This document shows, one piece after another, positions 1-41,678 of a stretch of DNA of 41,678 nt. A model generated the notes under the pieces. That model did not search any database, was not told where the DNA came from, and was given only the letters and a program-made list of their open reading frames with translations. Within the stretch, counting starts at the first letter, position 1. Each line of letters opens with the position of its first letter. Where the stretch lies: positions 1 through 41,678 of the forward strand of contig NZ_CALUYG010000025.1 in NCBI RefSeq assembly GCF_944324935.1, read 5' to 3'. This DNA is from an uncultured Desulfovibrio sp. GTDB lineage: Bacteria; Desulfobacterota; Desulfovibrionia; Desulfovibrionales; Desulfovibrionaceae. A program made the position numbers and the translations under genes.

Positions 1-165
1 GCCCGTAAGGCTCCTGCGTCGCCTAACGGGCACGGCCGTCGGCCGCCCGTTGGATCGCGCTTTGCTGTCGATGCCCGTAAGGCTCCTGCGTCGCCTAACG
101 GGCACGGCCGTCGGCCGCCCGTTGGATCGCGCTTTGCTGTCGATGCCCGCAAGGCTCCTGCGTCG
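1..165. repeat. 72-bp tandem repeat, about 2.3 copies (family A core)
   Basis: Units begin at 1, 73 and 145, and the third is cut off after about 21 bases. Each full unit opens with an imperfect palindrome, GCCCGTAAGGC, nine bases, then GCCTAACGGGC (1-31 and 73-103), which gives an 11-bp stem with one mismatch. The same core recurs singly at 9944-9974, 14345-14375 (right arm decayed) and 22422-22451. It lies downstream of the minus-strand transporter gene that ends at 210. There are no spacers, so it is not a CRISPR array. The array may extend beyond the window. Confidence 0.9.
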
Positions 166-209
166 CCTGGCTGTGGACGGCTGTCATGTCGCGGGCAGGC
201 CGCCGGACG

Positions 210-1109
210 TCAGTTCCTGCGCCATTGACTGAGCAGCACGCCGGCGATGACCAGCGCCGAGGCCACATACTGGGCGGGCAGGAAGACTTCCCGCAGCAGC
301 CAGACGCCGAGCAGCAGGGTCAGCACCGGGATCAGGTTGGTGTAGGCGGCGGCCTGCGCGGCCGAAAGCCGGTGCACGCCGACATTGTACAGGCCGTAGC
401 CGCCCAGCGAGACCACGCAGCCCAGATAGGGCACGGCGACCCAGGCGGCCCACGACGGCAGCTCTATGCCCAGCTGCACCGGCGTGACGTCCAGCGGCAC
501 GAGCAGGCGCAGCAGACCGAAGAAGACGAGCCCCACCAGCGACTGCACCGCCGTGATCTGCAAGGGGGAATAGCGGGCGGAGAGATGGCGGGCCGTCACC
601 GTATAGACGGAGCCGCAAAAGATGGCCAGCCCTTCAAGGATGTTGCCCAGCAGAGGATTGGGCGCGCTTTCCTGCGGCGCGGCGGCCAGCGTCAGCCAGA
701 CCACCCCGCCCACGGCCAGTGCGAAGCCGCACCAGCCCTGCGCGCCCACGCGTTCACGCAGGCTGAACCAGGCCAGCAGCCCCACAAAAAGCGGCATGAG
801 GGCGATGACCATGCCCGCCTGCGAGGCCGTGGTGAAGCGCAGCGCATTGGTCTCCAGCAAAAAATAACAGCCCGGCTCGCACAAGCCCATGAACAGAAGC
901 CAGCGCCACTGCCCGTGCCGGCGCAGCGCCTTCACAAGATGCGGCCAGAGAGGGAGCAGCACCAGCGTGGCCACGGCCATGCGCCCCAGCATGAGACTGT
1001 GCGGGTCAAGCGCCGTCAGGGCGATACGCATGGCCAGATAGGAGGTGCTCCAGAAGCACATGGCCAGCATCAGGGCCAGATGCGGCCAGATTCGTTGCAG
1101 AACGGGCAT
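210..1109 (-). CDS. EamA/DMT-family transporter
   Basis: Inner-membrane permease of the drug/metabolite transporter superfamily, 299 residues, the usual size for ten-helix members. Two EamA halves are visible, residues about 10-135 and about 161-290. The first opens with an FWSTSYLAMRIAL-type helix and the second with LAIFCGSVYTVTARHL. Both are rich in hydrophobic helices with short charged loops. The substrate cannot be read from sequence; relatives export amino acids, nucleosides or drugs. The start at 1109 puts the first transmembrane helix about 10 residues from the N-terminus, as usual. It diverges from the hybrid kinase at 1219 with 109 bp between them, and the 72-bp repeat lies just past its stop. 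Family call is firm, substrate unknown. Confidence 0.88.
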   Translation of the reverse strand: MPVLQRIWPHLALMLAMCFWSTSYLAMRIALTALDPHSLMLGRMAVATLVLLPLWPHLVKALRRHGQWRWLLFMGLCEPGCYFLLETNALRFTTASQAGMVIALMPLFVGLLAWFSLRERVGAQGWCGFALAVGGVVWLTLAAAPQESAPNPLLGNILEGLAIFCGSVYTVTARHLSARYSPLQITAVQSLVGLVFFGLLRLLVPLDVTPVQLGIELPSWAAWVAVPYLGCVVSLGGYGLYNVGVHRLSAAQAAAYTNLIPVLTLLLGVWLLREVFLPAQYVASALVIAGVLLSQWRRN

Positions 1110-1218
1110 GGCGGACGGGTCGATGGAAGAGGTGGAGGAAATGGGCCTGCGCCTGGACGGATGATTTTTGTCGCAGCCTATGCTACATCGTCAGTGACTT
1201 CAAGTATGGTGTAGCCCC

Positions 1219-4035
1219 ATGACCATCCGCTCCCTGACACGCAGCTGGAATATCCTCCTCCTGACGGTGACGACGCTTTTCTGCGCCTCGCTCTTCATCC
1301 TCGGCATGGACCTCTACGACCGGGGCAGCCGTCTGGATGAAGTGGGGCAGGCCTACGACATCGCCAGTCATATCGAATACCGTGTCCGCACCAGGAATGC
1401 CCTGGCGCGGGAATTCATCCGCACGGGCAACCGGAGCCTGCTGGGCATGCTGGAGGAGGCCCGCCTTCAGGATCAGGGCGTGCTGCCCAAACGCGAAAGC
1501 ACCGGATGGGACCTGCCGGAATTGCCGGCCACGGTGGCAGCTCTCCCGCTCGATCCCATGCCCCGTACGCTGCTCATCAACACGGTCACGCTCTACAAGA
1601 ATTTTTCCAGCCTGATCGGCGAAGCCGCCCTGCGGGCTGCCGGCGACATGCCGGCGCATGCGCGCCCGCATGTCATGCCCGAGAGTTCCCGGCAGGCCAT
1701 GCGGGCTTTTTTGATGACGCACAACGCGCTCCGGCAGTTTGAGATGATCATCGACCAGTGCCGGGACTTCCGGCATCTGCTGCGCCGCAACATCACCCTG
1801 CACGCCGAGGAGCTGCGCCACAGCCTCAAGATCCTGGCCTGGGCCTGCACCGGGGCCCTGGCGCTCATCGGCATCATGATCCTTGTCTTCATGCGCCTGC
1901 GGGAACGTCGCTTCATCACCCCCCTGCGCAGGATACACAAGTATGTCCTGGCGTCCCGCCGGGGCGAGAAAGTCCCCCGGCCCCTGCCGGATCACAGGGA
2001 TGAACTCTCCGACATCTTCCAGGCCCTCTGCGGCCTGCAGGACGACCTGGAGGCCCGCATCCGCGCGCTGGACACGGCGGAAAAGCAGTCCCGCGAAAAC
2101 TGCCGCCAGGCGGAGCTCGCCCGCCACGAGGCCGAGGAAGCCACGCGGCTCTCCCGGCAGGCGCTGGCCGCCCGGGAAGATCTGCTGCGCCGCATGAGCC
2201 ATGAGCTGCGCACGCCCATCAACGAATTGCTGGGCATGAGCTTCCTGCTGCTCAAAACGCCTCTCCAGCCCCGCCAGCTGGGCTATGTGCGGCAGATACA
2301 GCAATCCGGCGGACGGCTGACCTTTATGATCGACCGCATCCTCGAATTTTCCAGCCTGGCCGACGGGCAGCAGCACCCGGACGAACAGCCGGTACGGCTC
2401 ATCGACCTGCTGGAGCGCACCATCCGCCCCTTTGCCGCCATCGCCCGCCAGCGCCACCTCGGCCTGGCCCTGGACGCGGCCCCGGATCTGCCCGTCCAGG
2501 TGCTGACCGATGCCCTTCGCCTGCGCAGGGTGCTGGAAAACCTGCTGGACAATGCCCTGCGTTTCAGCAGACGGGGGACCGTCGTCCTTGCCGCACGAGT
2601 CCCGCCCCGGGCGGATGCCGCCCCTGCCGATCGCGTCCAGGTGCTGTTCGAGGTTACGGACAACGGCCCCGGCTTCAGCGGCCCGGCCCAGAAGCATCTC
2701 TTCGAGCCGCTGGCTCCGGGCGACAGTTCCCTGACCCGCACGGAAAACGGCATTGGCATGGGCCTCGCGCTGGCCCATCAGATGGTTCACCTGCTGGGCG
2801 GGAGGCTTGAGCTGAAATCCCTGCCGCACGGCAGCAGCCTGCACTTCAGCCTTTCCCTCCCCGTCCTGGAACAGGCCGCGCCCCATCCCGCCTTCTGCCG
2901 CCTTCTGGCCTGTGAGAACCAGCCGCCGGAACCTTCCGACGCACAGGCGGACACGAACGAAAAAAAGCCATGCCCCCACATCCTTGTGGTGGACGACAAC
3001 GAGATCAACCGCGAGATCCTTCAGGAGCTCATCACCCAGATGGGCTGCCGGGTCAGCCTGGCCGCCAATGGCGAGGAGGCCATACAACAGACGGAACGGC
3101 AGCAGCCGGACCTGATCATCACGGATATGCAGATGCCGGTGATGGACGGCATGGAGACCACCCGCCGCATCCGCGGCAACGGTCACTCCCCGCAGAACCT
3201 GCCCATCATCGCCCTGAGCGCCCACACGGATTCAGGATCGCACATCGCCGGACTGGCCGCCGGCATGAATGACTACCTGATCAAACCTGTCGATCCGGCC
3301 AGGCTGCGGGAAACGCTGGAAAAGTGGCTCCCCTGCGGTCTGCCTGCCGCGGCGGAGACGCCGTCCCCGCCCCATGAGGCGGAAGACGCGGCGGGGGACG
3401 CTCCCGCGGGCAGCGACGCCCCGCCCCTGCTCAGCCCGGCCGACGGCCTTGCCGCCGTGGCCGGCAACGAACGTCTGTACCGTTCCCTGCTGCGGCGCTT
3501 TGCCCATCACTATGCGGACTGCACGGTGCAGGTGCGCAGCCTTTTACAGGATGGCCGGCTGGAAGAGCTGTTCCAGCTTATCCATGCCATGCGGGGCGTG
3601 GGGACCAATCTGGGGCTCCTCCGCTTTGCCGTCCATGCCACGGACATGGAAAACACCCTGCTGCGGCAGGCCCCGGAACCGGAAAAGACATACCGCTTTC
3701 TCAGGACGCTGGACGAAAGCCGGCAGGCCATCCGCGCTTACTGCGGCGAGGAGGACAGGCGGGAACAGGGGAGCGCGCCTGTCCCGCCCGATGTCCGCTC
3801 GGCGGCGGCCGCCACCCTGACCGGTCTGCCCGACGTGATGGAACGGGACTGGGGCACGGCGGAGGCACTGGCCGCGCAACTGCTGGAACGGGCACGCGGG
3901 ACCTGTATCGCGGAACGACTGGCCCGCCTGCTGCAGGCCGTCAACGAGTTCGATCTGGGCGGCGTACGCCGCTGTTGCGACGCCATACTGGCCGCTCTTG
4001 GGCAAGCCCCCCGGGAACTGCCGCCAGACCGCTGA
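1219..4035 (+). CDS. Hybrid sensor histidine kinase with receiver and HPt domains
   Basis: Membrane phosphorelay kinase of 938 residues, with the tripartite layout of BarA/TorS-type proteins. Order seen: transmembrane helix at about 11-30; extracytoplasmic sensor region to about 205; second helix at 206-226; HAMP-like linker and a charged coiled coil to about 320; HisKA with the phospho-acceptor in MSHELRTPIN (His328); HATPase with N box ENLLDNALRFS, DNGPGF and GIGMGLAL; receiver domain starting HILVVDDNEINREI, with Asp636 in DLIITDMQMP and Lys689; and a C-terminal HPt domain with His789 in IHAMRGVGTNLG. All phosphotransfer residues are present, so the relay should be complete. The sensor region has no domain I recognise. 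No response regulator gene is adjacent, so the output partner is elsewhere. A bidirectional terminator follows at 4050-4085. Confidence 0.93.
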   Translation: MTIRSLTRSWNILLLTVTTLFCASLFILGMDLYDRGSRLDEVGQAYDIASHIEYRVRTRNALAREFIRTGNRSLLGMLEEARLQDQGVLPKRESTGWDLPELPATVAALPLDPMPRTLLINTVTLYKNFSSLIGEAALRAAGDMPAHARPHVMPESSRQAMRAFLMTHNALRQFEMIIDQCRDFRHLLRRNITLHAEELRHSLKILAWACTGALALIGIMILVFMRLRERRFITPLRRIHKYVLASRRGEKVPRPLPDHRDELSDIFQALCGLQDDLEARIRALDTAEKQSRENCRQAELARHEAEEATRLSRQALAAREDLLRRMSHELRTPINELLGMSFLLLKTPLQPRQLGYVRQIQQSGGRLTFMIDRILEFSSLADGQQHPDEQPVRLIDLLERTIRPFAAIARQRHLGLALDAAPDLPVQVLTDALRLRRVLENLLDNALRFSRRGTVVLAARVPPRADAAPADRVQVLFEVTDNGPGFSGPAQKHLFEPLAPGDSSLTRTENGIGMGLALAHQMVHLLGGRLELKSLPHGSSLHFSLSLPVLEQAAPHPAFCRLLACENQPPEPSDAQADTNEKKPCPHILVVDDNEINREILQELITQMGCRVSLAANGEEAIQQTERQQPDLIITDMQMPVMDGMETTRRIRGNGHSPQNLPIIALSAHTDSGSHIAGLAAGMNDYLIKPVDPARLRETLEKWLPCGLPAAAETPSPPHEAEDAAGDAPAGSDAPPLLSPADGLAAVAGNERLYRSLLRRFAHHYADCTVQVRSLLQDGRLEELFQLIHAMRGVGTNLGLLRFAVHATDMENTLLRQAPEPEKTYRFLRTLDESRQAIRAYCGEEDRREQGSAPVPPDVRSAAAATLTGLPDVMERDWGTAEALAAQLLERARGTCIAERLARLLQAVNEFDLGGVRRCCDAILAALGQAPRELPPDR

Positions 4036-4049
4036 ATCCCGACAGACAA

Positions 4050-4085
4050 AAACGGGGCCGCCTGGAAGATCAGGCAGCCCCGTTT
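4050..4085. terminator. Bidirectional intrinsic terminator
   Basis: AAACGGGGC and GCCTG pair with CAGGC and GCCCCGTTT around a 6-base loop, with one mismatched pair. A T-run follows on the plus strand and an A-run precedes it. It sits between the convergent hybrid kinase gene and the HdeA-like gene and can serve both. Confidence 0.8.
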
Positions 4086-4107
4086 CGTTCGTGACGGATA
4101 AGGAAGC

Positions 4108-4665
4108 CTACTTGTTCTTGAGCGTCTCCTGCATGATGTCGATCATGCGGGCGTCTGGCTGCTTCTTGCAGGCGGCAAGAAAGGCATCCAGCGTCTTCTG
4201 GCTGTCCAGGACGGATTTTTCGGTCACGTTGTAGTGACGGTTATAGCCGTCGAGCCAGATGACGAAGCCGCTGCCGTCGTCAGGATTGTCGTTGTACTGG
4301 CGGCAGGTGGTCGTATCGGCCTTCCAGTGCTCATCCAGCGGGTCGGAAAGCTCCAGCTTCATCTCCTGCCAGACATCGGCCGCCACGGCCGTAGGGTCGC
4401 GCTGGCAGACGGCGTACGTCCGGGCCATGAGGCTCATAACCATACGCGGATCCGCCACGGTCTTGCCGATGTTGGAGCTCACAAAGCCGTCGATCTGCAG
4501 GCTTTGGAAGAGCGGAGGCGCTGTCTGGGTGGACGCAAGGGCCACATATTCGGCGCAGATATAGGTCGTCGGATCGATTTTTTCGTCCTCCGCCCGCGCG
4601 GCGGCGGGCAGGAACGGCCCGACCGCCGCCAGCGACAGGACGAAAGCGGCAAGATACGTCTTCAT
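4108..4665 (-). CDS. Exported protein with two HdeA-like repeats
   Basis: Predicted periplasmic protein of 185 residues. A signal peptide is clear: MKT, a hydrophobic core, and a likely cut after AARA at residue 25. The mature part looks like two tandem copies of the small HdeA/HdeB acid-chaperone fold. Copy 1 runs from ICAEYVAL to the VWQEMK helix with Cys37 and Cys87; copy 2 runs from TTTCRQY to IMQETLK with Cys121 and Cys166. Cysteine spacings of 50 and 45 are close to the single disulfide spacing in E. coli HdeA. HdeA-type proteins bind unfolded periplasmic proteins at low pH; that role here is inference from weak similarity. Single HdeA proteins are about 110 residues, so a double form is unusual. 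It converges on the hybrid kinase gene. Confidence 0.6.
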   Translation of the reverse strand: MKTYLAAFVLSLAAVGPFLPAAARAEDEKIDPTTYICAEYVALASTQTAPPLFQSLQIDGFVSSNIGKTVADPRMVMSLMARTYAVCQRDPTAVAADVWQEMKLELSDPLDEHWKADTTTCRQYNDNPDDGSGFVIWLDGYNRHYNVTEKSVLDSQKTLDAFLAACKKQPDARMIDIMQETLKNK

Positions 4666-4762
4666 ACAGTTCTCCGGGAGCGCCCTGATGAGGAAAGCTC
4701 CTCCGCGTCACGTCCGGGATCAGACGGCGCGGGCTCCCCTCCAGGGCTTGACCGTTCATTTT

Positions 4763-5239
4763 TTAAAACACGCCGGGCAGGCCATGATCCCGCAGGGCCG
4801 CGTCGCACGAGCCAAGATGGTACTGCGTGTGCGAGGCCAGCATGATCAGCACCCAGACGGCGCTGATCTCCATGCCCAGCGCCGCGCTCAGGCGGTCATC
4901 CTTCACGGACAGCGCGGCATCGTCCAGCGCCGCCAGCCAGGCGTCCACCCGTGCTTTCACCGCTGCCATATAGGCGCGCAGACCGGCCTTGTCCACCGTT
5001 TCCGCGCCCTGCACGGTGAGCATAAGCACCTCCTGCGGAGCGGGCGCGGGCAGCGGCGGCGCGTCGCCGCGGGTAAAGAAATCCAGCACCGTCACCGCAT
5101 GGAGCGCCTGTTGCCATACCGGCCAGCCGCCGTGCGTCTCTTCCCAGATCTCGTCGGGGCAGACCTTCACATAGGCTTCCAGCAGGCTCCAGGCATGGGC
5201 AAAGGGAACGGTGGCCGCATCCGTCAACGCTCGCGACAT
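4763..5239 (-). CDS. DinB/YfiT-like four-helix protein
   Basis: Cytoplasmic protein of 158 residues, the usual size for the DinB/YfiT putative metalloenzyme superfamily. The three histidines expected for the metal site are present: His47 in QQALHAV, and His137 and His141 in SHTQYHLG. Family members include thiol transferases and many uncharacterised proteins, so no reaction is claimed. I place the start at 5239 (MSRALTD) because a GGGGGG ribosome-binding stretch lies just ahead, between the cyclophilin stop at 5248 and this start. Longer versions would run back into the cyclophilin gene. The 8-bp gap suggests translation coupled to ppiB. Confidence 0.75.
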   Translation of the reverse strand: MSRALTDAATVPFAHAWSLLEAYVKVCPDEIWEETHGGWPVWQQALHAVTVLDFFTRGDAPPLPAPAPQEVLMLTVQGAETVDKAGLRAYMAAVKARVDAWLAALDDAALSVKDDRLSAALGMEISAVWVLIMLASHTQYHLGSCDAALRDHGLPGVF

Positions 5240-5247
5240 GCGCCCCC

Positions 5248-5757
5248 CTATTCGAAGCGGCTCGCGCCGGTAATGAGCACCATGTCGGTGGGCACGGCCT
5301 CGTGCATGCCCACGGCCTTGGTCTTGACCTTGGCGATCTTGTCCACGGCGTCCATGCCGTCCACGACCTTGCCGAACACGCAATAGCCCCAGCCGTCCAG
5401 CGTCGGTTCGCTGTGATCCAGGAAATCGTTGTCCACCAGATTGATGAAGAACTGGGCCGTGGCGCTGTGAGGATCGCGGGTGCGGGCCATGGCGATGGTA
5501 CCGCGCTCGTTCTTCAGACCGTTGTCGGCCTCGTTCTTGACCGGCTCACGCGTGGGCTTTTCGTCCATGCGGGCGCCCAGACCGCCCCCCTGGATCATGA
5601 AGCCGGGGATGACGCGGTGGAAAATGGTATTGTTGTAAAAGCCGTCATCCACATACTGGAGGAAGTTGGCGACGGTTTCGGGGGCCTTGTCGGGAAAAAG
5701 TTCGATGAGGATGTCGCCGGAAGTGGTCTCCAGCAGCACCGTGGGATTCTCGGACAT
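5248..5757 (-). CDS. ppiB: Peptidyl-prolyl cis-trans isomerase, cyclophilin type
   Basis: Cytoplasmic cyclophilin of 169 residues that speeds cis-trans isomerisation of X-Pro bonds. The protein is a single cyclophilin domain. [13 protein letters not shown] carries the catalytic Arg, and [10 protein letters not shown] and the Trp in [11 protein letters not shown] are typical of the active and cyclosporin-binding site. There is no signal peptide, which fits the PpiB rather than the PpiA type. The start at 5757 follows an AAGGAGAT ribosome-binding site 6-7 bases upstream. It heads a short minus-strand unit with the DinB-like gene and diverges from mutY. Confidence 0.94.
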
Positions 5758-5868
5758 GGGATCTCCTTGCGATGAATATGCCGCGGCCGCGGACGACCGG
5801 CGAGTGCGGGGAGTATATGCCAAGCGGCCCCTGATGACAATGCGCCCGCCGGGGTGTAGGCTGGCCGC

Positions 5869-7068
5869 ATGAGCAAAAAGGATATTCTCTCGCCGCCGCC
5901 GGTGACCGGCGCCGTCCCCCCGCCCGGCCACCGCCCCCCGCAGGCGCACCTTCCCCAGATGCGGGAAGCCCTGCTGCGCTGGTTTGCCGACCACGGACGC
6001 GACCTGCCCTGGCGCGGGACCTACACGCCCTATGACGTCTGGATCTCGGAAATCATGCTGCAACAGACCCAGATGGAGCGCGGCGTCAGCTACTTTCGGC
6101 GCTGGATGAAACGCTTTCCCGATCTGGCGTCGCTGGCGGCGGCCTCGGAAGAAGAGGTGCTCCATGCCTGGGAGGGGCTGGGCTACTACTCCCGGGCCCG
6201 TAATCTGCTGGCCGCGGCCCGCCGCATCCGCGACGCGCACGGCGGCATCTTCCCCCGGGAACTGGCGGATATCGCCGCCCTGCCGGGCGTGGGGCCGTAC
6301 ACCACGGCAGCCATCGCCAGCATCGCCTTCGAGCAGCCCGTGGCCTGCGTGGACGCCAATGTGGAGCGCGTCATCGCCCGCGTCTTCGACGTGGACGCGC
6401 CGGTGAAGAACAAGGACGCCGCCGCCCGCATCGCCGCCCTGGCCCGGGAGTGGCTGCCGCCCGCACAGGCCAGGGCCCACAATCAGGCCATGATGGAGCT
6501 CGGCGCGCTGATCTGCGGCCGCAAGCCCCGCTGTGAGGCCTGCCCGCTGGCCGACTTCTGCCTGTCGCGCCATCTGGGCATCGTACACGAGCGCCCCGTG
6601 CCCGGCCGCAAAGCCGACACCGTGCTGCTGGACGTGGTGACGGGGGTGCTGCGGCACGAGGGGCGCGTCTTCGTGCAGAAGCGCTGCGATCGCGGGGCCT
6701 GGGGCGGCCTCTGGGAATTTCCCGGCGGCCGGGTGGAGCCCGGCGAGGAGCCCCGGCAGGCCGTGGTACGCGAACATCACGAGGAGACGGGCTTTGCCGT
6801 ACAGGTCTCGGAGGAGTACGGCATCATCCGGCACGGCTATACCACCTACCGGGTGACCCTGCACTGTTTCGGCGTGGCCCTGACCGCTGCCGACGGCCCG
6901 AAGGATGCCGACGGTCTGCCCGTCCCGCCCGTGCTGACCGCCGCCAGCGCTTACCGCTGGGTCAGCCCGAGGGAACTGCAGGCCCTGGCCATGCCCGCCG
7001 CCCACCGCAAACTGGCGGACCGCCTCTTTGCCGCGGGGGCCGCCCCGCTCCAGGGACGTCTGTTCTGA
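5869..7068 (+). CDS. mutY: Adenine DNA glycosylase MutY with intact Nudix motif
   Basis: Base-excision repair enzyme that removes adenine opposite 8-oxoguanine; 399 residues. The glycosylase domain (about 28-235) has the catalytic Glu61 in [11 protein letters not shown], the helix-hairpin-helix [12 protein letters not shown] and the catalytic Asp162 in CVDANVERV. The iron-sulfur loop has Cys216, Cys222, Cys225 and Cys231. Its first gap is five residues where E. coli MutY has six. The C-terminal domain (about 250-395) keeps a complete Nudix box, G-x5-E-x7-RE-x2-EE-x-G, at residues 287-309, whereas this domain in typical MutY serves only 8-oxoG recognition. The enzyme might therefore also hydrolyse oxidised nucleotides; this is inference. 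The N-terminus has a proline-rich extension of about 25 residues. A later start is possible, but no better ribosome-binding site is obvious. Confidence 0.93.
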
Positions 7069-7210
7069 CGACGGCGCGGCGAACGGGTCAGCTTGCCGCC
7101 CGCCGCGTCTTGGGCTACCATGTGACAAAAGGGACAGCCATCCCGTCCCTTGCGCTGTCGCGGCAGGCCCTCGTCATGCCGCCCACCCCCAACGTCCTCT
7201 GGAGCACGGC

Positions 7211-7948
7211 ATGGAAACGGCAAAACGCATCTATCTTCTGGACGATGACGTGGAGATCTGCGAGCTGCTGCAGGAATATCTTTCCGGCAACGGCTTCCAG
7301 GTACACACCGCCCACAGTGCCGAGGCGTTTTTTGCGCTCTGGAACGAGGGCCCGGCCGATCTTGTGGTGCTGGACATCATGCTGCCGGGCGACGACGGTT
7401 TCGCCGTCCTGCGCCGCCTGCGGGAAGGCTCCCGCGTGCCCGCCATCTTCCTGTCCGCGCTGGACGGCAGCACGGACCGCATCGTGGGGCTGGAACTGGG
7501 GGCGGACGATTATCTGGGCAAGCCCTTCGAACCGCGCGAGCTGCTGGCCCGCATCCGAACGGTGCTGCGCCGCAGCGGCGAAAACGAGGCCCCGTCCCCC
7601 CAGGGCGGCATCCTGCGCTTCGCCTCCTGGCGGCTGGACACCACGGCCCGGCATCTGCTGACGGCCGATGACGTCATCATGCCGCTGAGCGGCGCGGAAT
7701 ACCGCCTGCTGACCATCTTTCTGCAGCACCCCCGGCAGGTGCTCAGCCGGGACACTCTGCTGGAGCAGACGCAGGGCCGCAATGCCCAGCCCTATGATCG
7801 CAGCATCGATGTGCTCATCAGCCGCCTCCGCAATCGCCTCAAGGACGGCGGCCGTTACGGCACGCTCATCAAGACCGTGCGCGGCGAGGGCTATGTGCTG
7901 GCCACGGACGTCACCCGGGAAGACCCCGGTCCCCAGGAACGGGCATGA
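7211..7948 (+). CDS. OmpR-family response regulator
   Basis: Transcription factor of 245 residues. The receiver domain (about 5-120) has the acidic pocket DDD at 11-13, phospho-acceptor Asp55 in LVVLDIMLPG and Lys104 in YLGKPFEPRE. The winged-helix DNA-binding domain (about 145-240) has the OmpR-type recognition region around DRSIDVLISRLRNRL and the C-terminal hairpin VRGEGYVL. I chose the start at 7211 because GGAG lies 7 bases upstream and the receiver fold begins immediately after. The stop overlaps the start of the sensor kinase by 4 bp (ATGA), so the two are co-translated and form a cognate pair. Confidence 0.94.
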   Translation: METAKRIYLLDDDVEICELLQEYLSGNGFQVHTAHSAEAFFALWNEGPADLVVLDIMLPGDDGFAVLRRLREGSRVPAIFLSALDGSTDRIVGLELGADDYLGKPFEPRELLARIRTVLRRSGENEAPSPQGGILRFASWRLDTTARHLLTADDVIMPLSGAEYRLLTIFLQHPRQVLSRDTLLEQTQGRNAQPYDRSIDVLISRLRNRLKDGGRYGTLIKTVRGEGYVLATDVTREDPGPQERA

Positions 7949-9648
7949 GCACGCCCCCCGGCGCAACGGAACATGCCGCGCCGCGGACCGGCATATTTGC
8001 CCGTATGGGCCTGCGCACCCGGCTCTGGCTGCTGCTGGGCCTGACCTTTCTGGTCCTGCACAGTCTGACGGCCCTGCTGGCCCATCGTCTGGACGACGAG
8101 CAGGCCGCGCGTATGGTGCTGGTCGACCATGCCTCCACCCTCACCCTCTGCCTGCTCATGCTCGACCCGCTGCACGAGGGCGGCGCGCCGCTGCCGGAGC
8201 TCATCCTCCGCCTGCGGCGGCTGGACGCCGTCAATGCCCGCATCCTCCGGGCCTCCAGCCCGCCCGCACAGTTCCATGATGCGGCCTCCCTCTTCCTGCG
8301 GCAGCGCATCAGCGACAGCCTCAAGGGCTTCGTCTCCCCTCTCCAGCCCGCCGACGATTCGGAAAGCCTGTCGCCGGAGCCGAGAGCGTCCGAGCTGCTG
8401 CCGTGGAGCCGGGACATGGTGTCCCGACGGCCCGACGACGCTCTCCCACCTCTGACGGACAATGCCGCGCCGCCGCACTTCCCGCCCAGCGAATCCTTCT
8501 GGGCGGATGAGGAAACCCAGCTGACGGACCTGAAAGAAGCGGCCCCCTATACCGCCGTGCCGCCGTGGGTCTTCGTGGCCCGGGTCACCCGGCAGGGGCC
8601 GACAGGGCTTGCGCGCCTGCTCATGCTGCCCGGCACGAACCAGGCGGACGTCTACATCAGCCGCCTCTTCGTCCGTCTGAACAACGAGACCTGGCTGGAT
8701 ATCCACCGCATGAGCCGCCTTTCCCCGTCCTGGCCCTTCATGCTGGCGCTGCTGGCGCTGGAAGCCCTGGGCATGCTGATCCTGACGGTTTTTGTCGTCC
8801 ACCGGCTCATTGCGCCCCTGCGCCAGCTGGTGCAGGCCAGCGACACCCTGGGGCGGGACCGCCGCACGCCCCCCCTGGCCGAAAACGGCCCGCCGGAAGT
8901 GGCCGAAGCGGCCCGCGCCTTCAATCGCATGAGCCGCCGCATCCAGGCCGCCCTGGAGCAGCATCAACGCATGCTGGCGGCCGTGGCTCACGACCTGCGG
9001 ACCCCGCTGACCCGGCTGCGCCTGCGCGTGGAACAGGTGACCAACAAGGGCCTGCGCCGCAAGCTGGAGGCTGACGTCAACACACTTTCCGCCATCATGC
9101 GCAGCAGCGAAGAGCTGGGCCAGGCGCAGATCCCTCAGGAAAGCCTGCGCCGTACGGATCTGGCGGCCTTTCTGGAAAGTCTGGTCACCGACCGGCTGGC
9201 CTCCCACCTCTCCGGCGAGGAGCAGCCTGCCGGCAGCCCGCCGTCCGTCGCCGGGGACGACCGCCTGCGCTTCGTGGCCGATGCGGACGGCGCGGGCTGC
9301 ATCCTCCCCATCCGCGGACATGCGCTGCGCCGCTGTCTGGACAACCTCATCGACAATGCCCTGCGCTACGCGGCCCACATCGTGATCCGCCTGCACCGCT
9401 GCCCGACCAGCGGCGCCTGGCTCGTGGATGTGGAGGACGACGGCCCCGGCATCCCGCCTGAAAAGCGCGAGCAGGTCTTCGAGCCCTTCTTCCGGCTGGA
9501 CCCGGCCCGTGGCCGGCATGACGGCGGCAGCGGGCTGGGCCTGTCCATCGCCCGCAGCATGGCGCGGCAGAACAACGCCGACCTGCACCTGCTGGAGCGC
9601 CCCGGCGGCGGCCTCATCGCCCGGCTGACCTTCGGGACAGGGAATTAG
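7945..9648 (+). CDS. EnvZ-like sensor histidine kinase
   Basis: Inner-membrane kinase of 567 residues, partner of the OmpR-type regulator at 7211. Transmembrane helices lie at about 25-45 and 264-288, with a periplasmic sensor region of about 220 residues that is rich in proline and acidic residues at 130-195. Then come HAMP (about 288-340), a dimerisation domain with AVAHDLRTPLTRLRLR (His349), and an ATPase domain with LDNLIDNALRY, EDDGPGIP and GGSGLGLSIA. The DLRTPLTRLRLR H-box is of the EnvZ/CpxA kind. The signal is unknown. The stop codon is followed after one base by a family A repeat end. Confidence 0.92.
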   Translation: MSTPPGATEHAAPRTGIFARMGLRTRLWLLLGLTFLVLHSLTALLAHRLDDEQAARMVLVDHASTLTLCLLMLDPLHEGGAPLPELILRLRRLDAVNARILRASSPPAQFHDAASLFLRQRISDSLKGFVSPLQPADDSESLSPEPRASELLPWSRDMVSRRPDDALPPLTDNAAPPHFPPSESFWADEETQLTDLKEAAPYTAVPPWVFVARVTRQGPTGLARLLMLPGTNQADVYISRLFVRLNNETWLDIHRMSRLSPSWPFMLALLALEALGMLILTVFVVHRLIAPLRQLVQASDTLGRDRRTPPLAENGPPEVAEAARAFNRMSRRIQAALEQHQRMLAAVAHDLRTPLTRLRLRVEQVTNKGLRRKLEADVNTLSAIMRSSEELGQAQIPQESLRRTDLAAFLESLVTDRLASHLSGEEQPAGSPPSVAGDDRLRFVADADGAGCILPIRGHALRRCLDNLIDNALRYAAHIVIRLHRCPTSGAWLVDVEDDGPGIPPEKREQVFEPFFRLDPARGRHDGGSGLGLSIARSMARQNNADLHLLERPGGGLIARLTFGTGN

Positions 9649-10050
9649 GGCCTGTTAACACTATTCACTGATTGTTTGGGGGAAGGGGAACCCCTCCGCC
9701 AGCGCGAGAGGGGTTCCCCTTCCCCCCAAGCCCCCCATCCCTTCCCCAGCGCGCTTTTACCAAGGAAAGTATACGGAGGACGAGGCGACCCCACCCCCAA
9801 AGACAAACGGAGTGTGTACAGCCCATTCTTTTTATCTATTGAAATTATTTGTAAAATTCATGTTGATACGCCTTGGAGCGTTAACATTATCCACTGTTTA
9901 TTTGGGGGAAAGGGAGCGACCGAAAGGCGCCCCGCAGGGCCGTGCCCGTCAGGCGACGCAGGAGCCTTACGGGCATCGACAACAACGCGAGGGGTTCCCC
10001 TTCCCCCAAACAGGCGACGAATAGTGTTGGCAGGCCCCAAACGTGCCGAG
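9649..10050. repeat. Cluster of family A composite repeats
   Basis: This 416-bp gap between convergent genes holds no gene but several repeat modules. First comes an end sequence GCCTGTTAACACTATTC at 9650. Next is a perfect 19-bp inverted repeat (9678-9696 against 9708-9726, loop 11). A block of about 60 bp (9728-9790) follows; it reappears in inverse orientation at 22321-22385. Last is a separate element of about 163 bp (9876-10038) whose two ends are inverted copies of the same GTTAACA-type end sequence. That element encloses the palindromic core at 9944-9974. The layout resembles a MITE or REP-type element with terminal inverted repeats. Confidence 0.85.
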
Positions 10051-10064
10051 GGGCATGGTTGCCG

Positions 10065-10709
10065 CTACAGGGCGGACAGCGCCAGCCGCAGTCCGAAACA
10101 GAGGAAGAAGACGCCGGTGCAGCGGTAGAGCCAGAGCTGTACGCGCGGACGCAGGAAAAGCGCGCGCACCGTCTGCAGCAAATTGGCCAGCGTGACGAAC
10201 CAGAGCAGGACGAGCAGGCCGAGGATGCCGCCTAGCACCAGGAATTGCGGGGCCAGCGGCGCATCCGGCTGCATGAACTGCGGCAGGAAGGTCAAAAAGT
10301 AGACGATGGCCTTGGGGTTGAGCACATTGGTGAGGAAGCCCTGCCCGAAACTCCGGCGCAGGGAAATGCCGGACGTGGCGGCAGCGGGCCCTTCCCCGCA
10401 GCGCAAGACCGCCTGCGCCGCCGTGGAGGCGCCGCGCAGCGACTGGAAGCCCATCCAGCAGAGGAACGCGCCGCCGCCGTATTCCAGCAGGCTGAACAGC
10501 AGGCGGGAATGGGCGATGGCTGCGGATATGCCGAGCATGGCCAGCGCCGTGTGCAGACCGATGCCCAGGGCTACGCCGCAGGCGGCCAGCGTGCCCGCCG
10601 CCCGTCCCTGAGCGAACGCTACGCGCGTCACCAGCGCGAAGTCCGGCCCCGGCATGATGACCAGCAGGGCGGACATGGGCACATAGAGCAGCAAATTCTC
10701 CCAGAGCAC
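10065..10709 (-). CDS. LysE/RhtB-family amino acid exporter
   Basis: Inner-membrane translocator of 214 residues, the usual size for LysE/RhtB proteins. The N-terminal signature is present as VIMPGPDFALVTRVAFAQGR, followed by glycine-rich helix 2 (ACGVALGIG). A second conserved segment, GFLTNVLNPKAIVYFL, carries the family's NPK motif. About six hydrophobic helices are seen. Members export amino acids such as lysine, threonine or homoserine, but the substrate here is unknown. I place the start at a GTG at 10709 because AAGGAGGAGG lies 5-6 bases upstream; an upstream ATG at 10751 would put that ribosome-binding site inside the gene. It diverges from the SDR gene, with a family B repeat between them. 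Confidence 0.9.
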   Translation of the reverse strand: MLWENLLLYVPMSALLVIMPGPDFALVTRVAFAQGRAAGTLAACGVALGIGLHTALAMLGISAAIAHSRLLFSLLEYGGGAFLCWMGFQSLRGASTAAQAVLRCGEGPAAATSGISLRRSFGQGFLTNVLNPKAIVYFLTFLPQFMQPDAPLAPQFLVLGGILGLLVLLWFVTLANLLQTVRALFLRPRVQLWLYRCTGVFFLCFGLRLALSAL

Positions 10710-10780
10710 AACGGCCTCCTCCTTGCGATCGCTTGCGGGTCGGGCCCGCACGACGTATTTTCCGTCTTATGGCAGAAGGC

Positions 10781-10925
10781 GGGGGCGATGCAAGCGCCTT
10801 TGCCCGCTGCGGCGGCACAGCGCCGCCTGGCCGAAACCAGGCGGAAAAACCGCGTTTTTCCGCGAAACTCCAGGCCGCGGGGTTTGAAACGCAACGCGTT
10901 TCAAACGGAAAATGCTCTGGAACGA
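10781..10925 (-). repeat. Family B hairpin repeat, copy 1 (minus orientation)
   Basis: About 120-145 bp shared with 14181-14305 and 23806-23935. It contains two palindromes: 10882-10906 (11-bp perfect arms, 3-base loop) and 10841-10863 (GCGGAAAAAC against GTTTTTCCGC). It lies between the LysE-type gene and the SDR gene, that is, in their shared upstream region. Confidence 0.85.
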
Positions 10926-10945
10926 GAATATCATGGAGGAGATCC

Positions 10946-11656
10946 ATGCCCACAGCCATCATCACCGGCGGCGCTCGCGGCATCGGCCGCCGCCTTTGCG
11001 AGGGCTTTGCCGCGCAGGGCTACGACGTGCTTGCCTGCGACCGGGAGGAAAGCCGCTTTGCCCATCCCGCCATCCTGCCCGTGCGTATGGATCTGCGGGA
11101 AGAGGCATCCATACAGGCGGCCTTCGCCCTGGCCCGGCAGCGCTTCGGACCGCCGCACCTGCTGATCAACAACGGGGCCGTCAGCCATTTCTGCAAACCG
11201 CTGCCGGATCTCGTCGCCGAGGAGTGGGACGATGTGCTGGACACCAACCTGCGCGGCGCGTTCCTCTGCTGCCGGGCCTTTCAGGCGGCCAATGCGGGCG
11301 CGGGCTATGGCCGGATCATCAACATCGCCTCCACGCGCGGTCCGCAGAACGAGGCCCACTGGGAGGCCTACGGCGCATCCAAGGGCGGGCTCACGGCGCT
11401 GACGGCCTCGCTCTGCGTTTCCCTGAGCGGCAGCGGCATCACGGTCAACGCCATCAGTCCCGGCTGGATCGAGACCGGTGACTACGCCGCCCTGCGTCCA
11501 GAAGATCACGCCCAGCATCCCTCCGGGCGCGTCGGCCGGCCGGACGACATCCTGCGCGCCGCGCTCTTCCTGGCCGACCCGGCCAATGATTTCGTCAATG
11601 GCGCCAATCTCATCGTGGACGGTGGCATGACCCGCCGCATGATCTATCTGGAATGA
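10946..11656 (+). CDS. Short-chain dehydrogenase/reductase (SDR)
   Basis: NAD(P)-dependent oxidoreductase of 236 residues, a single classical SDR domain. The cofactor motif is TGGARGIG at 7-14 and the structural motif appears as NNGA at 75-78 (usually NNAG). The catalytic residues are Asn101, Ser129 in NIAST, Tyr142 and Lys146 in YGASK. The C-terminal VDGGM segment is typical. The motif ACDREE after the second strand suggests an acidic residue at the adenosine ribose, which favours NAD(H); this is inference. Substrate unknown. The start at 10946 has a GGAGGAG ribosome-binding site 4-5 bases upstream. It lies 62 bp ahead of tgt on the same strand. Confidence 0.9.
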
Positions 11657-11718
11657 GGGGGGGCGCCGTCCCCCTGCCGCCCCTTGCATCCCGGCCCGCC
11701 TGCGGCTACCCTGCCGCC

Positions 11719-12855
11719 ATGAGCACTCCCACCTATACCCTGCTGCATACCGACGGCGCGGCCCGCGCGGGAATCGTCCATACCGCCCACGGAGACATCC
11801 CCACGCCCATCTTCATGCCCGTGGGCACTGTCGGCTCGGTGAAGGCCGTGGCCCCCGACGATCTTGCCGCCATGAACGCGCCCATCATTCTGGGCAATAC
11901 CTATCATCTCTATCTGCGCCCCGGCCACAAGCTGGTGGAACGTCACGGCGGCCTGCACGGCTTTGCCTCCTGGCCCGGCGCCATCCTCACCGACAGCGGC
12001 GGCTTCCAGATCTTCAGCCTGAACTCCCTGCGCAAGCTGCGGGAAGAAGGGGCGGAGTTCCGCTCCCATCTGGACGGGTCCAAACATCTGTTCACGCCGG
12101 AGAATGTGGTGGACATCCAGCGCAGCCTCAATTCGGACATTATGATGGTGCTGGACGAATGCGTCCCCCACGGGGCGGACTACGCCTATACCGACAAGTC
12201 CACGGCCCTCACCACCCGCTGGGCCCTGCGCGCCCGGCGGCACTATCCGGCGGGCACGGCGCACAACCTGCTGTTCGCCATCACCCAGGGCGGCTTCTTC
12301 AAGGATCTGCGCCGCCGCTCCATCGAGGAACTCTGCGCCCACGACTTCGACGGCTTTGCCATCGGCGGCCTCTCCGTGGGCGAGCCCAAGCCCGTCATGT
12401 ACGATTTCCTCTACGACATCGCGCCGCAGCTCCCCGCCGGCAAGCCCCGCTACCTCATGGGCGTGGGGACCCCGCTGGACATCGCCAACGGCATCGCGGC
12501 CGGCATCGACATGTTCGACTGCGTGCTGCCCACGCGCAACGCCCGCAACGGGACCCTCTATACCTCACAAGGCAAGATCAACATCAAGCGCAAGGAATAC
12601 GCCGAGGACGACGGCCCCCTGGACCCGCAGTGCGGCTGCTACACCTGCCGCACCTTCTCGCGGGCCTACCTGCGCCATCTCCACGTCAGCAAGGAGCTGC
12701 TCTCCTTCCGTCTCAACTCCTTGCACAACCTGACGTATTTCCTCGACCTCGTACGCCGGGCGCGCCAGGCCATTCTGGAAGACCGCTACGCGGACTTTCT
12801 GGCCGGCGTGGCCGCCATCTATCCTGAAGAGGCCGCACAGGCCGCCGGACGATAG
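11719..12855 (+). CDS. tgt: tRNA-guanine transglycosylase
   Basis: Queuosine-pathway enzyme that swaps guanine for preQ1 at position 34 of GUN tRNAs; 378 residues, usual length. Asp92 in [13 protein letters not shown] and the nucleophile Asp267 in [14 protein letters not shown] are present. The structural zinc site is complete: Cys305, Cys307, Cys310 and His336. I place the start at 11719 because the conserved N-terminal strand ([14 protein letters not shown]) begins right after it; the ribosome-binding site is weak. A GC-rich hairpin follows the stop at 12864-12886. Confidence 0.96.
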
Positions 12856-12863
12856 GCCCGCCC

Positions 12864-12886
12864 GGAGGAGCCGCGCCGGCTCCTCC
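12864..12886 (+). terminator. GC-rich hairpin after tgt
   Basis: Perfect 10-bp stem, GGAGGAGCCG against CGGCTCCTCC, with a 3-base loop, 8 bases after the tgt stop. No T-run follows, so termination may be partial or factor-dependent. Confidence 0.5.
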
Positions 12887-12961
12887 GCCGTCCCTCCGGC
12901 CTTCTCCGCAGCCGTCCCCCAGCCGTACCGGGGACGCCGCCCGACCTGTCTAGACTTTTTC

Positions 12962-12990
12962 TTGTCTATCCGACCGCATGTTGCTATGAG
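12962..12990 (+). promoter_or_regulatory. Possible sigma70-type promoter for alr
   Basis: TTGTCT and TATGAG are separated by 17 bp in a locally AT-richer stretch, with 59 bp to the alr start. Each hexamer matches four of six consensus bases. Prediction from sequence only. Confidence 0.4.
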
Positions 12991-13049
12991 TGGAGCTCAT
13001 CCCGCCACATCCGGCGGATGCGCTTTTCCGTTCCGGCTGGAGTCGCCGC

Positions 13050-14183
13050 ATGACCTGCATTTTTACCCCGTCCGCCTGCCATATCGATCTGCCCGCCCTG
13101 CAACGCAATTTTGCCCGCCTCGGCGCGCCGGAAACCATCCTGCCGGTCATCAAGTCCGACGCCTACGGTCACGGTCTGTTGCCCGTGGCCCGTGCGCTGG
13201 ACCGGGCCGGCGCGCGACAGTTCGCCGTCGGCACCATCAGCGAGGGCATCTCCCTGCGGGATGACGGCTACCGCCAGCGGGTGGTGACGCTCATGGGGGC
13301 CCTCTGTCCCAATGAATGGACACAGGCCGCCGATGCCCGCCTGACGCCCGTGGTTACCTGCTTCGACGATCTGAAAAATGCGGCGGACGGCCTGAGCGGT
13401 CGCGGCGAGACGCTGGAGGTCGCCCTCAAGCTGGATACCGGCATGGGGCGGCTGGGCTTCGACGAAGCGGACATCCCCGCCCTTATCGAGTCCCTTGCCC
13501 ACCTGCCGCGGCTTGTGCCGGTCATGGCCCTTTCGCACATGCCCAGCGCGGACATGCCCGAGGACGAAAACTTTTCGCGGGAGCAGATCGAACGCTTCCG
13601 CCGCCTGTGCGAGCCGCTGCGGCAGCGCTGGCCCGATCTTGCGCGCTCGCTGGCCAATACGGCGGGCACGCTCGGCCTGCCGCGGGCCCGTTTCGAGCTC
13701 TGCCGCCCCGGTCTGGCCCTGTACGGCGGCAACCCCTTCGCGGGCGGCCCCTGGGAAGAGCGCGGCGCGGGCCTGGAATGGGTTATGAGCCTCAGCGCCC
13801 CCGTCATGCAGGTACGTCAGCTGCGGGCCGGCCAGAGCCTTTCCTACGGCCGCACCTTCACCGCTCCCCGGGACATGACCATAGCCGTCATCGCCTGCGG
13901 CTACGCCACGGCCTACCCGCGCGCCCTGTCCAACAGGGCCTCCGTCCTCCTGCACGGCCACCGCGCGCCGGTGGTGGGCCGCGTCTGCATGAGCATGATG
14001 ATGGCCGACGTGAGCCACCTGCCCGCCGTCAGCCGGGGAGACACCGCCTGGCTCATGGGCGGCGAGGCCGCCCCGGGCGAACGCCCCGTCACCGTCTGCG
14101 AACTGGCCCGGCTGGCCGATGTGCTGCCCTATGAGCTTCTTTGCCTCATGGGCGAAGTGAATCCCCGACAATATATCATTTGA
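13050..14183 (+). CDS. alr: Alanine racemase
   Basis: PLP enzyme that interconverts L- and D-alanine for peptidoglycan; 377 residues. The PLP lysine is Lys35 in VIKSDAYGHG, and the barrel motif KLDTGMGRLGF and the NTAGTL segment are typical. The likely catalytic tyrosine is Tyr285 in ACGYATAYPR, where most family members read GYxDGYPR. The RVCMS motif at 311-315 has Ser where the family has Asp (usually CMD or AMD). These changes touch conserved active-site segments, but the two catalytic residues appear intact. The start at 13050 has GGAG 8-9 bases upstream. The TGA stop lies at the edge of a family B repeat. Confidence 0.88.
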   Translation: MTCIFTPSACHIDLPALQRNFARLGAPETILPVIKSDAYGHGLLPVARALDRAGARQFAVGTISEGISLRDDGYRQRVVTLMGALCPNEWTQAADARLTPVVTCFDDLKNAADGLSGRGETLEVALKLDTGMGRLGFDEADIPALIESLAHLPRLVPVMALSHMPSADMPEDENFSREQIERFRRLCEPLRQRWPDLARSLANTAGTLGLPRARFELCRPGLALYGGNPFAGGPWEERGAGLEWVMSLSAPVMQVRQLRAGQSLSYGRTFTAPRDMTIAVIACGYATAYPRALSNRASVLLHGHRAPVVGRVCMSMMMADVSHLPAVSRGDTAWLMGGEAAPGERPVTVCELARLADVLPYELLCLMGEVNPRQYII

Positions 14184-14305
14184 GCATTTTCAGTGTGAAA
14201 CGCTTTGCGTTTCACACCATCCGGCCTGGCGTTTCGCGGAAAAAACGCGGTTTTTCCGCTCACTTTGGGCCGGGCGGCGCTGTGCTGGCGCTGTTCTGCC
14301 ATATT
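14181..14305 (+). repeat. Family B hairpin repeat, copy 2
   Basis: Homologous to 23806-23935 and, inverted, to 10781-10925. Palindrome 1 at 14193-14217 has perfect 11-bp arms (GTGTGAAACGC and its complement) around TTT. Palindrome 2 at 14236-14259 has an A-run and a T-run flanked by GCGG and CCGC. The shared segment begins at the alr stop codon (TGAGCAT), so the repeat supplies or abuts that stop. The hairpins could also end alr transcription. Confidence 0.85.
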
Positions 14306-14309
14306 TTTA

Positions 14310-14480
14310 GGGGGAAGGGGGCCCCCCTCCGCTCCGCTGTCGATGCCCGTAAGGCTCCTGCGTCGCCCAGAGGCCATCAACACAATTCCCCTGGTAAAAG
14401 CGCGCTGGGGAAGGGATGGGGGGCCTGAGGGGGAAGGGGAACCCCTCCCGCGCCGGCGGAGGGGTTCCCCTTCCCCCCAG
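14310..14480. repeat. Family A composite repeat
   Basis: Contains the left arm of the palindromic core (14345-14355) with a decayed right arm. It also has the GCGCGCTGGGGAAGGGATGG block shared with 9740 and 22355, and a perfect 19-bp inverted repeat (14429-14447 against 14459-14477, loop 11) whose arms are identical to those at 9678-9726. No gene is seen here; with the family B copy it fills the gap between alr and the shikimate kinase. Confidence 0.85.
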
Positions 14481-14525
14481 AAACAAATGGCGGAACTCCC
14501 TTTTTTCGGCGTTCAGGAGGCGTTC

Positions 14526-15089
14526 ATGCTTATCTATCTGACCGGGCCGCGTGCCTGCGGCAAGACGAGCCTCGGACAGGCGCTGGCCGCGGCCCTCGAC
14601 CTGCCCTTCGTGGACACGGATCACTCCTTGCGCGAGCGCAGCGGCGAGGAGGTGGCCGACATCGTGGCCCGTGAGGGCTGGGAAGGCTTCCGCAGGCGGG
14701 AAAGCGCCATCCTGCGGGAAGTGGCCGCCGAACTGGAGGCAGCCCCTGCCGGGGTGGCGAGCGGCGAACGGGCCGCCGCCTGGCGCGGCGTGGTGGCCAC
14801 GGGCGGCGGCATGGTGCTGGCCGGGGAGAACCGCCGCTTCATGCGTGAGACGGGGCGCGTCTTCTTTCTGGATGTGTCGGTGGCGGAACTTGTCCGACGT
14901 CTGACCAGCGACCCGCTGGAGGCGCAGCGGCCCTCCCTGACCGGCAAGAGCCTGACCGATGAGGTGGCCGACGTGCTGGCGCAGCGGCGCCCCCTGTATG
15001 AGGAGGCCCACCACCGCCTTGCGGCCGACCGGCCGCTCCAGGATGTCTGCGCGCAGGCGCTGGCCCTGCTTTCCCGGGCCGGCGCATGA
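14526..15089 (+). CDS. aroL: Shikimate kinase
   Basis: Phosphorylates shikimate at the 3-hydroxyl with ATP in aromatic amino acid synthesis; 187 residues. The Walker A loop is GPRACGKTS at 7-15, the shikimate-binding DTD is at 31-33, FRRRE gives the conserved Arg, and the glycine triplet is in ATGGGMVL. The RPSLTGK lid resembles E. coli AroL more than AroK, hence the symbol; aroK is possible. There is an insertion of about 15 residues before the VVATGGG strand. The start at 14526 has AGGAGG 5-6 bases upstream. Its TGA stop overlaps the next gene's ATG, suggesting co-translation with the glycosyltransferase. Confidence 0.92.
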   Translation: MLIYLTGPRACGKTSLGQALAAALDLPFVDTDHSLRERSGEEVADIVAREGWEGFRRRESAILREVAAELEAAPAGVASGERAAAWRGVVATGGGMVLAGENRRFMRETGRVFFLDVSVAELVRRLTSDPLEAQRPSLTGKSLTDEVADVLAQRRPLYEEAHHRLAADRPLQDVCAQALALLSRAGA

Positions 15090-16147
15090 GGGAGGCCCCG
15101 TCCATCTCGGTCCTTGTCCCGGTCTGGAACGCGGCTGCCGATGGCGGTGGCCGCCTGCGGGCCGCCTTTGCCAGCCTTTTTGCCCAGACGGGCGCGCCGC
15201 TGGCCCCGCTGCCCCCGCTGGAGATCCTCGCCGTGGATGACGGTTCCGACGACGGCACGCCCGCCATCCTGCGCGAACTGGCCCGACAAGACGAACGTCT
15301 GCGGCTCATCCGCATCCCGCATGGCGGCATCGTCCCGGCGCTCAATGCCGGGCTGGAGGCGGCGCGGGGCGGGCTCATCGCCCGCATGGACGCCGACGAC
15401 ATCGCCCATCCCCAGCGCCTTGCCCGGCAGGCGGCGCATCTTGAGCGCCAGCCGGATCTGGATGTCAGCGCCTGTCGCGTCCGCTTCGGCGGCGACCCGC
15501 GCACGGCCTGGGGCTTCGCCCACTATGTCGCCTGGCAGAACAGCCTGTGCCGCCATGAAGAGATGGCCCGCGACCGCTTCCGGGACACGCCGCTCTGTCA
15601 CCCCTCGGTCATGTTCCGACGAAACGCCGTCGAACGCTTCGGCGGCTACGCCGACGGCGACTTTGCCGAAGACTGGGAACTGTGGCTGCGCTGGTTCCAT
15701 GCCGGGGCCCGCATGGAAAAGCTGCCGGAGGAACTGCTGGTCTGGAACGACCCGCCCGGCAGGCTGACCCGCACCGACGCCCGCTATGCCGATGCCGCCA
15801 ATGATGCCCTGCGGGCCCGCTGGCTGGCCCGTCACCTCCGCCGCGCAGGCCGCACGCGGGTATGGGTGCTGGGCGCGGGCCGGGTGGCGCGCCGCCGCCT
15901 GGCGCCGCTCTGGGCCGAAGGCATCGAACCGGCGGCCTTCATCGACATCGCCCCGCGCAAGATCGGTCAGCATGTGCCCCTGTCCCCGGGCGATCCCCGC
16001 CGCGTGCCCGTCCTCTCGCGCCAGGCGCTGCCGCCGCCGGGGACAGGACTGCTCCTCAACGCGCTCACGGCCCACGGCGCTGCCGAAGAGGCCGCCGCCT
16101 GGCTTGCGGACGCGGGCTACGCCCGGGAAGACTGGCTGCTGGTCTGA
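15086..16147 (+). CDS. Family 2 glycosyltransferase with C-terminal Rossmann-like domain
   Basis: 353 residues. The GT-A domain covers about 5-230: a first strand SISVLVPVWN, the nucleotide-sugar-binding DDGSDDGT at 51-58, the metal-binding DAD at 102-104 in ARMDADD, and the acceptor-side acidic pair EDW at 195-197. The remaining 100 residues are not part of a normal GT2 enzyme. They begin with a strand and glycine turn VWVLGAGRVARRR (259-271) typical of a dinucleotide-binding fold, followed by alternating strands and helices. The donor and acceptor sugars are unknown; a role in surface polysaccharide is inference. It overlaps the shikimate kinase stop by 4 bp and precedes the ATP synthase operon. 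Confidence 0.87.
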   Translation: MREAPSISVLVPVWNAAADGGGRLRAAFASLFAQTGAPLAPLPPLEILAVDDGSDDGTPAILRELARQDERLRLIRIPHGGIVPALNAGLEAARGGLIARMDADDIAHPQRLARQAAHLERQPDLDVSACRVRFGGDPRTAWGFAHYVAWQNSLCRHEEMARDRFRDTPLCHPSVMFRRNAVERFGGYADGDFAEDWELWLRWFHAGARMEKLPEELLVWNDPPGRLTRTDARYADAANDALRARWLARHLRRAGRTRVWVLGAGRVARRRLAPLWAEGIEPAAFIDIAPRKIGQHVPLSPGDPRRVPVLSRQALPPPGTGLLLNALTAHGAAEEAAAWLADAGYAREDWLLV

Positions 16148-16225
16148 GCGGACGTTTTTTTGCACGAAATGGCGCGTAAAGGCGGCATTCCGGCCCGGCC
16201 GACCCGACAGCGGGCCGCAAAGGCT

Positions 16226-16254
16226 TTGACAGAAGCCCCGCCATGCCGTACTGT
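16226..16254 (+). promoter_or_regulatory. Probable sigma70-type promoter of the ATP synthase operon
   Basis: A perfect TTGACA is followed after 17 bp by TACTGT. It lies 65 bp ahead of the first ATP synthase gene and after the glycosyltransferase stop. Prediction from sequence only. Confidence 0.5.
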
Positions 16255-16319
16255 GGATACGCCGATATTCCGTACCCTCAGAGGTATTGTTCCGGCGATC
16301 ATCCACGAGGAGAAGCGAT

Positions 16320-16739
16320 ATGCTGGATCTCAACATCACCCTGCTCTTCCAGTTGGCGAACTTTCTGATCGCCCTCTTCGTCCTGAACATCCTGCTCATT
16401 CGCCCCATCCGGCGCATCATCCGGCAGCGTAAGGACGTCATGGACGGCATGCGCGGCGAAGCCGAATCCTTTGAGGACGAGGCCGCCAGACGGCTGGACG
16501 GCTACGAGGCGGCCCTTGTGCAGGCGCGGCGCGATGCCGCCCACCTGTGCGACGAAGGCCGCAGCGCCGGGACGGCGGAACAGCAGGTCATTGTGGGCGA
16601 TGCCCAGAAAAAGGCCCAGGAGATCCTGGCCCAGACGCGCCGGGATCTGGAAGCCGAAGCGCAGCAGACCCTTGCCGCCCTGCGCGGTCAGGTGGCTACC
16701 CTCTCCGCCCTGACGGCGGAAAAGGTGCTGCGGGGCTAG
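16320..16739 (+). CDS. atpF': ATP synthase subunit b' (second b-type subunit)
   Basis: Peripheral-stalk subunit of the F1Fo ATP synthase, 139 residues. One N-terminal transmembrane helix (about 8-28, LLFQLANFLIALFVLNILLI) leads into RPIRRIIRQRK, the b/b' hallmark. A long charged, alanine-rich helix follows for dimerising with subunit b. The start at 16320 has GAGGAG 7-8 bases upstream. It is the first gene of the operon. Two different b-type genes in tandem are seen in Desulfovibrio, cyanobacteria and alphaproteobacteria; the former fits the rest of the window. Confidence 0.92.
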   Translation: MLDLNITLLFQLANFLIALFVLNILLIRPIRRIIRQRKDVMDGMRGEAESFEDEAARRLDGYEAALVQARRDAAHLCDEGRSAGTAEQQVIVGDAQKKAQEILAQTRRDLEAEAQQTLAALRGQVATLSALTAEKVLRG

Positions 16740-16775
16740 GCGTACACAACCGGCAACGGCAAGGGGGTACTCACC

Positions 16776-17363
16776 TTGAAAATGTGGAAACATGCAGGCC
16801 GCAGGGTCGCGCGGCAGACGCTGTTCGTCACGGCGCTCACCCTGCTCATGACCGCCGCGGCTCTGGCGGCGGAGGAACATGCCGCGCCCCGCTGGGGAGA
16901 TTTCGGCTGGCGCGTCCTCAACTTCGCTCTGTTTGCGGGCATCCTCTGGTATTTTGTGGGCGGTCTGGCCCGCAAATACTTCAGCGGTCGCCGCGCGGAC
17001 ATCCAGAAAGGTCTCGACGATCTGGAACAGCGACGCAGCGACGCCAGAAAACGCCTTGCCGACGTGGAAAAGCGCATCGCCCATCTGGAAGCCGAGCGCA
17101 AGGCCATCCTTGAGGAAAGCGCGGCCCAGGCCGAACGCCTGAAGGCCGGCATCCTGGAGGAAGCCCGCCGGCAGGCCGATCAGATCCTCGAGCAGGCCCG
17201 CCGCACGGCGGAAAACGAAGGCCGTACCATCCTGGCGGAAGTGCGTGCCGTCGTGGCCGACGAAATCGTGGACGCCGCCCAGAAGGCCCTCGTGGAAAAG
17301 CTGGACGCCCAGGGGCATGAAGCGCTCATCGCCAAATCGCTCAACAAGGTGGTGCTGCAATGA
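16776..17363 (+). CDS. atpF: ATP synthase subunit b
   Basis: Peripheral-stalk subunit, 195 residues. The N-terminus has an extra hydrophobic stretch (about 14-31, ending ALAAEEH) that looks like a signal peptide. It is followed by the usual membrane helix (WRVLNFALFAGILWYFVGGL, about 45-64) and a long coiled coil to the C-terminus. I place the start at TTG 16776, since AGGGGG lies 9 bases upstream; an ATG at 16782 would be 15 bases away. The stop overlaps atpH by 4 bp. Extended N-termini of this type are known in deltaproteobacterial b subunits. Confidence 0.9.
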   Translation: MKMWKHAGRRVARQTLFVTALTLLMTAAALAAEEHAAPRWGDFGWRVLNFALFAGILWYFVGGLARKYFSGRRADIQKGLDDLEQRRSDARKRLADVEKRIAHLEAERKAILEESAAQAERLKAGILEEARRQADQILEQARRTAENEGRTILAEVRAVVADEIVDAAQKALVEKLDAQGHEALIAKSLNKVVLQ

Positions 17364-17911
17364 CGGATGCCATGATCGCACGCCGGTACGCAGCGGCCCT
17401 CTTCGCGCTGGGACGCGAACAGGGCGAGGAGGCGCTCAGCCGCTACAGCGCCGACCTGCAGGCGCTGCGCGAACAGACCGAGGCGGTTCCCGCCCTCGCA
17501 TCGGTGCTGAAAAGCCCGATCATCGCCACGGCGGAAAAGAAGGCCGTTCTTTCCGCGGTGCTGAAAAAAATGAAGATCGACCAGACGGTCCGCAACTTCT
17601 GCCTGTTGCTGGCCGACAAGGAACGCCTGGCTTGTCTGGGCGATATTGTGCGCTGCTACGGCACGCTGCTGGACGAGGCCAGGGGAATCCTCCGCGGCAG
17701 GCTCACCACCGCCGTGGAACTTACCGAAGAAAAGCAAGCCGCTCTCAAGGCCGAGCTGGAACAGAAGGCCGGGACATCCATCGAACTGGGCTTTGACGTG
17801 GATCCCGACATTCTCGGCGGCATCGTCCTCAAGGTGGGCGACAAGGTGCTGGACGCCAGTCTGCGCGCTCAACTGGCTATCCTTCGGGAGACATTCAAGA
17901 GGGGTGAATAG
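17360..17911 (+). CDS. atpH: ATP synthase subunit delta
   Basis: Links the top of F1 to the b stalk; 183 residues, usual length. The N-terminal helical bundle opens IARRYAAALFALGREQG, the family signature, and the C-terminal part has the conserved ILGGIVLKVGDKVLDASLRAQL. The ATGA overlap with atpF and 3-bp gap to atpA place it firmly in the operon. Confidence 0.95.
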   Translation: MTDAMIARRYAAALFALGREQGEEALSRYSADLQALREQTEAVPALASVLKSPIIATAEKKAVLSAVLKKMKIDQTVRNFCLLLADKERLACLGDIVRCYGTLLDEARGILRGRLTTAVELTEEKQAALKAELEQKAGTSIELGFDVDPDILGGIVLKVGDKVLDASLRAQLAILRETFKRGE

Positions 17912-17914
17912 CAG

Positions 17915-19423
17915 ATGCAGATCAAAGCCGAAGAAATCAGCAAGATCATCGAAAGTCAGATCAAAAACTACGAGCAGCGCGTAGAAATGAGCGAGACCGG
18001 CACCGTGCTCTACGTCGGTGACGGCATCGCCCGCGTCTATGGCGTGCAGAACGCCATGTCCATGGAACTGCTGGAATTCCCCGGCGGCGTTATGGGCATG
18101 GTGCTCAACCTGGAAGAGGACAACGTGGGCGTGGCTCTTCTCGGCTCGGACGTGGGCATCAAGGAAGGCGACCCGGTCAAGCGCACCGGCAAGATCTTCT
18201 CCGTGCCCGTGGGGGACAAGGTCATGGGCCGCGTGCTCGACCCGCTGGGGCAGCCGCTGGACGGTCTCGGCCCCGTGGAAGCCGAGGAAGTGCGCCCCGT
18301 GGAGATCAAGGCCCCCGGCATCATTGCCCGCAAGAGCGTGCATGAGCCCATGCCCACCGGCCTGAAGGCCATCGACGCCATGACGCCCATCGGGCGCGGC
18401 CAGCGCGAACTCATCATCGGCGACCGCCAGACCGGCAAGACCGCCGTGTGCATCGATGCCATCCTCGCCCAGAAGGATACGGACATCCACTGCTTCTATG
18501 TGGCCATCGGACAGAAAAAGTCCTCCGTGGCCCTGGTGGCCGACACCCTGCGCCGTCACGGCGCCATGGAATACACCACCATCATCTCCGCCACGGCCGC
18601 CGATCCCGCGCCGTTGCAGTACATCGCCGCCTATACCGGCTGCACCATGGCCGAATACTACCGCGACAGCGGCAAGCACGCGCTCATCATCTACGACGAC
18701 CTCTCCAAGCAGGCCGTGGCCTATCGCCAGATGTCCCTCCTGCTCCGTCGTCCTCCGGGACGTGAAGCCTTCCCCGGCGACGTCTTCTACCTCCATTCCC
18801 GCCTGCTGGAACGGGCGGCCAAGGTGAACGACGAACTCGGCGCGGGCTCGCTGACCGCCCTGCCCATCATCGAAACCCAGGCGGGCGACGTGTCGGCCTA
18901 CATCCCGACCAACGTGATCTCCATCACGGACGGTCAGGTGTACCTGGAGCCCAACCTGTTCAACGCCGGCGTGCGTCCGGCCATCAACGTGGGCCTTTCC
19001 GTGTCCCGCGTGGGCGGCGCGGCCCAGATCAAGGCCATGAAACAGGTGGCCGGAACCATGCGTCTCGACCTTGCCCAGTACCGTGAACTGGCGGCCTTCG
19101 CCCAGTTTGGTTCGGATCTGGACAAGGCGACCAAGGCCAAGCTGGATCGCGGGGCCCGTCTGGTGGAGCTGCTCAAGCAGCCGCAGTACCAGCCCATGCC
19201 CGCCCATGAACAGGTCGCCTCCATCTATGCCGCCACGCGCGGGCATATGGACGATGTGCCCGTGGACCGCATCCGGGAGTTCGAAAGCAAGCTGCTGGCC
19301 TTCCTGCGCGACAGCAAACCCGCCGCCCTGGAAGCCATCAAGGAAAAGAAGGTCATTGACGAAGCCGTGGAAAAGAGCCTGACCGAAGCCATCGCCGCGT
19401 TCAAGCAGACGTGGCAGGCCTAG
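17915..19423 (+). CDS. atpA: ATP synthase subunit alpha
   Basis: Non-catalytic nucleotide-binding subunit of F1, 502 residues. An N-terminal beta barrel is followed by Walker A GDRQTGKT at 169-176, the [12 protein letters not shown] Walker B region and the arginine-finger segment [12 protein letters not shown] near 370. [20 protein letters not shown] is the typical alpha signature. The start at 17915 is preceded by GAGGGG. The sequence is complete with no unusual features. Confidence 0.98.
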
Positions 19424-19438
19424 CGCCGGGAGGGAACC

Positions 19439-21755
<2,317 letters not shown>

Positions 21756-21774
21756 GGCATAGCGGAGGTTACGC

Positions 21775-22173
21775 ATGAGCACGCTGCAACTGGAGATCGT
21801 CACCCCGGACAGAACCGTGGTCAGCACCGAGACGGACATGGCCGTCTGTCCCGGCGTCATGGGTGAATTCGGCGTGCTGCCGCATCACGTCTCCCTGCTT
21901 TCAGCCCTGAAGATCGGCCCGCTTCGCTACAGCGACAACGGCAGGGATCAGTACGTCTTCATTTCCGGCGGCTTTGCCGACGTGAACGCAAACGTGCTGA
22001 CCGTGCTGGCCGAATCGGCGGAACGTGCCGAGGACATTGACGTGGCGCGTGCCGAAGCCGCCAAACGCCGCGCCGAGGAACGCCTGAGCCAGCGCGCGGA
22101 GGATCTGGACGTCAAGCGGGCGGAAGCCGCCCTGCAACGTGCCGTGACCCGACTGGAACTGGCTCGCCGCTAA
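21775..22173 (+). CDS. atpC: ATP synthase subunit epsilon
   Basis: Rotor subunit that couples gamma to the c-ring and can inhibit hydrolysis; 132 residues. The N-terminal beta sandwich ([27 protein letters not shown]) is followed by two C-terminal helices rich in Ala, Glu and Arg. Last gene of the operon; the terminator begins 24 bp after the stop. The Fo genes for subunits a and c are not in the window. Confidence 0.95.
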
Positions 22174-22196
22174 ACCCTTCGGCGACACGAACGCAA

Positions 22197-22230
22197 CAGG
22201 GCCGGAAGATCGATCTTCCGGCCCTGTTTT
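22197..22230 (+). terminator. Strong intrinsic terminator of the ATP synthase operon
   Basis: A 14-bp perfect stem (CAGGGCCGGAAGAT against its complement at 22213-22226) with a 2-base loop, followed by TTTT ATT. Confidence 0.93.
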
Positions 22231-22320
22231 ATTCTGGAGGTTCGGGGCCATTGGCGGTATTTGCCTTACTGCTCGTCTGGGCGGAAGGGGCATCTGTACA
22301 GCTGATTTGCTGCATCCTGG

Positions 22321-22514
22321 GGTCGTCTCGTCCCCCGTATCTTCCTTTGGCAAAAGCGCGCTGGGGATGGGATGGGGGGCTTGGGGGGCAGGGGAGCGAC
22401 CGAATGGCGACCGCAGGCCGTGCCGTCAGGCGACGCAGGAGCCTTACGGGCATTGACAGCAGAGCGAGGAGTTCCCCTGCCCCCCAAATAAACAGAGAAT
22501 AGTGTTTACGCCCC
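22321..22514. repeat. Family A composite repeat
   Basis: It fills most of the 400-bp gap between atpC and the duplicated protein gene, which converge. It begins with the block shared, inverted, with 9728-9790. It holds the palindromic core at 22422-22451 (one base lost from the left arm) and ends with the inverted end sequence AATAGTGTTTACGCCCC. No gene is visible in the gap. Confidence 0.85.
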
Positions 22515-22575
22515 AATCCACGGGCAAGAGCTTGCCAGCTTCCCCCGCTGCGGGGCACGGCTTACCGGCCCGTCC

Positions 22576-23775
22576 TCACTCCGTTACGATAATGGGGCCG
22601 GACCAGGGACGCTCTTTCCGTTCCAGAAAGTTCGGCCGAAATTCCGAATAGTCCACGCCCGGCAAAGGATCCGTCCTCACCTCGATGGAGCGGACGCTGG
22701 CGCACCACTTCCCCATGTGCTCGAAGCCGTCATCTTCGGACGCGAGGTCCAGCGCGGCATCTCCCACATTGCCGATGGTCAGCAAGAGCGGCAAGGGCGC
22801 GATGCAGGTCTCGTCCTCCTGCGGCACGGGGCAATGCTTCAGATCGACATACTCCCTGAGGGCATGGTTATAGAGGTAGCGTATGCCGTGATCCTGCATA
22901 TCCACTGACGCGCTGACTCGTTTGAAATGTTTTTCGGCGTAGAGAAAGAGCCCCTTTTCCTCGCTTTTGGCCAGTTCGGCGCAAAGTTCGTCGTTTCCGG
23001 GGAATTCCCAGCCTTTCAGCGCGTCGTTGGCGACGACATACACGCGGTCGCCCTTCCAGTCTCCGGCAAGGAGGTTGTGCAGGATGTGCACCATTTCGCA
23101 CCGGCAGCAGGCCCAGGCCAACAACTGGAGATCATAGGCGCCGAACAGCATGCGCTTGTCCACATTGACGACATAATAATGGCGTCCCGGCGGCATCTCC
23201 GTGAACCCGGGCCGGAATTCCGCGTAATCGACGTCTTTGAGCGGCGTTCTGCTCACCTCGACGGATTGGACGGTATCGCACCACGTCCCCACATAGTCGC
23301 TGCACTCTTCCGGCAAAAAATCAAAATTGCCGCCGGCCGGGGCGTCATGCCCCATGGCGATGAGCAGCGGCAGCGGCGCGATCCAGTCCGTATATCGCGG
23401 GCAGTGTTCCAGATCGATGAACACCTTGAGCGCGTGATTGTAGATATAGCGGATGTCGTGATCCTCGATATCCGTATCCTCCGGCCCCAGAGGCGTGTAG
23501 TGCTCGCTCGCATACGCGTACAGACTTTTGGCGCCGGTCCCCCGCAGGGCCTCGGACAACGCCGCCTTGTAGCGGGAGTCATAACTTGCCAGCGCATAGT
23601 CCGAGACGGCGTAGACCCTGTCGCCCTTCCAGCGGTCTTCCAGCAGATTGTGCAGCGCCAGAACCATGCGATTCCCCTGATAGCACCATTCCGCCATTTT
23701 CGCGCCGTGATCAAAGTCATGCGGCGAAAGCAGCTCCTTCTTGTCCACATTGACGATCAGGTAATAGACGCCCAT
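22576..23775 (-). CDS. Internally duplicated protein of unknown function
   Basis: 399 residues built from two homologous halves, about 4-192 and 200-383. Each half repeats the same landmarks in order: a start strand YYLIVNVDKK or YYVVNVDKR; LHNLL followed by WKGDRVY (49-55 and 240-246); YAxxHF/Y; DHxIRYxYNHAL (106-116 and 296-306); DLxHCP; IAPLPLLL; GxWC; and SVEV or SIEV ending DYxEFRP. There is no signal peptide or membrane helix. I know single-unit proteins of this general look only as uncharacterised bacterial proteins, and I do not assign a function. The start at 23775 has GGAGGA 4-5 bases upstream. A family B repeat sits directly ahead of the gene. Stand-alone gene. Confidence 0.85.
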   Translation of the reverse strand: MGVYYLIVNVDKKELLSPHDFDHGAKMAEWCYQGNRMVLALHNLLEDRWKGDRVYAVSDYALASYDSRYKAALSEALRGTGAKSLYAYASEHYTPLGPEDTDIEDHDIRYIYNHALKVFIDLEHCPRYTDWIAPLPLLIAMGHDAPAGGNFDFLPEECSDYVGTWCDTVQSVEVSRTPLKDVDYAEFRPGFTEMPPGRHYYVVNVDKRMLFGAYDLQLLAWACCRCEMVHILHNLLAGDWKGDRVYVVANDALKGWEFPGNDELCAELAKSEEKGLFLYAEKHFKRVSASVDMQDHGIRYLYNHALREYVDLKHCPVPQEDETCIAPLPLLLTIGNVGDAALDLASEDDGFEHMGKWCASVRSIEVRTDPLPGVDYSEFRPNFLERKERPWSGPIIVTE

Positions 23776-23805
23776 AGATTCCTCCTGCCATGTCTCGTCT
23801 TTGAG

Positions 23806-23935
23806 CATGTTCCGTTTGAAACACAAAGCATGTCAAACCATACAGCCTGACATTTCGCGGAAAAACGCGGTTTTTCCGCTCACCTTCGGCCGGGCGGCGC
23901 TGTGCTGCCGCCTCGCATCCGCCTTTTTCAAAGGC
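23806..23935 (+). repeat. Family B hairpin repeat, copy 3
   Basis: Homologous over about 120 bp to 14181-14305. Palindrome 2 (23857-23879) is kept perfectly. Palindrome 1 (23814-23838) has lost several pairs. It lies just upstream of the minus-strand duplicated-protein gene. Confidence 0.83.
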
Positions 23936-24064
23936 AAAGAACTCTTTCCGCCGGCCCATCCCGCATTGCAGAGAGAATCTCCCCCCACGCGACCGCCGCA
24001 CGGCCGGCCCCTGCCTGTAGCGTCGACTTATCCGGCAGGAAACAAAGGACGTCCGGCGGCGGAT

Positions 24065-24087
24065 AAAAAAATGCCCCGTAAGGGGCA
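24065..24087 (-). terminator. Intrinsic terminator of lepA
   Basis: Read on the minus strand: stem TGCCCC against GGGGCA, 4-base loop, then seven T residues. It starts 17 bp past the lepA stop. Confidence 0.85.
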
Positions 24088-24103
24088 AAGGAAAAACGGA
24101 GAC

Positions 24104-25909
<1,806 letters not shown>

Positions 25910-26135
25910 GGTCGTCGAACTCGCTGGAGGTTAAAGACATGACTGGGAGAAGACCCGATGTCGCAAAGTCTTTTTTTATATCCCGAACAGCGGCAAAAGT
26001 CCACATTGCCGGGCCGGCGGCAGGCAGGGCGCGGAACAGTCTGCCGCCGGCGCGCATCCGCTGTTGACAGTTCGCCGTATTGCTGCTCTGGTAAATAAAT
26101 CATTACCTTTCGCACGAAGCAGACAGGAACCCAAC

Positions 26136-27059
26136 ATGAGCATCCCCAAATACAATGAGCTGTACAGGCCGCTCCTGGAATGCATCAGGGACGGACGACC
26201 TCGCACGACGGCGGAACTTGAAGAAGGACTGGCCAAACGATTTTCCCTGACCGACGCGGAACGGCAGGAGCGCCTTGCAGGTGGCACATTGACGTTTTGC
26301 GGCAGAATCGGCTGGGCGCGCACCTATCTCAAGAAGGCGGGGCTTGTAACTTCACCCAAACGCGGGACCGTGCAGATCACGCCGGAGGGCAAGGCCGCCG
26401 TGGATGACGACGGGCTGCATATCGACAACGCCTATCTTGCCACCTTCCCCTCCTTTGCGGAATTCCAGAAAGGCGGACAAGCCGCCACCAGCGCGGGAAC
26501 CGCCCCCACCGCCGCAACGGATGATGAGGACAGCCCACAGGACAGCCTCGACAGAGCCTATGCCCGCATACGGCAAACCCTTGTGGAAGACGTCCTGGCG
26601 GAGATCATGCGGCAACCGCCCGTGTTCTTCGAGCAACTCGTGGTGCGCCTGCTCCAGGTCATGGGGTACGGAGGTTCTCTGGAAAATGCGGGGATCGTCA
26701 CCCGCGCATCGGGCGATGAGGGTATTGACGGCATCGTCAAACAGGACAAGCTCGGCTTTGATCAAATCTCTATCCAGGCCAAGCGCTGGGATACCTCGGC
26801 CAGTGTCGGCCGACCGGACATCCAGAAATTCGTGGGCGCCCTTGCCGGGCAGGGAGCCACACGCGGCCTCTTTGTGACCACCGCCAGATTTTCCGAAGAG
26901 GCGTACGCCTATGCCCGCAAGCAGCACACCACAAAAATCGTGCTTGTGGACGGACAGACGCTGGCAGGACTTATGATCGATCACAATCTGGGGGTGACGC
27001 CCATAGCCCGTTACGAAATCAAGCGTATCGATTCGGATTTCTTTGCCGATACGGAATGA
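26136..27059 (+). CDS. mrr: Mrr-type restriction endonuclease
   Basis: Type IV (modification-dependent) DNA endonuclease of 307 residues. An N-terminal winged-helix Mrr_N domain covers about 5-90 and a linker rich in Ala, Thr and Pro covers 110-135. The C-terminal catalytic domain has the PD-(D/E)xK site as GDEGIDGI (Asp198) and ISIQAKRW (Gln214, Lys216). Mrr enzymes cut methylated foreign DNA. There is no partner methylase gene nearby, as expected for type IV. The start at 26136 has AGGAA 6 bases upstream. The neighbouring 226 and 580 bp are sparse and AT-richer in places, so the gene may be a transferred defence locus; this is inference. Confidence 0.93.
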   Translation: MSIPKYNELYRPLLECIRDGRPRTTAELEEGLAKRFSLTDAERQERLAGGTLTFCGRIGWARTYLKKAGLVTSPKRGTVQITPEGKAAVDDDGLHIDNAYLATFPSFAEFQKGGQAATSAGTAPTAATDDEDSPQDSLDRAYARIRQTLVEDVLAEIMRQPPVFFEQLVVRLLQVMGYGGSLENAGIVTRASGDEGIDGIVKQDKLGFDQISIQAKRWDTSASVGRPDIQKFVGALAGQGATRGLFVTTARFSEEAYAYARKQHTTKIVLVDGQTLAGLMIDHNLGVTPIARYEIKRIDSDFFADTE

Positions 27060-27640
27060 AATGCGGCGTCGCCGTAAGCCCTATAAAAAAATCTGACATG
27101 CCGATAAGATAGATACATGTTGTATGCAGGAGGATACGCACGGCGGGGATCACCTCGCCAGACATGACCGATCTGAGAACAGATGCGGGCCGGGCAGCGG
27201 ATGCGGAGAGCGCCTCCCCCCCCGCCGGCCGGTCGCACGGGCAATGGCCGTCAGCCCCGGCCCGGAGAGCTCGCGACAGAGCGGACGACCGGACAGAGCA
27301 CGAACCGTGTGGCGGAACTGTCGGACGCCGCCGTGGACGGCCTCCCTGATCAGGCCATGCGTACGGAAGTGCCCTCTCTGCTCCACCTGACCGGCTGACG
27401 CATTTCTGCGCCGCCTTCCCGGCCGCGGGCACGCCCCCTTCCTCCTGCGGAAACGGGAAAACGGGTGCTGTACGCCCGGCTCATGCCCCGTCTCCGCCCT
27501 GTCCAGACAGACTCCGCCTGCACAAACAGGGGGAACGCCCCTGACGAGACATCCCCCCTGCCGTTTGAATCGCTTGCGTCTCCCGTCTTTCCGGGAACGC
27601 ATCTTCTCGACGCACCGCGTCTGGGGGCGTCGCTATGGCC
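27060..27640. other. Gene-poor stretch between mrr and icd
   Basis: About 580 bp with no convincing gene. Several overlapping open frames of 60-150 codons exist on both strands. They lack domain likeness, are rich in Arg, Gly and Pro as expected from chance frames in GC-rich DNA, and mostly lack ribosome-binding sites. An AGGAGG at about 27128 has no good frame behind it. No copy of repeat family A or B is seen here. It could hold a decayed gene. Confidence 0.6.
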
Positions 27641-28780
27641 CTACAGGGCCGCGCCGATGATCTCCCCGAACTCGCGGCAGCCCACCTCGCGGGAGCCGCT
27701 GACCTGATCGGCAAGGTCCACGGTGACGGCGCGTCCGGCAATGGCCTTGCTCATGGCCGAACGGATGCGCTCCGCCGCCGCCGCATAGCCCATATGCTCC
27801 AGCATGAGCGCCCCGCAGAGGATGACGCTGCCGGGATTGGCCTTGTCCTGCCCGGCGATGGTGGGCGCCGTGCCGTGCGTGGCCTCGAAGAAGGCCAGGG
27901 AGTCGGACATGTTCACGCCCGGCGCAAGACCGAGCCCCCCCACCTGCGCGGCCAGCGCGTCGGAGAGATAATCCCCGTTGAGGTTGGGCGTGGCGATGAC
28001 GTGATACTGTTCGGGATGGAGGAGCGCCTCCTGGAACATGGCGTCGGCGATGCGGTCCTTGACCACCAGCCGGCCGGGCACGGCTTCCTTTTCCGTGCAG
28101 GTCCGTTCGCCGAATTCGCGCGTCGCCACATCATAGCCCCACTGGCGGAAGCCGCCCTCGGTGAACTTCATAATGTTGCCCTTGTGCACCAGCGTCAGGG
28201 AGGGCTGGCCGGTATCCAGCGCGTAGCGCAGGGCGCGCCGCACGAGGCGCTCCGAACCAAAGGCGCTCATGGGCTTGATGCCCACCGCGGCGTCCTCGCG
28301 GATCTTGCCCACGCCGAACTCGTCACGCAGAAAGGCGATGAGCTTTTTCGCTTCCGGGGTCTCGGCGGCGTATTCGATGCCGGCGTACACATCTTCCGTA
28401 TTTTCCCGGAAGATGGTCATATTGACCTTTTCAGGATGCTTGACCGGCGTTTCCAGCCCGCTGAAATGCCGGATGGGCCGGATGCAGGCGTACAGGTCCA
28501 GCGTCTGCCGCAGGGTGACGTTGAGGCTGCGGCGGCCCGTGCCCACGGGCGTGCCCAGCGGGCCCTTGATGGCCACGGCGGCCCCGCGCAGGGCCTCCAG
28601 CGTGGCCTCGGGCAGGGGGCTGCCCGTTTCGGCCTCGGCCTTTTCCCCGGCCAGCAGCTCCACCCAGTCGATCCTGTCCTCGGACTCGCGGGCCAGCGCC
28701 GCGTCGATGACGGGCCGGGCCGCCTGCCAGATCTCCTTGCCGATGCCGTCGCCTTCTATCCAGTAAACCGTTTTTTTCAT
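27641..28780 (-). CDS. icd: Isocitrate dehydrogenase, probably NAD+-dependent
   Basis: Oxidative decarboxylation of isocitrate to 2-oxoglutarate in the cytoplasm; 379 residues, shorter than the 416 of E. coli. The isocitrate site is complete: GRRSLNVTLRQ carries the Ser and two Arg, and IFRENTEDVYAGIEY and the LVHKGNIMKFTEG segment with its Lys are kept. At the cofactor site HGTAPTIAGQDKANP replaces E. coli Lys344-Tyr345 with Thr-Ile, and AVTVDLADQV replaces Tyr391 and Arg395 with Val and Asp. These four residues bind the NADP 2'-phosphate, so NAD+ use is likely. The ATG at 28780 has GGAG 9 bases upstream; a GTG 15 bases earlier has no site. It follows the citrate-synthase-like gene by 41 bp. 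Confidence 0.92.
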   Translation of the reverse strand: MKKTVYWIEGDGIGKEIWQAARPVIDAALARESEDRIDWVELLAGEKAEAETGSPLPEATLEALRGAAVAIKGPLGTPVGTGRRSLNVTLRQTLDLYACIRPIRHFSGLETPVKHPEKVNMTIFRENTEDVYAGIEYAAETPEAKKLIAFLRDEFGVGKIREDAAVGIKPMSAFGSERLVRRALRYALDTGQPSLTLVHKGNIMKFTEGGFRQWGYDVATREFGERTCTEKEAVPGRLVVKDRIADAMFQEALLHPEQYHVIATPNLNGDYLSDALAAQVGGLGLAPGVNMSDSLAFFEATHGTAPTIAGQDKANPGSVILCGALMLEHMGYAAAAERIRSAMSKAIAGRAVTVDLADQVSGSREVGCREFGEIIGAAL

Positions 28781-28821
28781 CTGTCTTTTCTCCACTTGTT
28801 CGCAACCACCGCCCGGCGGGC

Positions 28822-30648
28822 TTATTCCTCGTCTTCGGAGTGCACTTCCTGCTTGAGGGCCTGGGCCCGCTGCAGGAGCTGTTCCAACTGGATGTCCGCA
28901 CCCAGCACGCCCACGATGTCATCCTTGGCATTGGTGACGGCGCAGGAAACGGTGATGACCAGCTTGCCCGTGAACTGGGACTGGTACACGTCCATGATGT
29001 GCAGGTCCCCGGTCTGCATGGGCATCTTGAACCACTCGCGCTGCGAGAAGTCATAGCCGATGGGCAGGGCCTTGTAACGCTCCTTGTAGGCCGGGTCGAT
29101 GATGGTGGAGCACTTGAGCTTGCCCTCGGTGTCCGTCAGATAAAGATACTGGATGAAGGGGAATTCCCGCGTGAAGGCATCCAGACGGGCGCAGGCGTGC
29201 TGGCCGAAGTCCTGAAGCTCCGGCTGCCGTGAGAGGCGGATGATGAGGTGGGCCGCCAGCTCGCCCGCCAGCTGCTTCATGTGGTCGAATTCGGTCACGA
29301 AGAGCTCGGGCATGAACTTCTGGGCCAGCGCCTCCATCTCGTCGTGGGACATGCTGGTGGTGCGGCCGTTCTCGTACAGGGCCACGATGGCGTCGTAGAT
29401 GCGGCCCACGGCGGGGTGCTTCTTGGAGACCTGCTTTTCCGGGGGCAGACGCAGATTGACGTTGAGCCAGTAGGCCACGCCCGCGCGCCCGGTCTTGTCG
29501 GTGATGATGATGGGCACGGGCCGGCCCAGCAGGCGCGTGGTGTCGAAGATGTTGTAGATCTCTTCGTTCTTGGCCAGGCCGTCGGCATGCACGCCCGCGC
29601 TGGTGGCGTTGAAGTCGCGCCCCACGAAAGGATAGTTGTAGGGGATGCGGTAATTGAGCTCCTTCTCGAAGAACTCGGCCACTTCGGCAAGGATGGTGGT
29701 GTCGGCGGCGGCATCGTCCCCGGTGAGGGAGATGTATTCCACGAGCAGTGCTTCCAGCGGCGTATTGCCCGTGCGCTCGCCAAAACCGAAGAGCGTGCTG
29801 TTGACCGCGCCGCAGCCGTAGAGCCAGGCCGTCACGCCGTTGACGAGCACCTTGTGGAAGTCGTTGTGGCCGTGCCATTCCAGCCACTGGCCCGGCACGC
29901 CCGCCTCATCGGTAAAGGCGCGGACGATGCGCTGCACCGAGCGCGGCAGGCCGGCTCCGGGGTAGGGCACGCCGTAGCCCATGGTGTCGCAAAGGCGGAT
30001 CTTCACCGGCATGCCGCTCTGATGGGAGAGCTCCATGAGCCGCTGGGCCAGCGGCAGGCAGAATCCGTAGATGTCGGCCCGGGTCACGTCCTCGAAATGG
30101 CAGCGCGGGATGATGCCCCATTCCAGCGCCTGTTCGGCGAGCCCCACATACATATCCAGCGCCTGCTGGCGGGTCTTGCCGAGTTTCAGGAAGATGTGGT
30201 AGTCCGACACGCTGGTCAGCATGCCGGTCTCGTCGAAATCCATGTCGCGGGCCAGCTTGAGGTCTTCCTTGTTGGCCCGGATCCAGGCCGTCACCCGCGG
30301 GAAGCGGTAGCCGCGCGCCCGACAGACGTCGATGCACTTGCGGTCCTTGGCCGAGTAAAGAAAGAATTCCGAAGCCGTGATGAGCCCGCTCTTGCCGCCG
30401 AGACGGTGCAGGAAGTCGAACATCTTCGCTACCTGCTTGACCGTATACGGCGGACGGGCCTGCTGGCCGTCACGGAAGGTCGTATCGGTGATGCGCATCT
30501 GCTCGGCCGGTCGCGGCGCAAGCAGCACGTCGTCAAAGGCGGTACGGCAAATGCTCGTATAGGGAAAGAGATCCCGGTAGAGCTGCGGGTGCTCCACATC
30601 CTGCAACGGAAGCGGGCGATTGCCGCTGGTCTGATAGATGATGCTCAT
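28822..30648 (-). CDS. Re-citrate-synthase-like HMGL enzyme fused to a Cache sensor domain
   Basis: About 608 residues. Residues 45-480 form a DRE-TIM metallolyase (HMGL/LeuA-like): metal and catalytic motif DTTFRDGQQ at 55-63, CDTMGYG at 220-226 and the metal-binding HGH at 259-261. NATSAGVHADGLAKNEEIYN at 347-366 is the LeuA-type signature. DGQQARPPYTV and SEFFLYSAKD recall clostridial Re-citrate synthase, which condenses oxaloacetate with acetyl-CoA. The adjacent icd supports that call; homocitrate or isopropylmalate synthase remain alternatives. Residues about 490-595 (YLYLTDTEGK, FSQREWFKMP, VGVLGADI) are a Cache/PDC domain, normally an extracellular ligand sensor, here without any membrane helix. 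Starts at 30654 or 30699 are possible. I prefer 30648 because GAGG lies 6 bases upstream and the 30699 extension uses rare TTA codons over a hairpin. Confidence 0.85.
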   Translation of the reverse strand: MSIIYQTSGNRPLPLQDVEHPQLYRDLFPYTSICRTAFDDVLLAPRPAEQMRITDTTFRDGQQARPPYTVKQVAKMFDFLHRLGGKSGLITASEFFLYSAKDRKCIDVCRARGYRFPRVTAWIRANKEDLKLARDMDFDETGMLTSVSDYHIFLKLGKTRQQALDMYVGLAEQALEWGIIPRCHFEDVTRADIYGFCLPLAQRLMELSHQSGMPVKIRLCDTMGYGVPYPGAGLPRSVQRIVRAFTDEAGVPGQWLEWHGHNDFHKVLVNGVTAWLYGCGAVNSTLFGFGERTGNTPLEALLVEYISLTGDDAAADTTILAEVAEFFEKELNYRIPYNYPFVGRDFNATSAGVHADGLAKNEEIYNIFDTTRLLGRPVPIIITDKTGRAGVAYWLNVNLRLPPEKQVSKKHPAVGRIYDAIVALYENGRTTSMSHDEMEALAQKFMPELFVTEFDHMKQLAGELAAHLIIRLSRQPELQDFGQHACARLDAFTREFPFIQYLYLTDTEGKLKCSTIIDPAYKERYKALPIGYDFSQREWFKMPMQTGDLHIMDVYQSQFTGKLVITVSCAVTNAKDDIVGVLGADIQLEQLLQRAQALKQEVHSEDEE

Positions 30649-30659
30649 GGCCATCCTCT

Positions 30660-30673
30660 GCCCCCGTGGGGGC
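30660..30673 (-). promoter_or_regulatory. Hairpin in the leader of the citrate-synthase-like gene
   Basis: GCCCCC and GGGGGC pair around two bases, directly ahead of the ribosome-binding site of the preferred start. It could affect translation, or be coding if the start at 30699 is used. Confidence 0.35.
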
Positions 30674-30846
30674 GGCTGCAATAATAAGGTATCCAGCATA
30701 GCCGCTTCCTTTCGTGGCGTAAAGTCGTCCGCATCCCCTCGTCGGCGGCGGGGCTTGCCAGATTGGCAAAAATGCCCGATTATGAGCAGTTGGAGCGACG
30801 GAAAAAATGTGCCGCGCAGCGAGCGCGCGACGTGAGGGGAGGTTCT

Positions 30847-33009
30847 ATGTCCGCGTGTGTGCAGTATCCCGGCCCGGGCTGTATTGTGGAATTTCTGGAG
30901 GGCAATGCCGTCCATCTGGCCCTCGTCACCGAGGAGGGGGGAGGCAAGGTCCGCCTCCTCCTGCCCAATCGCCGCGAAACGCGCCTGGGGACATCACGCC
31001 TGCTGCCCTGGGCCGGGCCGCAGCTGCCGGGCCCCCTGCCCGGACGAGAGGAAGCCGTCCGCCTTCTGGAGGAATGCCGCAAGCGCCGCGAGGCGCTGGC
31101 CGCCGAGGTCCCGGTGGCCGACCTCTGGGAGATGGCCCAGGGAGAGCTGGCCGAAGCCCCCGCCCAGTGGTTCGCCGAACTCTCCGGCAGCGATCCCGAC
31201 GTGGACAGCATCGCGGCCCACGGCCGGGCCCTGCTGACCTGCAAGAGCCATTTCCGCTTCCAGCCGCCCGTCTTCCAGATCTTCGATGCCGAGACCGTGG
31301 AACGACGGCTGCACGAGCAGCAGGAACGCGAAGAGCGCGAGGCGCTCACCGTGGGCGGCGCGACCTTCTTCCGCCTGCTCTGGGATGTGGCCTGCAAAAA
31401 GCGTCCGCTGCCTCCGCCCCCCGATGCCGAAGGGCACGGCGGCTCGCCGGAATGGCCCGCGCCGGAGGTGGCCCGCCGCCTGCGCAAGCTGCTCTTCGAC
31501 TGCATGGCCGACCCGGACAATCAGGAGCACGACACCCTCTGGCGCATGCTGACCAAGGGCCTGCCCGATGTGCCGCACCTGCCCGTCCAGCTGCTCATGG
31601 CCTGGGGCGAAGTGCCGCCGCATTACAATTTCTGGTTCGACCGCGCCGGTTACGAGCCCGGCGATCAGTGGTGGACGGCCTGGGCGGACGAGGTGGCGGC
31701 CTGCGTACGCCAAAGCCGCGAAATGCCGCTGGAACGCTGCGACCTGCCCTTCATCAGCATCGACAGCGCCAGCACCCGCGACGTTGACGACGCCTTTTAT
31801 CTGGAAGGCACGCCGGACGGCGGCTTCCTGCTGACGCTGGCCCTGGCCTGCCCGGCCCTGAGCTGGCCCTTCGGCTCCCCGCTGGACAAGGCCGTGCTGC
31901 GGCGCGGCACCAGCATCTATCTGCCTGAGGGCAACTGTCATATGCTGCCCGAGACCCTGGGCACGAACGACTTTTCCCTGCGGGCGGGCGAGGACAGGCC
32001 CGCCTTCTGCGTGCGCGTGGCCGTGGATGCGGAGGGCAACGCCGCTCCCTGCGAAGTCTTCACCGCCCGTGTGCGACTGGCCGCCAACCTCACCTATCAG
32101 GACGCACAGGCCGTCCTTGACGCCCGCCGGACGGACGCCCCTCTGCCGGACAACCCGGCCGCGACCTTTGCCGGGGAGCTCGTGCTGGCCCATGCCTTCG
32201 AGCGTGCCCGGCAGACGGCCCGCATCCGGGACGGGGCCGTGGTCATGGATCGCCCGGAACCGGTTATCCGGCTTGAGGGCGAAGGCGCACAGACCATCGT
32301 GCATCTGGAGCCCGGCGAAGTCTGCCCGGACAGCCAGTCCGCCGTGGCGGAGATGATGATCCTTGCCTCCGCCGCCGTGGCCGACTGGGCCGCCGCCCGG
32401 GACCTTCCCCTGCTGCACCGCACGCAGGACGTCGTCCTGCCGCGCGACTACGCCGGCGTCTGGACGCGCCCGGAAGACATGACCCGCGTCATGCGCGCGC
32501 TGGCCCCCTCCTCACTGGAGGTGCAGGCCCGCCCCCATGCGGCCCTCGGGCTGCCCCGTTACGCGCCCGTCACCTCCCCCCTGCGGCGCTATCCCGATCT
32601 GGTGAACGAAGCGCAGATCGTCCATTATTTGCAGCACGGCGTCCCCCGCTGGACGGCCGACGCCCTGGCGGAGCTGCTGGTCAGACTCAATGCGGCCCTG
32701 GAAGCCGCCGGACAGATACAGCGTTTCCGGCCCCGCTACTGGAAGCTGCTCTTCTTCCGGCAGCAGGGCGACAAGGTCTGGTGGCCCGGCGTCATCACCG
32801 AGGAGAATGACGCCTTCGCCAGCGTCAGCCTGCCGGATCAGGGGATCTTCCTGCGCGGCAAGCGGCGGCAGTTCGACGAACGCGCCTGCCCCGGCACGGC
32901 CGTGGAGGTACGCATCGGCCGGGTCAATCCGCTGTACAATGAAATCATGCTGCTGGAAGCGCGTACTGCCGACTGCCGGCCCGCGCCCTACGAGGAGATG
33001 CCTTCATGA
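30847..33009 (+). CDS. RNase II/RNB-family exoribonuclease
   Basis: Predicted 3'-5' exoribonuclease of 720 residues. The RNB catalytic domain covers about 298-600. [18 protein letters not shown] has the four metal-binding aspartates (306, 312, 314, 315), and [18 protein letters not shown] carries the conserved arginine. The C-terminus (about 630-700) looks like a degenerate S1 RNA-binding domain. The first 290 residues do not read as the paired cold-shock domains of E. coli RNase II or R; they look like a single small barrel followed by helical and winged-helix-like parts, as in the bacterial/organellar RNB variants. The start at 30847 has GAGGGGAGG 5 bases upstream. The stop overlaps plsY by 4 bp. 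It diverges from the citrate-synthase-like gene. Confidence 0.88.
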
Positions 33010-33599
33010 CGGAAATCTTTTGTCTTGCGCTTGCCTATGTGGCCGGCTCCGTCCCCTGGGGACTGGTCATCGCCCGCGTCTTCTGCGGGGTCGATCCCCG
33101 GCGGGACGGCAGCGGCAATACCGGGGCCACCAATGTTGCCCGCCTCTGCGGCTTCGGCTGGGGGGTGCTTACCCTTGCCTGCGACCTGGGCAAGGGGGCC
33201 CTGCCCGTCTGTCTGGCCCTGCACTGGGGCCTTTCCCCGTTCTGGGTGAGCCTTGTGGCGCTGGCCGCCGTGCTGGGGCATGTCTTTTCCTGCTTCATGC
33301 GTTTTCGCGGCGGCAAGGCCGTGGCCACGAGCATCGGCATCTTCCTGCCGCTGGCCTTCTGGCCCCTGTTCGGGGCCTGCCTGCTCTGCGTGCTGGTCAT
33401 CTGGCGCAGCGGCTACGTTTCCCTGGGGTCGCTGACCCTGGTCAGCGCGCTCGTGCTGGGCCTGCTCTTCTGCGGTCAGTGGACCTGGCTGCCGCTCAGC
33501 CTCTGCATCTGGGCCCTCGTGGTCTGGAAACATCGGGAGAACATTGCCCGCCTGCGCTCCGGGACGGAAAAAAGCTGGCAGAAGAAACGCCAGAACTGA
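33006..33599 (+). CDS. plsY: Glycerol-3-phosphate acyltransferase PlsY
   Basis: Inner-membrane enzyme that moves an acyl group from acyl-phosphate to glycerol-3-phosphate, the first step of phospholipid synthesis; 197 residues. [15 protein letters not shown], the glycerol-phosphate-binding [12 protein letters not shown] and [12 protein letters not shown] are the three family motifs in order. About five hydrophobic helices are seen. The ATG overlaps the ribonuclease stop, so it is co-translated with it. Confidence 0.95.
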
Positions 33600-33631
33600 T
33601 CCCGCCGAAAGGGCACATCCCTGAAAGAAGA

Positions 33632-33670
33632 GGAAAAGGGGGGCCGTTTTGCGGAGCGCTCCCCTTTTCC
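33632..33670 (+). terminator. Hairpin after plsY
   Basis: GGAAAAGGGG pairs perfectly with CCCCTTTTCC over a 19-base loop, 33 bp past the plsY stop. The following bases CCTTT give only a weak T-run. Confidence 0.45.
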
Positions 33671-33800
33671 CCTTTGCACCCTTCCCTTCCTCAACGACCC
33701 GGGCCCGGCGTCGGGCGGCGTGGGCCGGCAGGAGCCCGCGCCTCCGCCGGCGACAGGAAGGCGGCGCATGCCGTCGCCATGACGACATGGGAACCGAAAA

Positions 33801-33842
33801 AGCCCGTCGGCCGCCGCCTCGACAAACGCGCGCCGACGGGCT
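33801..33842. promoter_or_regulatory. Hairpin in the leader of thrC
   Basis: AGCCCGTCGGC pairs perfectly with GCCGACGGGCT over a 20-base loop, ending 49 bp before the thrC start. ATTTT follows closely on the plus strand, and TTTTT on the minus strand. It could be a terminator or an attenuator in front of thrC. Confidence 0.45.
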
Positions 33843-33891
33843 ACATTTTCTCCGCCGTTTCCCGGCAGTTTTTCGGCACAAGGAGCCCTTT

Positions 33892-35337
33892 GTGAACAAC
33901 AGCGACTTTCCCGCCTATCGCGGACACATGGAATATGTCTGCCTGTCCTGCGGACAGCGCTATCCCGCGGACAGCCTTCTTTACACCTGTCCGCAGTGCG
34001 GCGGCGTCTTCCTTCTGGAGAATACGGATTTTGCCCATTTGCGTACCACGGACGGCCCCACCTGGCGCAAGCGCTTCGACAGCCGGGCCGCCGCCCGCAG
34101 TACGGCCCTGCGCGGCATCTTCCGCTATTATGAACTGATGGCCCCGCTCATGGACGAGGAGGACATCGTCTACCTCGGCGAAGGGATCACCCCCATCGTT
34201 GAGGCCGCCGCCCCGCTGCGGGATGCGGTGGGCGTCCCCTTTGCCTACAAGAATGACGGCCAGAACCCCAGCGCCTCCTTCAAGGACCGCGGCATGGCCT
34301 GCGCCTTCAGCTACCTGAAATGGCTCTGCCGCCGCCACGACTGGGACGAGGTGCTCACCGTCTGCGCGTCCACGGGGGACACGTCCGCCGCTGCCGCGCT
34401 CTACGCCGCCTATGTGGGCGCGCCGCTCAAGAGCGTCGTGCTGCTGCCGCACGGCAAGGTGACGCCGCAGCAGCTTTCCCAGCCGCTGGGCAGCGGCGCC
34501 ACCGTGCTGGAACTGCCCGGCGTGTTCGACGACTGCATGAAGGTGGTGGAGCTGCTGGCCGAGAACTACCGCGTGGCCCTGCTCAACTCCAAGAACAGCT
34601 GGCGCATCCTCGGGCAGGAATCCTATGCCTATGAGGTGGCCCAGTGGTACAGCTGGGACGTGGACGGGCTCTGCCTCTTCGTGCCCGTCGGCAATGCGGG
34701 CAACATCACGGCCGTCATGTCCGGTTTCCTCAAGATGTATGATCTGGGCATCATCACGAGCCTGCCGCGCATCTTCGGCGTGCAGTCCAGCCATGCCGAC
34801 CCGGTCTACCGCTACTATGCCGCGCCGGAAGGCGAGCGCGTCTGGCAGCCGGTGACTGTCCGTCCCAGCGTGGCGCAGGCGGCCATGATCGGCAATCCGG
34901 TCTCCATGCCGCGCGTACGGCGTCTGGCGGAGCGCTTCGTGGAGGCCGGCGGCGAGCGGGCCTTCCAGGTGGTGCAGGTCACGGAACAGCAGATCATGGA
35001 CGCCATGATCGAGGCCAACCGCCACGGCCACATCGCCTGCACCCAGGGCGGCGAGTGTCTGGCCGGGCTGCGCAATGCCCGGACGCTGGGCCTTGTGGGC
35101 GACAACGAGCATGCGGTGCTGGACGCCACGGCGCATGCGCTCAAGTTCTCCGGCTTTCAGGATATGTACTTTACCGACGCCTTCCCGCCCGCCTATGAAG
35201 TGCGGCCGGACGTGCGCCTGGCCAACGCCCCCGAACTCCTGTTGCCGCAGGAAGCCCGCGAGGGGCGGGATGTGGCCGAGTTCGCCCGTCTCGGGGCCGA
35301 GGCCGTGGTGCGGCGGCTGGGCCTGGCCCGGCGCTGA
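33892..35337 (+). CDS. thrC: Threonine synthase with N-terminal zinc ribbon
   Basis: PLP enzyme that turns O-phosphohomoserine into threonine and phosphate; 481 residues. The N-terminus has a rubredoxin-like zinc ribbon with Cys17, Cys20, Cys33 and Cys36. The PLP lysine is Lys131 in NPSASFKDRGM, the phosphate loop is in VPVGNAGNITA, and CASTGDTSAAAA is typical of the ThrC family. The start is a GTG at 33892 with AAGGAG 6 bases upstream; an ATG 12 codons later would still keep the zinc ribbon. Homoserine dehydrogenase for the same pathway lies at 40306, but homoserine kinase is not in the window. Confidence 0.94.
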   Translation: MNNSDFPAYRGHMEYVCLSCGQRYPADSLLYTCPQCGGVFLLENTDFAHLRTTDGPTWRKRFDSRAAARSTALRGIFRYYELMAPLMDEEDIVYLGEGITPIVEAAAPLRDAVGVPFAYKNDGQNPSASFKDRGMACAFSYLKWLCRRHDWDEVLTVCASTGDTSAAAALYAAYVGAPLKSVVLLPHGKVTPQQLSQPLGSGATVLELPGVFDDCMKVVELLAENYRVALLNSKNSWRILGQESYAYEVAQWYSWDVDGLCLFVPVGNAGNITAVMSGFLKMYDLGIITSLPRIFGVQSSHADPVYRYYAAPEGERVWQPVTVRPSVAQAAMIGNPVSMPRVRRLAERFVEAGGERAFQVVQVTEQQIMDAMIEANRHGHIACTQGGECLAGLRNARTLGLVGDNEHAVLDATAHALKFSGFQDMYFTDAFPPAYEVRPDVRLANAPELLLPQEAREGRDVAEFARLGAEAVVRRLGLARR

Positions 35338-35462
35338 GGCGCGACGGCCGCGGCGCTCGTACGACGCACAGTTCCCCTTTCGCCCGCGACGGCGGGCACA
35401 GGCGGGAACCGCCACGGCGCACCGCCGCTTTTGCGGTACGCCATCTGGACAAGGAGGTCATC

Positions 35463-35711
35463 ATGGCGACGGAAAATGAACGACCGCTGCTGCCCGCCCC
35501 TGTCAGGCAGGCACGCGCCGATCGACCCGCTTCGGCCATGAAGCTCGCCGATGCGGACAAGGATTTCGAAACCTGGCGCAAGAGCCTCAAGGGCCGGGAC
35601 GCCCTGCGGGCCAACGTCTGGGATACCCTGGAGCGGGGCGCCTGCCGCACCGGCAGGGAACAGTCGGACATCATCATGCAGACGCTCAGGCAGTTTCAGC
35701 AGGAAAAATAG
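35463..35711 (+). CDS. Small hypothetical protein, 82 residues
   Basis: A strong ribosome-binding site AAGGAGG lies 5 bases before the ATG, and a terminator follows 28 bp after the stop, so this is a complete single-gene unit. The protein is charged and soluble, with a Pro/Arg-rich start (LLPAPVRQARADRPA) and a helical rest (DADKDFETWRKSL, SDIIMQTLRQFQQ). No known domain is recognised and there is no signal peptide or membrane helix. Confidence 0.75.
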   Translation: MATENERPLLPAPVRQARADRPASAMKLADADKDFETWRKSLKGRDALRANVWDTLERGACRTGREQSDIIMQTLRQFQQEK

Positions 35712-35739
35712 CGTCCGGGGCCGGCCCTGGACCTCTCAC

Positions 35740-35772
35740 GCCCCTCTCCCCTCGCGGAGAGGGGCTTTTTTT
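35740..35772 (+). terminator. Intrinsic terminator
   Basis: 10-bp perfect stem GCCCCTCTCC against GGAGAGGGGC, 6-base loop, followed by seven T residues. Confidence 0.93.
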
Positions 35773-35841
35773 GGGGCAGCGCTCAGCAGGCAGCCAGCAT
35801 ACAATATACCGGAATCATGCAATTTTTTTTCACAAATCATT

Positions 35842-35893
35842 TTTCATAAAATATTTCATAATAATTGACATAAAATATGCACGCTGCTATGCT
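35842..35893 (+). promoter_or_regulatory. Sigma70-type promoter with AT-rich upstream repeats
   Basis: TTGACA (35865-35870) and TATGCT (35888-35893) are separated by exactly 17 bp. Directly upstream is an AT-rich stretch with two TTTCATAA direct repeats (35842-35849 and 35854-35861, 12-bp period). These could be an UP element or an activator or repressor site. It leaves a leader of about 100 bases before the TRAP binding-protein gene. Confidence 0.65.
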
Positions 35894-36001
35894 CCAGTAA
35901 ACAGCATACGACATGGCAATGATCCTGCCCCGAAATCCAGGATGATCCCTCTAGGAAAATGCGCGCGTTCCTGTTCACCTTTGCTACCAAGGAGTACCTG
36001 T

Positions 36002-37000
36002 ATGCGACGTTCATTCCTTATCTGTTGTCTGTTGGCCGTGGGACTGCTGCTGCCCGGCAGCGCCCTTGGCGTGGAATCCATCAGCCTCAAGATCGGCATC
36101 GGGGATCCCCTCACGGCGGATGCCGGAGAGCTGGGGCGCAAATTCAAGGAACTGGTGGAAAAACGGACCGGCGGCAAGGTGCGCGTCACGCTCTACCCCA
36201 ACTGCGAGCTGGGCGACGAGACCGAAATGCTGCACAATGTGCGCCGGGGCGTGCTGGACATGACCTGCGTGGGTGTGGGCAACATCACGCCCTTCTCGCA
36301 GGGCCTGGGCGTGGTGACCTTCCCTTATCTCTTTGAAAATGACGAGATGGTGGTGCGCGGCACGACCGGCCCCGCCATGGACATGCTCAACAAGCTGACC
36401 ATCAAGCAGGCCGGCCTGCGTATCCTGGCCTTCAGTTATACCTCATTCCGCCATCTTACCAATTCCAAGCGGCCTGTGGAAACGCTGGACGACATCCGGG
36501 GCATGAAGATCCGCGTGCCCAGCAACAAGGTCTTCATCGAGACCTACAAGGCCTGGGGCGCCAGCCCCGTGCCCATGGCCTGGTCCGAAACCTTCACCGC
36601 CCTGCAACAGGGCGTGCTCGACGGCCAGTGCAACCCCTATGTGGTCAACCACAGCAAGAAGTTCGAGGAGATCCAGTCCTACCTTACGGAATTGCACTAT
36701 ACCTACTCGCTCCAGCCGCTGGTCATCGGCGAGCGCCATTTCAAGAAGTTTTCCCCGGAATTGCAGGCCATCCTGACTGAAGCGGGCCTGGAAGCACAGG
36801 CGCATGTGCTCGTCTGGCAGAACGAACACAGCGACGAAGCCAAGAAGGCCATGCAGGACGCAGGCGTCAAGATCTCCACCCTCAAGGATGAGGACAAGTG
36901 GCGCGAGATCGCCATGAAAAAGGTCTGGCCGACCCTTTATGATGTCGTGGGCGGACGCAAGCTCGTGGATGACTACCTCAAGCTGTTGCGTGAAAAGTAA
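36002..37000 (+). CDS. dctP: TRAP transporter solute-binding protein, DctP family
   Basis: Periplasmic binding protein of 332 residues for a secondary TRAP transporter. A signal peptide (MRR, hydrophobic core, cut near Ala-Leu-Gly at 23) is clear. The mature protein has the family's ligand-binding arginine Arg171 in GMKIRVPSN and the ALQQGVLDGQCNP motif. The ligand is probably a C4-dicarboxylate or another organic acid; the class is known, the substrate is not. The start at 36002 has AAGGAG 7 bases upstream. The dctQ and dctM membrane genes are missing: a terminator follows at once and the next gene is on the other strand. It is therefore an orphan binding protein. Confidence 0.93.
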   Translation: MRRSFLICCLLAVGLLLPGSALGVESISLKIGIGDPLTADAGELGRKFKELVEKRTGGKVRVTLYPNCELGDETEMLHNVRRGVLDMTCVGVGNITPFSQGLGVVTFPYLFENDEMVVRGTTGPAMDMLNKLTIKQAGLRILAFSYTSFRHLTNSKRPVETLDDIRGMKIRVPSNKVFIETYKAWGASPVPMAWSETFTALQQGVLDGQCNPYVVNHSKKFEEIQSYLTELHYTYSLQPLVIGERHFKKFSPELQAILTEAGLEAQAHVLVWQNEHSDEAKKAMQDAGVKISTLKDEDKWREIAMKKVWPTLYDVVGGRKLVDDYLKLLREK

Positions 37001-37011
37001 GCCATGAAAAA

Positions 37012-37050
37012 GGTCGCGGGGGCTCCACAGCCCCCGCGACCGCTCATTTT
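37012..37050. terminator. Bidirectional intrinsic terminator
   Basis: 13-bp perfect stem GGTCGCGGGGGCT against its complement, 4-base loop, between the convergent TRAP gene and the carbohydrate gene. TTTTT follows on the minus strand and a short T-run on the plus strand. Confidence 0.88.
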
Positions 37051-37097
37051 CCACGGGCAGGCCACGGCTTTTCGGCCGACGCCCGCCCGCAGCACGT

Positions 37098-39026
37098 TCA
37101 CGCCTGCTTGCCGTCGAGGAGCGCATGCCAGCGCGGCAGGGCCTCGTTCAGCTCCAGATAGTCGGCGGGCAAATGCACCACATGCGGCTCCGCCAGCCCG
37201 GCCCGGACATCCTCCAGCGAGCCCGTGCGCCGCAGGCCCGGCACGTCCTGCAACGGGCAGAGATCAAAGTCGTCATTGGGCCACATGACCATGACCGGCA
37301 GCCCCAGCAGGGAGGCTTCCAGCGCCACGGTGGTGGAATTGGAGGCCCAGACCAGCGTCCCGGCCTGGAGCTCATCCTGGATCCTGCCGCTGGCCACGCG
37401 CACCTTGTCCATGCGGCTGCCCAGCAGCGAACGCAGCATGCCGTCCACGCTGAGGTAGGGATGCGGCTTGACGACGATCTCGTAGCCGTCCAGCAGGCCG
37501 GCGCTCATGGCCCGGGCCATGAGGGAGAGATGATCGCGCGTCTCGTCCTCGAAGAAGCTGGTCACCAGCAGCAGCCGATGTGGCGGCTTGCCGGTCTCTT
37601 CCACGGGCTGCCGTCCGGCAAGATAGAGGTAGCGCAGGGCTTCCACGATCCTGAGCCGGTCTTCGGGCAGGCCGTTTTCCCGCCACTGGCGAGCCGCGCC
37701 GGAACCGTTGGCGCACACGATGTCCGGCTGGAAAAGGTTGCAGTCCGGCGTTTCAAAGGTGCGGGGATCGTCGAAGTAGCGGAAGTCCGTGGGCCGGATG
37801 GTGGAATGCTGCGCCCCGAAGACCGGGCCGGAGCCGGTCAGGTCGCGGGCCTCGTGCGCCCCGTGGGTCAGCATGCGCTCCCAGGGGCAGTTCTCCAGCG
37901 GGAAGGCGTACCACTCCTGCATGCCCACCAGACGGATGTAGTTGCGGATGCCGCGGTATTGCAGGCAGCGTTCCAGCCCGCGCCAGCCGCGGAAGGATTC
38001 CACCCAGTCGCCTTCCAGATAATCCCAGAAGTTCATGCGCGAACCGGCAAAGCGGAAGGCCTGCCGCACATAGCGCTCCAGCCGGTAACTGCGGTAGCTC
38101 AGGCGGATATGCCGCCGCCAGGCCGCCACGAGGTCGCGGAAGGACAGGAACTCCTCAAGATAATGGAAGGACACGCCGTCGCGCTGTTCCTGCTGGAAAC
38201 GCTTGCGTAGCCGGATGCAGTCCCGGAACTTGAGCTCCGGCGAAGGGAAGCGGACGAAGAGCCAGCGTATCCACGGCCGCTCCGGCGCGTCCGCCGACGG
38301 ATTGAGCATGTCATGCAGCTTTTCCCAGTAGCGGGAGCGGAAGCGTCCGTCCTGGGCGGCGTTCATGTCGATGTTGGGAAAATAGGTGGCGATGGTGGCC
38401 GATCTGCCCGGCGCGGCGGGCAGGGTATAATTGCGGTTCTTCACCACATAGGGCAGGGCGCGGCGTACGTTCCACCACCAGTGGGCGTAGCGGGCCACCG
38501 TCCGCAACGCGGCCGGGCAGACGTCATAGATGCGCCGCAGCCGGGATTTCTCCCGCACGGGCGGCTGATTGGGATCGTGGAACTCCACGAACATGCGGCC
38601 CGTGGCGCGGCAGTAATTGGCCAGGGTATGCCGCAGCAGCGCGTCCCCGCCGGACAGCCGCAGGATGGTGTACTTACCTTCATCCAGCAGCTTTTCCAGC
38701 GCGCGCAGCTTGTAGACGTCATACAGACGGGGGCTCATCTTCGGGTGACGCTCGAACAGCAGGGAGCACCACCACATGGACAGCGATTCCCCCGCCTTGA
38801 GGTGGCTGTGGAGCTGCCAGCCGGAGATGGACATGCGCCCGAGGTCATAGGCCCAGCGCATGTGCTCGTCGCGGATGTCCCGGAGCTGGCTGTTCATAAG
38901 CGCAGGCAGGGAGAATTCCCCTTCCGGCACGTCCCAGCGGTTCCAGTGCGCCACGTCCGTCGGCGTTCCGTCCTGGAATTCCGGCGGCAGCGTGGTCTTT
39001 TCCACAAGCAGCGTCAATTCTTTCAT
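37098..39026 (-). CDS. Putative surface-carbohydrate biosynthesis protein (GT-B-like C-terminus)
   Basis: 642 residues, cytoplasmic, no membrane helix. The C-terminal third resembles GT-B polysaccharide transferases: LLLVTSFFEDETRDH, then EIVVKPHPYLS (about 505-515), then SNSTTVALEASLLGLPVMV (about 560-578). These are the His-Pro and Ser-Thr-x-x-Glu-Ala motifs that bind the nucleotide part of the donor in such enzymes. The N-terminal half is rich in Trp, Arg and Tyr and I do not recognise it. The overall form recalls a family found in lipopolysaccharide and capsule clusters, but no other sugar gene is adjacent. The start at 39026 has AAAGGAGA 5-6 bases upstream. It lies 28 bp after mtnA and is probably co-transcribed with it. 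Confidence 0.65.
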   Translation of the reverse strand: MKELTLLVEKTTLPPEFQDGTPTDVAHWNRWDVPEGEFSLPALMNSQLRDIRDEHMRWAYDLGRMSISGWQLHSHLKAGESLSMWWCSLLFERHPKMSPRLYDVYKLRALEKLLDEGKYTILRLSGGDALLRHTLANYCRATGRMFVEFHDPNQPPVREKSRLRRIYDVCPAALRTVARYAHWWWNVRRALPYVVKNRNYTLPAAPGRSATIATYFPNIDMNAAQDGRFRSRYWEKLHDMLNPSADAPERPWIRWLFVRFPSPELKFRDCIRLRKRFQQEQRDGVSFHYLEEFLSFRDLVAAWRRHIRLSYRSYRLERYVRQAFRFAGSRMNFWDYLEGDWVESFRGWRGLERCLQYRGIRNYIRLVGMQEWYAFPLENCPWERMLTHGAHEARDLTGSGPVFGAQHSTIRPTDFRYFDDPRTFETPDCNLFQPDIVCANGSGAARQWRENGLPEDRLRIVEALRYLYLAGRQPVEETGKPPHRLLLVTSFFEDETRDHLSLMARAMSAGLLDGYEIVVKPHPYLSVDGMLRSLLGSRMDKVRVASGRIQDELQAGTLVWASNSTTVALEASLLGLPVMVMWPNDDFDLCPLQDVPGLRRTGSLEDVRAGLAEPHVVHLPADYLELNEALPRWHALLDGKQA

Positions 39027-39054
39027 GGACTCTCCTTTCTGAAAAGCGGCCCCC

Positions 39055-40098
39055 TCAGGCGGACAGCGCCGCCGCAAGGGACTTGGCATACGGCGGTTTG
39101 AGGATGCCCTTTTCCGTGATGATGCCGGTGATGAGTGCGGCCGGGGTCACGTCAAAGGCAAAATTGTAGACCGGTACCCCCTCGGGGCAGACCTGACGGC
39201 CGCCCAGGCAGCGCACCTCCTCCGCTGGGCGATCCTCGATGGGGATGCCCGTCCCGTCCGCCGTGGCAAGGTCGATGGTCGACAGCGGCGCGGCGACGTA
39301 AAAGGGGATGCCGAACTCCCGCGCCAGCAGGGCCACGCCGTAGGTGCCGATCTTGTTGGCGGTATCGCCGTTGGCGGCGATGCGGTCGGCCCCCACCACC
39401 ACCACGTCCACCATGCCGCGGCTCATGAGCAGGGCGCAGGCGTTGTCGCAGGCCACGGTCACCTCGATGCCGTCCCGTTGCAGCTCCCAGGCCGTCAGGC
39501 GGGCTCCCTGCAGAAAGGGACGGGTCTCATCGGCGATGACCCGTACGCGCTTGCCGGCCTCGCATGCGCCGCGGATGACCCCCAGCGCCGTGCCGTAACC
39601 GGCCGTGGCCAGCGCCCCGGCATTGCAGTGGGTGAGCACGGTCTGACCGTCGCCGACGACCTCCGCCCCGGCCCGGCCGATGGCCCGGCACACGGCGATG
39701 TCCTCGGCCTGCATGGCAAGGGCCTCCTCCGTTATCCGGGCAAGCAGATCGGGCCTGGAGATGTCGCCGGCGGCCTGCCAGAGACGGCGGATGCGCTCCA
39801 CCCCCCAGCGCAGATTGACGGCCGTGGGGCGCGCCGCGGCAAGACGCTCCAGCGCATGGGCATAGGCCGCGCGCCAGTCGCCGGCCCCGCCGTCCAGTAC
39901 CTCCGCCAGAGCCAGCGCGGCCCCGAAACCCGCCGTCACGCCGATGGCCGGCGCGCCCCGCACCACCATGAGCTGGAGCGCCCGTACCACGTCATCCAGC
40001 GTACGGCACACGACCGTGCGCTCCTCCACAGGCAACAGGCGCTGATCCAGCAGACGCAGTTCGCAGCGGTCACGGTCAAAACAAATATGATCTTCCAT
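39055..40098 (-). CDS. mtnA: S-methyl-5-thioribose-1-phosphate isomerase
   Basis: Methionine-salvage enzyme that converts methylthioribose-1-phosphate to methylthioribulose-1-phosphate; 347 residues, usual length. The signature [13 protein letters not shown] is at 48-60. The catalytic Cys158 lies in [12 protein letters not shown], and Asp238 in [20 protein letters not shown]. The eIF2B-like fold is complete. The start at 40098 follows GGGGGAAGG. No other mtn gene is nearby, and the downstream neighbour is a carbohydrate protein. It diverges from hom. Confidence 0.94.
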
Positions 40099-40305
40099 CC
40101 TTCCCCCGGAAAACATGGCCCTGGCGGCGGGGACATCTTCCGTCTCCTCCGTCGTGTGCCGCAAGCATAGCCCAGAAGGCCGCGCTTGGCAAAGATGACT
40201 TTACAAGGCGACGCGCCGCTGCGTATGATGCGAGACCGGCAGCCCGGACCCCGCGTCCCAATCCTCGGCTGCCGGCTGACGGGCCCCGGGCCCTCTGGAG
40301 AACGT

Positions 40306-41622
40306 ATGACGGAACAGTGCAACAAACCGCTGGTCATCGGCCTGGCCGGCTTCGGTACGGTAGGCGGCGGTCTGGCCCGCCTTCTGGAAGAGAACGCGGA
40401 CATCATCCGCCGCCGCGGCGGCCGCGACATGGTGGTCAAGAAAGTGCTGGTGCGCCACGCCGGCAAGGCGCGTCAGGTGGCCCTGCCCGCCGGGGCGGAG
40501 CTCACCACCGACCCGGCCGCGCTGACGGACGATCCCGAGATCGATGTGCTCGTGGAGCTCATGGGCGGCATCGAGGCGGCGGGCAAGATCATCGACCGCG
40601 CACTGGACATGGGCAAGCATGTCGTGACCGCCAACAAGGCCCTGCTGGCCGAAAAGGGCCTTGCCCTGCTGGAAAAGGCCTGGAACAAGGGACGCATCCT
40701 GCGCTACGAGGCCAGCGTGGCCGGGGCCATCCCCGTGGTGGCGGCCCTCAAGGAAAGTCTGGCGGGCAACCGCATTTCCTCGCTGGTGGGCATCCTCAAC
40801 GGCACGAGCAACTACATCCTCTCCGAAATGACGAGCAACGGGCTCGACTTCAGCGTGGCCCTCAAGCAGGCGCAGGAGCTGGGCTATGCCGAGGCCGACC
40901 CCACCCTGGACATCGACGGCCATGATGCCGCCCACAAGCTGACCATCCTCATCCAGCTCGCCTACGGCGCGTACTATCCCTTCACGGCCATGCCGGTACG
41001 CGGCATCCGCGGCCTTTCGGGCATGGACATTCGCCTGGCCCGCGAATTCGGCTACCGCATCAAGCTCATCGCCCAGGTGCGCGAATGCGAACATCAGCCG
41101 GGGCAGCCCCCGCGCCTTGAGGCCGGCGTCTTTCCGGCCCTCGTGCATCATACGTTGCTGCTGGCCCGCGTGGGCGGCGTCTACAATGCCGTGCGGGTGG
41201 AGAGCAACGCCGCGGGCTCGCTCTTCTTCCACGGGCGCGGCGCGGGCGATCTGCCCACCGCCGGCGCGGTGCTGGCCGATCTGGTGGCCGTGGCCCGCGA
41301 CGAGCGCCCCAACAATGCCGGCTTTGCCGCGCCCCGGCCCGAAGCGGCCGCCGTGGTCCCGCCCGAGGAGTGGCGCTCCTGCTACTACGTCCGCCTCATG
41401 GTGGACGACGCCCCCGGCGTGCTGCGCGATCTGGCCGGCTGCATGGCCGACGAGGGCATCAGCCTCGCGCAGGTCATCCAGAAGTCCGACGAGGGCAACG
41501 GCGTGCCGCTGGTCTTTATGACCCATGAGACCACCGAAGAAGCCATGAGCCGCGCGCTCCAGCATACCCTCGACCGGGGCATGCTGCGTGAGCCTGCCGT
41601 CTACTTCCGGGTGGTCGGCTAG
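40306..41622 (+). CDS. hom: Homoserine dehydrogenase with ACT domain
   Basis: Reduces aspartate semialdehyde to homoserine for threonine and methionine synthesis; 438 residues. The Rossmann domain opens GLAGFGTVGGGL at 12-23. TANKALLAEKG and the catalytic segment GYAEADPTLDIDGHDAAHKL follow. The C-terminal ACT domain (about 365-438, YYVRLMVDDAPGVLRDLAG) is the usual site of threonine feedback. There is no aspartokinase fusion. The start at 40306 has GGAG 6 bases upstream. The TAG stop is followed after one base by a family A repeat end. Confidence 0.96.
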   Translation: MTEQCNKPLVIGLAGFGTVGGGLARLLEENADIIRRRGGRDMVVKKVLVRHAGKARQVALPAGAELTTDPAALTDDPEIDVLVELMGGIEAAGKIIDRALDMGKHVVTANKALLAEKGLALLEKAWNKGRILRYEASVAGAIPVVAALKESLAGNRISSLVGILNGTSNYILSEMTSNGLDFSVALKQAQELGYAEADPTLDIDGHDAAHKLTILIQLAYGAYYPFTAMPVRGIRGLSGMDIRLAREFGYRIKLIAQVRECEHQPGQPPRLEAGVFPALVHHTLLLARVGGVYNAVRVESNAAGSLFFHGRGAGDLPTAGAVLADLVAVARDERPNNAGFAAPRPEAAAVVPPEEWRSCYYVRLMVDDAPGVLRDLAGCMADEGISLAQVIQKSDEGNGVPLVFMTHETTEEAMSRALQHTLDRGMLREPAVYFRVVG

Positions 41623-41678
41623 AGCCTGTTGACGCTATTTGCTGTTTGTTGGGGGGGGGGGGGGGGGGGGGGGGGCCG
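41623..41678. repeat. Family A repeat end and poly-G run
   Basis: GCCTGTTGACGCTATTTGC matches the element end seen at 9650, 9876 and, inverted, at 10038 and 22514. Where other copies continue with about five G and then AAGGGGAAC, this one runs into about 25 G residues and the window stops. The homopolymer is probably a sequencing or assembly artefact at a broken repeat. Confidence 0.75.

Follow-up and report, generated by a model that had tools for sequence, protein, structure and literature searches.

A candidate Re-citrate synthase fused to a cytoplasmic Cache domain in an uncultured Desulfovibrio sp., and its possible control by amino acids

An uncultured Desulfovibrio sp. encodes a 610-residue protein (28822..30654, minus strand) that joins a catalytic core of the Re-citrate synthase type to a C-terminal Cache domain, as recognized from the open reading frame, Pfam matches and AlphaFold2 models; positions refer to the window, the whole 41,678-nucleotide stretch of DNA analysed. 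The fusion is spread over many genomes, no Si-citrate synthase was found in those of its family that carry it, and the pocket of its Cache domain is conserved. On balance, the protein is probably a Re-type citrate synthase in which an internalized Cache serves as an allosteric domain for amino-acid feedback. Re-citrate synthases and Cache domains are each known; to judge from the literature searched (mostly papers readable without subscription), which contained no description of a Cache domain on a Re-citrate synthase or of its role, their joining appears to be undescribed. Others may have noticed the fusion, since the architecture is visible in any domain database.

The originally predicted open reading frame is present on the minus strand, its start at 30648 being the second ATG; the first is at 30654, and the stop codon ends at 28822. 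An artefact or frame error was rejected, as the reading frame stays open and is conserved throughout the window's family. The catalytic core with its helical subdomain (residues 53-453; 29296..30498, minus strand) is an HMGL-like barrel delimited by motifs, Pfam and the ends of Cache-less relatives; residues 53-327 match the Pfam family HMGL-like (E = 8.5e-28), and Foldseek searches with the whole model return homocitrate synthase 6ktq (E = 8e-24) and LeuA and its relatives. The core contains DTTFRDGQQ at residues 57-65 and HGHND at residues 261-265 (HGH, 261-263), the RDGQ and HxH motifs having their generally known roles in DRE-TIM metallolyases; F60-R61-D62-G63-Q64-Q65 and E259-W260-H261-G262-H263-N264-D265-F266 are invariant in a 60-row alignment. 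The original assignment of some 480 residues to a core of this type thus stands as regards the motifs and the HMGL-like match; its length takes in a linker, because Cache-less relatives end near residue 453 and the linking helix occupies residues 455-475 (29230..29292, minus strand; secondary structure of the AlphaFold2 model). The additional domain lies, as had been noted, where LeuA carries a regulatory one; no LeuA_dimer match was obtained among Pfam families at E up to 1.

The identity of this C-terminal domain as a Cache (PDC) domain (residues 485-600; 28855..29202, minus strand) is borne out by profile, model and fold comparison. Residues 500-593 match MCP-like_PDC_1 of Pfam (E = 4.2e-12; 46.9 bits, the cut-off being 27), and dCache_1 scores 44.5 bits on the protein, just below its cut-off of 45, and 46.3 bits, above it, in the genome search. 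Profile and model agree on a Cache/PDC fold with an N-terminal helix: residues 450-610 modelled alone reach a pLDDT of 91.8 and a pTM of 0.87, and the whole-protein AlphaFold2 model, built from the 60-row alignment, has a mean pLDDT of 89 with blocks of 80-94 across residues 481-600. Foldseek places the C-terminal piece with the sensor domains of KinD, Tlp3, PctA, CtaA, PctC, CitA and DctB, and the closest solved sensor domains by profile include those of the amino-acid receptors Tlp3, PctA, PctC and PctB. The predicted absence of a transmembrane helix agrees with a Kyte-Doolittle maximum of only 1.21 (19-residue span); values above 1.6 are reached by 26/26 control dCache receptors and, barely, by 7 of 136 fused proteins (highest 1.64).

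The amino-acid-binding motif of Cache domains, given in passages of PMC11237719 as [YFWL]xxxx[RK]xW[YFW]-x13-17-[YFW]-x27-34-D, is fully matched by Y534, R539, W541, F542, Y557 and D587 (residues 534-587; 28894..29055, minus strand), with spacings of 14 and 29. According to the same passages, the first Y, the R and the W of the motif make contact at the carboxyl group, the second Y and the D at the amino group. The presence of F542 instead of Y is no objection, because an excerpt of PMC10104139 describes the aromatic residue following the W as structural. In the 60-row alignment W541, F542 and D587, which are three of the six invariant columns of the Cache domain, do not vary, and R539 hardly does. 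The comparison was extended to 127 distinct fused proteins (134 rows less 7 identical copies; proteins of 520 residues or fewer were left out, as were L110, which has a masked run, and L114 and L115, whose C-terminus is decayed; L087, cut by a contig end, was retained and scored as lacking the core motif). W541 is kept in all 127 and D587 in 126, the remaining protein having a gap. The motif minus its first aromatic residue is found in 115/127 of these proteins versus 6/26 control receptors, and the full motif in 41/127 (41/67 nearer and 0/60 farther relatives) versus 4/26; the controls are the dCache receptors of the window's and related genomes, 35 loci less 6 with unrecovered frames and 3 that were the fused enzyme itself. 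The position of Y534 is filled by 35 Y and 8 F among the 67 nearer relatives and mostly by E, K, D, S or T among the 60 farther ones, of which ten have R539 substituted, two of them by K. Because Y534 is not kept and the full motif is absent from far relatives, the ligand may differ between lineages. Among the other Cache proteins of the genome, three of seven have the core motif, one of these in full.

Several features of gene content point to the fusion as the source of citrate in the cell. Passages of PMC12016533 record Re-citrate synthase as the role of this enzyme family, which is the role proposed here and not a different one. No PF00285 citrate synthase was found in the genome (99.8% complete) by a search whose positive control matched in 13 of 14 genomes, and aconitase and isocitrate dehydrogenase are both present. 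Within the window's family, 80 of 198 genomes have a Si-citrate synthase, and none of the 101 fused-form genomes is among them (this count drew 198 genomes as against 199, so that one of the 101 is possibly outside it); all four genomes whose copy is short or decayed have one, and 17 of the 198 have neither enzyme. In the window's phylum (n = 395), both enzymes occur together in 41 genomes versus 105 expected, while 154 have this enzyme alone, 172 PF00285 alone and 28 neither; the counts for family and phylum are raw genome counts that ignore kinship, and some PF00285 proteins of the 41 genomes with both may be methylcitrate synthases. Since the fused form and Si-citrate synthase exclude each other in the family, it is most likely, as far as sequence comparison can tell, the fused enzyme that makes citrate in this cell, as a synthase of the Re type.

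Directly downstream of the fusion gene lies a gene for an NADP-dependent isocitrate dehydrogenase (27641..28795, minus strand; profile match), 26 bases away if counted from its first possible start, a GTG, with an ATG five codons later. Across 68 fused loci (L039-L111), the recurrent flanking genes, each cluster being named from one representative, encode aspartyl-tRNA synthetase (34/68), histidyl-tRNA synthetase (21/68), aconitase (10/68) and isocitrate dehydrogenase (7/68), all four on the strand of the fusion gene; isocitrate dehydrogenase is immediately downstream in 7 of the 63 loci that extend 1500 bases or more on that side. Such neighbours are consistent with a housekeeping gene and indicate no ligand. 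Elsewhere in the window, the plus strand encodes a Mrr-type restriction endonuclease with an Mrr_N N-terminal domain and a catalytic domain (26067-27056), an RNB-domain ribonuclease that is the divergent neighbour of the citrate synthase gene (30766-33006), and a long frame for a PLP-dependent enzyme (33652-35334; PALP at residues 175-486 of 561), the first 170 residues of which have no assignment and may in part precede the true start.

The survey of the fusion proposed with the original prediction found it to be common in the window's family: at a threshold of E below 1e-118 the enzyme occurs in 105 of 199 genomes, 101 of which are counted as fused (99 with a match running through the Cache, G081 with a match ending at residue 373, and G064 with the protein in two pieces with stops). 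The other four comprise two proteins ending at 449 residues and two whose C-terminal part has lost the motif. These divergent copies, without a Cache in L112 and L113 (G051 and G010) and with a decayed C-terminal domain in L114 and L115 (G015 and G055), all belong to genomes with a Si-citrate synthase and may have acquired another role. In the window's phylum, 195 of 395 genomes match the enzyme at a threshold of 1e-60, and in the best rows (E = 1.3e-213 or better) every match reaches residue 594 or further. A GTDB scan confirmed at least 588 loci, 80 of which were kept; among these 80, fused proteins occur under at least nine phylum labels beside the window's own (Nitrospirae, Spirochaetes, Elusimicrobia, Lentisphaerae, Omnitrophota, Fibrobacteres, Termititenax, Erginobacter and UBP15), the labels outside the window's phylum being those of the records, mostly metagenome assemblies. 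A recent or local fusion was rejected in view of this spread.

Cache-less forms predominate in a sample of Bacillota, the phylum of locus L107, in which 44 of 398 genomes match and 43 of the 44 have the Cache-less form; the best match spans the Cache only in G928, and the other matches end at residues 440-492. Some genomes of this sample (G790, G887, G909 and G930) hold three relatives each: two have the length of the short form, and the third, in a frame of about 330-345 residues, shares 40-42% identity with the query. For the Spirochaetia locus L069, a search of its phylum gave matches in 33 of 198 genomes (13 fused, 19 short and 1 cut by a contig end), and 2 of the 13 fused genomes additionally hold a short copy. 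On a tree of the catalytic core with 83 rows (61 long, 21 short and 1 decayed), the form label changes five times and short forms are mostly nested among long ones; its root is not trusted, because the only outgroup, the LeuA-like row L002, sits on a branch of length 10. Distances in the Cache part and in the core agree over 62 rows (r = 0.62, a value that none of 2000 permutations reached), and therefore both parts seem to have been mostly inherited together.

The DRE-TIM core is shared with the Re-citrate synthases of the Clostridium kluyveri and Syntrophus aciditrophicus type, reportedly the subject of Li 2007 and Kim 2013; the short forms of Bacillota are 45-61% identical to the window's protein (best match per genome) and, unlike it, have no Cache, one of the 44 positive genomes excepted. 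The Syntrophus enzyme is said to be a homotetramer of 72.9 kDa subunits, tag included. Four fused proteins from Syntrophales-labelled or closely grouped genomes have masses of 71.2-71.9 kDa, compared with 51.9 kDa for two short forms from Bacillota; because the mass reported for Syntrophus fits the fused and not the short form, the fused form has probably been assayed already as the Syntrophus enzyme. The Syntrophales-labelled fused proteins of fitting mass are about 50% identical to the window's protein. The Heliomicrobium protein HM1_2993 shares, according to passages of PMC12016533, about 28% identity with the enzymes of Syntrophus and C. kluyveri and groups with those of Clostridioides and Thermoanaerobacter as another kind. 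No regulation of Re-citrate synthase was described in the literature searched, and the passages on the enzyme mention neither such control nor a Cache domain.

The position of the extra domain and the catalytic superfamily are common to the fusion and to the LeuA, citramalate and homocitrate synthases. LeuA-type enzymes use their C-terminal domain for end-product feedback, and their LeuA_dimer and RAM regulatory domains are unrelated to Cache. The dCache_1AA receptors PctA, Tlp3 and CtaA resemble the fusion in the Cache fold and in motif residues at the published spacings; these receptors, however, have a double, extracytoplasmic Cache between two transmembrane helices, whereas the fusion has a single, cytoplasmic Cache attached to an enzyme. 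Its domain may act like dCache_1AA and is not classed as one, because it is single and no membrane helix accompanies it. YkuI_C and Diacid_rec are mainly intracellular, like the domain of the fusion, but are found on signalling or gene-regulation proteins and not on an enzyme of central metabolism. Passages of a Cache survey (PMC4822843) describe the families as mainly extracellular, YkuI_C and Diacid_rec excepted, with outputs in signal transduction, and a 2026 preprint (PMC12889525), as far as its passages go, still places Cache domains outside the cytoplasm; on intracellular Cache domains and on KinD with pyruvate, the literature searched gave nothing else of use.

Like the original prediction, we infer that the entry of carbon into the synthesis of 2-oxoglutarate is under allosteric control, and this idea gains strength from the missing Si-citrate synthase, the adjoining isocitrate dehydrogenase, the complementary distribution and the conserved pocket. 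In the mechanism envisaged, the ligand of the Cache pocket would be an alpha-amino acid, its carboxylate held by R539 and W541 and its ammonium group by Y557 and D587. An end product of the branch from citrate through isocitrate to 2-oxoglutarate, such as glutamate or a derivative (glutamine, proline or arginine), would be the likeliest candidate. The signal would pass via the helix at residues 455-475 to the helical subdomain beside the active site, and binding would lower citrate formation, a feedback like that of leucine on LeuA, through an unrelated sensor domain. An amino acid has about an even chance of being the ligand class; the glutamate family is a guess taken from the pathway, and inhibition rather than activation is the direction that we infer.

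The Cache of this Re-citrate synthase might instead regulate it by binding an organic acid (pyruvate, citrate, 2-oxoglutarate or malate) in feed-forward or feedback control, an unlikely reading that nevertheless merits weight. The sensor domain of KinD, for which structures with pyruvate and of an R131A mutant exist, is the best structural and second-best profile match; the best 50 matches further include CitA (citrate-bound entry), DctB and DcuS, the arginine on the carboxylate side being a common element, and the position of Y534 is often acidic or polar outside near relatives. R131 of KinD aligns with the R539 column, where the row of the mutant has alanine; KinD, however, has A in the D587 column and F for W541, both of which are kept in the fused proteins. 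The alanine of KinD therefore favours an amino-group ligand for the fusion, and an invariant acid facing the ligand is a better partner for an ammonium group than for a second carboxylate, although the argument from D587 is weakened because this residue sits within a stretch kept by other Cache domains too.

It is improbable that the domain has ceased to sense and serves enzyme assembly, as a dimer or tetramer. Cache-less forms exist in Bacillota and Spirochaetota, so that catalysis probably does not depend on the domain, and mean conservation over 101 sequences is lower in the Cache than in the core (0.56 versus 0.74); but the conservation of the Cache falls largely on the pocket motif, which pure assembly would not require. 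Most doubtful of all is a different product, homocitrate, citramalate or isopropylmalate, with the Si-citrate synthase pattern a coincidence of descent. The core does match, in each case far below the cut-off, NCBIfam models of synthases for isopropylmalate, citramalate and homocitrate and of a few aldolases, and the co-distribution counts leave relatedness aside. Against this, contig C1 of the genome carries a separate LeuA-like frame next to a separate frame of the aconitase family, which makes the fusion gene unlikely to be the leucine-pathway enzyme; the genome has isocitrate dehydrogenase and aconitase yet no other citrate synthase, and the exclusion of Si-citrate synthase is family-wide.

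With amino-acid feedback on a Re-citrate synthase as the preferred reading, a history can be sketched tentatively, at rather less than even confidence: an amino-acid sensor of a chemoreceptor may have moved early into the cytoplasm and joined a citrate synthase, so that an amino acid would directly throttle the step that opens glutamate synthesis in anaerobes of about ten phyla, the Cache having later been lost in Bacillota, lost or decayed beside Si-citrate synthase in four genomes within the window's family, and perhaps adapted to other ligands where Y534 and R539 have changed.

In these anaerobes the route to glutamate, glutamine, proline and arginine likely begins with Re-citrate synthase. 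If the proposed control is real, this would be the first enzyme of central metabolism regulated by a Cache domain, and an intracellular Cache on a metabolic enzyme would broaden the known roles of the largest family of extracellular bacterial sensors. The fusion would also offer a soluble, easily assayed system in which the ligand of a Cache domain is read as an enzyme rate, free of membranes, with the natural Cache-less enzymes serving as controls for the fused form.
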